64,000 bases of DNA from Gulosibacter sediminis (GTDB taxonomy: Bacteria > Actinomycetota > Actinomycetes > Actinomycetales > Microbacteriaceae), in assembly GCF_023370115.1 (NCBI RefSeq), contig NZ_CP097160.1, positions 1,178,001-1,242,000 on the forward strand. Direction: 5' to 3'. The translations under genes and the position numbers were made by a program. This document shows, in pieces, positions 1 through 64,000 of the stretch. Numbering within the stretch: the first letter of the stretch is position 1; every line of letters begins with the position of its first letter. Below the pieces are notes generated by a model. The model worked only from the letters and a program-made list of their open reading frames with translations, ran no database searches and was not told the DNA's origin.

Positions 1-586
1 GTGAGCGCCAGGCGCGCTCGTTGAGCTCGAGAATCGGCTCGACCGAGGCCTCTTCCTGCCAGTACTTGAGCGAGCCATAGCTGATCTGCGCCTCGTTGAA
101 CGACTCCACGCCCGAGACCTCGATACGGCGGTCGGTCGCGGTGTTCGAGTCGGCGAGGTCGTCGTCGAGGTAGGCGCCGAGCCCGGTGGCGCCCCACCAG
201 CGGCGGTTGAGCGCGGGCGCCGAGACGACGCCGACCGCGGGGCGGCCGTCGATCACGAGCGAGATGAGCGTCGCCCAGATGGGCACGCCGCGCATGAAGT
301 TTGCGGTGCCGTCGATCGGGTCGATGATCCACTGACGGCGCGAGTTGCCCTGGGTGCCGTATTCCTCGCCAAAGACTGAATCGCTCGGGCGCTCCTGCTC
401 GAGCCGTTCGCGAATGGCCTGTTCGACCGCCCGGTCGCCGTCGGTGACGTGCGTGCGATCCTCCTTGACGTACACGCCGAGGTCGCGCGACGTGAAGTAC
501 CGCATCGAAATCTCGTCCGCGAGATCGGCGAGCTGCCGGGCGAGGCGAAGGTCGGCGGTGATGGGATGCAGGAGTTCGAGGGCCAT
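1..586 (-). CDS. hisN: Inositol monophosphatase family protein, probable histidinol-phosphatase HisN (partial)
   Basis: The gene starts with ATG at 586 and reads leftward out of the window, so only about 195 N-terminal residues are visible. The metal-binding signature of the inositol monophosphatase superfamily is present as DPIDGTANF, preceded by GEEYG with its metal-binding glutamate. Actinobacterial members next to rsgA and aroA are usually the monofunctional histidinol-phosphatase of histidine synthesis, and the HisN name rests on that context. A generic inositol-1-phosphatase cannot be excluded without the C-terminus. It lies 29 bases downstream of rsgA on the same strand, so it is probably the last gene of the aroA-rsgA-hisN unit. 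Confidence 0.82.
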   Translation of the reverse strand, partial: MALELLHPITADLRLARQLADLADEISMRYFTSRDLGVYVKEDRTHVTDGDRAVEQAIRERLEQERPSDSVFGEEYGTQGNSRRQWIIDPIDGTANFMRGVPIWATLISLVIDGRPAVGVVSAPALNRRWWGATGLGAYLDDDLADSNTATDRRIEVSGVESFNEAQISYGSLKYWQEEASVEPILELNERAWRS

Positions 587-615
587 AGCTGGATTATCGC
601 AGCAGGCCCGCGAAG

Positions 616-1680
616 TTAGCCCTCGGACGCGCTCATCGACACAATGAGTCGGCGCAGCGAGGCGACGCGGGCCCGCCCGAGCGCGTCGAGATCGCCGCGG
701 GCGGCCGCGGCGTCGAGTTCGCAGTCGGGTGCATCCGCGAGGTGCGTGCACCCGCGGGGACACTCGGCGACGATCTGCGCGAGCTCGTCGAACGGCGCGA
801 ACACCGCGTCGGGGGAGACATGCCCGAGCCCGAACGAGCGGACGCCCGGCGTGTCGATGATCCAACCGGAGGGATTGACAGGCAGGGCGAGCGAAGACGA
901 ACTCGTGTGGCGTCCGCGGCCGGTGACTTCGTTGACGTGCCCCGTGGCGCGCTGCGCGTGGGGCGAGATGGCGTTGACGAGGGTCGACTTGCCGACGCCC
1001 GAATGGCCCACCATCACGGTCACGCGATCGGCGAGCGAGGCGAGAAACTCCTCATGCGGAGGTTGGTCGAGTGCCGAGGTGAACACGGGCACGTCGAGCG
1101 GCTCGACGAGCTGGTGCACCGGTTCGGGGTCGGCAAGGTCGGTCTTGGTGATCATGACGAGCGGCGAGATGCCGGCATCGAAGGCGGCCACGAGGTACCG
1201 GTCAATGAGGCGCGGGCGTGGTTCGGGATTCGCCGCGGCGACCACGACGCAGAGCTGCTCGGCGTTGGCAACGATGATGCGTTCGACGGTGTCGGAGTCA
1301 TCGGCCGAGCGGCGCAGCAGCGTGCGGCGCGCCTCGACGCGAACAATCCTGGCGAGCGATCCCTCGCCGCCGGTGACATCGCCGACGAGCCACACGGTGT
1401 CGCCGACGACGACCGACTTCTTGCCGAGCTCGCGCGCCGTGGTCGCGACCACGCTGCGCGCCGAGCCCTCGGGCATCCCGGCGATGACCGGGGCACCGTC
1501 ACCCACGAGGCACGTGTAGCGCCCGCGGTTCACCGTCGTGACAAAGCCGGGCACCGCATTCTCGTGGGTGGGGCGCTGCTTGGTGCGGGGCCGCGAGCCG
1601 CGGCGTGGCGCGCGTACGCGCACGCGGTCTTCGTCGAAGTCGCCGTACGCATCGAACGCGTCGGTGCGGTCCCACCCCAC
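616..1680 (-). CDS. rsgA: Ribosome small subunit-dependent GTPase A
   Basis: RsgA (YjeQ) is a circularly permuted GTPase that acts late in 30S subunit maturation. The motifs appear in permuted order: an OB-fold N-terminal part, then G4-like ITKTD, then the P-loop GHSGVGKST, then G3 DTPG. The C-terminus carries the zinc-finger pattern C-x4-C-x-H-x6-C (ECPRGCTH then DC). The chosen start is GTG at 1680, two bases after the aroA stop. It gives 354 residues and an N-terminus (VGWDRTDAFD) like family members; the open frame extends further into aroA but that extension is not family-like. Tight spacing indicates translation coupled to aroA. Confidence 0.93.
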   Translation of the reverse strand: MGWDRTDAFDAYGDFDEDRVRVRAPRRGSRPRTKQRPTHENAVPGFVTTVNRGRYTCLVGDGAPVIAGMPEGSARSVVATTARELGKKSVVVGDTVWLVGDVTGGEGSLARIVRVEARRTLLRRSADDSDTVERIIVANAEQLCVVVAAANPEPRPRLIDRYLVAAFDAGISPLVMITKTDLADPEPVHQLVEPLDVPVFTSALDQPPHEEFLASLADRVTVMVGHSGVGKSTLVNAISPHAQRATGHVNEVTGRGRHTSSSSLALPVNPSGWIIDTPGVRSFGLGHVSPDAVFAPFDELAQIVAECPRGCTHLADAPDCELDAAAARGDLDALGRARVASLRRLIVSMSASEG

Positions 1681-1682
1681 GA

Positions 1683-3110
1683 TCAGAGGTCCAGCAGCGA
1701 ATCGAGCGAAATCGGCGCGTCGGCTTCGTCGCGCTCGCCGAGCAGCGTGCGCCACATGCCGGGGAAGTCGGGCAGCGTCTTCGTGGTGCACTCGACATCG
1801 TCGAGCTGCACCTCGTCGACGGCGAGGCCGATCAGCGCGCCCGTGGTGGCCATGCGGTGGTCGGCGTAGCACTGCCACAGCGCGCCGTGGAGCGGGGCCG
1901 GGCGAATGATGAGCCCGTCGTCGGTCTCTTCGACGTCGGCGCCGACGCGGCCGAGCTCGGTCGCGAGGGCGGCGAGGCGATCGGTCTCGTGACCGCGGAG
2001 GTGGCCGACGCCGCGAATGACGCTCTCGCCCTCGCAGAGGGCGAGCAGGCCTGCGATGTTCGGGGCGAGCTCGCCGCCGACCGAGAGGTCGAGGTCGACT
2101 CCGGCCGGTCGGGCGCCCGCGACAATGCCCTGCTCGACGGTGCAGGTGAGCAGCCCATCCTCGAGCGTGATCTGCGCGCCGAAGCGCGGCAGGATCTCGC
2201 GCAGCAGGTCGCCGACCTGGGCGGTCGACTCGGGCCAGTTGGGGATGCGCACCGTGCCGCCGGCGATGATGCTCGCGATGAGGAACGGCGCCGCGTTCGA
2301 GAGGTCGGGCTCGACCGTGAGCTCGCCGCCACCGATCTCGCCCGGCTCGACGCGCCAGGTGCGCGCGTCGACCGCGTCGGCGGTGACGCCGCGGCCCTTG
2401 AGCACGTCGAGGGTCATGTTGATGTGCGGCAGCGATGGCAGCGATTCGCCGGTGTGCGTGAGCGTGAGGCCCTGCTCGAAGCGGGGCGCGACGAGCAGCA
2501 GGCCCGAAACGAATTGGCTGGATGCGCTGGCATCGATCTCGAGTTCGCCACCCGCGATGCGCCCGATGCCCTGCACCGAGAACGGCAGGCGCCCGCCCGA
2601 GTCACCGCTCACTTTGATGCCGAGCCCGCGCAGGGCCTCGAGCGTGGCCGCCATCGGGCGGCGTCGCGCGCCCTCGTCACCGTCAAAGGTGACCGGACCG
2701 AGCGCAAGGCCCGCGAGCGGAGGTACAAAGCGCATGACCGTGCCGGCGAGGCCGCAGTCGATCGACACTCCGCCGGACAGCTCCTCAGCTGGCGTGATGA
2801 CGAGGTCGTCGGCCGCGTTGTGCGTGCTCGCCACGCGTTCGACGCCGGTGCCGAGCTCCTCGAGCGCCTGCGCCATGAGGATCGTGTCGCGCGCGTGCAG
2901 CGGGGCGTGCAGCGTCGTCGGCTCGTGCGCAATCGCTGAGAGCACGAGCTCGCGGTTCGTCAGCGACTTCGAACCGGGAACCTCGATGTCGGCGTCGAGC
3001 GGAACCTCGGCAATCGGCGCGCGCCAATAGCCGGGCTCGCCAGAAGTCGCCTCGTGCACGCCGTCGCCGTACAAATCGAACTCATCGCCGGAATATCTGA
3101 AGATCTCCAT
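1683..3110 (-). CDS. aroA: 3-phosphoshikimate 1-carboxyvinyltransferase (EPSP synthase)
   Basis: AroA transfers the enolpyruvyl group of PEP to shikimate-3-phosphate, the sixth shikimate-pathway step. The N-terminal substrate-binding motif VPGSKSLTNRELVL is present, as are the basic GDEGARRRPM segment and the C-terminal DHRMATTGALIGLA motif. At 475 residues it is a little longer than the roughly 430 typical, because of the actinobacterial N-terminal extension. The gene is divergent from the sigma-factor gene. Its first codons overlap the SigR-type promoter that fires in the opposite direction at 3090-3115. It heads the aroA-rsgA-hisN unit. Confidence 0.95.
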   Translation of the reverse strand: MEIFRYSGDEFDLYGDGVHEATSGEPGYWRAPIAEVPLDADIEVPGSKSLTNRELVLSAIAHEPTTLHAPLHARDTILMAQALEELGTGVERVASTHNAADDLVITPAEELSGGVSIDCGLAGTVMRFVPPLAGLALGPVTFDGDEGARRRPMAATLEALRGLGIKVSGDSGGRLPFSVQGIGRIAGGELEIDASASSQFVSGLLLVAPRFEQGLTLTHTGESLPSLPHINMTLDVLKGRGVTADAVDARTWRVEPGEIGGGELTVEPDLSNAAPFLIASIIAGGTVRIPNWPESTAQVGDLLREILPRFGAQITLEDGLLTCTVEQGIVAGARPAGVDLDLSVGGELAPNIAGLLALCEGESVIRGVGHLRGHETDRLAALATELGRVGADVEETDDGLIIRPAPLHGALWQCYADHRMATTGALIGLAVDEVQLDDVECTTKTLPDFPGMWRTLLGERDEADAPISLDSLLDL

Positions 3111-3115
3111 CGGTT
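3090..3115 (+). promoter_or_regulatory. Candidate SigR/SigH-type autoregulatory promoter of the sigma-factor gene
   Basis: GGAAT at 3090-3094 is followed after exactly 18 bases by GTT at 3113-3115. This matches the GGAAT-N18-GTT consensus of the Streptomyces SigR regulon and is close to the mycobacterial SigH consensus. It reads toward the sigma gene and lies mostly inside the antisense of the aroA start region. Transcription from here would include the ribosome-binding site GGAGG (3176-3180) and the upstream ATG at 3184. This is motif matching only. Confidence 0.6.
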
Positions 3116-3183
3116 ACACACACTATCGCGCAACCGCGCGCGAAGGATGAAGCACCGCACCAGCAGACCGCGAACGGAGGACG

Positions 3184-3840
3184 ATGAGCGCCGTGCTAAC
3201 AAGCGTTCTCGCCGTAGACTCGTCTGCGATGAATTCCAGTGATGATGCACCGCGGCGAGCCAGCGACTCGACGAGCCTCGCAACGCTCTTTGAGGAACAG
3301 GCGATTCCGCTCCTCGACCAGCTGTACGGACACGCGATGCGGATGACGCGGAACCCGGCCGATGCCCAAGACCTCGTGCAAGAGACCTTCACGAAGGCGT
3401 TCCAGTCGTTCGCGTCGTTCAAGCAGGGCACCAACCTGCGGGCGTGGCTGTACCGCATCCAGACGAACCTCTACATCAACAACTACCGCAAGCAGCAGCG
3501 CACGCCGTACCAAAACCCGCTCGAAGAGCTTGAGGACTGGCAGCTCGGCGGGGCCGAGTCGTACACCTCGACGACCACCTCGCGCTCGGCGGAGGCGGAA
3601 GCGGTCGACAATCTGCCCTCCGACGCCGTGAAGGATGCGCTGGCCGAGATCCCCGAAGAGTTTCGGGTCGCGGTGCTCCTGGCCGATGTGCAGGGCTTCT
3701 CCTATAAGGAAATCGCCGAAATTATGGACACCCCCACCGGCACGGTGATGAGCCGATTGCACCGCGGGCGCAAGCTGCTGCGGGATCGGCTCCGGGACTA
3801 CGCCGGGGAATACGGAATTGGAAGGGAGCAGGAATCATGA
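3184..3840 (+). CDS. sigR: ECF RNA polymerase sigma factor, SigR/SigH type
   Basis: This is a group 4 sigma factor of the thiol-oxidative-stress type. Region 2 is seen around [20 protein letters not shown] with [10 protein letters not shown]. Region 4 is the helix-turn-helix stretch [20 protein letters not shown] with [10 protein letters not shown]. It overlaps the zinc anti-sigma gene by four bases (ATGA), the usual SigR-RsrA arrangement. Two starts are plausible. ATG 3184 (218 residues) has GGAGG three bases upstream. ATG 3229 (203 residues) lies 8 nt after a TAGACT -10 box at 3215-3220, so it could be a leaderless start. The likely targets, thioredoxin and mycothiol genes, are not in the window. 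Confidence 0.9.
3215..3220 (+). promoter_or_regulatory. -10 box for a possible leaderless short sigma-factor transcript
   Basis: TAGACT ends 8 nt before the in-frame ATG at 3229. The same geometry is seen at about a dozen other genes in this window. No convincing -35 element is visible. It would produce a protein 15 residues shorter than the ribosome-binding-site-led form. Confidence 0.45.
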
Positions 3841-4079
3841 CCGACTGTGGCTGCGATAAAGCACGCCAGGAACTCGAAGAGTACCTGCGTCAGGAAATGT
3901 GCACCACGGATCGTGAGGCCATCAAGGAGCACCTCGCGACGTGCGAGGACTGCTCTGGTGAGGCTCACGTCAACCAGGTGATCACGCAGGTCGTGCGGCG
4001 TTCGTGCAACGAGGAGGTCGCGCCGGAGGAGCTGCGCGCCCGCGTCCTCAGCTCGCTGCGCGGTGGCGCAACCGCATAG
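3837..4079 (+). CDS. rsrA: Zinc-binding anti-sigma factor, RsrA/RshA type
   Basis: This 80-residue protein has the zinc anti-sigma (ZAS) motif H-x3-C-x2-C in HLATCEDC, with further cysteines at the N-terminus (DCGCDK), at MCTT and at RSCNEE. In the RsrA family, oxidation of the motif cysteines to a disulfide releases zinc and frees the cognate sigma factor. The start ATG overlaps the sigma stop codon (ATGA), so the two are co-translated, which is expected for a stoichiometric inhibitor. The gene is followed by a strong terminator hairpin. Confidence 0.9.
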
Positions 4080-4112
4080 ACCCCGCGTTCGGCACCCGAG
4101 GCCGAGACTGAA

Positions 4113-4140
4113 CCGGCCCCGCAGCGCGCTGCGGGGCCGG
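4113..4140 (+). terminator. Intrinsic terminator after the sigma/anti-sigma pair
   Basis: A perfect 13-bp GC-rich inverted repeat (CCGGCCCCGCAGC, GC, GCTGCGGGGCCGG) begins 33 bases after the anti-sigma stop. It is followed by TCTTCGTT, a weak T tract, as is common in high-GC actinobacteria. Confidence 0.8.
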
Positions 4141-4289
4141 TCTTCGTTGCTGCTGCGACTGCGGCCCAACTTGTACGGCGGCGAGATCCGCGGAAAGCTC
4201 AACCGCATGAGCACCACGAACCCCGCGAACCGCTTCTCTAAGCAAGCGAAGCCGCGACGGCTGCTCGTGGTCTCGGCGCGGGGCTCGGC

Positions 4290-4706
4290 GTGCTCGCCAT
4301 GGGCGCCTGGGCGATCAGGCGACGCGCCACCCGGTGCAACGAGCGAAGCCGCCGCCTCAAGACCGCCGGGATTGTCACGACGGGCAAGGTGACCGACGCT
4401 CGGGAGCGCGCAAGCCAGTTCAGCAACGGCACGTTCATGCAAGCGACGGTGCAGTTCGTCGATGACGACGGCGTGCCGCGTTGGGCCAAGGGCGTAATGG
4501 TCGGCCAGGTGCGCGAGGGCACCGGCCTCGAGGCGCGGTACCTGCGGGGCGAGGTGGACCGCTCTGGCGGTTGCGAAATCGCGCCGAACAAGAAGTTCGT
4601 CAAGGGTTACGAACTACTGCTCCAGGGAAACGAAACGTCCGGCCCGCAGCTGGTGCTGCGAGTCGGACGTTTGTGTGTGGATGTTAGTGGCCGAGGGCGC
4701 CGTTGA
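4290..4706 (+). CDS. DUF3592-like small membrane protein, probably frameshifted at its 5' end
   Basis: The open frame from GTG 4290 encodes 138 residues. The order is a truncated hydrophobic segment, a basic stretch (IRRRATRCNERSRRLK), then a beta-rich domain with TGKVTDARE, ATVQFVDDDG and LEARY. This resembles the DUF3592 layout of an N-terminal membrane helix followed by an extracytoplasmic beta domain. A better beginning lies in another frame: ATG 4207 (MSTTNPANRFSKQAKPRRLL). Adding one base after 4271 would join it to a complete helix, LGAGLGVLAMGAWAI. The gene is therefore either a frameshifted pseudogene or carries a sequence error. Its last 23 bases overlap the 3' end of kgd on the other strand. 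The function is unknown. Confidence 0.5.
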   Translation: MLAMGAWAIRRRATRCNERSRRLKTAGIVTTGKVTDARERASQFSNGTFMQATVQFVDDDGVPRWAKGVMVGQVREGTGLEARYLRGEVDRSGGCEIAPNKKFVKGYELLLQGNETSGPQLVLRVGRLCVDVSGRGRR

Positions 4707-7700
4707 TGAGCGTCTGCTGCTGCTCCTGGTGCGCCTTCATGGTGCCGACAGACGGGGCGGATGCCTCGGGTCGCGTCACGGCGGTGAGCGGCCGGTCGAG
4801 CTTCGGTGCGAGGGCCGCAAGCAGGAAGCCCCACGCACCCTGGTTCTCTGGCTCCTCCTGTGCCCAGACCAGCTCGGCGTTCGGGTACTGCGCGAGCGCC
4901 TGCTTGAGTTCCTCGACGGGTAGCGGGAAGTACTGCTCGAGGCGCACGAGCGCGACCGACTGGTCGCCGGACTTCTCGAGCTGCTGCTGGAGGTCGTAGT
5001 GGAGCTTGCCCGAGTGGATCACGACGCGCTTCACGGCGGCCTTGTCGGCGACACGGGTGTCGTCGAGCACGGGCTGGAACTTGCCCGTGGTGAACGCCTC
5101 GACCGGCGAGGTCGCGCCGCGTAGGCGCAGCATCGACTTCGGTGTGAAGACGATGAGCGGCTTGCGCGGGCGGGCGTACGCCTGGCGGCGCAGCAGGTGG
5201 AAGTAGTTCGCCGGCGTCGACGGCTGCGAGACCGTCATGTTGTCCTGCGCGGCAAGCTGCAGGAAGCGTTCGATGCGGGCCGAGGAGTGGTCGGGACCCT
5301 GGCCCTCGTAGCCGTGGGGGAGCAGCAGCACAACGCTCGAGCGCTGCGCCCACTTCTGCTCGCTCGACGAGATGAACTCGTCGATCACGACCTGGGCGCC
5401 GTTCACGAAGTCACCGAACTGGGCCTCCCAGAGCACGAGCGCGTCGGGGCGCTCGACCGAGTAGCCATACTCGAAGCCGAGCGCGGCGTACTCCGACAGA
5501 AGCGAGTCGTACACCGTGAACTTCGCCTGGGTCTCGGAGAGGTTCTGGAGCGGAATCCAGTTCTGATCGGTCTTGCGATCGTGCAGCAGGGCGTGACGCT
5601 GCGTGAACGTGCCGCGGCGCGAGTCCTGGCCCGAGAGGCGCACCGAGGTGCCCTCCATGACCAGCGAGCCGAGGGCGAGCAGCTCGCCGTAGGCCCAGTC
5701 GATGTCGCCTTCCTGCGACATCTTCGCGCGCTTGTCGAGCACGCGCTGCAGCTTCGGGTGCACCGTGAAGCCTTCGGGCGGCGTGCTGAACGCCTCGCCG
5801 ATGGTGGTCACGACGTCGTTCGCGACAGCGGTCGACTCGGGCTCCGAGGGGCTCTGCTCCTCGTTCGCACCGACCGTCGAGAGCTCCTGCGCCGAGATCG
5901 AGGCGGTGTGCGCCTCGTGCGTCTCGGCAAAGGCACGCTCGAGCTCGGAGTGGAAGTCCGACTGTGCCTTCTCGTATTCCTCCTCAGAGAGATCACCGCG
6001 ACCGACAAGGTTCGCCGCGTAGAGCTTCCGCACCGAGCGCTTGTTCTCGATGAGGTCGTACATGAGCGGCTGCGTCATCGACGGGTCGTCACCCTCGTTG
6101 TGACCGCGACGGCGGTACGAGATGAGGTCGATGACGACGTCGCGGTTGAAGCGCTGACGGTAGCGGAACGCGAGCGACGCGACGTGAGCCACGGCCTCGG
6201 GGTCGTCGCCGTTCACGTGGAACACCGGCGCCTGAATCGACTTCGCCACGTCCGACGAGTACATCGACGAGCGGCCGTCCTGCGGTGACGTGGTGAACCC
6301 AACCTGGTTGTTGATGATCACGTGGATCGTGCCGCCGGTGCGGTAGCCGCGCAGCTGCGACATCTGCATGGTCTCGTAGACGATGCCCTGACCCGACATG
6401 GCCGCGTCGCCGTGCACGAGCACGGGGAGGACATTGTAGGTCTGGGCGTCGTTGCGGTCTTGCTTCGCGCGGACGATACCCTCGAGCACGCCGTCGACGG
6501 CTTCGAGGTGCGACGGGTTCGCGGCGAGGTAGATCGGAATCTCGCCGCCCTTGGGCGAGGTGTAGGTGCCTTCGATGCCGAGGTGGTACTTGACGTCACC
6601 CGAGCCGGTCACGCGACCGGCCTTGGCGCCCTCGAACTCGCGGAACATCTGGTTGTAGGTCTTGCCCGCGATGTTCGTGAGCATGTTGAGGCGACCGCGG
6701 TGGGCCATGCCCATGACGATCTGCTCGATGCCGTCGTCGACCGCATCCTGACCGATCTGGTCGATCAGCGCGATGACCGACTCCGAACCCTCGAGCGAGA
6801 AGCGCTTCTGGCCGACGTACTTGGTCTGCAGGAAGGTCTCGAACGCCTCGGCCTGGTTGAGCTTCGTGAGGATGCGCAGCTGCTCGTCGTGCGTCGGCGC
6901 GACGTACGGGTGCTCGAGCTCCTCCTGGAACCAGGTGCGCTGCTCGGGGTCCTGGATGTGCATGTACTCGATGCCGATGGTGCGGCAGTACGTGTCGCGC
7001 AGAATGCCGAGGATGTCGCGCAGCTTCATGGTGCGCTTCGTGCCGAACCCCGCCGTGACGAAGTGACGCTCGAGGTCCCAGAACGTGAGGCCGTGCGACT
7101 CGATCTCGAGGTCGGCGTGCGTGCGCTGCACGTAGGTCAGCGGGTCGATGTCGGCCATCATGTGGCCGCGCACCCTGAACATGTTGATGACCTGCTGCAC
7201 GCGGGCTGTCTTGTTCACGGCCGATGCGACGTCGACGTGGACGTCCTTCGACCAGGTGATGGGCTTGTAGGGGATGCGCAGGGCGGCGAAGATGTCTTCG
7301 TAGAAGTTGTCGTTGCCGGTGAGCAGCTCCGACACGATCTTGAGGAACTCGCCCGAGCCGGCGCCCTGGATGACGCGGTGGTCGTAGGTCGACGACACCG
7401 TGAGGCGCTTCGAGATCGCGAGGTTGTCGATCGTCTCCTGCGCCATGCCCTGGAACGCGGCGGGGTAGTCGAGGGCACCGGCGCCGATGATGGCGCCCTG
7501 GCCGCGCGTGAGGCGCGGGGCCGACTGCACGGTGCCGATGCCGCCCGGGTTCGTGAGCGAGATCGTTGCGCCCGCGTGGTCGGCTGCCGTCAGCTTGCCG
7601 GTGCGGCCCTTCTTGATGAGTTCCTCGTACGCCTCGAGGAACTCGCGGAAGTTCATCTCCTCGGCGGCCTTGATGCTCGGCACGACGAGGCCGCGCGAGC

Positions 7701-8373
7701 CGTCCTTGTTCTGCACATCGATGGCGATACCGAGGTTGACGTGCGCTGGCTGGACCACCGAGGGCTTGCCGTCGACGATGTCGTAGTAAACGTTCTGGCT
7801 CGGGAACTTGTCGAGCGCACGCACGAGCGCGTAGCCGAGCAGGTGCGTGAACGAGATCTTGCCACCGCGCGTGCGACGCAGGTGGTTGTTGATGACGATG
7901 CGGTTGTCGATCATGAGCTTCGCGGGAATCTCGCGGTAGCTCGTCGCGGTCGGGATCGACAGCGAGTCGTCCATGTTCTTGGCGATGGCCTTCGCCATGC
8001 CCTTGAGTGCCGTGGTCTCCGCCTGGCGCTCGGCGGCGGGCGCCGCATCCTTCTTCTCTGCCTTGGCGGGGGCCTCGGCGGGGATCGGCGCTTCGGTCGC
8101 CGGGCGAGCCGTCGTGCGGCTCTGCTTGCTCGCGGCGGGCTGCGTCGGTGCCGCGGCGGGGGCTGCCGGCTGGGCGGGCGCGGTCGGCTTTGACGCGCTC
8201 ACGGGTGCCGAGGCTGACTGGGATGCGGCGTAGCGCTCGAGCGTCGGCCACCAGGCCTCGTCGACACTGCTCCGATCCTCTTTGAATTTCGCGTACATCT
8301 CTTCTACGAGCCAGTCATTGGCTCCGAAGTCAGGCACTGAGCTGGTGGATTCCGGACCGGTGGTCGTCGACAC
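4684..8373 (-). CDS. kgd: Multifunctional 2-oxoglutarate metabolism enzyme Kgd/OdhA (fused E1 and E2-like)
   Basis: This is the actinobacterial fusion of an E2-type succinyltransferase domain with the thiamine-dependent E1 of 2-oxoglutarate dehydrogenase, linking the TCA cycle and glutamate. The first 45 residues carry the conserved anchor (FGANDWLVEEMYAKF). An Ala/Pro-rich linker to about residue 125 follows. The catalytic E2 domain to about 360 has the active-site region TYDHRVIQGA. The E1 part has the thiamine-binding signature from HGDAAMSGQG to NNQVGFTTSP. No lipoyl domain is present, as is normal for the family. The length of 1229 residues is typical. The start is GTG at 8373. In relatives, OdhI/GarA controls this enzyme; that gene is not in the window. 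Confidence 0.96.
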   Translation of the reverse strand: MSTTTGPESTSSVPDFGANDWLVEEMYAKFKEDRSSVDEAWWPTLERYAASQSASAPVSASKPTAPAQPAAPAAAPTQPAASKQSRTTARPATEAPIPAEAPAKAEKKDAAPAAERQAETTALKGMAKAIAKNMDDSLSIPTATSYREIPAKLMIDNRIVINNHLRRTRGGKISFTHLLGYALVRALDKFPSQNVYYDIVDGKPSVVQPAHVNLGIAIDVQNKDGSRGLVVPSIKAAEEMNFREFLEAYEELIKKGRTGKLTAADHAGATISLTNPGGIGTVQSAPRLTRGQGAIIGAGALDYPAAFQGMAQETIDNLAISKRLTVSSTYDHRVIQGAGSGEFLKIVSELLTGNDNFYEDIFAALRIPYKPITWSKDVHVDVASAVNKTARVQQVINMFRVRGHMMADIDPLTYVQRTHADLEIESHGLTFWDLERHFVTAGFGTKRTMKLRDILGILRDTYCRTIGIEYMHIQDPEQRTWFQEELEHPYVAPTHDEQLRILTKLNQAEAFETFLQTKYVGQKRFSLEGSESVIALIDQIGQDAVDDGIEQIVMGMAHRGRLNMLTNIAGKTYNQMFREFEGAKAGRVTGSGDVKYHLGIEGTYTSPKGGEIPIYLAANPSHLEAVDGVLEGIVRAKQDRNDAQTYNVLPVLVHGDAAMSGQGIVYETMQMSQLRGYRTGGTIHVIINNQVGFTTSPQDGRSSMYSSDVAKSIQAPVFHVNGDDPEAVAHVASLAFRYRQRFNRDVVIDLISYRRRGHNEGDDPSMTQPLMYDLIENKRSVRKLYAANLVGRGDLSEEEYEKAQSDFHSELERAFAETHEAHTASISAQELSTVGANEEQSPSEPESTAVANDVVTTIGEAFSTPPEGFTVHPKLQRVLDKRAKMSQEGDIDWAYGELLALGSLVMEGTSVRLSGQDSRRGTFTQRHALLHDRKTDQNWIPLQNLSETQAKFTVYDSLLSEYAALGFEYGYSVERPDALVLWEAQFGDFVNGAQVVIDEFISSSEQKWAQRSSVVLLLPHGYEGQGPDHSSARIERFLQLAAQDNMTVSQPSTPANYFHLLRRQAYARPRKPLIVFTPKSMLRLRGATSPVEAFTTGKFQPVLDDTRVADKAAVKRVVIHSGKLHYDLQQQLEKSGDQSVALVRLEQYFPLPVEELKQALAQYPNAELVWAQEEPENQGAWGFLLAALAPKLDRPLTAVTRPEASAPSVGTMKAHQEQQQTLINGALGH

Positions 8374-8506
8374 GCGAAAATCGCCGCCTTCTACTCAAAT
8401 TGACGTTCTTGACGCCACCGAGAAGAGGTAGCGTCCGGTTGTCAAGACTAACGACATTTCCTCGCGGACACCTACATCAGTCCCCAGGCACACTTGTGGG
8501 AAAGAT

Positions 8507-8512
8507 TAGGCT
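8507..8512 (+). promoter_or_regulatory. -10 box of guaB1, leaderless geometry
   Basis: TAGGCT ends 7 nt before the ATG at 8520, so transcription would begin at or next to the start codon. It lies in the 146-bp divergent region between kgd and guaB1. Confidence 0.6.
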
Positions 8513-8519
8513 TGGTGGT

Positions 8520-9950
8520 ATGCAGTTCTACGGCCAAGTGCCCCAGCATGACCTCACCTATTCCGACGTCTTCCTCGTGCCCTCGCGCTCGGACGTCGGT
8601 TCGCGACTCAACGTCGACCTTTCGACGCCCGATGAAACCGGCATGCGCATCCCGCTCGTCGCCAGCAACATGAACGCGGTGTCGGGCGAACGCATGGCCG
8701 CAGCGCTCGCTCGCCGCGGCGGCCTTGCCGTGCTGCCGCAAGACCTTGATGACGAGGCGGTGCTCGAACAGCTCGCCTGGGTAAAGGGGCAGGACCCCCT
8801 CGTCACGAGCCCGTTCCGCTTTAGCGGGGACACGACTGTGGCCGAGGTGCTTACGTACGTTCCCGCGGTTGCCGGTCAGGCGATCGCCGTTGAACGCGGT
8901 GCCGAGATCAGCATGATCCTGCAAGCGAACGACCTCGAGCGCATCCCCGCCGATGCCACCCTCGACGACCTCGCGCACCTTGCAGCTCCCGAACTATCGG
9001 TATCGCAGGATGCCCGATCTGCATTCAATGAGCTTGAAGAACTTCCGGGCAAATTTGCCGCGGTGCGCCGCGACGGCGAGCTCATCGGCTCGCTCTCGCA
9101 GGCCGACGCGCTGCGCTCGAGCATCTACCCGGCCGCGCTGGATGCGCAGGGTCGCCTTCGCGTCGCCGCGGCGGTCGGCATCAACGGCGACGTCGTGGGT
9201 CGCGCCCGCCGCCTCGTCGAGGCCGGCGCCGATGTGCTCGTGCTCGACACCGCGCACGGTCACCAGGAGACGATGCTCCGCGCGATCGAGGGCGTGCGTG
9301 GCGCTGAACTCGGTGTGCCGATTGTGGCGGGCAACGTCGTGTCTGCGGCCGGTACCCGCGATCTCGTGAACGCTGGTGCGAACATCATCAAGGTTGGCGT
9401 CGGCCCCGGCGCGATGTGTACGACGCGCATGATGACGGCCGTCGGCCGGCCGCAGTTCTCCGCGGTGCTGGAGAGCGCTGATGAAGCGGCGAAGTACGGC
9501 GCGACCGTGTGGGCCGACGGCGGGGTGCGCTACCCCCGCGACGTGGCGCTTGCCCTCGCGGCGGGTGCTGGCGCGGTCATGGTTGGTTCGTGGTTCGCGG
9601 GCACCGTCGAGGCGCCCGGCACCGTGCTCACCGATGCTCAGGGGCGGCTCTACAAGGAGTCGTTCGGCATGGCCTCGTCGCGCGCCGTTGCGGGTCGCTT
9701 CAGCAAGCTCGACCCCTACGAGCGCGCACGCAAGCTGCTGTTCGCGGAGGGCATTTCGAACTCGACCATCCTCATCGACCCGGAGCGCCCGAGCATCGAC
9801 GATCTGGTCGACATGATCACGACCGGCCTGCGCTCGAGCTTCACCTACGCCGGGGCGAGCTCGATTCGAGAGTTCCACGAACGCGCGAAGGTCGGCCTGC
9901 AGTCTGCCGCCGGCTACGAGGAAGGCAAGGCGCTGCCGGTGTCGTGGTAG
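8520..9950 (+). CDS. guaB1: GuaB1 family IMP dehydrogenase-related protein (probable GMP reductase)
   Basis: The protein is 476 residues with an IMPDH/GMP reductase TIM barrel interrupted by a CBS-type insert (about residues 95-210). The catalytic loop cysteine is in GVGPGAMCTTRMM, and the phosphate-binding segment is ADGGVRYPRD. In mycobacteria the GuaB1 paralogue works as a GMP reductase in purine salvage rather than as an IMP dehydrogenase. I infer the same here because the genomic neighbour (CNNM proteins) and length match. An in-frame start 40 codons upstream exists. ATG 8520 is chosen because the -10 box precedes it by 7 nt and MQFYGQVPQHDLTYSDVFL is the typical family N-terminus. Confidence 0.9.
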   Translation: MQFYGQVPQHDLTYSDVFLVPSRSDVGSRLNVDLSTPDETGMRIPLVASNMNAVSGERMAAALARRGGLAVLPQDLDDEAVLEQLAWVKGQDPLVTSPFRFSGDTTVAEVLTYVPAVAGQAIAVERGAEISMILQANDLERIPADATLDDLAHLAAPELSVSQDARSAFNELEELPGKFAAVRRDGELIGSLSQADALRSSIYPAALDAQGRLRVAAAVGINGDVVGRARRLVEAGADVLVLDTAHGHQETMLRAIEGVRGAELGVPIVAGNVVSAAGTRDLVNAGANIIKVGVGPGAMCTTRMMTAVGRPQFSAVLESADEAAKYGATVWADGGVRYPRDVALALAAGAGAVMVGSWFAGTVEAPGTVLTDAQGRLYKESFGMASSRAVAGRFSKLDPYERARKLLFAEGISNSTILIDPERPSIDDLVDMITTGLRSSFTYAGASSIREFHERAKVGLQSAAGYEEGKALPVSW

Positions 9951-9977
9951 ACACCGCTGGTAGAGTTCCGCGCGACT

Positions 9978-11333
9978 ATGGACTGGTTACTCCTCGCCGT
10001 CGGCATTCTTCTCTGCTTCGGCACCGGGGTGTTCGTTGCGACCGAGTTCACGCTCGTGAATCTCGATCGCAACGACCTCGAACTGCGGCAGCAGCGAGGT
10101 GAGAAGCGGCTTGGGCCGGTCATCTCAGCTCTGAAACACACGTCGACGCACCTTTCGAGCGCACAGCTCGGCATCACGCTGACGACGCTGCTCACCGGGT
10201 ACACGATGGAGCCGGCCATCACCAACCTGCTCGGTGACTTCTTTATCGCCCTCGGACTTCCCGCGGATTGGGTCTCGGCCGTGGGCACGATCGTGGCGAT
10301 GATCATCGCGACGGTGCTCTCAATGGTCATCGGCGAGCTGATCCCGAAAAACTTCGCGCTCTCGCTGCCCTTGCAACTCGCGAAGATCGTGGTGCCAATT
10401 CAGAACACGTTCACCGCGGTGTTCCGCCCCGCTGTTCGCGTGCTCAACGGCTCGGCGAACGGCGTGATCCGCTCGATGGGGGTCGAACCGCAGGAAGAGC
10501 TCTCGGGCGCCCGGTCAGCCGAGGAACTTTCGAGCCTCGTGCGCCGCAGCGCGCTCGTGGGTGTGCTCGAAGCCGACAAAGCCGTGCTGCTGAACCGCAC
10601 GCTGCGGTTCAGCGAGCTCTCGGCCGAGGACGTCATGACGCCGCGCTCGCGCGTGCAATCGATCCAGGTTGACGCCTCGGTGGCCCAGCTCATCCAGCTC
10701 GCCCGCGCGACGGGCTTCTCCCGGTTCCCAGTGGTCGATGAGGACGTCGACGACATCACCGGCATTGCGCACCTCAAGCACGCCCTCGCCGTGCCGCGCG
10801 AGCGGCGGGCGAGCGTACCAGTCGGCGCGATCAAGAACGATGCCGAATTCGTGCCCGAGACGCTGGCGGTGGATGCGGTGCTCGGCCAGGTGCGCCGCGA
10901 AGGATTCCAGATGGTGATTGTGCTCGACGAGTACGGCGGCACGGCGGGCATCGTGACGCTTGAGGACCTCGTCGAGGAGATCGTGGGCGACCTGGTCGAC
11001 GAGCACGACCACGCGGCGGTCGAGATTATTCGTCGCCGCGATCGCATCAGCATCGACGGACTGCTACGTCCTGACGAACTGCGCGAGCGACTCAACGTGC
11101 ACCTCGACGAGGACGGCCCGTTCGAAACGCTCGGCGGCTACGTCATGCGGGAACTCGGCCGTGTGCCTGCTGTCGGCGACGTCGTGGAGCATCCCGAGGG
11201 GCGATTCGAGGTGGAGGCCATGGACGGACGTCGCGCGGCCCGCCTCGCGTTCATTCCGGGGGAGCGCTACGTGAGCCGAGAAGAACAGCTTCGACGTGAG
11301 CGGGGCGACGACGCGCAGGGGAGTCACCGATGA
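9978..11333 (+). CDS. CNNM/CorC family membrane protein with CBS pair and C-terminal CorC domain
   Basis: The 451-residue protein has an N-terminal DUF21/CNNM transmembrane domain of about four helices (residues 1-190), a CBS pair (about 205-335; [35 protein letters not shown]), and a C-terminal CorC/HlyC domain (about 345-435; [13 protein letters not shown]). Such proteins are linked to magnesium or cobalt transport; the old 'hemolysin' label is not functional evidence. It overlaps the next CNNM gene by four bases (ATGA), which suggests the two form a complex. A TAGAGT box at 9961-9966 ends 11 nt before the ATG. Confidence 0.9.
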
Positions 11334-12364
11334 GCGATTTCATGGGAATCGTCTGGCTCGTAGTGCTGCTGCTGGGCAACGCCTTCTTCGTAGCCGCCGA
11401 GTTTGCCGTCATTTCGGCGCGCCGCTCGCAGATCGAGCCCCGAGCCGACCGTGGCTCGAAGTCGGCTCGCACGGCACTGTTCGCGATGGAGCACGCGACG
11501 CTCATGCTCGCGACCACGCAGCTCGGCATCACCATCTGCTCACTGTTGATTCTCAACGTTTCCGAACCTGCGCTGCACCATCTGCTCGAGGGGCCGCTCA
11601 GCTGGCTGGGGCTCAGCACCGAGTGGGTCACGATTGTCGCGTTCGTCATCGTGCTCGTGCTCGTCACCTATCTGCACGTCGTGTTCGGCGAGATGGTGCC
11701 GAAGAACCTCGCGTTCTCGGTGCCCGACCGAGCGGTGCTACTGCTGGCGCCACCCCTCGTGTTCATCTCGAAGGTGTTCCGGCCAGTCATTTGGGTGCTC
11801 AACGAACTCGCGAACCTCTCGCTGCGGGCGGTCGGGGTCAAACCGAAGAACGAGGCGACGAGCGCGTTTACCTTCGACGAGGTCGCGGGCATCGTCGAAC
11901 AGTCGACCCGCGAGGGCATCCTCACCGACGACGCCGGCACGCTCGCGAACACGTTCGAGTTCACGTCGAAGCGCGTGGGTGAGGTGGCTGTGCCGGTCGG
12001 CGCGATCCGCGCCCTCGCGAGCGACTGCACGCCGCACGACCTCCAGCGTGCCGTCGCCGAGTACGGCTTCTCGCGGTACGTCATTGCCGACGCGAGCGGG
12101 CCGGTCGGCTATGTGCACATCAAGGACGTGCTTGATGTGCCCGACGACGCATTCGACGCGCCGCTGCCGCCCGCGAGCATCCGGTCGCTCACCTCACTCT
12201 ATGAGGGCACCGACCTCGAGGACGCGCTGGCCTCGCTGCGCCGCACGGGGCGGCACCTTGCGCGGGTCGTCGGGAAGACCGGCACCACCATCGGGGTGCT
12301 CTTCCTCGAAGACGTGATCGAGGTGCTCGTCGGCGAAGTGCACGACGCCACGGCACGGCGCTAG
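11330..12364 (+). CDS. CNNM family membrane protein with CBS pair, lacking the CorC domain
   Basis: The second CNNM protein has 344 residues. It has the same DUF21 membrane domain (AAEFAVISARRSQIEPRAD, QLGITICSLLILNVSEPALH, VFGEMVPKNLAFSVPDRAVL) and a diverged CBS pair (about 210-340), but ends where its upstream partner continues into the CorC domain. The short form is a recognised variant found in tandem with a full-length copy in actinobacteria, so truncation is not implied. The ATGA overlap with the upstream gene suggests translational coupling and probable hetero-oligomerisation. Confidence 0.88.
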   Translation: MSDFMGIVWLVVLLLGNAFFVAAEFAVISARRSQIEPRADRGSKSARTALFAMEHATLMLATTQLGITICSLLILNVSEPALHHLLEGPLSWLGLSTEWVTIVAFVIVLVLVTYLHVVFGEMVPKNLAFSVPDRAVLLLAPPLVFISKVFRPVIWVLNELANLSLRAVGVKPKNEATSAFTFDEVAGIVEQSTREGILTDDAGTLANTFEFTSKRVGEVAVPVGAIRALASDCTPHDLQRAVAEYGFSRYVIADASGPVGYVHIKDVLDVPDDAFDAPLPPASIRSLTSLYEGTDLEDALASLRRTGRHLARVVGKTGTTIGVLFLEDVIEVLVGEVHDATARR

Positions 12365-12376
12365 CGTCATTGCCGG

Positions 12377-12382
12377 TAGATT
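12377..12382 (+). promoter_or_regulatory. -10 box of nnrD, leaderless geometry
   Basis: TAGATT ends 7 nt before the ATG at 12390, 12 bases after the stop of the upstream CNNM gene. Confidence 0.55.
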
Positions 12383-12389
12383 GGCTGGG

Positions 12390-13307
12390 ATGATTGCGTC
12401 AGATGATGAGCAGCGGTTCCAGGCAGTGCTGGCCGCCGATGTGCGATCGACCCTCGAGCTGCCAGGCGAAGAGGACGATAAGTACCGTCGGGGCGTCGTG
12501 CAGTTGGCGACGGGGTCGCTGACATATCCGGGCGCGGCCGTGCTCAGCGCGCAGGCCTCCTGCCGCGCTGGCGCGGGCATGGTTCGCTACGCGGGCCCCG
12601 AGCGCGTGGCTGCGGCCGTGCTTGCGGTTCGGCCCGAAGTCGTGCACGGCCACGGTCACTACCAGTGCCTCGTGATCGGCTCGGGCATTCCGGATGCGCG
12701 CGAGGACGACCGCGCGGGCTTGCTCGCTGAAGCCCTCGAGCGGGGCGTCCCGGCCATCGTCGATGCCGGCGCGCTCACGCTCGTCGAACCGGGCATGAAG
12801 GGCGTCGTCGTGACCCCGCACGCCCGCGAGCTCGCAGGGCTCATGCGTCGGCTCGGCCTTGCCGACTGGTCAGCCGAAGACGTCGCGTGCTCCGAAGGCG
12901 AAGCCGCGATCGAGGCGTCGGAGCTGCTCGGTTGCACCGTGCTGCTCAAGGGCCGCGTCACCTACGTCGTCGAGGGCACCGACCGTCGCAAGCTACGGGC
13001 ACCGAACTCGTGGCTCGCGACGGCTGGCACAGGGGATGTGCTCGCGGGCATCATTGGCACCATCGTCGCCGGCCAGGCCGGCCGGGGCGCACCGCTCTGC
13101 CTGGCGACGACGGTCGCCGCCGGCGCCTGGCTGCACGCCCGAGCCGGTTGGCTTGCATCGCAGCGCAACGCGGGCATCGAGGTGGCCGCGACGACGGTGC
13201 ACGCGCCGCTGAGCATGCTCGACCACGGCCCGCACGGCGGACCGATCCTTGCCTCCGATGTCGCAACCGCGTTGCCCGGCGTGATCGCGGCGGTGCTCGC
13301 GAAATGA
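12390..13307 (+). CDS. nnrD: ADP-dependent NAD(P)H-hydrate dehydratase
   Basis: NnrD dehydrates damaged NAD(P)H hydrates in a nucleotide-repair reaction. The ribokinase-like carbohydrate-kinase fold is recognised from KYRRGVVQLATGSLTYPGAA near the N-terminus, VTPHARELAGLM, LLKGRVTYV and the anion-hole and catalytic segment TAGTGDVLAGIIG. The length of 305 residues fits the dehydratase domain alone, without the fused NnrE epimerase domain, which is not seen here. The start ATG 12390 is preferred to TTG 12381 because of the -10 spacing. Its stop overlaps the next gene by four bases. Confidence 0.9.
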   Translation: MIASDDEQRFQAVLAADVRSTLELPGEEDDKYRRGVVQLATGSLTYPGAAVLSAQASCRAGAGMVRYAGPERVAAAVLAVRPEVVHGHGHYQCLVIGSGIPDAREDDRAGLLAEALERGVPAIVDAGALTLVEPGMKGVVVTPHARELAGLMRRLGLADWSAEDVACSEGEAAIEASELLGCTVLLKGRVTYVVEGTDRRKLRAPNSWLATAGTGDVLAGIIGTIVAGQAGRGAPLCLATTVAAGAWLHARAGWLASQRNAGIEVAATTVHAPLSMLDHGPHGGPILASDVATALPGVIAAVLAK

Positions 13308-14650
13308 CGACACAGAACTTTGCCCCGGCCCGACCCCGCCGGTGGACGCTCGAGAACGAGCTTTGGACGCTCTGGCTGCTCTTCATCGGGGTGCACGCCT
13401 TATACGGCTGGGTGGCCTCGTGGCACCCCTCGGTGCCGTTTAACGACGTCACGGGCGTCTACCGCGGCTGGGTGGAATCGGCGATTGCCACGGGTTCGTT
13501 CCCCGGCGTGCATGAACCATTCGTATACCCGGTCGGCGCGCTCGGGCCCATGCTGCTGACCAACCTGATCGGGCCGGGCGAGGCGTATGGCCTCGCCTGG
13601 ATGATCATCGTCATCGTGCTCGACTGCATCGCCCTGTGGTGGCTCACGATGCGGCAGAACACGAACGTCTCGGCAGGGATGCGGCGCACGGCAGCGTGGT
13701 GGTGGCTCGCGTTCCTCGTGCTGCTGGGGCCCATCGCCCTCGGCCGCATCGATACCCTGACGGTGCCGATCGTGCTCATCGCGCTGCTCGAGATCCGCTC
13801 GCGGGTGCGCACCTCGGGCTTCTGGCTCACGATCGGCGCCTGGTTCAAGGTCTGGCCGGCCGCCGCGTTTGCTGGCGCGTTCGCGGTCATTGAGCGGCGC
13901 TGGAAGCTCGTGCAGGGTGCACTCATCGGCTGCGTCGTGGTGTTGCTTCCGGTCATGGTGTTCAACGGCACCGACGGCCTTCGCAACGCGTTTAGCTTCG
14001 TCACCGGTCAGACTGGCCGCGGCCTCCAACTCGAATCGGCCGCCGCGAGCGTCTTCCTCGTGTTCAAGTCGCTCGGCAACAGCGACTACGAGGTGCGTTT
14101 CGACTACGACATCCTGACGCAGCAGATCTCGGGCCCCGGCGTCGACCTCGTGGGCGACCTCCTCACGCCGCTCATGTTCGTGATGGTGCTGATCTTGCTC
14201 GCGCTTGGTTTCTGGTGGCACCGCAAGGGCGCCGGCATGGCCCGCGTCTTCCCGGCGCTGCTGCTGGCGCTCGTCACCTCGTTCATCGTCTTCAACAAGG
14301 TCGGCTCGCCGCAGTTCATGACCTGGCTTGCGCCAATCATCGTGCTCGGGCTGGTCTGGGACGGCCGTCGATTCGCGCCACTCGCGTGGATCTCGCTTGT
14401 TATCGCGGGGCTCACGCAGTACATCTACCCGTGGTTCTACTGGACCGTCGTCGGCGCCGCCCCGATTGGCGCGTTCGCGCTGTTCATCCGCAACGCGCTG
14501 CTCGTCGTGCTGCTCGTGGCCGCGGTCCTGTACATGCGACCGCTCAAGGCAGAAAGAGTCACGAAGGCCGTGGGTGGCTCAGCGACCGAGCCGGCCTCGA
14601 GCGTGGACGACGCGGACGCGAGCTCCGAAGAAGGTACGGTCGCCAGCTAG
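13304..14650 (+). CDS. Multi-span membrane protein, GT87/DUF2029-like glycosyltransferase
   Basis: This is a 448-residue integral membrane protein with about ten hydrophobic helices. An acidic loop after the first helix (HPSVPFNDVTGVYRGW) precedes a motif suggestive of the GT-C fold used by polyprenyl-phosphate-dependent mannosyltransferases. The segment KVGSPQFMTWLAPIIVLG near the C-terminus is typical of actinobacterial DUF2029/GT87 proteins. The open frame extends upstream through nnrD, but ATG 13304 overlapping the nnrD stop (ATGA) gives the natural start. The C-terminal tail is Ala/Ser/Asp-rich and hydrophilic. The substrate cannot be read from sequence. It ends convergently with metX, overlapping by 4 bp. 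Confidence 0.7.
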   Translation: MTTQNFAPARPRRWTLENELWTLWLLFIGVHALYGWVASWHPSVPFNDVTGVYRGWVESAIATGSFPGVHEPFVYPVGALGPMLLTNLIGPGEAYGLAWMIIVIVLDCIALWWLTMRQNTNVSAGMRRTAAWWWLAFLVLLGPIALGRIDTLTVPIVLIALLEIRSRVRTSGFWLTIGAWFKVWPAAAFAGAFAVIERRWKLVQGALIGCVVVLLPVMVFNGTDGLRNAFSFVTGQTGRGLQLESAAASVFLVFKSLGNSDYEVRFDYDILTQQISGPGVDLVGDLLTPLMFVMVLILLALGFWWHRKGAGMARVFPALLLALVTSFIVFNKVGSPQFMTWLAPIIVLGLVWDGRRFAPLAWISLVIAGLTQYIYPWFYWTVVGAAPIGAFALFIRNALLVVLLVAAVLYMRPLKAERVTKAVGGSATEPASSVDDADASSEEGTVAS

Positions 14651-15888
14651 GGGGTCGCTGCAGCGTGCGGCGGCAGGGGCTCGTGCGCGAGGAATGCGCG
14701 CACGGCGCTGCCGACCTCGCGGATTTCGAGCAGAAAGCCGTCGTGGCCGAATGGCGAGTGCACCGTGAATGCCACGTCGCCGGTGACCGAGGTCGAGATG
14801 CCGGCCGCGATGCGGTGCTGGGTGTCGATGCGAAAGAGGGTGTCGGAGTCGACGCCGATGACGAGCGTGCGGGCGCGCACCTGCTCGAGCGCCGCATCCA
14901 CCCCGCCGCGGCCGCGGCCGACGTCGTGCGTGCTCATCGCGTTGGCGAGCACGATGTATGTGTTCGCGTCGAAGCGACGCGTGAAGCGGTTGCCGTGGAA
15001 GTCGAGGTACGACTCGACCGAGTAGCGACCGTGACCGCCCGCGGGCGAGACTGAGGACTGCCAGGCGCGACCGAAGCGGTCCTCGAGCTCACTGTCGCTG
15101 CGGTAGTTGAGCATGGCCATGCGTCGAGCCAGAGCGAGGCCGCGATATGGGCCCTCGCCCGCGCCGGCGTCGTAGTAGTTGCCGTGGCGCCAGGCCGGGT
15201 CGAGCCGAATCGCGTCGCCCTGCAGCGTGTTCTGCGCAATGTTCATCGCGTCGATCGCCGCGGGTGCGCATAGCACGACGAGGTTTTCGAGGCGATCCGG
15301 GTACATGATCGCCCACTCGAGGGCCTGCATGCCGCCCATGGAACCACCGACGACGCTGTGGAACTTGCGGATGCCGAGGGCGTTTGCCAGGGCAGCTTGC
15401 GCCCGCACCTGGTCGCGGATGCTCGTGCGCGGGAACCGCGCACCCCACTCGCTCCCATCGGGCGAGATGGAAGCGGGGCCGGTCGTGCCCTGACAACCGC
15501 CGAGCATGTTCGGCGCGATGACGAAGAGTTCGTCGGTATCGAACGGCATGCCGGGGCCGACCATGCCGGGCCACCAACCCGCGCTCGCGTGGCCGGGGCC
15601 CGCGGTGCCAGCGACGTGCGTGTCGCCGGTGAGCGCATGAAAGATGAGTACCGCGTTCGAACGATCCTCGTTCAGCGTGCCCCAGGACTCGTAGGCGATG
15701 CGCAACGGCACGGTGCCACCCTGTTCGACGGTGAAGTCGTCGAGCGCGGCAAACTGCCGGTTGCCCGGGTGATCGCCCTCCAGCCACGCGCCTGTGGCAG
15801 GAGGACGGATCCGCGCCGGCTGACGGGTCTCGAGGTCGACGCGTTGCGAACGAACGCCGACCCGGAAATCATCGTCAGACCACTGCAT
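14647..15888 (-). CDS. metX: Homoserine O-acetyltransferase
   Basis: MetX acetylates homoserine with acetyl-CoA in the first committed step to methionine. The alpha/beta-hydrolase triad is visible: the nucleophile elbow GGSMGGMQALEW, the acid in VIGVDSDTLF, and the histidine in HSPFGHDGFL near the C-terminus. The N-terminal HALTGDTHVAG oxyanion region is intact. The length of 413 residues is typical for actinobacteria. It lies 26 bases downstream of metY on the same strand, so its product feeds the adjacent enzyme. The start ATG is at 15888. Confidence 0.95.
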   Translation of the reverse strand: MQWSDDDFRVGVRSQRVDLETRQPARIRPPATGAWLEGDHPGNRQFAALDDFTVEQGGTVPLRIAYESWGTLNEDRSNAVLIFHALTGDTHVAGTAGPGHASAGWWPGMVGPGMPFDTDELFVIAPNMLGGCQGTTGPASISPDGSEWGARFPRTSIRDQVRAQAALANALGIRKFHSVVGGSMGGMQALEWAIMYPDRLENLVVLCAPAAIDAMNIAQNTLQGDAIRLDPAWRHGNYYDAGAGEGPYRGLALARRMAMLNYRSDSELEDRFGRAWQSSVSPAGGHGRYSVESYLDFHGNRFTRRFDANTYIVLANAMSTHDVGRGRGGVDAALEQVRARTLVIGVDSDTLFRIDTQHRIAAGISTSVTGDVAFTVHSPFGHDGFLLEIREVGSAVRAFLAHEPLPPHAAATP

Positions 15889-15914
15889 CCCTGGAGTCTA
15901 TTGCCTTCCCGTGC

Positions 15915-17207
15915 CTAGGCGGCGACCGCGGCCGCGATCGCCTGCTCGAGGTCGGCGATGATGTCGTCGATGTGTTCGAGGCCGACGGAGAGCCGCACGA
16001 GACCGGGCGTGACGCCCGCCTCGAGCTGCTGCTCGGGGGTCAGTTGCGCGTGCGTCGTCGACGCGGGGTGCGTCGCGATCGAGCGCACGTCGCCGATGTT
16101 CACGACGTGGCGGAACAGCTTCACCGACTCGACGAGGCGACGGCCGGCGTCGACGCCGCCGCGAAGCTCGAAGGCGAGCAGGCCGCTCGCGCCGTTTGGC
16201 GCGTACTTGCGTGCCAGCTCGTGCCACTGGTTGCCGGGCAGACCCGCGTAATTGACGCTGACGACGTCCGGGTGGCCATCGAGCCACTCCGCAACGGCTT
16301 GGGCATTTTGGACGTGTCGCTCAAGGCGCAGGCTCAGGGTCTCGATGCCCTGGAGCACCTGCCACGCTGAGGCGGGCGCGAGCGCCGCACCGACGTCCCG
16401 CAGCAGCTGCACGCGAGCCTTGATGATGTAGGCGATGCCGTCTCCCACGGCCTCGGCGTACTTGAGCCCGTTGTAGCTGGGGTCAGGCTCGTTGAGGCCG
16501 GGGAAGCGCTCGGCGTGCTGCGACCAGGGAAACGAGCCGCCGTCGACGATGAGGCCAGCCACCACGGCGCCGTGACCGCCGAGGTACTTCGTTGCCGAGT
16601 GCACGACGATGTCGGCGCCGTGCTCAAAGGGGCGAATGAGGTACGGCGTCGCGACGGTGTTGTCGACGATGAGCGGCACGCCTGCCTCGTGGGCGACGTC
16701 CGCGACGGTGCCAATGTCGAGCACGTTGATGGCGGGGTTGCCGATCGTTTCGGCGTAGAAGGCCTTCGTGTTCGGGCGAACCGCGTTGCGCCACTGCTCG
16801 GGATCGTTCTCGTCGAGGATGAACGTCACCTCGATGCCCGCCTTCGCGAGCGTGTACTTGAAGAGGTTGTAGGTGCCGCCGTAGATCGAGGTCGATGAGA
16901 CGACGTGATCGCCTGAGGCCGCGATGTTGAGGATCGCGAGCGTTTCGGCGGCCTGACCACTCGAGACCGCGAGCGCGGCGGTGCCGCCCTCGAGCGCGGC
17001 GACGCGCTCTTCGAGCACGGCGGTAGTCGGGTTGGTGATTCGCGTGTAGATGTTGCCGGTCTCGGTGAGCGCGAACAGGTTCGCGGCGTGATCGGCGTCG
17101 TTGAAGGCGTACGCGGTCGTCTGGACGATCGGCGTGATGACGGAGTTGGACGAGGGGTCAATCTGCGTGCCCGCGTGAATCTGGCGGGTTTCGAAGCGCT
17201 GTGACAT
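15915..17207 (-). CDS. metY: O-acetylhomoserine aminocarboxypropyltransferase (O-acetylhomoserine sulfhydrylase)
   Basis: This PLP enzyme converts O-acetylhomoserine and sulfide to homocysteine (direct sulfhydrylation). The cofactor lysine is in [10 protein letters not shown]; other family motifs include [20 protein letters not shown] and [13 protein letters not shown]. The length is 430 residues from ATG 17207. The frame stays open for another 330 codons upstream but nothing there resembles the family. The Shine-Dalgarno is the AGGAG immediately upstream (CTAGGAGATTTC before ATG). The 5' leader folds into a long hairpin, a possible control point. Confidence 0.95.
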
Positions 17208-17229
17208 GAAATCTCCTAGAGGTGGCAGC

Positions 17230-17268
17230 GGTGACACGGAGGGGTGCCGGCGCACCCCAATCATCACC
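17230..17268 (-). promoter_or_regulatory. Structured leader hairpin upstream of metY
   Basis: On the metY strand the leader forms an inner stem GGGGTGC/GCACCCC with a four-base loop, enclosed by GGTGA/TCACC (17264-17268 with 17230-17234). It ends 23 bases before the metY start. It does not match SAM-I or SAM-IV riboswitch signatures by eye. It could be an attenuator, a protein-binding element or an unrelated structure. Confidence 0.4.
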
Positions 17269-17333
17269 GAGGCGGCGAGGGGATGCGAAATCCGCTTGTA
17301 ATACGGAGACACCGGGTGTGGGACGATGGAGGG

Positions 17334-18020
17334 GTGACTGTGCTGTTGTCTGGAGGTGGCGACCGCAAGGCGGTGCGCCGGGTTGTTGATCGGCTCTGTC
17401 GAGAGCTCGCGAGCAAGGCGGGTGCCGTGGCGCCGCGGCTCGGTGTTCTCGCCAGCGGCGACCCCGTGACGCGCGAGGTCGTCGACGCCGTGGCGCCGCC
17501 GCTCGGTGTCGACGCGGTGCACCTGTCCGAGACCCCGCAGACCGGCGACTTGCTGACGCTCGCGGGTGTCCTTGTCGGCGACGGGGATGCGGCGCAGCAA
17601 CTCATGGCGTTTGGCGAGACGATCAGCGATCTGCGCGGGCTGGTGCATCGCGGCGCCAGCTACGCCGGTATCGGCTCGGGCGCAGCTATCGCGGCGGAAC
17701 AAGCGCTGCTGGGCGGTAGCGAGGTCGGCTCGGTGCCCGTCGCGCCGGCGACGAGCGAGACCGAGCGCGAGGTTGAATTCGCTGCCGGGCTCGGACTCAT
17801 CGACCTGACGGTGCTGCCGCACGCGGCGGCATCGGGGCGCATCGGCCTCGGCGTGGCGACGATCGAGGCGGGCCTCACCGATCGCATCGTCGGGCTCGAC
17901 GACGCGACCACCCTGTCGATCCGCGACGGCGCACTCGAGTTGCTCGGCCCGGGCAGCATGTGGGAGCTCCTGCGGGTCGACGACGGGGTGCTCGTACGCA
18001 CGAGTCGAGCCTCGGTGTGA
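17334..18020 (+). CDS. Peptidase S51-like / type 1 glutamine amidotransferase-like protein
   Basis: The 228-residue protein starts at GTG 17334, preceded by GGAGGG. The N-terminal [11 protein letters not shown] strand-loop, the central [12 protein letters not shown], and the motif [17 protein letters not shown] are arranged like the cyanophycinase/peptidase E (S51) fold. There the serine of G-x-S-A/G is the nucleophile. Sequence similarity is weak, so catalytic activity is uncertain. It overlaps ung by four bases (GTGA), which suggests co-expression but no evident functional link. It is divergent from metY and shares a 126-bp upstream region with it. Confidence 0.6.
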
Positions 18021-18721
18021 CGGCGAGGTCGCTGGGGGAGCTCGCCGCCGAGGGCGTGATCGCCCACGACTGGGCGGTGGCGCTCGAACCGGCGCAGTCC
18101 GAGCTGCGCCGTGCGGGGGAGTTCCTCCGCAGCGAGGTCGCGGCCGGCCGCGAGTACCTGCCGGCGGCCCAGAACATCCTGCGCGCGTTCGCCCGGCCAC
18201 TTGCCGACGTGCGTGTCGTGGTGGTGGGACAGGACCCGTACCCGACGCCCGGGCATCCGATCGGCCTGTCGTTTGCCGTGAACCGCGACGTGCGCCCGCT
18301 GCCTCGTTCGCTCAGCAATATCTATCGGGAGCTCGACGAGGACCTCGGCATTGCGCCGGCCGCCCACGGCGACCTCAGCGGCTGGAGCGAGCAGGGCGTG
18401 CTGCTGCTCAACCGCGTGCTCACCGTTCGGCCAGGGGCGCCCGCGTCGCACCGGCGGCAGGGCTGGGAAGCCGTGACCGAGACCGCCCTGCGTGCGCTCG
18501 CCGCCCGCGGCACGCCGCTGGTCGCGCTGCTGTGGGGTGCGGATGCGCGCAAGGCGAAGGAATTTCTCGGCGCGACGCCGACGGTCGAATCCGCGCATCC
18601 CTCGCCGCTTTCGGCCTCGCGCGGCTTCTTCGGCTCGCGGCCGTTCTCGCGCGTCAACGCGCTGCTCCAAGAACAGGGCGCCGAGCCCATCAATTGGCGG
18701 GTTGAGGTACCGGAGGAATAG
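18017..18721 (+). CDS. ung: Uracil-DNA glycosylase (family 1)
   Basis: Ung removes uracil from DNA to start base excision repair. The catalytic water-activating loop is [16 protein letters not shown], and the leucine-loop and histidine motif is [19 protein letters not shown]. The chosen start is GTG 18017, overlapping the upstream stop codon, and yields 234 residues, a usual family length. A longer frame upstream (from 17960) lies inside the preceding gene and is not family-like. The next gene begins three bases after its stop codon. Confidence 0.95.
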
Positions 18722-18723
18722 CC

Positions 18724-20166
18724 ATGACCGAGCTGCACGAACTCACGGCAAGCGAGCAGGTCCGACTGCTCGCGGCGGGCGAACTCACGAGCACCGAGCT
18801 CACCGAGCACTACCTCGGCCGTATCGAGCGAGCGAACCCCACGCTGCGGGCCTTCACGTCCGTCGATGCCGAGGGTGCACGTCAACGCGCGGCCGAGCTG
18901 GATGCGGTTGGTCGCCCGGGCGTGCTGCACGGCCTCCCGCTCGGCGACAAGGACCTCACGAACCGAGTCGGCGTTCCGACGAGCTACGGCTCGCGGCTGA
19001 TGGCCGGCTTCGTGCCCGACGCCTCAGATCCGCTCGTGCAGACCCTCGACGCGCACGGTGGTGTGTCGCTCGGTAAGACCAACACACCCGAGTTCGGCTT
19101 CCCCTGCTACTGCGAAAACGAGTTGCCCGGTGGCGTTGCCCGCAACCCGTGGGATCTTGAGCGCGGGCCGGGCGGCTCGAGCGGCGGCGCGGCCGTCGCG
19201 GTGAGCGCCGGCTTGCTCCCGCTCGCGCCGGGGAGCGATGGCGGCGGCTCTATTCGCATTCCCGCCGCGGCGACGGGCCTCGTCGGCCTGAAGCCGTCGC
19301 GGGGCCGCGTGCCCGACGGGAGCGGCCTGGATGCGCTGGCGGGCCTCGGCGTCGCCGGCCCGCTCGCTCGCACCGTCGAGGATGCGGCGCTGCTACTTGA
19401 CGCGATGATCGCGCGCGACGCCGACGGTCGTGCCGCGAACCGGTTTGCGACCGCGGCCGCGAGCGAGCCGCCGCGCAGCTTCGTCGAGGCTCTGCGCAAA
19501 GTCGAGCGCAGCCCGAACTTGCGCGTGGCCTGGAATACGTGGACCTCATGGGCACCTGCGTATGACATCGAGCTTGCCTCGGAGGCGGTCGCCGCGCTCG
19601 AGACCGGGCTCGACGCGGTGCGCTCACTCGGACATGAGGTGGTGGAGTTCACTCCGCCCGCGGCGCCGGAGTACTTCGACGCGTTCCGCGCCGTCTGGCG
19701 CGGGGGAGCGGCCGGTCTGCCGCTCGACGACGCCCAGCTCGAGGGCGTGGAGGCGTTGACGGCGTGGCTCGTGCGCAGCGGCCGCGAGCTGCCCATCCAG
19801 GAGCTCTCGCGAGCGCTGTCGGCGCTGTCGGCGTTCGAGCGGCGCATGGTCGCCGCCTACGAACCGTTTGACGTCGTGCTCACGCCGGCGATGGCGATGC
19901 TGCCCCGACCGCTCGGCTGGTTCGACCCGCACGACGGCGAGCGTAACTTCATGCAGCAGTGTCAGTACACGCCGTTTACGAGCTATGTGAACGTCGTCGG
20001 CCTGCCCGCGATGTCGCTGCCGGTGTACGAGGGCGCACTCCCGATGGGAATTCATGCGATTGGCCGCCCGGGCGACGAACTGACGCTGCTGCGCCTCGCG
20101 CGCGACCTTGAGCGCGAATTCGCCTGGCACGAGCGCCGGGCGCCGGGGTGGACCATCGCGGACTAG
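18724..20166 (+). CDS. Amidase signature family hydrolase
   Basis: This 480-residue protein has the complete Lys-cisSer-Ser triad of the amidase signature family. Lys76 is in GDKDLTNR, cis-Ser152 in GPGGSSGGAA, and nucleophile Ser176 in GSDGGGSIRIPAAATG. The start ATG 18724 has GGAGG just upstream and follows the ung stop by two bases. It is a stand-alone amidase without gatB or gatC neighbours, so it is unlikely to be the GatA tRNA amidotransferase subunit. The natural amide substrate cannot be inferred. It is followed by a bidirectional terminator. Confidence 0.85.
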   Translation: MTELHELTASEQVRLLAAGELTSTELTEHYLGRIERANPTLRAFTSVDAEGARQRAAELDAVGRPGVLHGLPLGDKDLTNRVGVPTSYGSRLMAGFVPDASDPLVQTLDAHGGVSLGKTNTPEFGFPCYCENELPGGVARNPWDLERGPGGSSGGAAVAVSAGLLPLAPGSDGGGSIRIPAAATGLVGLKPSRGRVPDGSGLDALAGLGVAGPLARTVEDAALLLDAMIARDADGRAANRFATAAASEPPRSFVEALRKVERSPNLRVAWNTWTSWAPAYDIELASEAVAALETGLDAVRSLGHEVVEFTPPAAPEYFDAFRAVWRGGAAGLPLDDAQLEGVEALTAWLVRSGRELPIQELSRALSALSAFERRMVAAYEPFDVVLTPAMAMLPRPLGWFDPHDGERNFMQQCQYTPFTSYVNVVGLPAMSLPVYEGALPMGIHAIGRPGDELTLLRLARDLEREFAWHERRAPGWTIAD

Positions 20167-20196
20167 CGGCGGCGCGCACATCGCGGCGCCGCCGCT
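20165..20196. terminator. Bidirectional terminator between convergent genes
   Basis: A perfect 11-bp inverted repeat (AGCGGCGGCGC at 20165-20175, GCGCCGCCGCT at 20186-20196) has a ten-base loop. It starts at the amidase stop codon and ends at the stop of the convergent HExxH gene, so it could serve both strands. Confidence 0.65.
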
Positions 20197-20600
20197 CAGC
20201 GAGCCTTTCGCCTGCCTCCGCTCGCGCGCACGTAATTGCCGTCGGCAAGCCCTGCCTCGATCTCGAAGCGGTTCTTCAGCGGGTCTGAGCCGGCCAGGAA
20301 GTAGAGGAACGGGAACAACATGCCGTACCGCTCCCACTGGCGTACGTGCTTGAGCTCGTGCCTCAGCACGTGCGGGCTCACGTTCGTGTCGGTGAGATAG
20401 ACCCGGCCGATGCAGACGCCGCCCCGCTTGAACGCCCACTTGGGCAGCCCGTGGAGCACGATCATGCGGCCGTGGCGCTCAATGCGACCAACCGACAGTG
20501 GCGCCCCGTAGAGGAGCGCCACCGCCGTGGCGAAGCGGCACCCGAGTCGCGACAGTGGCGAATCGAGGGCTACTTCACCGAGGAGTTGCCGAAGTCGCAA
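20196..20600 (-). CDS. Small protein with an HExxH motif (putative metallopeptidase-like), PspA-linked
   Basis: The 134-residue protein contains HELKH, an HExxH zinc-protease motif (about residue 80), with a downstream NRFEIEAGLADG segment that could supply the third, glutamate ligand. A short hydrophobic stretch (FATAVALLYG) precedes it, and MLFPFLYFLAG follows it. Family assignment is not certain; small proteins of this kind in actinobacteria are uncharacterised. The start given is TTG at 20600, three bases after the pspA stop, so it is probably co-translated with pspA; a later start would still retain HELKH. The context (TPM protein and PspA) suggests a role at the stressed membrane. Confidence 0.6.
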   Translation of the reverse strand: MRLRQLLGEVALDSPLSRLGCRFATAVALLYGAPLSVGRIERHGRMIVLHGLPKWAFKRGGVCIGRVYLTDTNVSPHVLRHELKHVRQWERYGMLFPFLYFLAGSDPLKNRFEIEAGLADGNYVRASGGRRKAR

Positions 20601-20603
20601 GGG

Positions 20604-21341
20604 TTACTGGGCGATGCTCGACTGGGAGTTGCCCGACTTGAGGGCGGCGAGGCGGGCCTCGACCTCGGTCATCTGGCCGACGTTCTCGAGCTCTTCGAAC
20701 TGCTTGTCGAGGCTCGACGCCTGCAACTCCTGCTGGCCACGGACACGAGCCTCTTCGCGACGCACCTTCTCTTCGAAGCGGCCGAGGTCGGTGGTGGGGT
20801 CGAGCACGTTGATCTTCGAGAGGGCGTCGTTGACCTTGCCCTGAGCCTCTGCCGTCTTGGCGCGTGCCGAGAGCTCGTCGCGCTTGCGGATGAGCTCGTT
20901 GAGCTTGCCGCGCATGCCCTCGAGGCCGTTCTTCAGCTGGTCGACGACTTGGGTCTGCTGCTCGATCTGCGGGCGGGCCGTGTTGACGTTGCCCTCTTCC
21001 TCGACCTGGCGCTGAATCGCGACCTTGGCGAGGTTGTCGAACTTGTCGGCCGACGCGGTGTCGCCGCTGTTGCGGAACTCGTCGGCCTTGTTCGACGCGG
21101 CGAGTGCCTTCTGCCCCCAGTCGCGCGCATCCTGCTCGTCCTGGCGTGCGTCGTCCTCGAGCATGCGCAGGTTGCCGATGGTCTGCGAAATCGCGGCTTC
21201 GGCGTCGGCGATGTTCGCGGAGTAGTCACGGATCAGCTGATCGATCATGATCTGCGGGTCTTCCGCCTGGTCGATCAGGTTGTTGATGTTGGCACGAACA
21301 AGCTGCGAGATGCGGCCGAAAATTGACTGCTTCTGGGCCAT
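20604..21341 (-). CDS. pspA: PspA/IM30 family membrane-stress protein
   Basis: PspA proteins are peripheral ESCRT-III-like coiled coils that stabilise damaged membranes. The protein is 245 residues. The amphipathic N-terminus (MAQKQSIFGRISQLVRANIN) is followed by the conserved DPQIMIDQLIRDYSANIADAE and long heptad-rich helices to the C-terminus. The start ATG 21341 has AAGGAG upstream; the frame is open further upstream without family similarity. It lies 85 bases after the TPM-domain gene on the same strand. No PspC or PspB homologue is visible. Confidence 0.93.
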   Translation of the reverse strand: MAQKQSIFGRISQLVRANINNLIDQAEDPQIMIDQLIRDYSANIADAEAAISQTIGNLRMLEDDARQDEQDARDWGQKALAASNKADEFRNSGDTASADKFDNLAKVAIQRQVEEEGNVNTARPQIEQQTQVVDQLKNGLEGMRGKLNELIRKRDELSARAKTAEAQGKVNDALSKINVLDPTTDLGRFEEKVRREEARVRGQQELQASSLDKQFEELENVGQMTEVEARLAALKSGNSQSSIAQ

Positions 21342-21426
21342 GGGAATGCTCCTTGGTGATCGGATCGGTGGGTGATCGTGAACTGAATTTATGTTGCGTG
21401 TCTGACCAATTGGCTGATAGCGGCGA

Positions 21427-23532
21427 CTAGCGGGTTCCGCCGCCCCCGCCGAAGCCACCTCGGCTGCCGCCGCCGCCCGAGAAACCGCCGCCTCCTCCTC
21501 CGCCGCCGAACCCACCAAAGCCGCCAAAGCCGCTCCAGTCATTGTCGTGGCGCCGCGACGAGCCCGAGTCGCTCAAGATGCCGCTAATGATGCCGCCGAG
21601 GATTGCCCCGCCCATGCTTGAAAGGAACTGGTCGCCGCCACCGCTGTATGAGCTGCGGTGCCGCCCGTAGCTGGAGTGGCTCGTCGAGTCCCACGAGCTG
21701 AACGAGTACGTGTTGTCGACCTCTTGTTTGCCCGTCGAGAGCGCGGTGCGGGCGAGGTGATCGGCATCGTTCGCGAGCTGCAGCGCCTGCACCGGATCGT
21801 CGTTGCGGAGGGCCTCGGCGCGGGCGAGCTGCGACTCGGCCTGGTCGAGGCGGGTGCGAGGGCCGGAGGACACGGCGCCGCGCTTCGAGTTGATGAACTG
21901 CGCCGCGGCGCTGATCTCAGCGCTTGCGTTGCGCAGCGCCTCGGGCAGCCGGGCGCGCGCGTGGTCGAGGCGTTCCTTCGCGTCGAGCAGGCCGCCGAGC
22001 GCGTCGTCGAGTCGGCCCGCCACCGCGTGGAGCCGCTCGATCGTGGCGGCCGGGTCGGTGAATCGGCCCGCAGCCTGGTCAATGTCGCCGAGCAGCTTGC
22101 GCGCCTCGGTGACCGTTTCGGCCGTGGTCGCCGACGGCGTGACCGACGCGGTGCCGGTGAGGTCTTCAACCTGCGCGAGCGTTCGCTTGAGCTGGCCGGC
22201 CTCGTCGGCGATCTGCCGGGGCGCGCGCTCGAAGAGTTCGCGTGTGGCGGTGAGGCCCTTCACAAGCCCGTCGAACTGGGCGAACGCATTCTCGGCGTCG
22301 GTGATGTCAACGATCGCGGCGCCGGCGTTGCCGGCCTCGGCGGATGCGGTGGCACCCTCGATCTCGTCGTCCGCGAGTTCGAGCAGCTGGCGAGCCTGGC
22401 TGATGTCCGCGCCGATGCGGTCGCGCGCCGCCTGGTCGTAGTGGCTGTCCAATCCGTCGAACCAGCCCGAAATCTCGGTGAGCCGAGGTCGTGCGGCCTC
22501 GGCCCGCTGGCGCAGTGCGACGAGCAGCTTCGGGGCGTCGTTCTGCCGCACGCGCAGCTCCTGGAAGTGGCTCGCCTGGTCGCTGAGCCGCTTCGTAGCC
22601 GTGTCGGTGATTGACAAGATGCGCTCGATCCAGGCCTCGCGGTCCTCGGGGGCATCGGGGATGTGGTCGAGCAGCTTGCCCTGCAGCTCGAAGGCCTCCT
22701 TCGACGCCTTCTTCGCCATACCGAGCTCGTTCTGATAGACCTTGACCTCTTCGGCACCGAACTCGGCGCTCGCAAACGCGACCTCTTCGTCGGACGACTT
22801 GATGAGGTTGTCCATGCGCACGAGTTGGATCGAGGCCTGCTGCAGGCGCGCCTCGAGCTCGGCAGCCTGCTTCTGCTCGGCCTCGCGCAGCTGCTTCTGG
22901 CGCTTGCGGCGGCCATTGAGGAACACGATCGCGACGACGATGAGCACCACCAACACGAGCACGCCGAGCACGATCGTGAAGACGCTCGAGCTCTCGCTGC
23001 TCGAGCTCGTGGCACCGGAGGTATCGTTGCCCGATCCGCCCGAGTACGAGCCGTTGAGCGCCTGCTCGAGTTCGCTTGCCGCCTGCACCGAGGCGCCGAC
23101 GAAGTCGCGCTGGTTCACGAGCGGCAGGATGTCGTTCTGAATCGACTCGCGGTCGGCACTCGAGAGCGAGAGGCTCTGGTCGACATTGAGCCCGAACTCG
23201 CCGGCATCGGTGCCGATGTACAAAATGATGTCGTTTACACCAAGCTGGCTGTCGAGCGCGACGGCGCTGGCCCAGTCGTTGCCGACGTTCGGACTCTCAA
23301 AGGTGCTGACGATGACCACGTAGAGGCTGCTGCCGGTGGCCGACTCGAGGCTGGCCGACGCATCCTCGATCTCCGAGATGTCGCCGTCCGAGAGGGTGTT
23401 CGTGGTGTCGGTGACAAGGCCAGCCAGTTCCATCGGCTCTTCCGCCGATGCGCCCTGCGCGGGAAGAAGCGCGAGGCAACTCGCCAAGAACAGCGAGAGC
23501 AACAGCGCAGCGGTGCGGCGGAGTGTGAGCAT
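21427..23532 (-). CDS. TPM domain-containing membrane protein with long coiled coil and Gly-rich tail
   Basis: The 701-residue protein starts at ATG 23532 with GGAGGG seven bases upstream. The order is: a signal peptide (cleavage after ASA-30 likely, although LASC at 16-19 resembles a lipobox); an extracytoplasmic TPM (TLP18.3/Psb32/MOLO-1) domain at about 35-160; a Ser-rich linker; one membrane helix at about 184-205; a basic stop-transfer (GRRKRQKQ); a cytoplasmic alpha-helical region to about 620; and a tail rich in glycine, with GGFGGFGG repeats and ending GGFGGGGGTR. TPM domains occur in photosystem repair and membrane-protein quality-control proteins. Adjacency to pspA supports a membrane-stress role. 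The tail may be disordered and mediate assembly. Confidence 0.85.
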   Translation of the reverse strand: MLTLRRTAALLLSLFLASCLALLPAQGASAEEPMELAGLVTDTTNTLSDGDISEIEDASASLESATGSSLYVVIVSTFESPNVGNDWASAVALDSQLGVNDIILYIGTDAGEFGLNVDQSLSLSSADRESIQNDILPLVNQRDFVGASVQAASELEQALNGSYSGGSGNDTSGATSSSSESSSVFTIVLGVLVLVVLIVVAIVFLNGRRKRQKQLREAEQKQAAELEARLQQASIQLVRMDNLIKSSDEEVAFASAEFGAEEVKVYQNELGMAKKASKEAFELQGKLLDHIPDAPEDREAWIERILSITDTATKRLSDQASHFQELRVRQNDAPKLLVALRQRAEAARPRLTEISGWFDGLDSHYDQAARDRIGADISQARQLLELADDEIEGATASAEAGNAGAAIVDITDAENAFAQFDGLVKGLTATRELFERAPRQIADEAGQLKRTLAQVEDLTGTASVTPSATTAETVTEARKLLGDIDQAAGRFTDPAATIERLHAVAGRLDDALGGLLDAKERLDHARARLPEALRNASAEISAAAQFINSKRGAVSSGPRTRLDQAESQLARAEALRNDDPVQALQLANDADHLARTALSTGKQEVDNTYSFSSWDSTSHSSYGRHRSSYSGGGDQFLSSMGGAILGGIISGILSDSGSSRRHDNDWSGFGGFGGFGGGGGGGGFSGGGGSRGGFGGGGGTR

Positions 23533-23767
23533 CCAGTCCCTCCAGATGTCGAGCCTCAGCAAACCGGGGGATTCGAGAGGAATCAAACGTAGTCCCTACC
23601 GAAACTAGGTCACGATGCAGGGATCTATCTGAACCTCCTCGCCTGGACTCCCGCGCGAGAGCACGCAGGTGAACAGTTGGTGTATCCCTGCGTGTGGCTA
23701 GTCACGCCGTAGGCCCCGGGCTACCATCTGGTGGCGAGATGGCAACGACTATCTCGGAGAAATAAAT

Positions 23768-24085
23768 ATGCGCAGTGATGAATTATTGAATCAACAGTTC
23801 CGTGCAACCAAGTACTCCTACGGGTACGACCAGCGAGAAGTAGACACATTCATCGACCGGGCGGCCGCCACCCTCAAAATCTACGAGTCTGGCACCGTGC
23901 ACAGCGACATCCACACCAGCGATGTAGGCCTCGAGCACCCGCCGATCACCTCGCAGCTCGTCAACAACGTTCGGTTCACCCCCACGCACCTCAGCGAGGG
24001 GTACGACCAGCACGATGTGGACGACTTCCTCGACCGACTCGCGTCGGCGTTCCGAAACCTCGAAGACCCCGAACCGCGAGACTAA
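23768..24085 (+). CDS. Small DivIVA-motif protein with two tandem copies
   Basis: The 105-residue protein has two copies of the DivIVA N-terminal membrane-targeting motif: residues 11-31 (FRATKYSYGYDQREVDTFID) and 68-90 (containing GYDQHDVDDFLDR). There is little between them and no long coiled coil, unlike Wag31/DivIVA proper. The ATG follows CGGAGAAATAAAT, with GGAGA as ribosome-binding site. This N-terminal motif is known to bind curved or polar membrane in DivIVA, so polar or septal localisation is a reasonable inference. A direct role in cell shape is not shown. Confidence 0.75.
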   Translation: MRSDELLNQQFRATKYSYGYDQREVDTFIDRAAATLKIYESGTVHSDIHTSDVGLEHPPITSQLVNNVRFTPTHLSEGYDQHDVDDFLDRLASAFRNLEDPEPRD

Positions 24086-24103
24086 TCACGCTCCACGACC
24101 CGA

Positions 24104-24156
24104 CATGGCCACCGTGATGTAGCAGGCGCCTGCCGACTGCTATAACGGTGGCCATG
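24104..24156. repeat. 12-bp inverted repeat overlapping the amidotransferase promoter and start codon
   Basis: CATGGCCACCGT (24104-24115) and its exact reverse complement (24145-24156) flank 29 bases that include the inner palindrome GCAGGCGCCTGC (24122-24133). The right arm covers the end of the TATAAC box and the ATG at 24154. It could be an operator or the terminator of the preceding gene. Confidence 0.6.
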
Positions 24157-24888
24157 TCACTTCTTTCCCCACGCGTCCTGATCGTCGACGCGACCATGCT
24201 TCGCGCCGACACGCGCTTCACCGGCCAGCTCGAACCCCTCAGTCAACAGGTCGTTCGCGTGAGCGAGGCGGCCCAGCTCACTCCGGAACGCCTCGCGATC
24301 GGCGACGTCACTGTCGAGGAGATCGAGGCAGCCTACGAACGGGCCGACGCCATCGTCGTAATGGGTGGCGAGGATGTGACGCCGAGCCTCTACGGCATGG
24401 ACACCGACTACCCCGAGTCGGGCACGCACCTGCGCGAGGCGGACGAGCGCAGTTGTGAGCTCATCCGGCGCGCGGTCGACGACGGCACGCCGCTGCTCGG
24501 CATCTGCCGTGGCCTGCAGCTGCTCAACGTGGCGTGCGGCGGCACGCTCGTGCAGCACCTCGAGAACTCGGATGCGCACCGGTACCTGCCGCCCCGCGAC
24601 GGCGATTTCATTCGGCACCCCGTCGACATCGATGCGGGGTCGCGGCTCGCGCAGTACCTGGGGGAGCACCTCGAGGCGGTGGAGTCGGCACACCACCAGG
24701 TCGTGGCGGAGCCGGGCCAGGGCCTGCGCATCAGCGCGCGCGCCGACGACGGCACGCCCGAGGGCCTCGAACACGAGAGCGCGCCCGTCTTCGCGGTGCA
24801 GTGGCACCCGGAGTCGGAGTCGAGCGAGCCCTCACAACTGCCGGCACTTTTGACCGGACTGCGATCGGAGGTTCGCGAACTTGCGTGA
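24154..24888 (+). CDS. Class I glutamine amidotransferase, gamma-glutamyl-GABA hydrolase (PuuD)-like
   Basis: The 244-residue protein belongs to the peptidase C26 family. The catalytic cysteine is in LGICRGLQLLN and the histidine-glutamate pair is in QWHPESES. The N-terminal VMGGEDVTPSLYG matches the gamma-glutamyl-gamma-aminobutyrate hydrolase pattern. The substrate may differ, since other polyamine or GABA genes are absent from the window. The start ATG 24154 is 7 nt after TATAAC (24141-24146), suggesting a leaderless mRNA; an in-frame GTG lies six bases upstream. The start codon is inside one arm of a long inverted repeat. Confidence 0.82.
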   Translation: MSLLSPRVLIVDATMLRADTRFTGQLEPLSQQVVRVSEAAQLTPERLAIGDVTVEEIEAAYERADAIVVMGGEDVTPSLYGMDTDYPESGTHLREADERSCELIRRAVDDGTPLLGICRGLQLLNVACGGTLVQHLENSDAHRYLPPRDGDFIRHPVDIDAGSRLAQYLGEHLEAVESAHHQVVAEPGQGLRISARADDGTPEGLEHESAPVFAVQWHPESESSEPSQLPALLTGLRSEVRELA

Positions 24889-24910
24889 GCGTTCGCTAGC
24901 GACAACTGAG

Positions 24911-24983
24911 TGCCCCCGACAGGAGTCGAACCTGCGACCTACGGTACCGGAAACCGGCGCTCTATCCACTGAGCTACGGAGGC
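24911..24983 (-). tRNA. tRNA-Arg (anticodon CCG)
   Basis: The 73-nt cloverleaf reads on the minus strand. The acceptor is GCCTCCG paired with CGGGGGC (one T-G wobble). The D-arm is GCTC/GAGC, the anticodon loop TTCCGGT has anticodon CCG, and the T-arm GCAGG-TTCGACT-CCTGT contains the expected TTCGA. The anticodon stem CCGGT/ACCGT has one C-T mismatch at its outer pair (27-43). CCA is not encoded. It is divergent from argS, with 57 bases between them, so the charging enzyme and one of its substrates are neighbours. Confidence 0.95.
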
Positions 24984-25026
24984 GAACAAGCGACAAGCGT
25001 AGCAGCATCCCGGCACGCAACTTGCG

Positions 25027-25032
25027 TACGAT
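25027..25032 (+). promoter_or_regulatory. -10 box of argS, leaderless geometry
   Basis: TACGAT ends 8 nt before the ATG at 25041 in the short gap between the divergent tRNA-Arg gene and argS. Confidence 0.6.
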
Positions 25033-25040
25033 TGAGCGTG

Positions 25041-26705
25041 ATGACTGACCAGAACCTTTCGCACGTCCTCGCTGCCGCCACGACCGCAGCGCTTTCCCGT
25101 CACGATGCCGGTGCCTTCGAGCTCAGCGACGATGACCTGAAGCTCGAGCGTCCGCGTAACCGCGAGCACGGCGACTGGGCCTCGAACATTGCCATGCGTT
25201 ACGCGAAGCGCGTGGGCACGAACCCCCGGCAGCTCGCGCAGGAAATTGCGGAGGGGCTCGAGGGCGACCCAAGCGTCAAGCGCGTCGAGGTGGCGGGCCC
25301 CGGCTTCATCAACATCACGCTCGACGAGGCGGCCGCGGGTGCGCTCGCCCTGACGATCGTCGAGGCGGCCGGCTCCTACGGCACCTCGGCTGCCCTTGCC
25401 GGCCACAACATCAACCTCGAGTTCGTCTCGGCGAACCCGACCGGCCCCATCCACCTCGGCGGTGCCCGCTGGGCAGCGGTGGGCGACTCGCTCGCTCGCG
25501 TGCTCACCGCCGCTGGCGCGCAGGTCACCCGCGAGTATTACTTCAACGACCACGGCGCGCAGATCGACCGCTTTGCGAAGTCGCTGCTCGCCGCGCACCT
25601 GGGCGAGGCAACGCCCGAGGACGGCTACGGCGGGGCCTACATCGGTGAGATCGCGGCCGCGGTTGCCACCGAGTTTGCCGACGAACTCGCGGCGGCCGAG
25701 TCGCGCGAAGCGCAGCAGGAGTTCTTCCGAAACCGCGGCGTCGAGCGCATGTTCGGAGAGATCAAGCAGAAGCTCGAGGACTTCCGCGTGGTCTTCGACG
25801 TCTTCTTCCACGAAGACTCCGTGCACGAGGACGGCTCGGTCGCCCTCGCCGTCGAACGGCTCAACGAGCGCGGCGAGGTGTTCGTCGAGGACGGCGCGAC
25901 CTGGCTTCGTTCGACCGACTTCGGCGACGACAAGGACCGCGTCATCATTCGCTCGAACGGCGAACCGACCTACTTCGCCGGCGACATCGGCTACTACGTG
26001 AACAAGCGCGAGCGCGGCTTCGACGAGTGCATCATGCTGCTCGGCGCCGACCACCACGGCTACATCGGTCGCCTCATGGCGATGGTGTCGGCCTTCGGCG
26101 ACACCCCGAACGTCAATCTGCAGGTGCTGATCGGCCAGATGGTCAACCTGGTGAAGGATGGCCAGCCGGTGCGCATGTCAAAGCGCGCGGGCACGATCGT
26201 TACGCTCGACGACCTGGTCGATGCGGTGGGTGTCGACGCGGCGCGCTATGCGCTCGTGCGCGGCTCGACGAACACGTCGATGGACATCGACCTCGACCTG
26301 CTCGTGAGCCGCACGAACGACAACCCCGTCTACTACGTGCAATACGCCCATGCGCGCACCCGTGCCGTCGCGCGCAACGCCGAGGCGGCGGGCATCGACG
26401 GCAGCGGCTTCGACCCCGCGCTGCTCACACACGCGAGCGAGAACGAGCTGCTCGGTCAGCTGCGCGAGTTCCCACGCATCGTCGAGTTCTCGGCGCTCGA
26501 ACGCGAGCCCCACCGCGTCGCCCGCTATCTTGAAGACCTCGCGGCGCGTTACAACCGCTGGTACGACCAGACGCGCGTGCTGCCGCAGGGCGACGCCGAG
26601 GTCGGGGCGCTGCATCACAGCCGATTCGTGCTGAACCAGGCGGCATCGCAGGTGCTGCGCAGCGGCCTCGAATTGCTCGGCGTCACGGCGCCCGAGCGTA
26701 TGTAG
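25041..26705 (+). CDS. argS: Arginyl-tRNA synthetase
   Basis: This class I synthetase has 554 residues. The HIGH-like motif is in [20 protein letters not shown], the KMSKS-like motif is VRMSKRAGT, and the N-terminal additional domain and C-terminal DALR anticodon-binding domain (ending LGVTAPERM) are present. The start ATG 25041 is chosen over TTG 25032 because the -10 box covers the latter. It begins the conserved actinobacterial cluster argS-lysA-hom-thrB-rho-prfA. Confidence 0.97.
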
Positions 26706-26708
26706 TCG

Positions 26709-27464
26709 ATGGCAGCAACGCGTCGACGCGCCCGACCCGGCATCGTCGCGGCGATCATCGTGATCGCCGTGGTGGTGCTGCTTGTCGTGGTCGAAATTGT
26801 CGCGCGGGTGCTCGTCGGGCGCATCACGGCGAACCAGGTTGAGCAGAGCCTGCCCGATGGCCTCTCGGCCGACGTGAGCGCCGCCGCGACCGGCACCTGT
26901 GTCACCTGCGAGCTGCTCGGCGGAACTATTTCGGGCATTCACGTGACGAGCGATGACGTCACGTTCGGCGACGTGACGGGCGCCGCAAGTGTCGACGCGC
27001 ACGACGTGAAACTCGGCTCGCCGATTTCCGTTGGCAGCCTGAACGGCTCGATCGGCATTGACGAAGATGAGCTCAATGCGCTGCTGCAGGAGGTCGCGGC
27101 CCAGTCCGGCATCGAGATCCACTCGATCGAGCTGCGCGACGACGGCATCTCGTACGGCACCGAGATCGAGGTGTTTGGCGAGACCGTTGGGCTCTCGGTC
27201 GTCGCGAACCTCGAACCCCGCAGCGGCGGGCGCCTGCGCGTCGTGGCCGAGCAAGTCTCGATCACCTCGGGCATCGGTTCGGCCCAGGTCGACCTCGACG
27301 CCGACCGCTTCAGCTTCGAGATGTGCCTCGCCGAGCACCTGCCCGCCGAGGTCCAACTCACGAGCGTGCAGCCCTCGGCGCAGCACGTCGACATCAGCTT
27401 CCGCAGCACGAAAGCCATCCCGCTCGACGACACCGCGTTCGCCGAACTCGGCAGCTGCACCTGA
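26709..27464 (+). CDS. DUF2993 (LmeA-like) membrane-anchored protein
   Basis: The 251-residue protein has a basic N-terminus (ATRRRARPG), one hydrophobic signal-anchor helix (about residues 12-35), then an extracytoplasmic beta-rich domain. Repeating elements such as GISYGTEIEVFGETVGLSVVA are typical of DUF2993. Two cysteines in CVTCELLGG and one near the C-terminus may form a disulfide. LmeA in mycobacteria is a periplasmic phosphoinositide-binding protein important for lipomannan elongation; equivalence here is only a family-level inference. The start is ATG 26709, three bases after the argS stop codon. Confidence 0.78.
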   Translation: MAATRRRARPGIVAAIIVIAVVVLLVVVEIVARVLVGRITANQVEQSLPDGLSADVSAAATGTCVTCELLGGTISGIHVTSDDVTFGDVTGAASVDAHDVKLGSPISVGSLNGSIGIDEDELNALLQEVAAQSGIEIHSIELRDDGISYGTEIEVFGETVGLSVVANLEPRSGGRLRVVAEQVSITSGIGSAQVDLDADRFSFEMCLAEHLPAEVQLTSVQPSAQHVDISFRSTKAIPLDDTAFAELGSCT

Positions 27465-27479
27465 CCCGTGACGCCCAAG

Positions 27480-27485
27480 TAGGAT
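27480..27485 (+). promoter_or_regulatory. -10 box of lysA, leaderless geometry
   Basis: TAGGAT ends 7 nt before the ATG at 27493. The alternative ATG at 27484 overlaps the box itself, which argues that 27493 is the real start. Confidence 0.6.
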
Positions 27486-27492
27486 GACGAGG

Positions 27493-28908
27493 ATGCACGC
27501 TTCCGAGAACGCCCCGCTCGCGCCCGACTGGCTCGAGCTGCCCAGCGACACCGCAGCGCTCGACGAGGGGGTCTGGCCCGTCACCGCGCGCCGAAATGGC
27601 TCCGGCGAGCTCGAACTCGGTGGCGTCGCGGCGAGTGAGCTGCTCGCCGCCCACGGCTCGCCCCTCTACGTCATCGACGAACAGGATGCGCGGGGTCGCG
27701 CGACCGAGACCCTCGCGGCGTTCACCGACGCCTTCGGCGCGATCGGCGCCGAGGTCGAGCTGCACTACGCGAGCAAGGCGCTTGTCACCATCGACATCGC
27801 CCGCTGGATGGCCGAGTCGGGCATCGGCCTCGACGTCGCGAGCGGCGGCGAGCTCGAGGTAGCACTTGCGGCGGGCATCGACCCCGCCAAGATCGGGATG
27901 CACGGCAACAACAAGTCGCGGGCCGAACTCGAGCGCGCGGTGAGCGCCGGAGTCGGCTGCATCATCATCGACTCGCTCGGCGAGATCGAACTGCTCGCCG
28001 ACGTTGCCGCCTCACTCGGCCGAGTGCAGCGGGTGATGGTGCGCATCAACGTCGGCATTCACGCCTCGACGCACGACTACCTCGCGACGAGCCATGAAGA
28101 CCAGAAGTTTGGGCTCACGCGCGAGGCCGCGCTCGATGCCGTCGCGAGCATCCGCGCCAGCGCGTCGCTCGAGCTGCTCGGCCTGCACTCGCATATCGGC
28201 TCGTCGATCTACGAGTCGGAGGGCTTCGGCGCTGCCGCCGCTCGGCTGATGATGCTGCGCGCCCAGCTGCTCGCCGACGGCCCGGTGCCCGAGGTGAACC
28301 TCGGCGGTGGCTTCGGCATCAACTACCTGCCGAGCGACCAGGCACCCGACATTCGCGAACTGGCCCGCGGCATCGCCGCCGAGGTGCAGCGCGTGTGCGA
28401 AGAGACCGCGAGCAGCGTGCCCCGCTTCGTGTTCGAGCCCGGCCGGTCGATCGTCGGGCCCGCGGGCGTGACGCTTTACACCGTTGGCTCGACGAAGACC
28501 GTCACGGTACCGGGGGAGTCGGGCGGCGAGCGCGACTACATCGCGGTCGACGGCGGCATGAGCGATAACATCCGCCCCGCCCTCTACGGCGCCGACTACT
28601 GCGTGCGCCTCGCGAATCGGGTTTCGGATGCGGCACCTCGGCTCGTGCGCGTCGTCGGCAAGCACTGCGAGTCGGGCGATATCGTGGTGAACCATGACTA
28701 CCTCCCCGGTGATGTCACCGTGGGGGATCTGCTCGCCGTGCCCGCGACCGGCGCCTATGGCTGGTCAATGGCGAGCAACTACAACTACCTGGAGCGCCCG
28801 GCAATTGCGGCGGTGCGCGACGGGGTCGCACGGGTTCTCGTGCGACGTGTGACCATCGAAGACCTGCTGGCCTACGACGCCGCATGGAATGGAAAGGCGA
28901 GCTCGTGA
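27493..28908 (+). CDS. lysA: Diaminopimelate decarboxylase
   Basis: LysA is a PLP enzyme that makes L-lysine from meso-diaminopimelate. The cofactor lysine is in LHYASKALVT (fold type III), with GLHSHIGSS, the glycine-rich NLGGGFGINY and the C-terminal ECG-type cysteine segment GKHCESGD. The length of 471 residues is usual for actinobacteria. It overlaps hom by four bases (GTGA), so lysine and homoserine branch genes are co-transcribed. The -10 box defines the first codon. Confidence 0.96.
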   Translation: MHASENAPLAPDWLELPSDTAALDEGVWPVTARRNGSGELELGGVAASELLAAHGSPLYVIDEQDARGRATETLAAFTDAFGAIGAEVELHYASKALVTIDIARWMAESGIGLDVASGGELEVALAAGIDPAKIGMHGNNKSRAELERAVSAGVGCIIIDSLGEIELLADVAASLGRVQRVMVRINVGIHASTHDYLATSHEDQKFGLTREAALDAVASIRASASLELLGLHSHIGSSIYESEGFGAAAARLMMLRAQLLADGPVPEVNLGGGFGINYLPSDQAPDIRELARGIAAEVQRVCEETASSVPRFVFEPGRSIVGPAGVTLYTVGSTKTVTVPGESGGERDYIAVDGGMSDNIRPALYGADYCVRLANRVSDAAPRLVRVVGKHCESGDIVVNHDYLPGDVTVGDLLAVPATGAYGWSMASNYNYLERPAIAAVRDGVARVLVRRVTIEDLLAYDAAWNGKASS

Positions 28909-30215
28909 ACGAACAGCGCACCGTGAAAGTCGCGCTCCTCGGAGCCGGCTCAGTCGGAAGCCAGGTGGGCCGACTCCTGCTCGAAGAGGGCGAAGAGTTT
29001 TCGCGCCGTGCCGGCGCGAATCTCGAACTCGTGGGGATTGCCGTGCGCAACCTCGACTCGAAGCGGGATGTCGAGCTGCCGCGCGAACTGCTCACCACCG
29101 ACGCCGAGAACCTTATTCTCCAGGCCGACTTCGTCATCGAGCTCATGGGCGGCATCTCGCCCGCCCGCGAGCTCATCACCCAGGCGCTCGAGTCGGGCGC
29201 CGACGTCGTCACGGCGAACAAGGCCCTCCTCGCGAGCCACGGCCCCGAGCTCTTCGCCATCGCCGAGCGGGTCGGCGCCCAGCTGCACTACGAGGCTGCC
29301 GTCGCGGGCGCGATCCCGATCATCCGTCCCCTGCGTGAGAATCTCGCGGGCGACCGCATCGAGCGCATCCTCGGCATCGTCAACGGCACGACCAACTACA
29401 TCCTCGACCGCATGTACTCGAAGGGCGACACCTTCGAGGAGTCGCTGCGCATCGCCACCGAGCTCGGCTACGCCGAGGCCGACCCGACCGCCGACATTGA
29501 GGGCTACGACGCCCAGCAGAAGGCCGCCATTCTCGCGTCGATCGCCTTCCACACCGAGGTGCCGCTCGAGCAGGTGCACCGCGAGGGCATCACGCAGGTC
29601 ACGATTGAACAGATTGAGGATGCGAAGCGGGCCGGCTTCGTCGTCAAGCTGCTCGCGATCTGCGAGCGCGTGCCCGGCAACGACGGCACCGAGGCAATTT
29701 CGGCCCGCGTGTACCCCGCCCTCGTGCCCGACGCGCACCCGCTCGCCTCGGTGCACGGTGGCAACAACGCCGTGTTCGTTGAGGCGGCCGCCGCTGGCCC
29801 GCTCATGTTCTACGGCGCGGGCGCCGGCGGCATCCAGACCGCATCCGCTGTGCTCGGCGACCTCGTGTCGGCCGCCCGCCGCCACGTGCTCGGCGGCCCC
29901 GGCCTCGGCGAGTCGATGGACGCCAACCTCACCGTGCTCGACTCCGGCGAGATTCGCACCCGCTACCACATCGCGCTCGACGTGACGGATGCGCCCGGCG
30001 TGCTCGCTGAGGTCGCCCGCACCTTCGCCGAACACCACGTTTCGGTGTCGACGCTCGAGCAGGTCCGCACTGACGACGACAAGGCCGCCACCATCGTCAT
30101 CGTGACGCACCTCGCCACCGACGGTGCGCTGCAGCGCCTCGTCGAGTCGCTCGGCGAGCTCGACGTGGTCACCCGCATCGCCGGTGTGCTGCGAGTCGAA
30201 GGCGGCGCCGAATGA
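28905..30215 (+). CDS. hom: Homoserine dehydrogenase with C-terminal ACT domain
   Basis: The 436-residue protein has an N-terminal Rossmann fold (VALLGAGSVGSQVGRLL), the catalytic NGTTNYILDRM and GYAEADPTADIEGYDAQQKAAIL segments, and a C-terminal ACT domain (DVTDAPGVLAEVARTFAEHH). The ACT domain normally gives threonine feedback inhibition. The start GTG 28905 overlaps the lysA stop; an in-frame ATG upstream (28884) lies inside lysA and is less family-like. The gene is followed directly by thrB, with no thrC between. Confidence 0.96.
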   Translation: MNEQRTVKVALLGAGSVGSQVGRLLLEEGEEFSRRAGANLELVGIAVRNLDSKRDVELPRELLTTDAENLILQADFVIELMGGISPARELITQALESGADVVTANKALLASHGPELFAIAERVGAQLHYEAAVAGAIPIIRPLRENLAGDRIERILGIVNGTTNYILDRMYSKGDTFEESLRIATELGYAEADPTADIEGYDAQQKAAILASIAFHTEVPLEQVHREGITQVTIEQIEDAKRAGFVVKLLAICERVPGNDGTEAISARVYPALVPDAHPLASVHGGNNAVFVEAAAAGPLMFYGAGAGGIQTASAVLGDLVSAARRHVLGGPGLGESMDANLTVLDSGEIRTRYHIALDVTDAPGVLAEVARTFAEHHVSVSTLEQVRTDDDKAATIVIVTHLATDGALQRLVESLGELDVVTRIAGVLRVEGGAE

Positions 30216-31168
30216 GCCGCGTGACGGAGGGCGCAAGAGCCCACGTTCGCGTTCCCGCCACGAGCGCCAACCTCGGCCCAGGCTTCGACACCCTCGGCCT
30301 GGCCCTCGCGATCTACGACGAGCTCGAGGTCGAGGCGCTCGCGCCGGGCCGGTACGAGTTCGAGCTTTCGGGCGTGGGGGCCGACGCGGTGCCACGTGAC
30401 GAGCGGCACCTCGTAATTCGCGCGATGCAGCATGCGTTTGAAAAGCTCGGCTTCGAGATGCCCGGCATTCGCCTGCGCGCCGTGAACTCGATTCCGCACG
30501 GGCGGGGGCTCGGTTCGTCCGGCGCGGCCATTGTGTCGGGTGTGCTCGCGGCAGCAGGCCTCATCTCTGACCAGCGCACCGTAACGGCCGAGGAAATGCT
30601 CTGGCTCGCGACCGATCTCGAGGGTCACCCCGACAACGTCGCGCCCTGTCTGTTCGGTGGGCTCACGATCGCGTGGATGGACGCCAACGAGCACGCGCAC
30701 TCGAAGCAGCTCGCGGTGCACCGCGGCGTCTCGGTGCTCGTGCTCGTGCCCGACGAGACGATGTCGACGAAGGTCGCGCGTTCGCTTCAGCCCGAGCACG
30801 TGCCGCATGCCGACGCGATCTTTAATCTTTCGCGTTCGGCGCTCATGGTCGCCGCGATGATTCAGAGCCCCGAGCTGCTGTTCGACGCGACCGAGGACCG
30901 CCTGCACCAGACTTACCGCGCCGCGGCGATGCCGAAGACGAAGGCGCTCATCGACGCGCTGCGCGAGGAGGGCCTGGCCGCGGTGGTGTCGGGTGCGGGC
31001 CCGAGCGTGCTCGTGCTCTGCGACGACCCGGGTGCGCGACTGCGCGCCGCCGAAATCGCTGCCGCCCGAACCGACACAAGCTGGCGGGCGCTCATGACCG
31101 CCGTTGACGTTCAGGGTGCTACAGTTGATGCGGCTGCGGGCCAGGCGGCATCAGCGCCGCTCGGCTAA
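30212..31168 (+). CDS. thrB: Homoserine kinase
   Basis: ThrB is a GHMP kinase that phosphorylates homoserine. The ATP-binding glycine motif is PHGRGLGSSGAAIVSG, the N-terminus has VPATSANLGPGFDTLGLAL, and GAGPSVLVL is near the C-terminus. The length of 318 residues is standard. The ATGA overlap with hom indicates coupled translation. Threonine synthase, which takes its product, is not in the window although it usually lies between hom and thrB in actinobacteria. Confidence 0.95.
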   Translation: MSRVTEGARAHVRVPATSANLGPGFDTLGLALAIYDELEVEALAPGRYEFELSGVGADAVPRDERHLVIRAMQHAFEKLGFEMPGIRLRAVNSIPHGRGLGSSGAAIVSGVLAAAGLISDQRTVTAEEMLWLATDLEGHPDNVAPCLFGGLTIAWMDANEHAHSKQLAVHRGVSVLVLVPDETMSTKVARSLQPEHVPHADAIFNLSRSALMVAAMIQSPELLFDATEDRLHQTYRAAAMPKTKALIDALREEGLAAVVSGAGPSVLVLCDDPGARLRAAEIAAARTDTSWRALMTAVDVQGATVDAAAGQAASAPLG

Positions 31169-31214
31169 CACGGTCGCACTTCTTGCGATCGGCATCCCGC
31201 TTCGCCATTTCTCT

Positions 31215-31242
31215 CGACCGGTGAGCTTTCTCACCAGGGTCG
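31215..31242 (+). promoter_or_regulatory. Hairpin in the thrB-rho gap (possible thrB terminator or rho leader element)
   Basis: CGACC-GGTGAG-CTTT-CTCACC-AG-GGTCG forms an 11-bp stem with a two-base bulge and a four-base loop. It is followed by ATTTCCC rather than a clean T tract. It lies 46 bases after thrB and 55 bases before rho. Confidence 0.5.
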
Positions 31243-31250
31243 ATTTCCCA

Positions 31251-31274
31251 GCGCCCCGCATACGCGCGGGGTGC
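31251..31274 (+). promoter_or_regulatory. Second hairpin in the rho leader
   Basis: GCGCCCCGC (31251-31259) pairs with GCGGGGTGC (31266-31274), one G-T wobble, with a six-base loop ATACGC. It ends 23 bases before the rho ATG. With the preceding hairpin it makes a structured leader. Rho genes are commonly autoregulated through their leader in other bacteria. Confidence 0.45.
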
Positions 31275-31297
31275 GTCACCGCAAGGAACAGAACTTC

Positions 31298-33235
31298 ATG
31301 ACCGATTCCACGACTCCGAATGAGTCGCGTCCGCTCGAACAGATGCGCGTCGCCGACCTGCAGGCCCTCGCGGCCCAGCACGGGATCAAGGGCGCCGCAC
31401 GCATGCGCAAGAGCGTGCTGATCGACGCGATCCAGCAGGCGCAGGCGGGCGAGACCGCCGACGCCACCCAGGCCGGCGCGCCGGCCGAGGCCGTGACAGC
31501 TCCCGCGACCGAGCCGAACGCCGTGGCCGAGCCGGCCAAGGACGCGGCACCCGCCGATGCTGCGGCCGTCGAGCAGGCACCCGAGGCCGAGGCCGCTCCC
31601 GAGCCCGAGAGCGCCCCCGCGACCGAGACCGCTCCCGAGGCGCCCGCCCAGCCGGCGACCGAGCAGACCAAACCCGCCGAGGGCCGCGGCCGCCGCAACC
31701 GCCGCGCGAGCATCTCGGGCGAGGCACAGCAGGCCGAGCCGAAGCAGAACGAGCGCAAGGCGCCCGCAAACGATGGCGCAGCAAAGGGCGACTCGCCGAT
31801 GACGCTCGACGACATCGTGCTGCCCCCGGCGCGCGACGATGAGGCCGACTCGGCCGAGGACGAGCAGCAGAATGAGGGGCACGGCCGCAAGCGCAACCGC
31901 AACCGTAACCGCAACAACCGCCAGGGTGATGACGCGAAGCAGGAGTCGGGCAAGCAGTCCGGCAACAACGACTCCGGCCAGAACGCGAAGAGCAACCAGG
32001 CGAACCAGAACAGCCAGGGCGGCAACACCAACGCCGACCGCAAGCGCAAGCGCAATCGTGACGATGTCGACCCCGAGATCGCACCCGACGACGTGCTGCT
32101 GCCGATCGCGGGCATCCTCGATGTGCTCGACAACTACGCTTTCGTGCGCACGAGTGGCTACCTTGCCGGCAGCAACGACGTCTACGTCTCGCTCGGCCAG
32201 GTCAAGAAGTACAACCTCCGCAAGGGCGACGCCATTGTCGGCGCCATTCGCCAGCCGCGCGAGGGGGAGTACCAGTCGGGCCGCCAGAAGTACAACGCCC
32301 TCGTCAAGATCGACACGGTCAACGGCGAGCAGCCAGACCCGGCACGTGAACGCGCCGACTTCGAGAAGCTGACCGCCCTCTACCCGGAGGAGCGCATCAC
32401 CCTCGAGACCTCGGGTGGTCACGCCGCGCAGCGGATGATCGACCTCTTCGCGCCGATCGGTAAGGGCACCCGTGGCCTCATCGTCGCCCCGCCGAAGTCG
32501 GGCAAGTCGATCATGCTCGAGCGCATCGCGAACGCGATTGCCCAGAACAGCCCCGACACTCATCTCATGCTCGTGCTGGTTGACGAGCGCCCTGAGGAAG
32601 TCACTCGCCTCGAGCGCACCATTCACGGCGAGGTCATCTCGTCGACGTTTGACATGCCTGCCGAGAACCACACGACGATCGCGGAGCTCGCGATCGAGCG
32701 CGCGAAGCGCCTCGTTGAGCTCGGCCTCGACGTCGTCGTGCTGCTCGACTCGATCACGCAGCTCGGCCGCGCCTACAACCTGACCGCGCCGGCAACCGGC
32801 CGAATCATCGCCGGCGGCGTCGACGCATCCGCGCTCTACCCGCCCAAGCGCTTCTTCGGTGCTGCCCGCAACGTCGAGAACGGCGGCTCGCTCACGATCC
32901 TCGCCACGGCGATGGTCGAGACCGGCTCGCGCACCGATGAGGTGATTCTTGAGGAGTTCGCCGGCACCGGCAACATGGAGCTGCGCCTGTCGCGCGAGAT
33001 CGCGAACAAGCGCATCTTCCCGGCCCTCGACATTCAGCAGTCGTCGACGCTGCACGAAGACCAGCTGCTCGACGCCGACGAGCTCGAGGCGACGTGGGCG
33101 ATTCGCCGCGCCCTCGGTGGCGACGCGCAGGTGTCGCTCGAGGCCGTGCTCGAGCGCATCAGCCAGACGACCACCAACGAGGAGTTCCTCGCCTCGGTGC
33201 GCGCGAACCCGATTAGCCCGGTGACCGCCCGATGA
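31298..33235 (+). CDS. rho: Transcription termination factor Rho with large disordered N-terminal insertion
   Basis: The 645-residue Rho is far longer than the E. coli protein (419) because of an insertion. Residues 13-50 form the SAP-like Rho_N helix region ([17 protein letters not shown]). Residues 51-125 are Ala/Pro/Glu-rich. Residues 190-256 are Arg/Asn/Gln-rich ([13 protein letters not shown] and a second basic run). Then come the primary RNA-binding fold (from about 258), Walker A APPKSGKS (397-404) and the Q-loop and R-loop ATPase core. Such insertions are known in actinobacterial Rho and increase RNA binding. The start ATG 31298 follows AAGGAACAG. It overlaps prfA by four bases. Confidence 0.96.
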
Positions 33236-34326
33236 GCCGGCGCGACGAGTTCGCGGAGTCGCTTGCGACCCTGCGTGCCGAGCACACCGATCTGCAGAAC
33301 CAGCTGGCCGAGCCGGAGCTGCACTCGAACCCGGCGCGTGCCAAGAAGGTGAACCGCCGGTACGCCGAGCTCTCCCAGATCATCGCCGCCGACGACAAGC
33401 TCGCGGCCCTCGAGGGCGACCTCGAAGCTGCCGTCGAGCTGGCGAAGGAAGACGAGCTGTTCGCCGAAGAGGCCGAGACCACTCGCGCCCGCGTCGCCGA
33501 ACAGTCCGAGAAGCTGCGCCGCCTGCTCATCCCGCGTGACCCCGATGACGGTCGCGACGTGATCATGGAGATCAAGGGCGGCGAGGGCGGCGAGGAATCG
33601 GCGCTGTTTGCCGCCGATCTGCTGCGCATGTACAGCCACTACGCCGAACAGCGGGGCTGGAAGGTCGAGATGCTCGACTCCACGACGAGCGACCTGGGCG
33701 GCTACAAGGACGTCCAGGTGGCAATCAAGTCGTCGTCGAATGACCCCGCAGAGGGCGTGTGGGCGTCGCTCAAGTACGAGGGAGGCGTGCACCGCGTGCA
33801 GCGCGTGCCGGCGACCGAGTCGCAGGGGCGCATCCACACCTCGACCACCGGCGTGCTCGTCTTCCCGGAGGTAGACGAGCCCGAAGAGGTGCAGATCGAC
33901 CAGAACGACCTCAAGATCGACGTGTACCGATCCTCCGGCCCCGGCGGCCAGTCGGTGAACACCACCGACTCCGCGGTGCGCATCACGCACGTGCCCACGG
34001 GCATCGTCGTGTCGATGCAGAACGAGAAGTCGCAGATCCAGAACCGCGCGGCCGCCATGCGCGTGCTGCAGGCGCGCCTCCTCGCTCGCCAGCAGGAGGA
34101 GCAGGCGGCGGCCGAGGCGGATGCGCGTCACTCGCAGATTCGTACGATGGACCGCTCCGAGCGCATCCGTACGTACAACTTCCCCGAGAACCGCATCGCC
34201 GATCACCGCACGGGGTACAAGGCGTACAACCTTGACCAGGTGCTCGGCGGGGCACTCGGCCCCGTGATCGAGTCGGCCATTGCGGCTGACGAAGAGGCAC
34301 GACTCGCGGCGCTCGGCAGCGAGTAG
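33232..34326 (+). CDS. prfA: Peptide chain release factor 1
   Basis: RF1 recognises UAA and UAG. The GGQ motif is in [18 protein letters not shown], and the PxT-type codon-recognition element is seen in the typical place (PATESQGR). The length of 364 residues is standard. The ATGA overlap with rho is notable because rpmE often lies between them in other actinobacteria. Its methyltransferase gene prmC, normally adjacent, is separated here by cysE and cysK on the opposite strand. Confidence 0.97.
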
Positions 34327-34329
34327 TCG

Positions 34330-34914
34330 CTAAATAACCCAGTCGCCAGCTTCGTGCAGGGCGATTCGTGACTGCGGTCGGTTGCGGGCGGGGATTCCGG
34401 TGAGCACCGACCCCGGCTGCGCCGACCGCGTTACGACAGAGTTGGCGCCAATCTTGGTGTCGCTACCGATCTCGATCGGGCCGAGCAGCTTAGCTCCCGC
34501 GCCGATCATGACTCGGTCGCCGATGGTCGGGTGGCGTTTGATGCGCTTGCTCGACACACCGCCAAGCGTAACGCCGTGGTAGATCTTTACGTCGTCGCCA
34601 ACCACGGCGGTCTCGCCGATGACGACGCCCATGCCGTGGTCAATAAATAGGCGGCGGCCGATAGTGGCGCCTGGATGAATCTCGATGCCGGTCGCGAAGC
34701 GCGCGAACTGCGAGATCGCGCGGGCGAGGTACTTTTTGCCAGGCGTGCCAGTGACCCAGAAGCGATGCGCGACGCGATACGCCCAGACGGCATGGAGCCC
34801 CGAATAGATCGTCGCGACGGATGCGCGCGAGCGGGCCGCGGGATCGCCGTGTTGGGCGGCGGTGATGTCCTCGCGCACACCTCGGAAGAACTCGTCACCG
34901 GGAAGTCGAACCAT
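34330..34914 (-). CDS. cysE: Serine O-acetyltransferase
   Basis: CysE makes O-acetylserine. The left-handed beta-helix hexapeptide repeats begin at [19 protein letters not shown], with the catalytic HG segment and [10 protein letters not shown]. The length is 194 residues from ATG 34914, the short actinobacterial (EpsC) form without the long N-terminal domain. The frame extends 25 codons upstream, but that part is Cys-rich and overlaps the terminator. It is convergent with prfA with a three-base gap, and downstream of cysK on the same strand. Confidence 0.94.
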
Positions 34915-34949
34915 GGCTGCTATTTTTCCACATCCGTTGGGCATGCAAT

Positions 34950-34984
34950 CGGCGGGGCACGCGCAGTTGCGCGCCACCCCGCCG
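34950..34984 (-). terminator. Terminator hairpin between cysK and cysE
   Basis: A compound inverted repeat has outer arms CGGCGGGG/CCCCGCCG (34950-34957 and 34977-34984) and an inner stem GCGCA/TGCGC. It begins 19 bases after the cysK stop, reading on the minus strand. It suggests that cysE is at least partly transcribed separately or at lower level. Confidence 0.6.
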
Positions 34985-35003
34985 TTCACACTGCGGTGAC
35001 GAG

Positions 35004-35942
35004 TTAGTTGCCCTCGCGGAGGTCGTCGAACAGCACGCTCGAGAGATAGCGCTCACCAGTGTCGCAGACGATCACGACGATGTTCTTGCCCGCGTTCTCG
35101 GGGCGGCGCGCGACCTGGAGTGCGGCCCAGACATTCGCCCCCGACGAGATGCCCGCGAAGAGGCCCTCCGACCGCGTGAGCTCACGTGAGGTCGCGATCG
35201 AGTCCTCGAGCGTCGTGTCGATCACCTCGTCGATGACCGACTGGTCGAGGATCTCGGGGATGAAGTTGGCGCCAAGGCCCTGGATCTTGTGGGGGCCGGC
35301 CTTGCCTTCGGTGAGCAGCGGCGAGTCCTTCGGCTCAACGGCGACGATCTTCACCTCGGGCTTGCGCTCCTTGAGCACCTGGCCCACACCCGTGATGGTT
35401 CCACCGGTGCCGATGCCCGCGACGAAGATGTCGATGTCGCCATCGGTGTCGTTCCAGACCTCTTCGGCCGTGGTCTCGCGGTGGATCTCGACGTTCGCCT
35501 CGTTCTCGAACTGGCTCGCGAGGATCGAATTCGGCGTGTTCTCCTGCAGTTCCTGTGCCTTCGCGACCGCGCCGCGCATGCCCTCGGGGCCGGGGGTGAG
35601 CACGAGTTCGGCGCCGAACGCGCGCATGAGCTGACGGCGCTCGAGCGACATCGTCTCGGGCATCGCGATGACGACCTTGTAGCCGCGCGCCGCGCCAACG
35701 GCGGCGAGCGCGATTCCGGTGTTGCCCGAGGTGCCCTCGATGATGGTGCCACCCGGCTGGAGGGCGCCGCTGCGCTCGGCCGCACGCACGATGCCCCAGC
35801 CGAGGCGGTCCTTCACGCTCGCGGTCGGGTTGTTGAACTCGAGCTTCGCGTAGACATTGGCGTCGGAGTCATTGATGCGGTTGAGCCGAACCAGGGGAGT
35901 GCCGCCAATGACTTCGGTGACGTCGTTGTAAATCTTGGCCAT
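35004..35942 (-). CDS. cysK: Cysteine synthase A (O-acetylserine sulfhydrylase)
   Basis: CysK is a PLP enzyme that makes cysteine from O-acetylserine and sulfide. The cofactor lysine is in [12 protein letters not shown], the substrate loop is [11 protein letters not shown] and the phosphate cup is [12 protein letters not shown]. The length is 312 residues from ATG 35942 with GAGAGG upstream. Together with cysE it completes the serine-to-cysteine route. Its C-terminal neighbours on the same strand end against prfA. Confidence 0.97.
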
Positions 35943-35969
35943 GTGAAGACTGCCTCTCAGAGTGTGGAA

Positions 35970-35988
35970 GCCGGGCACTACACCCGGC
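35970..35988 (-). promoter_or_regulatory. Short hairpin in the cysK 5' leader
   Basis: GCCGGG and CCCGGC flank a seven-base loop, 27 bases upstream of the cysK ATG on the cysK strand. It may influence cysK expression; no known riboswitch fold is recognised. Confidence 0.3.
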
Positions 35989-36070
35989 GGGCCGTACGGC
36001 AGTTATCCAATCAGCACTGCGTGTGCCACGCCTGGAAGCGCGTCACGATCCGTCACCTTGTGACGCCGCC

Positions 36071-36076
36071 TACAGT
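36071..36076 (+). promoter_or_regulatory. -10 box of prmC, leaderless geometry
   Basis: TACAGT ends 6 nt before GTG 36083 in the divergent region between cysK and prmC. Confidence 0.55.
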
Positions 36077-36082
36077 GAACGG

Positions 36083-36928
36083 GTGCGCATGGATGAACTA
36101 CTCGCGTCGGTAGCCCGGCGGCTGACGCGATCGCAGTTGACGGCTCGCGATGCCGCGTTGCTCGTGGCGGCGGGCCTTGGTCGGTCGCTCGGCGACGTCG
36201 AACTGGCCAGGCTGCTCGGCAAATGCGTCGACGCCAGCGAAGCTCAGCGCATCCTCTCGCTTGCCGAGCGTCGTGCCCGGCGCGAGCCACTGCAGCACCT
36301 CGTGGGCAGCGCGCCGTTTCTCGAGCTCGAGCTCGCCGTTGGCCCCGGGGTCTTCGTACCCCGCCCCGAAACCGAGGTGCTTGTCGAGCGCGCGGCCGAG
36401 GAACTTGAGGGCGCGCCGGCGGGCCCCGTGGCCGACCTCGGCTCGGGCTCGGGTGCGATTGCGATCGCGCTGGCGCTCCGTGTGCCCGAACGTGCTGTGT
36501 ATGCGTTCGAGGCCTCGCCCTATACCTGGCCCTGGTTGCGTCGCAATATTGTGGCGCTCGCGCCCGGCATCGCGCCCCGCTTCGGCGACTGGCGGGCTTC
36601 GCTCGACCGCATTGACGGCGACTTCGCGGCGCTCGTCTCGAACCCGCCCTATGTCCCGGCGCGGGAGATTCCGCGCGACCCCGAGGTGCGCCTGTTCGAC
36701 CCGGAGACGGCGCTCTTTTCTGGTTCCGATGGCCTCGACGAGATTCGACGCATCGCCGAGGTCGCCGCCGTCCGGCTCCGACCAGGCGGATTCGTGGCCG
36801 TTGAGCATACGGAAGACCAGGGTGCGGCGATTCGGCAACTCTTCGAAACCCGCGGGCTGGTCGACGCGCACACGATCCAAGACCTCGCCGAGCGCGATCG
36901 CCATACGTTCGCACGTCGCCCCGACTAG
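36083..36928 (+). CDS. prmC: Peptide chain release factor N5-glutamine methyltransferase
   Basis: PrmC methylates the glutamine of the GGQ motif of release factors. It has the SAM-binding motif DLGSGSGAIAIALAL and the catalytic NPPYVPAREIP. The N-terminal helical domain is present (LLVAAGLGRSLGDVELARLL). The length is 281 residues from GTG 36083; ATG 36089 is an alternative two codons on. It would act on the RF1 encoded at prfA, from which it is separated by the inverted cysK-cysE pair. Confidence 0.92.
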   Translation: MRMDELLASVARRLTRSQLTARDAALLVAAGLGRSLGDVELARLLGKCVDASEAQRILSLAERRARREPLQHLVGSAPFLELELAVGPGVFVPRPETEVLVERAAEELEGAPAGPVADLGSGSGAIAIALALRVPERAVYAFEASPYTWPWLRRNIVALAPGIAPRFGDWRASLDRIDGDFAALVSNPPYVPAREIPRDPEVRLFDPETALFSGSDGLDEIRRIAEVAAVRLRPGGFVAVEHTEDQGAAIRQLFETRGLVDAHTIQDLAERDRHTFARRPD

Positions 36929-36941
36929 ACTGGGAGTCGTT

Positions 36942-37619
36942 ATGCCAGATGTATATGACCTCGCCCAGCCGCAGCAACTCCTCGCCGGAATGCGCGAGGC
37001 ACGCGGCGCGCTCGGGCGCGGCGACGTCATCGTGATGCCCACCGACACGGTGTACGGCATTGCGGCCAATGCCTTCGACGCGTCCGCCGTCGCCAAGCTC
37101 CTTGCAGCCAAGGGGCGCGACCGCACCTCGCCGCCGCCGGTGCTCGTCGCCGGTGCCCCCGCCATCGACGCGCTGGCGAGCGAGGTGCCCGCCGTCATCC
37201 GCACGCTCGTCGAGCAGCACTGGCCGGGTCCGCTCACCGTGATTCTGCCGGCGCAGCCGAGCCTGCAGTGGGACCTCGGCGAGACGCACGGCACCGTCGC
37301 CCTCCGCATCCCGAACAACGAGTTCGCGCTCGAGTTGCTCAAAGAGACCGGGCCGCTCGCCGTGTCGTCAGCGAACAAGCACGGCCAGCCGGCGCCCGCC
37401 AACGTGCAGGATGCGGTGGCCCAGCTCGGCGACGACGTGCAGATCTTCCTCGACGCCGGCGTGGTGGGAGGAGCGGCTTCGACCATCATCGACGCCACGG
37501 GCCTCACCGCGGCGGAGCCGCTGCCGGCCCGCATCGTTCGGGCGGGTGCGCTCTCGCGCGCCGAAATCGCGGAGGTGCTCGGCGACCAGCTCGAGCCCGA
37601 TCGAGGGACCCTCGTCTAG
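36942..37619 (+). CDS. tsaC: L-threonylcarbamoyladenylate synthase (Sua5/YrdC/YwlC)
   Basis: This enzyme makes threonylcarbamoyl-AMP for the t6A modification of ANN-decoding tRNAs. The YrdC domain shows VIVMPTDTVYGIAANAFD, KGRDRTSPPPVLVAG and SSANKHGQPAPANVQDA. The length of 225 residues lacks the extra C-terminal Sua5 domain. The start ATG 36942 lies 13 bases after the prmC stop. A TAGACT box (36926-36931) ends 10 nt before it. The next gene begins with the base after its stop codon. Confidence 0.93.
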   Translation: MPDVYDLAQPQQLLAGMREARGALGRGDVIVMPTDTVYGIAANAFDASAVAKLLAAKGRDRTSPPPVLVAGAPAIDALASEVPAVIRTLVEQHWPGPLTVILPAQPSLQWDLGETHGTVALRIPNNEFALELLKETGPLAVSSANKHGQPAPANVQDAVAQLGDDVQIFLDAGVVGGAASTIIDATGLTAAEPLPARIVRAGALSRAEIAEVLGDQLEPDRGTLV

Positions 37620-38894
37620 GTGCTCTTTTACGCAAGGGTCATCCTGATCGCCGCGGCGTTGGCCTTCCTTGCTTCCTGGCTGGTGTACCGCGTGGCGATG
37701 CGCTATCGCTGGTACCCGGCGGTGCGCGAGCGTGACGTACACAGCACACCAAAGCCGCGGCTCGGCGGCGTGGCGATGTACTTCGCGTTTCTCGCGACGC
37801 TCGCGATAGCGACGCAGATCAGTTGGTTCCAGCTGGTGTTTGCGAACCCGACGAGGATCTGGGGCCTGATTGGCGCCGCGACGCTCATCGTGATCGTCGG
37901 TGTGATCGACGACATCGTCGACCTCGATTGGATGATCAAGCTTGCGGCACAGATTGTTGCCGGGCTGATCCTCGCATTTTCTGGGGTTGCGATCACGTCG
38001 CTGCCCATCGGGGGCGTGACAGTCGCGTCCCAGTGGATGTCGGTGCTCGCGACGGTGCTCGCGGTCGTGCTCGTGATGAACGCCGTGAACTTCATTGACG
38101 GCCTTGATGGCCTTGTCGCGGGCGTGGCGATCATCTCGGGCGGCGTGTTCCTGCTCTACAGCTACTTCCTCACCGAATCGCTCTCGTCGAGCCGATTCAC
38201 CCTTGCTGCGCTGCTGTCGGCGCTTGTCGTGGGCGTATGCCTCGGGTTCCTGCCCTGGAACTGGAACCCATCGAAGATGTTTATGGGCGACGGTGGTGCG
38301 CTGCTCATCGGTCTGCTCATGGCCGCTTCCACCATCGCAGTGACGGGCGAGATCGACCCGAGCCTCATCAGCCGTGATGCCCTCATGCCGGCGTTCCTGC
38401 CGCTGCTGTTGCCGTTCGCGGTGCTCGTGGTGCCGCTTGTCGACTTCATTCTTGCGGTGGTGCGCCGCCTCAGCGCGGGCAAGTCGCCGTTCTCGGCCGA
38501 CCGCAAGCACCTGCACCACCGGTTGCTTGACATGGGTCACACGCAACGCCGCGCGGTGCTGATCTTCTACGCCTGGGCCACGGTGGTCGGCGTCGCCGCT
38601 CTGCTCGCGTTCCTCGTGCAGCCCATCTGGATCTCGGGCGTCTTCCTCGTGCTCGGCATGATCGTCTGCACCATCCTCACGGTGTCGCCGATGTCGCTTC
38701 GCAAGCGACTCGAGGTCGAGGCGCAGCGCTCGCCCGAGCTCGATGACGACGCCCACGATCCGCTCGACGAACTCGGCGGCACGCAGTCCGACCGCGACCG
38801 CGCCGCCGACCCAGCCCCGGTTGCGCTCAAAGACCGCCTGCGCAATCTCATTCCCACCCGCTCCTTGCCGAACGACGACAAAGGAAACTCATGA
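37620..38894 (+). CDS. wecA: Polyprenyl-phosphate N-acetylglucosamine-1-phosphate transferase, MraY/WecA family
   Basis: The 424-residue integral membrane protein has about ten helices. Family motifs include STPKPRLGGVAMY, the DDIVDLDW aspartates, NFIDGLDGLVAG and the cytoplasmic histidine loop ADRKHLHHRLLDMG. It transfers HexNAc-1-phosphate to decaprenyl or undecaprenyl phosphate to start a cell-wall linker or glycan. Which sugar it uses is not shown by sequence. It has a hydrophilic C-terminal tail. The start is GTG 37620, immediately after the upstream stop codon. It overlaps the AtpI-like gene by four bases. Confidence 0.9.
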   Translation: MLFYARVILIAAALAFLASWLVYRVAMRYRWYPAVRERDVHSTPKPRLGGVAMYFAFLATLAIATQISWFQLVFANPTRIWGLIGAATLIVIVGVIDDIVDLDWMIKLAAQIVAGLILAFSGVAITSLPIGGVTVASQWMSVLATVLAVVLVMNAVNFIDGLDGLVAGVAIISGGVFLLYSYFLTESLSSSRFTLAALLSALVVGVCLGFLPWNWNPSKMFMGDGGALLIGLLMAASTIAVTGEIDPSLISRDALMPAFLPLLLPFAVLVVPLVDFILAVVRRLSAGKSPFSADRKHLHHRLLDMGHTQRRAVLIFYAWATVVGVAALLAFLVQPIWISGVFLVLGMIVCTILTVSPMSLRKRLEVEAQRSPELDDDAHDPLDELGGTQSDRDRAADPAPVALKDRLRNLIPTRSLPNDDKGNS

Positions 38895-39343
38895 GCTCCT
38901 CGACGAACACCCCCACCAGCGTGCCCGTAATGCGACGCGTGCTGAAGTGGTCGCTGCTGCTGACCCTGGCGATTGCCGTGGTTGGGGGAGTGATCGGCTA
39001 CTTCGTCGCGGACTGGCCCGGAGTTTGGTCGGCGCTCGTCGCCGCCGGAGTCACCCTGCTGTTCACGGGGCTCACGGTGCTCTCGATCATCCTCGCCGCC
39101 CGATTTGACCCGATGTTCTTCATCGCCGTGATCCTCGGCATGTGGATCCTCAAGTTCATCGCGTTCCTCGGCGTGCTCGCCATCGTGAAGGCGTTCGACT
39201 TCACTCACGACTGGATGCTCTGGTCGACGATGATGGCCGCGATGGTCGGTCAGCTCGCGATCGACATCATCGTGGTGCAGCGCAGCCGTCAGCCGTATGT
39301 GAGCGACGTCGCCCTGCCGGGCGAAAATGACGACAAGTCGTAG
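38891..39343 (+). CDS. atpI: AtpI-like small membrane protein
   Basis: The 150-residue protein has four hydrophobic helices (about residues 18-40, 44-68, 75-100 and 112-130) and short polar ends. Its place between wecA and atpB, where ATP synthase protein I is usual in actinobacteria, is the main reason for the name. AtpI helps c-ring assembly or magnesium uptake in other bacteria. Its start overlaps the wecA stop (ATGA). Confidence 0.7.
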   Translation: MSSSTNTPTSVPVMRRVLKWSLLLTLAIAVVGGVIGYFVADWPGVWSALVAAGVTLLFTGLTVLSIILAARFDPMFFIAVILGMWILKFIAFLGVLAIVKAFDFTHDWMLWSTMMAAMVGQLAIDIIVVQRSRQPYVSDVALPGENDDKS

Positions 39344-39395
39344 ATTTATTTCCGGAATCCGCCCCGGCGTGAGTGTGTGGGCTGTGAATTGTTGC

Positions 39396-39401
39396 TACAG
39401 T
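39396..39401 (+). promoter_or_regulatory. Possible promoter of the atpBEFHAGDC operon
   Basis: TACAGT lies in the 194-bp gap before atpB. No clear TTGACA-like -35 is visible. A transcript from here would have a leader of more than 100 nt containing the stem GCACGAC/GTCGTGC (39469-39475 and 39488-39494). Confidence 0.35.
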
Positions 39402-39537
39402 AATTAAGTCGAAAAACGCCCGTGGCCGTTCACCTGGCACAGCGTCGAAGACATAGCCGTCAACCGCCGCACGACCGCGATTCTTGAGTCGTGCAACGAG
39501 ACAGGAGACCCCTCTGTACGCTTCGGCCTTGAACCTG

Positions 39538-40335
39538 ATGACGGGAATCTCGTTGGCCTCCGGCGACGGAGGATTCCACGCGCCGAACATCGACGAGGAG
39601 CTCTTCCCTCCCGCACTTCTGTTTGACGGGACTCCGTTCGAGATTAGCCGGGTCATCCTCGTTCGTCTGATCGCTGTCGCAATCCTGCTGCTGCTGCTCT
39701 GGATCGCCTTGCGCCGGCCCAAGATCGTGCCGACGAAGCTCCAGTCGCTCGTCGAAATGGGCGTTGGCATGATCCGCGACGGCGTCGTGTTCGACATGCT
39801 GGGCGAGCGCATCGGCAAGAAGTACCTCCCGTACATCCTGACCGTCTTCTTCGGCGTGCTGTTCATGAACGTCACCGGTGTGATTCCGCTGCTCAATATC
39901 TCGGGCAACGCGCTGATTGGCATGCCCTTGGTGCTCGCAGTCTGCACGTACGTGGCCTTCATCTACGCGGGTATTCGCGAAGCGGGCGCGGGGACGTTCT
40001 TCAAGAACGCGCTCTTCCCCTCGGGTGTGCCGTGGCCGCTGTACATCCTGCTCACCCCCATCGAGCTTGTGAACACCTTCGTCGTGCGCCCCATCTCGCT
40101 CGCACTGCGACTCATGCTCAACCTCATGGTCGGCCACCTGCTGCTCGTGCTCTGCTTCTCGGCGACCGCGTTCTTCGTGGGTCTGATGAACGCCTGGAGC
40201 ACGATGGGCATCCTCACCCTGTTTGGCGGCTTCTTCATGACGCTCGTCGAGCTTCTTGTGGCCGTGCTGCAGGCGTACGTGTTCGCTCTGCTCACCACGA
40301 GCTACATCCAGCTTTCGGTCGCCAAGGAGCACTAG
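39538..40335 (+). CDS. atpB: ATP synthase F0 subunit a
   Basis: Subunit a forms the proton half-channels. It has multiple helices and the essential arginine in ISLALRLMLNLMVGH. The start is uncertain. ATG 39538 gives MTGISLASGDGGFHAPNID (265 residues), but the only good ribosome-binding site, AGGAG at 39503-39507, is 30 bases away. In-frame TTG 39529 and CTG 39514 lie closer to it, the latter at ideal spacing. It is the first gene of a complete F1F0 operon. Confidence 0.93.
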   Translation: MTGISLASGDGGFHAPNIDEELFPPALLFDGTPFEISRVILVRLIAVAILLLLLWIALRRPKIVPTKLQSLVEMGVGMIRDGVVFDMLGERIGKKYLPYILTVFFGVLFMNVTGVIPLLNISGNALIGMPLVLAVCTYVAFIYAGIREAGAGTFFKNALFPSGVPWPLYILLTPIELVNTFVVRPISLALRLMLNLMVGHLLLVLCFSATAFFVGLMNAWSTMGILTLFGGFFMTLVELLVAVLQAYVFALLTTSYIQLSVAKEH

Positions 40336-40385
40336 CCGCCCGGCTAGCGCATCGCGCGAACGATTCCCCAATGAATCTCAACTGA

Positions 40386-40670
<285 letters not shown>

Positions 40671-40685
40671 TAAGGCACTTCCAAT

Positions 40686-41261
40686 ATGGGCATCATGAAC
40701 TACGGACCTGCCCTCGCGCAGGTCGGTGGCGGGAACTCGTTCGGCTGGGACCCCAGCCTGCTGATCCCTGCCACTTACGACATCTTTTGGTCGCTTGTCG
40801 TGCTCGTGGTGCTCCTGCTGTTCTTCTGGAAGTTCGTCCTTCCGCAGCTGAACAAGATGCTCGAGGAGCGGGCCGCCAAGATCGAAGGCGGCATCGAAAA
40901 GGCCGCCGCCGTTCAGGCTGAGGCTGACGCTCGTCGTGACGAGTACGAGAAGCTGCTGGCTGACGCCCGCACCGAGGCCGCTGAGATTCGCGAAAAGGCA
41001 CGCGCCGAAGGCGAATCGATCAAGGCCGAGAAGAAGCAGGAGACTCAGAACGAGCTCGACCGCATGACGAAGTCGGCGAAGGAGCAGATCGAAGCGGAGC
41101 GCCAGTCGGCCATCGTTTCGCTGCGCCAGGAAGTCGGCACCCTCGCGATCGACCTCGCTTCGGGCGTGGTCGGAGAGAACCTCTCCGACGACCAGCGCTC
41201 CGCGGCATACGTCGATCGCTTCCTCACTGACCTCGACGAGAAGGCTGGGACGAACCGCTAA
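40686..41261 (+). CDS. atpF: ATP synthase F0 subunit b
   Basis: The 191-residue peripheral stalk protein has a single N-terminal membrane helix (about residues 27-50; IFWSLVVLVVLLLFFWKFVL), then a long charged coiled coil. A second in-frame ATG lies three codons in. The stop codon overlaps the atpH start by one base (TAATG). Confidence 0.95.
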   Translation: MGIMNYGPALAQVGGGNSFGWDPSLLIPATYDIFWSLVVLVVLLLFFWKFVLPQLNKMLEERAAKIEGGIEKAAAVQAEADARRDEYEKLLADARTEAAEIREKARAEGESIKAEKKQETQNELDRMTKSAKEQIEAERQSAIVSLRQEVGTLAIDLASGVVGENLSDDQRSAAYVDRFLTDLDEKAGTNR

Positions 41262-42052
41262 TGCGCACTGCAACCAAGCACGCCCTCGAAGCCGTCAAGC
41301 GCGAGGTCGACACGCTCACCGCTGCGGACGCTGACTCGGCACGCAAGCTGTTCGATGTGGCGGAAACGCTCGCTTCGAACAAGCAGCTGGCCGTGGCGCT
41401 GGTTGACCGTAGTGCTGACGCGGCGGCCAAGCGCTCGCTGGCACGACGCGTGTTTGGCGAGCGGATCGGCATCGGCGCGAGCAACGTTCTCGACGCTGCC
41501 GTCGGTCAGAAGTGGCAGTCGGAGCTGCAGCTTGTGCAGGCGATCCAGGACGCCGGCGTTCGCGCCATCGCCCAGGTGAGCGGCGCACACGAGCGCATTG
41601 GCGCCGAGCTCGACCAGTTCCTTGAGACGATCTCGTCGAACGGCGAACTCGAGCTTGCATTTGGCTCCCGGCTCGCGGCTGGTCAGAGCAAGGTGGCGCT
41701 GGTGGAACGACTGTTCGCCCGCAGCCTCAGTGCCGAGACCCTCGACATCCTGCGATCGCTGCTGACGCTCCCGAGCTCTCAGCGCATCCGTCGCCTTGCC
41801 GCGACCGCACGCGAGAGCGTAGCGGACCAGGCCGGTCGGCAGGTCGCGATTGTCACGGTCGCTCGGGCACTGCCCGAGGCACAGCTGGATCGCCTTCGCG
41901 TCGCGCTCACGAAGCGCTTCGGCCACGACGTGGCCGTCAACCAGGTCATCGACCCCTCGGTAGTGGGCGGTATGCGTGTGGAGTTCGGTGACGAAGTCAT
42001 CGACGACACCGCCGCAGCACGCCTGAAGAATCTTCGCCTGCAGCTCGCCTAG
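41261..42052 (+). CDS. atpH: ATP synthase F1 subunit delta
   Basis: Subunit delta joins the b stalk to the alpha/beta hexamer. It has 263 residues against 177 in E. coli, the enlarged actinobacterial type. It is not the b-delta fusion of mycobacteria, because a separate b subunit precedes it. The conserved C-terminal segment is QVIDPSVVGGMRVEFGDEVIDD. Confidence 0.93.
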   Translation: MRTATKHALEAVKREVDTLTAADADSARKLFDVAETLASNKQLAVALVDRSADAAAKRSLARRVFGERIGIGASNVLDAAVGQKWQSELQLVQAIQDAGVRAIAQVSGAHERIGAELDQFLETISSNGELELAFGSRLAAGQSKVALVERLFARSLSAETLDILRSLLTLPSSQRIRRLAATARESVADQAGRQVAIVTVARALPEAQLDRLRVALTKRFGHDVAVNQVIDPSVVGGMRVEFGDEVIDDTAAARLKNLRLQLA

Positions 42053-42097
42053 CAGCGCATCGAACGCGGGGCGACGCCCCAACGACAAGGGAAGAAC

Positions 42098-43741
42098 ATG
42101 TCAGAACTTACGATTAACCCGGAGGAGATCCGCAGCGCGCTCAGCGACTTTGCGAACTCCTACCGTCCCCAGGGCGCCGAGGCTACCGAAGTCGGAACCG
42201 TCATTTCGGCGGCCGATGGTATCGCCCGCATCGAGGGTCTGCCCTCGACCATGGCCAACGAGCTGCTGCGTTTCGCGGACGGCACGCTCGGCCTCGCCCA
42301 GAACCTTGAAGAAGACCAGATCGGCGCGATCGTCCTCGGTCCGTTCGGCGGCATCGTCGAGGGTATGGAAGTCACCCGCACCGGCGAGGTCCTCTCGGTT
42401 CCGGTCGGCGAGGGCTACCTCGGCCGCGTCGTCGACCCGCTCGGCGCACCCCTCGATGGTCTCGGCGAGATCACCGGCATTGAGGGCCGCCGCGCCCTCG
42501 AGCTCCAGGCGCCCGGCGTCATGGCGCGTCAGTCGGTTGAGGAGCCGCTCGAGACCGGCATTAAGTCGATCGACGCGATGATCCCGATCGGTCGCGGTCA
42601 GCGTCAGCTGATCATCGGTGACCGCCAGACGGGTAAGACCGCCATTGCGATCGACGCGATCATCAACCAGAAGGCGAACTGGGAGACCGGCGACCCCTCG
42701 AAGCAGGTTCGCTGCATCTACGTCGCCATCGGTCAGAAGGGCTCGACCATCGCTTCGGTGCGCGGCGCCCTCGAAGAGGCCGGTGCGCTCGAGTACACCA
42801 CCATCGTGGCCTCGCCTGCCTCTGACCCCGCTGGCTTCAAGTACCTCTCGGCGTACACCGGCTCGGCCATTGGCCAGCACTGGATGTACGGCGGCAAGCA
42901 CGTGCTCATCGTGTTCGACGACCTGTCAAAGCAGGCCGAGGCCTACCGTGCCGTTTCGCTGCTGCTGCGTCGCCCGCCGGGCCGCGAGGCGTACCCCGGT
43001 GACGTCTTCTACCTGCACTCACGCCTCCTCGAGCGTTGCGCGAAGCTCTCGGACGAGCTCGGTGCAGGTTCGATGACCGGTCTTCCGATCATCGAGACCA
43101 AGGCGAACGACGTTGGTGCGTACATCCCCACCAACGTGATCTCGATCACCGACGGCCAGATCTTCCTCCAGTCCGACCTCTTCCTTGCGAACCAGCGCCC
43201 GGCGGTCGACGTCGGTATCTCGGTTTCGCGAGTCGGTGGTGCGGCACAGCGCAAGCACATCAAGAAGGTTTCGGGCACGCTCAAGATCGACCTCGCGCAG
43301 TACCGCGACCTCGCGGCCTTCTCGATGTTCGCATCCGACCTCGACGACGCCACCAAGCGTCAGCTCGACCGCGGTGCGCGCCTCACCGAGCTGCTCCGTC
43401 AGGGCCAGTACAGCCCGTACCCGATCGAAGAGCAGGTCGTCTCGATCTGGGCCGGTACCAACGGCAAGCTCGACAAGATCGAGGTTTCTGACGTGCTGCG
43501 CTTCGAGCAGGAGTTGCTCGACTACCTCAAGCGAAACACCGACGTACTCGACCGTCTGCGCAACTCGGGCAAGCTCGAGGACGAGACGATCGCGGCGATG
43601 GACAAGGGCATCGACGACTTCACCGCGAGCTTCCGTAGCTCTGACGGCACGGGCATCGGTAAGCCCGGCCACGAAGAATTCGACGCAGCGGAAGCCGAGG
43701 ACGTGAACCAGGAGCAGATCGTCCGCGGTAAGCGCAAGTAG
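42098..43741 (+). CDS. atpA: ATP synthase F1 subunit alpha
   Basis: The 547-residue non-catalytic nucleotide-binding subunit has P-loop GDRQTGKT at residues 174-181 and the N-terminal beta-barrel crown ([18 protein letters not shown]). The signature [17 protein letters not shown] is present. The C-terminal tail is acidic to basic ([16 protein letters not shown]). The ribosome-binding site is AAGGGAAGAAC. Confidence 0.98.
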
Positions 43742-43767
43742 TCGGCGACGGGAGCGAGAGGAGAACC

Positions 43768-44664
43768 ATGGGAGCACAGCTTCGCGAGTACCGAGCCCGC
43801 ATTAAGTCGGCTCAGACGATGCAGAAGGTCACCAGTGCCATGGAGTTGATCGCGACTTCGCGCATCACCAAGGCTCGTCGTCGGATGGAAGAGTCCAACC
43901 CGTACGCCCGGGCCGTGACGCAGGCGGTTTCGGCCGCCGCGACCTACGCCGACATCGACCACGTCCTGCTCAACGAGCATGATGAGGTCAAGCGTGCTGC
44001 GATCGTCGTGTTTACGAGTGACCGCGGCCTCAACGGCGCGTTCTCGTCGGGTGTGCTGAAGGAATCCGAAGAGCTGGCGACCATGCTGCGCGAGCAGGGC
44101 AAGGAAGTCGTGTTCTACCTTGTCGGCCGCAAGGCGGTCGGCTACTTCACCTTCCGCAGCCGCACGTTCGAGCAGGAGTGGACCGGCTCGACCGAGCAGC
44201 CGGTTTTCGGCACCGCCAAGGAGATCGGCAAGGCGCTCGTCGAGCGCTTCACTGACCACCACAGCACCGGCGGCGTGCAGGAAATCCACGTCATCTACAA
44301 CCGGTTCGTCAGCATGGTGACCCAGGACCCGACCACGGTTCGCCTGCTGCCGCTCGAGGTTGTTGAGGGCGAGGCCGGCGAGTCGGGCATGGAAGACCTC
44401 TTCCCGCTCTACGACTTCGAGCCCGATCCGGCCTCTGTGCTTGACGCGCTGCTGCCGGTCTACATCGAGGCACGCCTGTTTAACGCCATGCTGCACTCCG
44501 CGGCGAGCGAGCAGGCCGCACGCCAGCGGGCAATGAAGGCAGCATCCGACAACGCCCAAGAATTGGTGCGTGATTACACCCGGCTTGCCAACAACGCGCG
44601 CCAGGCCGAAATTACGCAGCAGATTAGCGAAATCGTGAGCGGCGCGGACGCGCTCGCTTCCTAA
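43768..44664 (+). CDS. atpG: ATP synthase F1 subunit gamma
   Basis: The central rotor shaft has 298 residues. The N-terminal coil begins [21 protein letters not shown] and the C-terminal coil contains [20 protein letters not shown], matching the family ends. A central Rossmann-like domain is present ([16 protein letters not shown]). AGGAG precedes the ATG. Confidence 0.97.
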
Positions 44665-46164
<1,500 letters not shown>

Positions 46165-46167
46165 CGC

Positions 46168-46443
46168 ATGGTCAACTCCGCAAACCAGCTGCACGTGACC
46201 GTCGTTTCGGCAACGGCCACCGTGTGGGAAGGCCAGGCGAGCCAGGTCATCGCCCGCACCGTCGAAGGTGAGATCGGCATCCGTGTCGACCACACCCCGG
46301 TGCTCGCGATCCTTGCCGATGGCAAGGTGCGCGTGAGCACCGCCGAGGGCAAGCAGATCCACGCACACGCCGCGGATGGCTTCCTTTCGGTGGCGAACAA
46401 CGTGGTGACCGTCGTCGCCGGTGAGGCCTCCATTACCGAGTGA
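46168..46443 (+). CDS. atpC: ATP synthase F1 subunit epsilon, short form
   Basis: The 91-residue protein contains only the N-terminal beta-sandwich (LHVTVVSATATVWEGQA to VTVVAGEASITE). The two C-terminal helices that inhibit the enzyme in other bacteria (total length about 120-140) are missing. There is no frameshift, because the stop codon overlaps the next start (GTGA). Short epsilon subunits seem usual in this part of the actinobacteria. Confidence 0.93.
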   Translation: MVNSANQLHVTVVSATATVWEGQASQVIARTVEGEIGIRVDHTPVLAILADGKVRVSTAEGKQIHAHAADGFLSVANNVVTVVAGEASITE

Positions 46444-47201
46444 CCTCGTCATTTCTCGTGCTATTGCCGCCGTCCGAAACAAAATCGGACGGCGGCAATC
46501 GCCGTCTCAGCAAGAAACTCCACTGGCCCGAGCTCGACCCCGTGCGGGCAAACGTGCGCGAGAGCCTCGTGCAGCTCGCGCACGGCGCACCCGACGCGGC
46601 ACGAATGGCGCTGAAGATCTCGCCGAAATTGGCCGAGGTCGAGCTCGAGCGCAATCGCGCCCTCGAGGATGCGCCACGCAAGCCCGCGATCGAGCGGTAC
46701 ACGGGCGTGCTCTACGACGCGATCGACGCGGCCACGCTGACTCCCGAGGCCCGCGCCTGGGTTGACCGTCACGTTGCCATCCACTCCGCGCTGTACGGTC
46801 TCGTTATGGCCAGCGACCCGATTGCGGCCTACCGGCTGTCATACGACTCCAAGCTGCCTGGCGCGCCGCTGAAGCAGCGTTGGCGCACGCACATCGCCAC
46901 CGCGCTGCGGGCGCACCGGGGGCCCATCCTCGACCTCCGCTCGAAGGGCTACGTCGGCCTCGGGGCCATTGACCACGGCACCGATCACGCCTGGGGCGAT
47001 GTGAAGGAGCGGCTCGACGACGGGTCGACCCGCTCGCTCAACCACTTCAACAAGCAGAACAAGGGGCTGCTCATCCGGGCAATGGCCGAACGGTTCGCCG
47101 GCGAGCCCGAGCCTGCCTCGCTCGCCGAGGTAATGGCTGCGCTCGGCTCGTTCGCGAGCTGGGAGCGGCGCGCCGATGGTGTCGTCGATATCGTCCGCTG
47201 A
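46440..47201 (+). CDS. yaaA: YaaA family peroxide-stress / DUF328 protein
   Basis: This 253-residue protein has the family N-terminus LLPPSETKSDGG, the central IERYTGVLYDAID and IHSALYGLVMASDPI, and the C-terminal HFNKQNKGLLIRAM. In E. coli YaaA limits free iron under peroxide stress and binds DNA. The GTG start overlaps the atpC stop, so it is probably carried on the ATP synthase transcript, a sensible place for a protein tied to respiratory stress. Confidence 0.9.
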   Translation: MTSSFLVLLPPSETKSDGGNRRLSKKLHWPELDPVRANVRESLVQLAHGAPDAARMALKISPKLAEVELERNRALEDAPRKPAIERYTGVLYDAIDAATLTPEARAWVDRHVAIHSALYGLVMASDPIAAYRLSYDSKLPGAPLKQRWRTHIATALRAHRGPILDLRSKGYVGLGAIDHGTDHAWGDVKERLDDGSTRSLNHFNKQNKGLLIRAMAERFAGEPEPASLAEVMAALGSFASWERRADGVVDIVR

Positions 47202-47312
47202 GGGAGAGGCCGTCGTACTCGAGTTGTGACTTTGCGGCTTGGCGCCCTGTGGGCCATGTCGCCACGCTAGTGTCTTGACGTATCTCTCGTTGCGCACACT
47301 AGGAGCGAATCC

Positions 47313-48176
47313 ATGTACGACTACAGCTTTGCCGCGTCGATCAGCGCGGGGGCGATCATCGGCGGTCTCGTCGTTGGGTTGCTTGCTTACGCACTCGTTG
47401 CCTTCTTCCTCATGAAGGTGTTCGAGAAGATGAACATTGAGGGCTGGAAGGCCTGGGTGCCCGTCTACAACCAGTGGGTGCTGCTCGAAGCGGGCGGCAA
47501 CCCGGGATGGATCTCCTTGGCGTTCCTTGTCACCTGGATTCCGTTCCTGGGGCAGCTCGCGGCCATCGCCGCCGTGGTGTTTGTCGCGATCTCGGTCTAC
47601 CGGATCGGCATCGGCTTCAACAAGGAAGGCGCGTGGGTGGTCCTCTGGATCTTCCTGCCCATCGTGTGGCTCGGCATCGTGGCGTTCGACAGCTCGAAGT
47701 GGCGTGGCCTGCCCGACGGCAAGCTTGCGGGCGCATCGGCGGCGGGCGCTAACCAGGGCGTTCAGCCGTACTCGACCACCGGGTACCAGCAGCCTGGTGG
47801 ATATGCCCAGCAGCCTGGCGCATACCCGGCGCAGCCTCAGCAGCAGGGCTATGGCCAGCAGCCGCAACAGTTCGGCCAGCAGCCAGGACAGTACGGTCAG
47901 CAGCCCGGCTACGGGCAGCAGCCGAACCAGTACGGCCAGCAGCCCGCCCAGCAGAACCCCTACGGTCAGCAGCCCGGCCAGGGCGGTCAGCAGCAGAACC
48001 CGTATGGGCAGCAGCCCAACCAGGGTAGTCAGCAGAACCAGTACGGTCAGCAGCCCGATACTCCGGGCCAGGCCGGTTCGGCTGGCACGACCGGCTCGAA
48101 CGGCGCCACCGATAACCCGTATGGCGGCTCGAACGAGAACCCTTACGGCGGCGGCTACGACCGCAATAACTCCTAG
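47313..48176 (+). CDS. DUF5684-like membrane protein with long Q/G/Y/P-repeat tail
   Basis: The 287-residue protein has an N-terminal membrane domain of three to four helices (residues 1-125; the motif [20 protein letters not shown] is typical of DUF5684). A C-terminal half from about 150 is almost wholly Gln, Gly, Tyr, Pro and Asn, built on imperfect repeats of YGQQP and NQYGQQP. The tail is predicted disordered and prion-like. The function is unknown. A TTGACG element (47275-47280) upstream may be part of its promoter. It is followed by a terminator hairpin. Confidence 0.75.
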
Positions 48177-48248
48177 GAACCGTCAAGGTTCGCGATCGGG
48201 GGAGTTTTCCACAGATCGCGCACCCGCGAAGTAATCCACGGATTGCTC

Positions 48249-48277
48249 GGGCCCGTCAGCGTGCAGCTGGCGGGCCC
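48249..48277 (+). terminator. Terminator hairpin before the DUF4192 gene
   Basis: A 12-bp stem (GGGCCCGTCAGC and GCTGGCGGGCCC, one G-U wobble) has loop GTGCA, 72 bases after the preceding stop codon. It is immediately followed by TCCTAGTTTG, which includes the next promoter box. Confidence 0.65.
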
Positions 48278-48280
48278 TCC

Positions 48281-48286
48281 TAGTTT
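48281..48286 (+). promoter_or_regulatory. -10 box of the DUF4192 gene, leaderless geometry
   Basis: TAGTTT ends 7 nt before the ATG at 48294, right after the terminator hairpin. Confidence 0.5.
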
Positions 48287-48293
48287 GTGCGGC

Positions 48294-49364
48294 ATGACCT
48301 CTCCACGCATCCTCACCTCCATCCACGAAGTTCTTCGCACCATCCCCGAAGTGCTCGGCTTCACGCCGAACGAATCCCTTGTCGTCATCCCCTTCAGCGG
48401 CGGCCCGAGCAGCGCCATGATCCGTGTCGATTTGCCGCAGCCAGCTGGCGATGACGCCGAGGGATTTGGCCATGCCGTTCTTGAGCATGTGCTCCGACTG
48501 GGCGACGTCGAGCGGCTATTCTTCGCTGTCTTCACTGAGAAGGCCCACGCCGGCAATATTGCGCCGTACACCCTCGAACTCGAGACGCTCGCTCGGCGCT
48601 CGAAGCGGCTCGGCCTCCACGTAGTGGGCGGGGCCTGCGTCGCGAGCGACGCCTGGTCTGAGTATTGGGGCTCCCGCGGCGGGCCACGCGATGAGGTCGT
48701 GTCTGCGCTCGCGCCAGCCATCCCCGCTGATGTCGCCGAGGCGATCGAGATCGCTCCTGCCCCGGCCGCTGCGAGAACCCGGGTTGACGAGCTCCTGGCC
48801 GAGCACGCCCACCTTGCTGAGATCACCGACGACGAGGTGCTCTGCGCCTGGAACTTGTTCCTTGACGGTGCACGGTGGCTCGACCCCGAGTACGAGCCTA
48901 TTCTCGTGGCGCTCGTCAGCCGCGGCCTGCGTCGCCTCCGCACCCTCGAACTCATCGTGGCAAACGGTGCGCTGGGTAGCGACATCAGCGAGCGCGTCGA
49001 AGCAATCTGGCTCGACCTCGCGGAGAACATGCCTGAGTCAGAGCTGACGGGCCTCACGGAGGTGTTTGCCGACTTCATCCCCGCTGACCTGCCACGGGTG
49101 GAGCGGGCGATCAGCGCGCTGCGGACCATCGCGAGCCACGTCAGCGAACGCGAGGCCCGCGGAGCGTTGGCCGCGCTTTCGTGGCTGAACTGTCTCGCCG
49201 GGCGTGCCTCCATTGCGAGCGAGTATGCGCGCAGGGCGCTGCGGGCGGGCCATCATGCGCTGGCTGCCGAGGTGCTCGAGCGCGTCGACCAGGGGTACGT
49301 GCCCGGATGGGTCGTTGGCTCCGGTTGTGCGGGGCCGACGCGCAGCGCTGTCGCCGAGGATTAG
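48294..49364 (+). CDS. DUF4192 domain-containing protein
   Basis: The 356-residue protein is recognised from the N-terminal motif VLGFTPNESLVVIPFSG and the later SWLNCLAGRASIASEYARRAL segment, both typical of actinobacterial DUF4192. It appears soluble, with no signal peptide. The function is unknown. It is followed after eight bases by the EccC-like gene, so the two form a probable operon. An earlier in-frame start would read through the terminator hairpin and is rejected. Confidence 0.85.
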   Translation: MTSPRILTSIHEVLRTIPEVLGFTPNESLVVIPFSGGPSSAMIRVDLPQPAGDDAEGFGHAVLEHVLRLGDVERLFFAVFTEKAHAGNIAPYTLELETLARRSKRLGLHVVGGACVASDAWSEYWGSRGGPRDEVVSALAPAIPADVAEAIEIAPAPAAARTRVDELLAEHAHLAEITDDEVLCAWNLFLDGARWLDPEYEPILVALVSRGLRRLRTLELIVANGALGSDISERVEAIWLDLAENMPESELTGLTEVFADFIPADLPRVERAISALRTIASHVSEREARGALAALSWLNCLAGRASIASEYARRALRAGHHALAAEVLERVDQGYVPGWVVGSGCAGPTRSAVAED

Positions 49365-49372
49365 GCGGCCGG

Positions 49373-52129
49373 ATGTCACTGCTCTCGCAGGTGGCCGAGA
49401 CGCCGGCCGAGCAGCAGGAAGCTGCGCTGGCGCTGCCCGAACGCCCGAAGCTCGATCGGCCAAATGGCTTCCCTTACGTCATGGTGATCGCTCCGGTAAT
49501 CATCGCCGGGGTGCTCTTCGCCGTGTTGCAGAGCCCCTACGTACTCATCTTCGCGGTGTTCGGGCCAGTGCTCGGCATCGCGAACGTCATCGACCAGCGG
49601 GTTGGTGGTCGCCGACGCTATCGCCGCGCATTCAAAGAGTATGAGCGCGAGGTTGAGGAGTGCCTGGCCCAGGCTCGCGCCGCCCATGACCGCATTCGCA
49701 TGCGGGCCCGCATCGCGACTCCCATCGCGGAAGACATCGTGCGCGGCGCGCGCGTCAACGGCACCGCGGTCGCCCTCGGCACCACTTCTATTCGGGGCGA
49801 ATTGCGCACGAGCGGCGTGAATGCCGAACTCGCGTCGCGGGTCTCGACGACTGCGGGCATGCCGGTCACCCTCGAAACTCGGTGCGTCGTGGTTTCGGGG
49901 GAGGCACCAGGGCTCATCGCCCTCGCGAGGGCCGTCGTGGTGGGGCTTTTGGCGACCGACCCGTCGGCACGGCTTGCGGTGGCGGGTAGCGCTCTCGGGC
50001 AGTTGCGGGCGGAGCTGCTTACGGCCGGTGTCCACCTCGACGCCTGCGCCGAGGCCGACCTGATTCTTGCTACGCATGTGCCGCGCGACGTGGATGACCG
50101 AGCTCAGCTGCAACTCGAAGCTGACGGCTCAGCGACACTCGTTGATGCCTCCGGTGTCGTGACCCGCATCGTGCCGGCCCAACTTGGCGCGCCCCAGCTT
50201 CGGGCGTGGCTTCCGACGGTAGTAGCGGCACAAGATGCCCGCCGACGGGCAGAGCAGCTCCTGCCCAACGACTGCCGGCTCGACGACCTCGCCGTCGCGG
50301 CAGCCAGGCCCGGCTCCGCAGCATTCCTGCTGGATGCGGCGGGCGCACGCAGCGTCGATTTGATCAGCGACGGACCCCACGCGGTCATCGGCGGCACGAC
50401 CGGCAGCGGCAAGAGCGAGTTGCTTGTGGCGTGGGCGGTGGCCCTCGCCAAGCACCACACGAGCTCCGAGCTGACGATGCTCTGCCTCGACTTCAAAGGC
50501 GGCGCCACCTTCGACGCGCTCGCCTCGCTGCCGCATTGCGCGGGCATCGTGACCGACCTCGACGGTGACGATGCGCTGCGTGTGAGCGAGAGCTTGCGCG
50601 CCGAGCTTCGCCGGCGCGAGCAATGGCTGCGTGATCACGGGCTGCGCGATCTGGCTCCCGACGGTGTTGCCGGAATGACTCGACTCGTGGTGTTTATTGA
50701 CGAGTTTCAGGCGCTCGTCGGCGCGCATCCACAACTCCAGGAGTTGATCGCCGACGTGGCGGCACGCGGCAGAAGCCTCGGCATTCACCTCGTCATGTGC
50801 ACTCAGCGACCCACCGGCACGTTTCGGGAGGAACTCCTCGCGAATTGCTCACTCCGAATTTGCTTGCGCGTCGAGCAGACCAGCGACTCGCAGACCCTCC
50901 TCGGCACTACCGACGCGATTAAGATCCCGGCGGCGCAGCGCGGACGCGCCTGGTTGCGCATCGGCGGGGTCAACTCGCTCGTGCAAGTTGCGAGAGCCGG
51001 CCAGCCGCTCATTGAGCGAATAGCTCGCCACGAGCGAGCACGGCTCCGTCGCGCCGGCGGCGCCGCACCCCGCGCGCTCTGGCATCCGCCGCTGCCGAAC
51101 GTCCTGGCAGCCAGCGACTTGCCCTCGGCGGGCACCGACGAGCTCGTCTTCGGCGAAGTCGATCTGCCTTCGCAGCAGGCGCGTCGCGCGGCATCATTGC
51201 GTGCCGGCCAACAATTGTTCGTGCTCGGGGCCGGCGGTTGTGGCCGGACCACGACCATCGACACGCTTGCCGAGGCCGCACGCGGGACGGGCTGGGAGGT
51301 CGTACGGGTGCCGCGCGACGCGGAGGGAGCGTGGGACGCCATCGAGCGGCTCTCGGCGGCCCCGGAAGTTGCGCCGCGGCACCGGCTCGTCGTCATCGAT
51401 GACCTTGACGCAATCGAACAACGACTCGGCGACGAACACCGGGCGGCGCTGCTTGATCGGCTGCACACGTTCCTCCGGCACGCGTCGGAGCGGGCAACGA
51501 GCGTTGTCGTATCGGCACGGCGGTGCGGGGGCCAGCTATTGCGCATCCAACAGCAGTGCGATCAGACGTTGCGGCTCACGCACGCAACGCGCAACGACTG
51601 GATTCTGCAGGGCGGCGAACCGGCTGACTGGCAACCAAACTGGGCACCCGGCCGGGGGCGGCTCGGCCGTGACCTCGTACAGGTCGCAGTGGGCCAGCCG
51701 ACGCCGGTCGAAGAACCAGCGCAACTCCGATGGTTGCCGTTCTCTGCGGCAGGCGGGGGAGTCGCTCTCGTCGCCCGCCGCGGCGCGCCGATCGCGCAGG
51801 CGCTTGAGCGAAGCGGGGCCACGGTGCTTCCGCCGCCGAGCGCGGCAACGCTGCGCGAGCACGGCCTCGGCGACGCTCACTACCTCGGCGACGTCGAGCA
51901 GTGGCTGGGCGCGTACGGGGCCATCGCCCGGGTCGCCGAACACCGCGACGTCGCCCTCATCGGCATCACCCCCGGCGAGTGGCGCAGCCTCTTCCGAGCC
52001 GACCCGTTGCCGCCGGCAGTGCGCGACCTCGGTTCGCGGGGATTCCTGCGCACCCCGCAGGGAACGGTGCGTCGGCTTCAGGTGCGTGACGGCGTGCCGA
52101 TCGCAATCGAGGCGATGGCAGCAACGTGA
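49373..52129 (+). CDS. FtsK/SpoIIIE-type ATPase resembling EccC of type VII secretion
   Basis: The 918-residue protein has two adjacent hydrophobic helices (about residues 35-75), a basic segment (GGRRRYRR), a first ATPase domain and a second, degenerate one. The first has Walker A GGTTGSGKS (about 340-348) and Walker B LVVFIDEF (438-445). The second has GAGGCGRTTT (about 620-629, arginine in place of the P-loop lysine) and VVIDDLD (about 672). Between them, CTQRPTGTFREELLANCSLR is typical of the SpoIIIE fold. The membrane anchor plus two ATPase domains resembles EccC rather than chromosome-translocase FtsK. No WXG100, EccB, EccD or mycosin gene is present in the window. The start is ATG 49373; the longer open frame lies in the preceding gene. 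Confidence 0.8.
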   Translation: MSLLSQVAETPAEQQEAALALPERPKLDRPNGFPYVMVIAPVIIAGVLFAVLQSPYVLIFAVFGPVLGIANVIDQRVGGRRRYRRAFKEYEREVEECLAQARAAHDRIRMRARIATPIAEDIVRGARVNGTAVALGTTSIRGELRTSGVNAELASRVSTTAGMPVTLETRCVVVSGEAPGLIALARAVVVGLLATDPSARLAVAGSALGQLRAELLTAGVHLDACAEADLILATHVPRDVDDRAQLQLEADGSATLVDASGVVTRIVPAQLGAPQLRAWLPTVVAAQDARRRAEQLLPNDCRLDDLAVAAARPGSAAFLLDAAGARSVDLISDGPHAVIGGTTGSGKSELLVAWAVALAKHHTSSELTMLCLDFKGGATFDALASLPHCAGIVTDLDGDDALRVSESLRAELRRREQWLRDHGLRDLAPDGVAGMTRLVVFIDEFQALVGAHPQLQELIADVAARGRSLGIHLVMCTQRPTGTFREELLANCSLRICLRVEQTSDSQTLLGTTDAIKIPAAQRGRAWLRIGGVNSLVQVARAGQPLIERIARHERARLRRAGGAAPRALWHPPLPNVLAASDLPSAGTDELVFGEVDLPSQQARRAASLRAGQQLFVLGAGGCGRTTTIDTLAEAARGTGWEVVRVPRDAEGAWDAIERLSAAPEVAPRHRLVVIDDLDAIEQRLGDEHRAALLDRLHTFLRHASERATSVVVSARRCGGQLLRIQQQCDQTLRLTHATRNDWILQGGEPADWQPNWAPGRGRLGRDLVQVAVGQPTPVEEPAQLRWLPFSAAGGGVALVARRGAPIAQALERSGATVLPPPSAATLREHGLGDAHYLGDVEQWLGAYGAIARVAEHRDVALIGITPGEWRSLFRADPLPPAVRDLGSRGFLRTPQGTVRRLQVRDGVPIAIEAMAAT

Positions 52130-52137
52130 GCCAGCGC

Positions 52138-53148
52138 CTAGAACGTGGTGGGAACGTCCTTGCCGAGCATGATGCTGCCGACGGGCTGCCCGCCGCCGAG
52201 CACCTCGAGTCGCAGGGCGGGCAGCACCCGCTGCGCGCCCTCCGCGTCGATGCTGCCAGCAGCGAGCAGCAGCTGCAGCGCGACGAGCATGCCGGCACGG
52301 TTGGAACCATCGAGCATCTTCACCGCGACGGAGGTGCCGTCGGGTGCGACGAGCACCTGGAGGCCCTCGGCGCCCGATTTGGCGAACACGCCGAGCTGCT
52401 CCATGACGACCGAGTCGGCGCGACCTGCGCCCTGGATCGTCCACGGATGCTCGAGCTGCGCGCGCCAGATCTTGGCGGCGTTACGGAAGATGGCAAAGGG
52501 CGAGCTCGACTGAGCCGTCGCGAACCGCGACATTGCCCGGGCCAGGCCCGTGAGCGAAATGGCGAACACGGGGGCACCGCAGCCGTCAACGCCGGTGGCG
52601 CGGATCTGCTCGCCCGAGAACCGCGCAACGGTCTGTGCCACGAGCTGCTGCAGCGGGTGGTCGGGCTGCAGGTAGGTCTCGACGGGCCACTCGGCGGCGC
52701 GGCAGGCCGCGAGGAAACCGGCGTGCTTGCCGGAGCATTCCATGTAAACCGAGGCCGAGGCTTCGCCGGAACGGATGAGCGAGTCGCGGCTCGCGCGGTC
52801 GAGCGGCCAGGCCGGCGGGCACTGCAGTGCCCGCTCGTCGAGCGCGGCGCGGCCGAGCACATCCCGCACCAGGGCCACGTGCCCGGGCGTGCCGATATGG
52901 CTCGCGCAGGCGATCGCGAGGTGCTCGCCGTCGAGCTCGGCGCCGGCCTCGAGCGAGGCGAGCGTCTGCAGGGCCTTGAGGGTCGAGCGCGCAAACACGG
53001 GGGAGGAGGGGCTGCCGAGTTCGTAGAGCAGTTCGCCCTCGCGGCCGACGACGACCGCGCTGCCGAGGTGGCGGGACTCGACAAAGCCATTGCGCGAGAC
53101 CACCGCCAATTCGGCTGCGCTATCTCCCGTGAACGTAGCCGTCGTCAT
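52138..53148 (-). CDS. Asparaginase, Rhizobium-type (thermolabile ReAV-like) family
   Basis: The 336-residue protein matches the asparaginase family typified by the Rhizobium etli enzyme. The N-terminal segment FARSTLKALQTLASLEAGAE, the catalytic YMECSGKHAGFLAAC and TGVDGCGAPVFAISLTGLA are seen, with the serine-lysine-cysteine features of this class. It is unrelated to E. coli AnsA/AnsB. The start ATG 53148 follows GAGGTG. It is convergent with the EccC-like gene and divergent from dxr. Asparagine use cannot be proven from sequence. Confidence 0.88.
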   Translation of the reverse strand: MTTATFTGDSAAELAVVSRNGFVESRHLGSAVVVGREGELLYELGSPSSPVFARSTLKALQTLASLEAGAELDGEHLAIACASHIGTPGHVALVRDVLGRAALDERALQCPPAWPLDRASRDSLIRSGEASASVYMECSGKHAGFLAACRAAEWPVETYLQPDHPLQQLVAQTVARFSGEQIRATGVDGCGAPVFAISLTGLARAMSRFATAQSSSPFAIFRNAAKIWRAQLEHPWTIQGAGRADSVVMEQLGVFAKSGAEGLQVLVAPDGTSVAVKMLDGSNRAGMLVALQLLLAAGSIDAEGAQRVLPALRLEVLGGGQPVGSIMLGKDVPTTF

Positions 53149-53221
53149 CGCTGCACCTCTCGCGTCTGCTGTATCGCTCCAACCTGGCCATGTTACGCAC
53201 AAGGCGAGGAGCGTGACGGTC

Positions 53222-53227
53222 TACCTT
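53222..53227 (+). promoter_or_regulatory. -10 box of dxr, leaderless geometry
   Basis: TACCTT ends 7 nt before the ATG at 53235 in the divergent region with the asparaginase gene. Confidence 0.55.
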
Positions 53228-53234
53228 GGGGACT

Positions 53235-54347
53235 ATGCCTGATCTCAGACGCATCCTCGTGCTCGGCTCGACCGGGTCCATCGGCACCCAGACCCTCGAC
53301 ATCGTTCGCGCGAATCCAGACCGGTTCAAGGTGGTCGGGCTCAGCGCCGGTCGCAATCGCGAGCAGCTCGCCGCGCAGGCGGCAGAGTTTGGGATCCAAA
53401 GCTCGGCGACCGCGCTCGGCGCGGCCGACGCGGAGCGGCTCGTGCGAGACGTTGCGGCCGACGTCATCGTGAACGGCATCACCGGCTCGGTCGGGCTCGG
53501 CCCGACCCTTGCCGCCCTCGAGACTGGCACCACGCTGGCGCTCGCAAACAAGGAGTCGCTCATCGTCGGGGCGCCGCTGGTGCGCCAGATTGCCCGCCCT
53601 GGTCAGATCGTGCCCGTCGACTCAGAACACTCTGCGATCGCCCAGTGCCTCGCCGGCGGCACGCGCGGCGAGGTGTCGCGGCTCGTGCTCACGGCGTCCG
53701 GGGGCCCGTTCCGTGGGCGCAACCGCGCCGAGCTCGAGGCGGTCACCCCGGCCGACGCGCTCGCGCACCCCACCTGGGACATGGGCCGCGTCGTCACCAC
53801 GAACTCGGCCACCCTCGTGAACAAGGGCCTCGAGATGATTGAAGCGAACCTGCTGTTCGACGTGCCGTTCGAGCGCATCGACGTAGTGATTCACCCGACG
53901 TCGATGGTGCACTCGATGGTCGAGTTCAGCGACGGGGCGACCATCGCGCAGGTGTCGAACCCCGACATGCGGCTCCCCATCGCCCTTGCGCTCGACTGGC
54001 CGCACCGCGTGCCCGGCGCGGTCGCACCGATTCGCTGGGGTGAGCCGGACTTCGAACAGACCTGGTCGTTTTCGGCGCCCGACCACGGGAACTTCCCGGC
54101 GCTACGGCTCGCGCGACGCGTCGGCGAGGCCGGCGGCGCGCATCCCGCCGTATTCAACGCCGCCAATGAGGTTGCGGTCGACGCCTTCCACGATGGCGCG
54201 CTGTCGTTCCTCGGCATCGTCGACACGGTGAGCGAGGTGGTCGACGGCTTTGCCGCCGACACCGGACCGGTGACGCGCGAGATGCTCGACCGAGCGGAAA
54301 GCTGGGCGCGCGAGGCGGCGAAGCAGCGCATCCTCCACCGCGCCTAG
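53235..54347 (+). CDS. dxr: 1-deoxy-D-xylulose 5-phosphate reductoisomerase
   Basis: DXR converts DXP to MEP in isoprenoid synthesis. NADPH binding is at [13 protein letters not shown], and catalytic segments are [27 protein letters not shown] and the HPT-containing [14 protein letters not shown]. The length of 370 residues is usual. It precedes rseP and ispG, and ispG catalyses a later step of the same pathway. Confidence 0.97.
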
Positions 54348-54370
54348 GCCGGCTCCCAAGCCTGCGGCGC

Positions 54371-54376
54371 TAGGCT
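54371..54376 (+). promoter_or_regulatory. -10 box of rseP, leaderless geometry
   Basis: TAGGCT ends 8 nt before GTG 54385, 23 bases after the dxr stop. Confidence 0.5.
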
Positions 54377-54384
54377 TGCCGCTC

Positions 54385-55719
54385 GTGACTGGAATCGTGC
54401 TCTTCGTCGTTGGCATTCTCGCGGCCGTGCTCGGGCTCGGGATTTCCATCGCTTTGCACGAGTTGGGGCACCTGTTCTTCGCGAAGCGCTTCAACGTGCG
54501 CGTGCCGCAGTACATGATCGGCTTCGGCCCGACGATCTGGTCGTTCAAGCGCGGCGAAACCGAGTATGGCTTCAAGCTGCTGCCGCTTGGCGGTTACATC
54601 TCGATGATCGGCATGTACCCGCCCGAGCCCGGCGACAAGGCGAAGGCTGCCGGCACGGGTATGTTCAGCCGGCTCATTCAGGACGGCCGTGAGGCGAGCG
54701 CCGAGACCATCATGGTCGGCGAGGACGACCGCACCTTCTACCGCCTGCCGGTCTGGAAGCGCCTGCTGATCATGTTCGGCGGCCCGATCATGAACTTCGT
54801 GCTCGCGGCCATGATCTTCTCGATTGTCGCGGTCGGCTTCGGCGTCTATCAGCCGACGACGACGGTCGGCGACGTCTACGAGTGCGTCGTGCCCGCTGGC
54901 AGCGAGGCCTCGACCGACGAGTGCGACGAACCCTCGCCGGGTGCCGCAGCCGGGTTGCTGCCGGGCGACACCATCACCTCGCTGAACGGCTCGCCGCTGA
55001 GCGGCTGGGATGAGCTGCAGAGCACGATCCGTGTCTCGGCGGATGTGCCACTCACCCTCACGGTCGAGCGCGGGGACGAGACGCTCGATCTCACCGTGAC
55101 GCCGCGGCCGAACGAGATCTACGTCACCGACCCGCAGACCGGTCAGGTGGTCGAGGACGAGAACGGCAACGCCCTCACCGAGACGGTCGGCTTCGTCGGC
55201 TTCACGGCCGTCAGCGCGCGCGAGCAGCAGGACCTCACGTTCGTGGGGGAGATGTACTGGGACAACCTCACGAGCGTCGCGAACGTCATCGTGACGATGC
55301 CCGAGCGCGTCGTGCAGATGTTCCAGGCCGGCTTTCTCGGCGCCGAGCGCGACCCCTACGGGCCGATGAGCGTGGTCGGGGTCGGCCGCATCACGGGCGA
55401 GGTCGTGTCGATGGAAGACACGCCCGTGCTCGACCGCGTCGCGACGGTGCTCTCGATCGTCGGCTCGCTCAACGTCATGCTCGGCGTGCTCAACCTCGTG
55501 CCGCTGCCGCCGCTCGACGGCGGACACATCGCGGCGGCGCTCTGGGATGGCCTGCGCCGCTGGTGGGCTCGCGTGCGCGGCAAGCCCGACCCCGGCCCGT
55601 TCGACGCCGCAAAGCTGCTGCCCGTCACGATGGTGATGGCGACCATCCTCATCCTCATTGGCGCGCTGTTCATCTTCACCGACATCGTGAACCCGATCAG
55701 CCTGTTCTCTTCGCCCTAA
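54385..55719 (+). CDS. rseP: Site-2 intramembrane metalloprotease, RseP/Rip1 family
   Basis: This 444-residue M50 protease has four helices expected for the family. The zinc motif is HELGH in the first helix (ISIALHELGHLFFAKRF), and the third metal ligand is in the C-terminal LPPLDGGHIAAAL. A single PDZ domain lies between (GAAAGLLPGDTITSLNGSPLS), preceded by an extra acidic loop with two cysteines (ECVVP, DECDEPS). Such proteases cut anti-sigma factors in the membrane. The local RsrA-type anti-sigma is soluble and is not an obvious substrate. Confidence 0.94.
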   Translation: MTGIVLFVVGILAAVLGLGISIALHELGHLFFAKRFNVRVPQYMIGFGPTIWSFKRGETEYGFKLLPLGGYISMIGMYPPEPGDKAKAAGTGMFSRLIQDGREASAETIMVGEDDRTFYRLPVWKRLLIMFGGPIMNFVLAAMIFSIVAVGFGVYQPTTTVGDVYECVVPAGSEASTDECDEPSPGAAAGLLPGDTITSLNGSPLSGWDELQSTIRVSADVPLTLTVERGDETLDLTVTPRPNEIYVTDPQTGQVVEDENGNALTETVGFVGFTAVSAREQQDLTFVGEMYWDNLTSVANVIVTMPERVVQMFQAGFLGAERDPYGPMSVVGVGRITGEVVSMEDTPVLDRVATVLSIVGSLNVMLGVLNLVPLPPLDGGHIAAALWDGLRRWWARVRGKPDPGPFDAAKLLPVTMVMATILILIGALFIFTDIVNPISLFSSP

Positions 55720-55778
55720 CGACAGGCGTGATCGCTGACAGAGCAATCGGGAATACGGCGGGTGCAGGTGCCTCCGCG

Positions 55779-55784
55779 TAAACT
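55779..55784 (+). promoter_or_regulatory. -10 box of ispG, leaderless geometry
   Basis: TAAACT ends 6 nt before GTG 55791. Confidence 0.5.
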
Positions 55785-55790
55785 GAGGGC

Positions 55791-56936
55791 GTGCCTGCAG
55801 TAAATCTCGGACTTCCCAGCGTCCCCTCCGTCATCACCCCGCGCCGCAAGACTCGCAAGGTCAAGCTCGGCTCGACGTTCGTGGGCGGCGACGCGCCGAT
55901 TTCGGTGCAGTCGATGACCACGACGCCGACGACCGACATCAACGCGACGCTGCAGCAGATCGCCGAGCTCACCGCATCCGGCTGCGACATCGTGCGCGTG
56001 GCCGTGCCGAGCCGCGACGACGCCGAGGCGCTGCCGATCATCGCGAAGAAGAGCCAGATTCCGGTCATCGCCGACATTCACTTCCAGCCGAACTACGTGT
56101 TCCAGGCCATCGATGCTGGCTGCGCCGGCGTGCGCGTCAACCCGGGCAACATCCGTAAGTTCGACGACAAGGTCGGCGACATTGCGAAGGCGGCGAAGGA
56201 TGCCGGTGTTGCGCTGCGCATCGGCGTGAACGCCGGTTCGCTCGAGCCCTCGCTGCTGCAAAAGTACGGCAAGCCCACCGCCGAGGCGCTCGTCGAGTCG
56301 GCGGTGTGGGAAGCGAGCCTGTTCGAGGAGCACGACTTCCACGACTTCGGTATCTCGGTGAAGCACAACGACCCGGTAGTCATGGTGCGGGCCTACCGCA
56401 TGCTCTCCGAGCGCGGCGACTGGCCGCTGCACCTCGGCGTTACCGAGGCTGGGCCCGCCTTCCAGGGCACCATCAAGTCGGCCGTCGCCTTCGGCTCGCT
56501 GCTGTCCGACGGCATCGGCGACACGATTCGCGTATCGCTCTCGGCGCCCCCGGTCGAAGAGGTCAAAGTCGGCCTGCAGATCCTGCAGTCGCTCAACCTG
56601 CGCGAACGCCGCCTCGAAATCGTCTCGTGCCCGTCGTGCGGCCGCGCCCAGGTCGACGTCTACACCCTCGCCGACTCGGTGCAGGAGGGCCTCAAGCACC
56701 TCACGGTGCCGATCCGCGTCGCGGTCATGGGCTGCGTCGTCAACGGCCCGGGCGAGGCCCGCGAGGCCGACCTCGGCGTCGCGAGCGGCAACGGCAAGGG
56801 CCAGATCTTCGTCAAGGGCGAGGTCATCAAGACCGTGCAGGAAGATCAGATCGTCGAGACGCTGATTCAGGAAGCCGAGCGCATCGCGGCCGAAATGCCG
56901 TCGGATGTGCAGGGCACGCCCGAAGTCATCGCCTAG
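55791..56936 (+). CDS. ispG: (E)-4-hydroxy-3-methylbut-2-enyl-diphosphate synthase
   Basis: IspG (GcpE) is an iron-sulfur enzyme of the MEP pathway. The cluster cysteines are in [11 protein letters not shown] and [11 protein letters not shown]. The N-terminal TIM-barrel entry is [12 protein letters not shown] and the family signature GVRVNPGN is present. The length is 381 residues from GTG 55791. With dxr it provides two steps of isoprenoid precursor synthesis, so the polyprenyl carriers used by WecA depend on it. Confidence 0.97.
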
Positions 56937-56987
56937 TTCTGTTCTGGGGCCGACTTCGGTCTGACGCAGTCGCGAGCGCGGGCTGCG

Positions 56988-56993
56988 TACGAT
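56988..56993 (+). promoter_or_regulatory. -10 box of the MoxR operon, leaderless geometry
   Basis: TACGAT ends 7 nt before the ATG at 57001. The in-frame ATG at 56992 overlaps the box and is rejected as a start. Confidence 0.6.
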
Positions 56994-57000
56994 GGCTGGC

Positions 57001-57990
57001 ATGACTGCCTCCCGCATCACCCACGACGACCTCGCAAGAGCGTACGACCTCACCGGCAGGATCGGCACCGCACTTGAAAGTCGGGTGGTGGGGCAGGATC
57101 GGCTCCGGCAGACGCTGCTCATCGGCCTGCTCACGGGAGGCCACGTGCTGCTCGAATCGGTGCCCGGCCTCGCGAAGACCACGGCGGCCGAGACGCTCGC
57201 GGCGGCGCTCGACGGCCAGTTCCGGCGCATCCAGTGCACGCCCGACCTGCTGCCGAGCGATATCATCGGCACGCAGGTCTACGACGCGGTCGAGGCGCGC
57301 TTCGAGACCCGGCTCGGCCCGGTGCACGCGAACGTCGTGCTGCTCGACGAGATCAATCGCTCGAGCGCCAAGACCCAGTCAGCCATGCTCGAGGCGATGC
57401 AGGAGCGCCAGACGACGATCGGCGGCAAGCGCTACCCGCTGCCCGACCCGTTCCTCGTGATCGCGACGCAGAACCCCATCGAGCAGGAGGGCACGTACGT
57501 GCTCGCCGAGGCACAGCTCGACCGCTTCATGCTCAAGGATGTGCTCGACTACCCGCAGCCGCACGAAGAGGCCGAGGTGCTGCGCCGCATCGATGCGGGA
57601 GTGTTCCTTGACCACCCCGAGCCCGTGGCATCGCTCGAAGAAATCCTGCAGCTGCAGGAACTCACCCGCCGCGTCTACATCGACCCAGCGATCACCGAGT
57701 ACATCGTGTCGATCGCCTACGTCACCCGGCACGTCGACCAGTACCTCGACCCCGACATTGCTCGCCTCGTCGAGGCGGGTGTCTCGCCCCGCGCGTCGAT
57801 CAACTTCACCGCGGGCGCCCGCGCGGTCGCGCTGCTGCAGGGCCGCGACCACGTGATTCCCGAGGATGTGCGCTCGCTCGCGTACCGCATCCTGCGCCAC
57901 CGCGTGCTGCTCGGCTTCGAGGCCGAGGCCACCGGCGTTCGGCCCGAGCAGGTCATCGACGCGATCCTGCAGGCGGTTCGCACGCCGTGA
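57001..57990 (+). CDS. MoxR family AAA+ ATPase
   Basis: The 329-residue protein has the MoxR Walker A variant ESVPGLAKTTAAE, Walker B VVLLDEINRSSAKTQSAML and sensor ATQNPIEQEGTYVLAEAQLDRF. MoxR proteins act as chaperones that load cofactors or metal ions onto partners with VWA domains, and two VWA proteins follow. It overlaps the DUF58 gene by four bases (GTGA). It heads a tightly packed six-gene operon. Confidence 0.94.
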   Translation: MTASRITHDDLARAYDLTGRIGTALESRVVGQDRLRQTLLIGLLTGGHVLLESVPGLAKTTAAETLAAALDGQFRRIQCTPDLLPSDIIGTQVYDAVEARFETRLGPVHANVVLLDEINRSSAKTQSAMLEAMQERQTTIGGKRYPLPDPFLVIATQNPIEQEGTYVLAEAQLDRFMLKDVLDYPQPHEEAEVLRRIDAGVFLDHPEPVASLEEILQLQELTRRVYIDPAITEYIVSIAYVTRHVDQYLDPDIARLVEAGVSPRASINFTAGARAVALLQGRDHVIPEDVRSLAYRILRHRVLLGFEAEATGVRPEQVIDAILQAVRTP

Positions 57991-58877
57991 CCGAGGAGGC
58001 ACTGCTCACGCGCGTCAAGACGAAGCTGTTTCTGCGGTCTCGTCGACGCGCCACGCACCTGCTCGAGGGCCAGTACGCCGCGATGCATCGTGGCCGCAGC
58101 ATGGACTTTGACGATCTGCGCGAGTACGAGCCGGGCGACGAGGTGGCCGACATCGATTGGAACGCCTCGGCTCGCTCGGGCACGACGCTCGTGCGGCGCT
58201 GGGCCGATGAGCGGCGCAACCGGGTCTGCTTCGTCATGGATTCGGGTCGCAACATGGCCACCGGCTCAACCGCCGGCGATTCGAAGCGCGACATCGCGGT
58301 GATGGCGGCCGGCGCGCTCGGCTACATCGCGCAGCGTCACGGCGACGAGGTCGCCTTCATTAGCGGCAACGCCGACGGCGTGCACCAGCTGCCGTTCCGT
58401 GCCACCGAGGGCGCGCTCGAGCGAGGCCTTCGGGCCGCGAGCGAGCCGATCGCCATCGATGGTGCCCGCAGCGACGTGCTCGGCCTGCTCGACCGCGCCC
58501 GCGTCACGCTCAAGCAGCGGATGTTCGTGGTCGTCATCGCCGATGAGTTGCCCCTGGATGCGCGGCTCCGCGAGCAGCTCGGCGCGCTGTCTGCCGCGCA
58601 CCAGCTCGTGTGGCTCGAGGTCGGCGACGGCGACCCGATTGGGCACGGCGGCGAGGCCCCGAGCTTTGACGTCGACGACGGTTGGGAAATGCCACGCACG
58701 CTCGCGCGCTCGCCGAAACTGCGCCGCGAGCTCGACATCGCGATGGCGGAACGCGCCCGCGAACTGCGCACCGAACTCGAACGGCGGGGCGTTTCACATA
58801 CCCGCATCGAGAGCGTCGACGCGACGGTGCCCGCCCTGCTCGAACTCCTGCGAGTGAGGCAGCATGCCCGCATCTAA
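57987..58877 (+). CDS. DUF58 domain-containing protein
   Basis: The 296-residue protein has the DUF58 signature YEPGDEVADIDWNASARSGTT (written in part) preceded by a basic N-terminal region. It has a VWA-like fold after it (VCFVMDSGRNMATG). In other operons DUF58 proteins pair with MoxR. The start GTG 57987 overlaps the MoxR stop. It overlaps the next gene by 14 bases. Confidence 0.9.
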   Translation: MTEEALLTRVKTKLFLRSRRRATHLLEGQYAAMHRGRSMDFDDLREYEPGDEVADIDWNASARSGTTLVRRWADERRNRVCFVMDSGRNMATGSTAGDSKRDIAVMAAGALGYIAQRHGDEVAFISGNADGVHQLPFRATEGALERGLRAASEPIAIDGARSDVLGLLDRARVTLKQRMFVVVIADELPLDARLREQLGALSAAHQLVWLEVGDGDPIGHGGEAPSFDVDDGWEMPRTLARSPKLRRELDIAMAERARELRTELERRGVSHTRIESVDATVPALLELLRVRQHARI

Positions 58878-59367
58878 CTTCGCCAGCGCCACCACTCCAC
58901 CCGAGCTGCCCGGCGAGGTGCTTCCGCTCGTCGGCTACAGCCCCTTCTGGCTCTGGCTGGGCATCGCCCTTGTGGCCGTCATCGCGCTCTACTACCTGCT
59001 CGTCTGGGTCTTCACCCGCGATCGTGGGGAAGATACCGCGCCCGAGCCGGAGGCGGAGGTTGACGTGGACGCGGCCCGCATCGAGGCATTCTGGCGGGTC
59101 GACGACATCGAGCGGCGGGCGCGTGCGGGTGAACTCGACGACCGATCCGCATATGAGCAGCTCAGCGCGACGATCCGCGAGTTCGTGGCCGACGCGACCG
59201 GCGTGCCCGCCGACCACATGACGCTGGCTGACCTGTCCCGTACGCAGCTGCACGGCACCACGCGGACGGTGGCGCAGCTTTACCCGGGCATCTTCGCGCC
59301 CGAGGCGCAGCGCGACGTCGCCGCGGCGACCCGAGACGCGAGGGCGGTGATTTCGGGATGGAACTAG
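58864..59367 (+). CDS. Small single-span membrane protein of the MoxR operon
   Basis: The 167-residue protein has a short N-terminus, one hydrophobic helix (about residues 28-48; FWLWLGIALVAVIALYYLLV), an acidic linker (PEPEAEVDV) and a helical cytoplasmic domain with ELDDRSAYEQLSATIREFVAD. This resembles the DUF4381/BatB-associated proteins of aerotolerance operons but I cannot assign it firmly. It overlaps its upstream neighbour by 14 bases and its downstream neighbour by 10 bases. Confidence 0.65.
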   Translation: MPASNFASATTPPELPGEVLPLVGYSPFWLWLGIALVAVIALYYLLVWVFTRDRGEDTAPEPEAEVDVDAARIEAFWRVDDIERRARAGELDDRSAYEQLSATIREFVADATGVPADHMTLADLSRTQLHGTTRTVAQLYPGIFAPEAQRDVAAATRDARAVISGWN

Positions 59368-60350
59368 CGTTCTGGTGGTTGCCCATCGTCGTCATCGTGA
59401 CGCTCGTCGCTGCCATTGCCGCGGGGTGGTGGCTCGGCCGGCACCGCGCCGGCGGGCGAGCGATTGCGAACTCTTGGCGCGTCACTGAGTTGCCCGGTTA
59501 TCGGAAGGCACTCGCGCGTTCGGGCCTGTTCATCGGCGTGACGGCGGTCGTGCTCGCCCTTGTGTTGGCCACGGGCACCGTGGCGGCCGCACGCTGGGTC
59601 TACACCCGGGTGGAGACGCCCGAGAAATACAACCGCGACATCGTGCTCTGCCTCGACGTCTCGGGCTCGATGACCGAATACGACGCCGACGTGATCGACC
59701 GCTACCTCGAGATGCTGCCCGGCTTCGAGGGCGAGCGCATGTCGCTCGTGCTCTGGAACTCCTCGGCCGTGCCCGTGTTCCCGTTGACCGACGACTACGC
59801 GTTCGTCGAAGATCAACTCAAGACCGTGCGCGACGCGATGAAGTCGGGCACCGGTTCGGCCGTGTACACGAGCGGCACGCTCACGCGCCCCGGCGCGTCG
59901 CTCGTCGGCGACGGCCTCGCCTCCTGCGTCATGCAGTTCCCCGGCGCCGAGCCGTCCTCCGAGGAGCCACCTGTCGACGATGGACGCTCGAGGTCGATCA
60001 TCCTCGCCACCGACAACGTCGTGAACGGCGCGCCGACCGTCTCACTCGACCAGGCCGCGGCCTACGCCCGCGACAACTTCATCACGGTGTTCGGCCTCGA
60101 CGCGAACGAGTACCGCGACGCCTTCGCGGCCGAGTACGAGGGCGTCATGAGCCAGTACGAATTCCCTTACTTCCCACTCACCGCTGAAGACTCGGTCGAT
60201 GAGATCGTCGACACGATCACGAGCGAACAGACGAGCAAGATTCAGGGCGCGCCGCAGCTCTATGTCATCGACCGCCCCGAATTCTGGCTCTGGGGGCTGC
60301 TCATCGGCGTGCCGGTGTTCCTCGTCTGCGCGAGGAGGCTCCGGATATGA
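59358..60350 (+). CDS. VWA domain-containing membrane protein (BatA-like)
   Basis: The 330-residue protein has N-terminal hydrophobic helices (residues 3-25 and about 55-75), a von Willebrand factor A domain with an intact MIDAS metal site (DVSGSMT), and a C-terminal helix (WLWGLLIGVPVFLVC). This is the BatA/BatB architecture of aerotolerance operons, where the domain is likely extracytoplasmic and processed by MoxR action. The start overlaps the previous gene; the stop overlaps the next by four bases (ATGA). Confidence 0.87.
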   Translation: MELAFWWLPIVVIVTLVAAIAAGWWLGRHRAGGRAIANSWRVTELPGYRKALARSGLFIGVTAVVLALVLATGTVAAARWVYTRVETPEKYNRDIVLCLDVSGSMTEYDADVIDRYLEMLPGFEGERMSLVLWNSSAVPVFPLTDDYAFVEDQLKTVRDAMKSGTGSAVYTSGTLTRPGASLVGDGLASCVMQFPGAEPSSEEPPVDDGRSRSIILATDNVVNGAPTVSLDQAAAYARDNFITVFGLDANEYRDAFAAEYEGVMSQYEFPYFPLTAEDSVDEIVDTITSEQTSKIQGAPQLYVIDRPEFWLWGLLIGVPVFLVCARRLRI

Positions 60351-61378
60351 CCTGGAATCCCATGCTCGAGCCATGGCTGCTCGTGGTGGTCGCGGTGCTG
60401 CTCGTCGGCTACGTCGTCTACGCGGCGATTCGCGCATCCGCCCGGGCCCGGCTCATGTGGCTCGGGCGCCTGGTGATGGTGCTCGCGCTCGTCGCGGCGC
60501 TCGCACGTCCCGGAATCGGTACCTACTCGGCGAACGTCGCGAACGATGCGGTCGACGTTGTGTTTGTCGTCGATACCTCGGCGTCGGTCGGGGCCGAAGA
60601 CTGGGGCGGCGAAGCCGTGCGACTCGAGGGCATGAAGGAAGACATCAAGCAGCTCGCCGCGGATCACCCGGGGGCGCGCTACGCCATGATCACCTTCAAC
60701 TCGGTCGCGTCGCAGCGCTTGCCCTTCACCACCGATGCCACCGCGCTGCAGGAGGCGGTCGATCTCCTCACGCCGGAGGACGGCTACTACGCAATGGGCT
60801 CCTCGCCCACGGTCGCGGCCGATCTCCTGCACGAGGTACTACGGGATGCGGTCGAGGCCGACCCCGAGGGCGAGCGTGCGCGGCTCGTCTACTACCTGGG
60901 CGATGGGGAGGACACGCTCAACGGCGAGGAGGAAGACTTCTCGGAGTCAGCGGGCCTCGTGCAGGGCGGGAGCGTGCTCGGATACGGCACGAAGGCCGGC
61001 GCGAAAGTGCGCGCGTACGACACCTACGCCCGTGACTACGCCGACTACATCTACGACTCCGGCAGCTACGAGCCAGGCATCTCGAAGATTGACGAGGACA
61101 CCCTCGACAGCATCGCGCAGCAGCTGCGCGTGAGCTATCAGCACCGCGACGCGTCCTCCGAGCCGGAGGCGGCGGACGTCGATGTGCGACGCGGCACCCT
61201 GGCGCCCGACACCGCCAATCGCATGAGCTTCCCGATCTACTGGGTATTCGCGATGGTCATTGTCGGCTGGCTGCTCATCGAGAGCTTCCTGCTTGTGCGG
61301 GCGGGCCGAGAGGTGCGCGACGCACTCACCGACCAGGAACGGCGAGAGGATGCACGCGAGGCGGGTGACGACGTATGA
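60347..61378 (+). CDS. VWA domain-containing membrane protein (BatB-like)
   Basis: The second VWA protein has 343 residues. Two N-terminal helices (about residues 5-22 and 36-52), a MIDAS-like site with VDTSASVGAED, and a C-terminal helix (WVFAMVIVGWLLIESFLLV) repeat the architecture of its neighbour. The pair may form a heterodimer. It is bounded by ATGA overlaps on both sides, consistent with strictly coordinated production. Confidence 0.87.
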   Translation: MTWNPMLEPWLLVVVAVLLVGYVVYAAIRASARARLMWLGRLVMVLALVAALARPGIGTYSANVANDAVDVVFVVDTSASVGAEDWGGEAVRLEGMKEDIKQLAADHPGARYAMITFNSVASQRLPFTTDATALQEAVDLLTPEDGYYAMGSSPTVAADLLHEVLRDAVEADPEGERARLVYYLGDGEDTLNGEEEDFSESAGLVQGGSVLGYGTKAGAKVRAYDTYARDYADYIYDSGSYEPGISKIDEDTLDSIAQQLRVSYQHRDASSEPEAADVDVRRGTLAPDTANRMSFPIYWVFAMVIVGWLLIESFLLVRAGREVRDALTDQERREDAREAGDDV

Positions 61379-62181
61379 GTGAGGACAAGAGCGATTTCGT
61401 GAGCGACCGCACGGTGCGTCACAAGCGCAAGGCCAAGGTGCAGGACCCGGCGATCGCCAAGGCGCGCCGGCGTCGGCACCTTCGTCGCCGCCTCATGCTC
61501 TGGAGCCTGCCGCTCGCCATCGCCCTGTTGCTGGTGTCGGCGAAGCTCATCTCGCAACACGTCATTGCGCAGACCGCACTCAGTCAGTACTCGCAGACCG
61601 AGTACGAGGGCTCGTTGAACACTTCGGGCCAGCTCAAGTTCGTGAACGTCGTCGAGCCGTGGAAGCCGTTCTACAACATGGGCACGAACTACCTGCGGCT
61701 GGATGCGCTGGCCGAGGCACAGGAGCAATTCCACTCTGCGCTCGACCTGGCGAGCCCGGCGGAGCAGTGCCCGATCCGTGCGAACCTCGCGATCGCGATC
61801 GAGCGGGAGGGCGACCTCGCCCTCGAGGCGGAGGACGTGCAGACGGCCGTCGCGAAGTATCAGGAGGCGCTGACGGTGCTCGAGGAGGCCGACGCAAGTT
61901 GCGAGTTCTCGACCTCGAACCGCTCGATCACCGACAGCGACGCCCGCATCACCGAGAAGCTCGAAGAACTGCAGCAGCAGGACGAGCAGCCGCAGGATGA
62001 TGGGGGCGACGGGTCGGACAGCCCCGGTGGCGAGAGCGACGGCGGCAGCGAATCGCAGCCCGATCCGGATGCGCTCGACGAGCTCGAGAACGGGCTCGGC
62101 GACAATCAGCAGGATCGCCAGAACGACGTCGAGGACGAAGAGGGCGGTTATGGGCAGAGCCAGCCCGATCAACCGTGGTAA
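61375..62181 (+). CDS. TPR-like membrane protein with acidic Gln/Asp-rich tail (BatC-like position)
   Basis: The 268-residue protein has a very basic N-terminus ([12 protein letters not shown]), one membrane helix (about residues 43-60), a helical TPR-like region ([20 protein letters not shown] through [14 protein letters not shown]) and a disordered tail rich in Asp, Gln, Glu, Gly and Ser. Position and TPR content recall BatC/BatE of Bacteroides and other aerotolerance operons. Function is inferred from context only. Confidence 0.7.
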
Positions 62182-62188
62182 CGCGGGG

Positions 62189-62194
62189 TACGAT
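62189..62194 (+). promoter_or_regulatory. -10 box of proS, leaderless geometry
   Basis: TACGAT ends 7 nt before GTG 62202. An in-frame ATG at 62193 overlaps the box and is rejected. Confidence 0.6.
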
Positions 62195-62201
62195 GGCCGA
62201 C

Positions 62202-63956
62202 GTGATCCAACGCCTGTCGAACTACTTCCTTCGCACGCTCCGCGACAACCCGGCCGACGCCGAGGTCGCCAGCCACCGCCTACTCGTTCGCGCCGGGTAC
62301 ATCCGACGCCAGGCGCCAGGCATTTTCGCCTGGCTGCCGATCGGGCTGCGAGTTCGCCGGCGCGTTGAGGCGATCGTCCGCGAGGAACTCACGGCAGCCG
62401 GCGCGCAGGAGATGCTCTTCCCGGCACTGCTGCCGCAGGAGTTCTACGAGGCGACCGGTCGCGTCGAGGACTACGGCGACGGGATGTTCCACCTCCGCGA
62501 CCGCAAGGACGCCGAGATGGTGCTCGCGCCGACGCACGAGGAGGCGTTTACCCTCGCGGTGAAGGACCTCTTCTCGTCGTACAAGGACCTCCCGATCACG
62601 ATCTACCAGATTCAGGACAAGTACCGCGACGAGGCCCGCCCTCGCGCCGGCATCCTGCGCGGCCGCGAGTTCACGATGAAGGACGCCTACTCGTTCGACT
62701 GGAACGACGAGGGCCTCGAGGCGAGCTACCAGGCGCAGCGCGACGCGTACGAGCGCATCTTCCGCCGGCTCGGACTCGACTACGTCATCGTCGCCGCCGA
62801 CTCGGGCGCCATGGGCGGTTCGAAGTCGGAGGAGTTCCTGCACCCGACCGAGATCGGTGAGGACACCTTCGTGCGCACGGCCGACGGCAGCTACGCGGCG
62901 AACGTGGAGGCCTACACGGCGACCCCGGCCGAGCCTCGCGACGCGTCGGGCGACCCGGCCGTCGAGGTGTTCGACACCCCGAACGCGGGCACGATCGACG
63001 CGATCTGCGAAATGGAAAACATCACCGGCGACGCCACATTGAAGAACCTCGTGGTGGCGCTCACCGACCACGAGGGCAAGCGCGAGCTCGCGATTGTTGG
63101 ACTGCAGGGCGACCGCGCGGTCGACATGAAGCGGCTCGAGATCGCTTTCGCACCCCGCGAGGTCGAGGCCGCGACCGAGGACGACCTCAAGGCGCATCCC
63201 GAACTCATTCGTGGTTACATCGGCCCGTGGAAGGACGGCAAGCAGTTCCTCGGCGAGGAATCGATCTCCGGCATCCCGTACTTCCTCGACACCCGCATCG
63301 GCGACGGCTCGACCTGGGTCACCGGAGCGAACGTGAATGAGCAGCACGTGCGGCACCTCGTGTTCGGCCGCGACTTCGTGGCCGACGGCCGCGTCGAGGC
63401 CGCCGAGGTGCGCGACGGCGACCCGGCCCCCGGCGGGCTCGGCCCGATCACCGCGGAGCGCGGCACCGAGATTGGCCACGTCTTCCAGCTCGGCCGCAAG
63501 TACGCCGAGGCGCTCGGCGCCAAGGTGCTCGACCCCAACGGCAAGCAGGTTGTCGTGACCATGGGTTCTTACGGCATCGGCGTGACCCGAAACCTCGCCC
63601 TCGTAGCCGAGCAGAACCACGACGACCGAGGCCTGATCTGGCCCGAGGAGCTCGCACCCTTCGACGTCCACGTGATCGCCACGGGCAAGGGCGAGGCGCC
63701 CCTGCAGGTCGCCACGCAGCTCGCCGAGGGTGCTGAGGCCGAGGGGCTCGAGGTGCTCTTCGACGACCGTCCGAAGGAATCGCCCGGCGTGAAGTTCGGC
63801 GACGCCGAGCTCATCGGTATTCCCTGGATCCTCATCGCGGGCAAGACGGCGGCCGAGGGCATCGTTGAACTCTGGAACCGTCGCAGCAACGAACGCACCC
63901 AGGTCCCGATCGGCGAGGCAATTCCTGCGCTGCTCGCGGCCCGTGCGGTAAGATAA
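62202..63956 (+). CDS. proS: Prolyl-tRNA synthetase (bacterial type)
   Basis: The 584-residue class II synthetase shows motif 2 ([25 protein letters not shown]), motif 3 ([17 protein letters not shown]) and a YbaK-like editing insertion between them (about residues 220-400), then the anticodon-binding domain. The start is GTG 62202, giving [22 protein letters not shown], which aligns with the family's usual N-terminus. Confidence 0.96.
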
Positions 63957-63994
63957 TCGTTTCCGGCGCGAGGCCGGCACCGAAATCTGAATAC

Positions 63995-64000
63995 GGAGGA
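63995..64000 (+). promoter_or_regulatory. Ribosome-binding site at the window edge
   Basis: GGAGGA ends exactly at the window border, 44 bases after the proS stop. In relatives the genes after proS are rimP and nusA; the gene itself is outside the window. Confidence 0.35.

Follow-up and report, generated by a model that had tools for sequence, protein, structure and literature searches.

The sigR locus of Gulosibacter sediminis raises the question of whether one sigma factor gene gives rise to two proteins, each with its own promoter and its own start codon. In the window, by which we mean the whole stretch of 64,000 nucleotides that was analysed, a forward-strand ORF encodes a long form of 218 aa (3184..3840 including the stop), and a second ATG, in frame and 15 codons downstream, would open a short form of 203 aa that ends at the same stop (3229..3840). 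The product is a SigR/SigH-type ECF sigma factor (SigH_actino), scoring 295 bits against TIGR02947 (curated cut-off 251.55). It is followed on the same strand by rsrA (3837..4079), which encodes the zinc anti-sigma factor RsrA (TIGR03988, 68 bits against a cut-off of 62.5) and whose ATG overlaps the sigR stop codon as ATGA. Upstream of both starts, GGAAT (3090-3094) and GTT (3113-3115) stand 18 nt apart, and a TAGACT box (3215..3220) lies between the two starts. An earlier sequence-only reading had picked out these elements and the in-frame ATGs, all of which we find in the window sequence where it had placed them, and had proposed that they may follow the feedback design of Streptomyces coelicolor. 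There, the promoters sigRp1 and sigRp2 are described in excerpts of two reports as serving a stable SigR and an unstable SigR' (PMC5472188, PMC4921905); the p2 transcript yields SigR', which is 58 residues longer and is degraded by Clp (excerpt of PMC5472188).

We compared the locus with its counterparts in related genomes. We take the organism to belong to the family Microbacteriaceae and to the order that is called Micrococcales in common usage. The family set comprised 117 loci, 10 from genomes of the genus and 107 from others, and grew to 123 when the last six matches were added later. Ten of the eleven genus genomes were used; the one left out (G010, 2.0 Mb) gave just a weak best match to SigR (E 1e-18), and a sigR orthologue seems to be absent from it. 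Four of the 120 further genomes in the Microbacteriaceae search had no match at E 1e-60. From other families of the order we examined 84 loci (70, then 14 more) out of 136 matches, and from other orders 48 loci out of 105 matches, in both cases partly the top-ranked matches and partly loci hand-picked for family spread. From a first set of 80 relative loci, L009-L029 and L064 were inspected and left uncounted, and the remaining 58 were left out. Related genomes enter all counts as separate rows. The search for the short start was initially limited to 70 and then to 80 codons, the length limit being lifted for the misses only.

What is new here is that TAGACT is recognised as a box of the -10 type whose distance from the second ATG, exactly 8 nt, recurs in relatives. 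TAnnnT stands at exactly this distance from an in-frame ATG in 109/117 family loci; any other distance from 0 to 30 nt gives at most four cases, and of 2320 other ATGs in these loci, 3 have a TAnnnT at 8 nt. The count rose to 111/117 when GTG was also allowed and to 115/117 after an unlimited-length search of the six misses, and all six loci added later had the arrangement (total 121/123). ATG 3229 has no Shine-Dalgarno sequence in front of it; TAGACT-N8 precedes it instead. Beyond the family, the arrangement is found in 66/70 loci from other families of the order and in 11/14 further ones (77/84). The seven misses there consist of three with a 7-nt gap and ATG, one with an 8-nt gap and TTG, and three with nothing of the kind. 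Among the sampled loci of other orders, 24/48 have it. The commonest boxes are TAGACT (59) and TAGAAT (24) in the family (n=110 loci) and TAGGCT in the other families (37/66).

The two family exceptions are L213 and L097. L213, from genome G097, has TAGGAT 6 nt before a GTG, which is the usual leaderless spacing, and there the TAG forms an in-frame stop; a SigR-type motif was searched for upstream of it and was not found. L097, from the genus itself, is without the short-start box, yet the SigR-type motif is present; TAGACT occurs upstream, but the start codon is missing at the expected place. In four other loci (L133, L170, L191 and L215), 87 to 112 codons separate the short start from the sigma core, a stretch that is visibly acidic in at least three of them.

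We refer to the box as P1 and consider that it would be read by the housekeeping sigma factor. It lacks a conserved -35 element, the information between -50 and -30 reaching at most 0.45 bit per position, and an excerpt of PMC3898074 likewise reports no conserved -35 for TAnnnT promoters of Mycobacterium tuberculosis. Base counts around P1 show no conspicuous AT-rich stretch like that of WblC sites, and we therefore claim no WblC control.

The start of the long form was located by scanning upstream of the short start for a Shine-Dalgarno-led ATG or GTG in an open frame. Such a start lies in frame in 95/111 family loci, compared to 6 in frame +1 and none in frame +2 (50, 2 and 0 for ATG alone). 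Since frame +2 is shut by the TAG of the P1 box itself, the fair control is frame +1, in which the first stop comes after a median of 47 codons, much as in the true frame (49). In the other families the corresponding numbers are 27/66 in frame, 2 in frame +1 and 1 in frame +2. The rule chose GTG 3193 in the window, not ATG 3184. We keep ATG 3184 as the long start because the Shine-Dalgarno sequence GGAGG (3176..3180, forward strand) stands directly before it, just 3 nt upstream, and because it aligns with where relatives begin, for example L091 with MIAVLTG. The long form would thus have 15 codons of its own (3184..3228), and the extensions in the family range from about 7 to 50 residues. Differences within the extensions of eight close pairs number 18/13/38 at codon positions 1/2/3. 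The motif [VLMAI]L[ED], which was picked after viewing the sequences, occurs within the first 16 residues of 46/95 extensions, compared to a shuffled mean of 11.3 and maximum of 21. The P2 leader region (3122-3260) showed nothing unusual when folded as RNA (z 0.69, 153/200 shuffles folding as well or better).

These counts bear on the idea that the short leaderless form alone is made, P2 merely raising transcription and the upstream ATG being hardly used. We judge this unlikely, although it has more to recommend it than the other alternatives. The short-start box is indeed distributed more widely than the long start, since just 27 of the 66 box-bearing loci among the 70 from other families have a Shine-Dalgarno-led long start, and in-frame stops in L213, L277 and L282 mean that these loci cannot produce a long form. 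By the scan rule, P2 occurs without such a start in 17/115 family loci and in 31/66 other-family loci, and the long form is thus less general than the short one. Within the Microbacteriaceae, however, the preponderance of starts in the right frame over the similarly open frame +1 argues for use of the upstream start, as do the third-position excess and the recurring N-terminal motif in the extensions.

P2 itself (3090..3115, forward strand) reads as a SigR-type autoregulatory promoter with a -35 GGAATA and a -10 GTT separated by 17 nt. Searching for GGAAT-N16..20-GTT up to 300 nt upstream of the short start recovered it in 109/111 family loci, while 100 block shuffles averaged 1.2 (at most 5) and the opposite strand gave 0. 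The comparison with relatives that the earlier reading had called for thus came out in its favour, the GGAAT-N18-GTT motif and both starts being conserved. The other families have the GGAAT version in 43/66 loci (shuffle mean 0.5) and GGAAY-N17..19-GTT in 54/66 (shuffle mean 0.8), with unrelated spacers. For the last 20 loci added, GGAAY versions within 500 nt of the core were found in 4 of the 6 most divergent family loci and in 11 of the 14 others. Taking all sets together, 140 of the 141 loci that have both P2 and a Shine-Dalgarno-led long start show the order P2, long start, P1, short start.

The P2 motif straddles the beginning of the divergent aroA (1683..3110, minus strand), a point on which the earlier reading was silent. 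It is very improbable that the GGAAT/GTT match is simply aroA coding sequence on the other strand and that P2 does not exist. Of the 109 family loci with the motif, 102 have the presumed aroA start (CAT) within the spacer; an open reverse frame for aroA was seen in 100 of 101 loci checked, and aroA may have a share in the conservation of P2 in those 102 loci. But the other seven retain the motif with no CAT in its spacer, the motif recurs in the other families where the spacers are unrelated, and in this genome it also stands before a thioredoxin gene and trxB. On the minus strand, TAnnnT precedes the presumed aroA start at 7, 8 and 9 nt in 16, 35 and 49 cases among 101 family loci, and aroA looks near-leaderless. 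In the window the putative aroA -10 box, TAGTGT (3120..3125, minus strand), is 9 nt before the aroA ATG and overlaps the site, near 3121-3124, where the P2 transcription start is expected. Both promoters would melt the same stretch of DNA, and aroA may therefore not be transcribed while P2 fires.

P2 is probably read by SigR itself. The M. tuberculosis SigH consensus is given in an excerpt of PMC4803200 as GGAAYR-N17-18-GTT. On both strands of the 2.75-Mb genome of our organism, GGAAT-N17..19-GTT occurs 96 times, compared to 16 for the reversed control pattern, and the stricter GGAATA-N17-GTT occurs 9 times, compared to 1. Six of these nine sites sit 33-68 nt before the start of a script-picked ORF: 54 nt before a thioredoxin gene, 68 nt before sigR, 52 nt before an Fe-S biosynthesis protein gene, 33 nt before a PRK-family kinase gene, 55 nt before an NAD(P)H-binding protein gene and 49 nt before trxB. 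A seventh is 296 nt away from the RbpA gene, and the picked ORF is 284 and 302 nt away from the remaining two. Promoter-like sites of the GGAAY-N17-18-GTT type are thus found before thiol-redox genes (thioredoxin, trxB, sigR). The PRK-family kinase and NAD(P)H-binding NmrA-like genes (L368 and L369) are candidate SigR targets.

In the window the P1 box is written within the extension codons GTA GAC TCG of the long form. The codon that carries the TA of the box is CTA or GTA in 107/110 family loci, although each of these two codons makes up 0.11% of sigR-core codons, and the residues over the box vary (LDW, VDS, LES, VGL and others). Such rare codons with differing residues indicate that the constraint acts on the DNA. 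The notion that only the long form is made and that TAGACT-N8-ATG is a conserved peptide, V/L-D-S/W-x-x-M, rather than a promoter, deserves next to no credence, and we reject it on codon use: although the in-frame box does translate, it is spelled with these rare codons, and box and start persist in L213, L277 and L282, where in-frame stops bar the long form.

We then considered where P1 transcription would begin. In 464 kb scanned of the same genome, the gap between TAnnnT and a candidate start was 6 nt in 27 cases, 7 nt in 25 and 8 nt in 6, sigR being among the last, compared to 1, 5 and 3 for control starts late in genes. A repeat scan that included shorter genes gave 30, 25 and 8. At 8 nt, sigR has a wider gap than the 6-7 nt that typify leaderless starts here. 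In the 7-nt class a pyrimidine precedes the start in 22/25 cases, as expected if the start-codon purine is the first RNA base; the rule is not strict, since the 6-nt class has just 17/30. At sigR, a G immediately precedes the short start in 99/111 family loci, compared to 39% G at third positions of the sigR core, and positions -2/-1 are pyrimidine-purine in 102/111 family loci and in 55/66 loci of the other families. Together with the spacing in this genome, this suggests that P1 transcription begins at the G just 5' of the ATG (G3228, a 1-nt leader) or else at the A (A3229, leaderless). The mRNA of the short form should thus have no leader or one of 1 nt, with its promoter embedded in the extension codons of the long form. 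Reporters in Mycobacterium smegmatis are described, in an excerpt of PMC4633059, as showing that an ATG or GTG at +1 is necessary and sufficient for leaderless initiation. One could speculate, though we are inclined to doubt it, that the 8-nt gap was selected for a start at the G before the ATG (mRNA 5'-GAUG), the one-base leader weakening leaderless initiation and so keeping SigR from outnumbering RsrA, a job done in Streptomyces by GTC; the spacing would also keep the TAG of the box out of the long-form frame.

Taken together, a SigR-type promoter precedes a long in-frame start and a second promoter-like element lies between the two starts. Elements, order and conservation are established at the level of sequence, and we predict that both proteins exist. 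We are confident that the locus is a SigR-RsrA disulfide-stress switch built from two nested transcription-translation units, P2-long and P1-short. P2, fired by SigR, would give a leadered mRNA bearing a Shine-Dalgarno sequence, from which long SigR would be translated from ATG 3184. P1, a -10-only housekeeping-type promoter, would give an mRNA that starts at, or one base before, ATG 3229 and is translated leaderlessly into short SigR. Under reducing conditions P1 would maintain a basal pool of SigR bound to RsrA, and under disulfide stress freed SigR would fire P2 and add the long form. By analogy with Streptomyces, the long form may be the unstable one and so give negative feedback.

The proposed likeness to Streptomyces stands in part. 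As described in excerpts of the S. coelicolor reports, that locus likewise combines a SigR-dependent promoter and an ATG upstream, for the longer form, with a further promoter downstream for the short one, and rsrA comes next; the motif of P2 here marks redox genes. The extension in S. coelicolor has 58 residues, however, compared to 15 here, and its short form is initiated from a GTC behind a strong RBS (AGGAGGTG), whereas here the short form would start at TAnnnT-N8-ATG without a Shine-Dalgarno sequence, leaderless or nearly so, from a promoter inside the extension. Eight loci of other orders with the Streptomyces-like N-terminus GPVxGTD (L303, L306-L308, L310-L312 and L314) have no N8 box.

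Other actinobacterial systems share single features with the locus. According to excerpts of the sources, M. tuberculosis sigE has a leaderless downstream promoter and an upstream one recognisable by SigE or SigH (PMC4921905), and M. tuberculosis sigH has two promoters, but no leaderless short SigH start is described in those excerpts (PMC4921905, PMC3898074). Corynebacterium glutamicum sigH-rshA likewise has housekeeping-type -10 boxes upstream (TAGAAT, TAAAGT and TAGAGT), but its transcripts, with 5' ends mapped 22, 89 and 93 nt upstream of the start codon in the excerpt of PMC3489674, are therefore leadered. Leaderless genes of Actinobacteria in general have TAnnnT just 5' of the start codon, at about 12 nt from the first T (a 6-nt gap) in the excerpted text, whereas sigR here keeps a gap of 8 (PMC3160421, PMC4633059). 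In the titles and abstract openings searched, a coverage that takes in few of the subscription journals, we found no leaderless SigR/SigH short form in this order.

Our comparison suggests that the TAnnnT-N8 short start has been retained across the sampled order and in half of the sampled loci from other orders, and that most Microbacteriaceae have a two-isoform design. It appears to work like the Streptomyces scheme, with a short form that starts differently, from a leaderless ATG rather than from an RBS-led GTC. If so, basal supply (leaderless) and stress amplification (Shine-Dalgarno-led) would be kept apart by their promoters and also by their route of translation. The start-codon annotation of these sigma factors would become correctable, and the natural extensions of the family would form a comparison set for locating the degron of SigR'.
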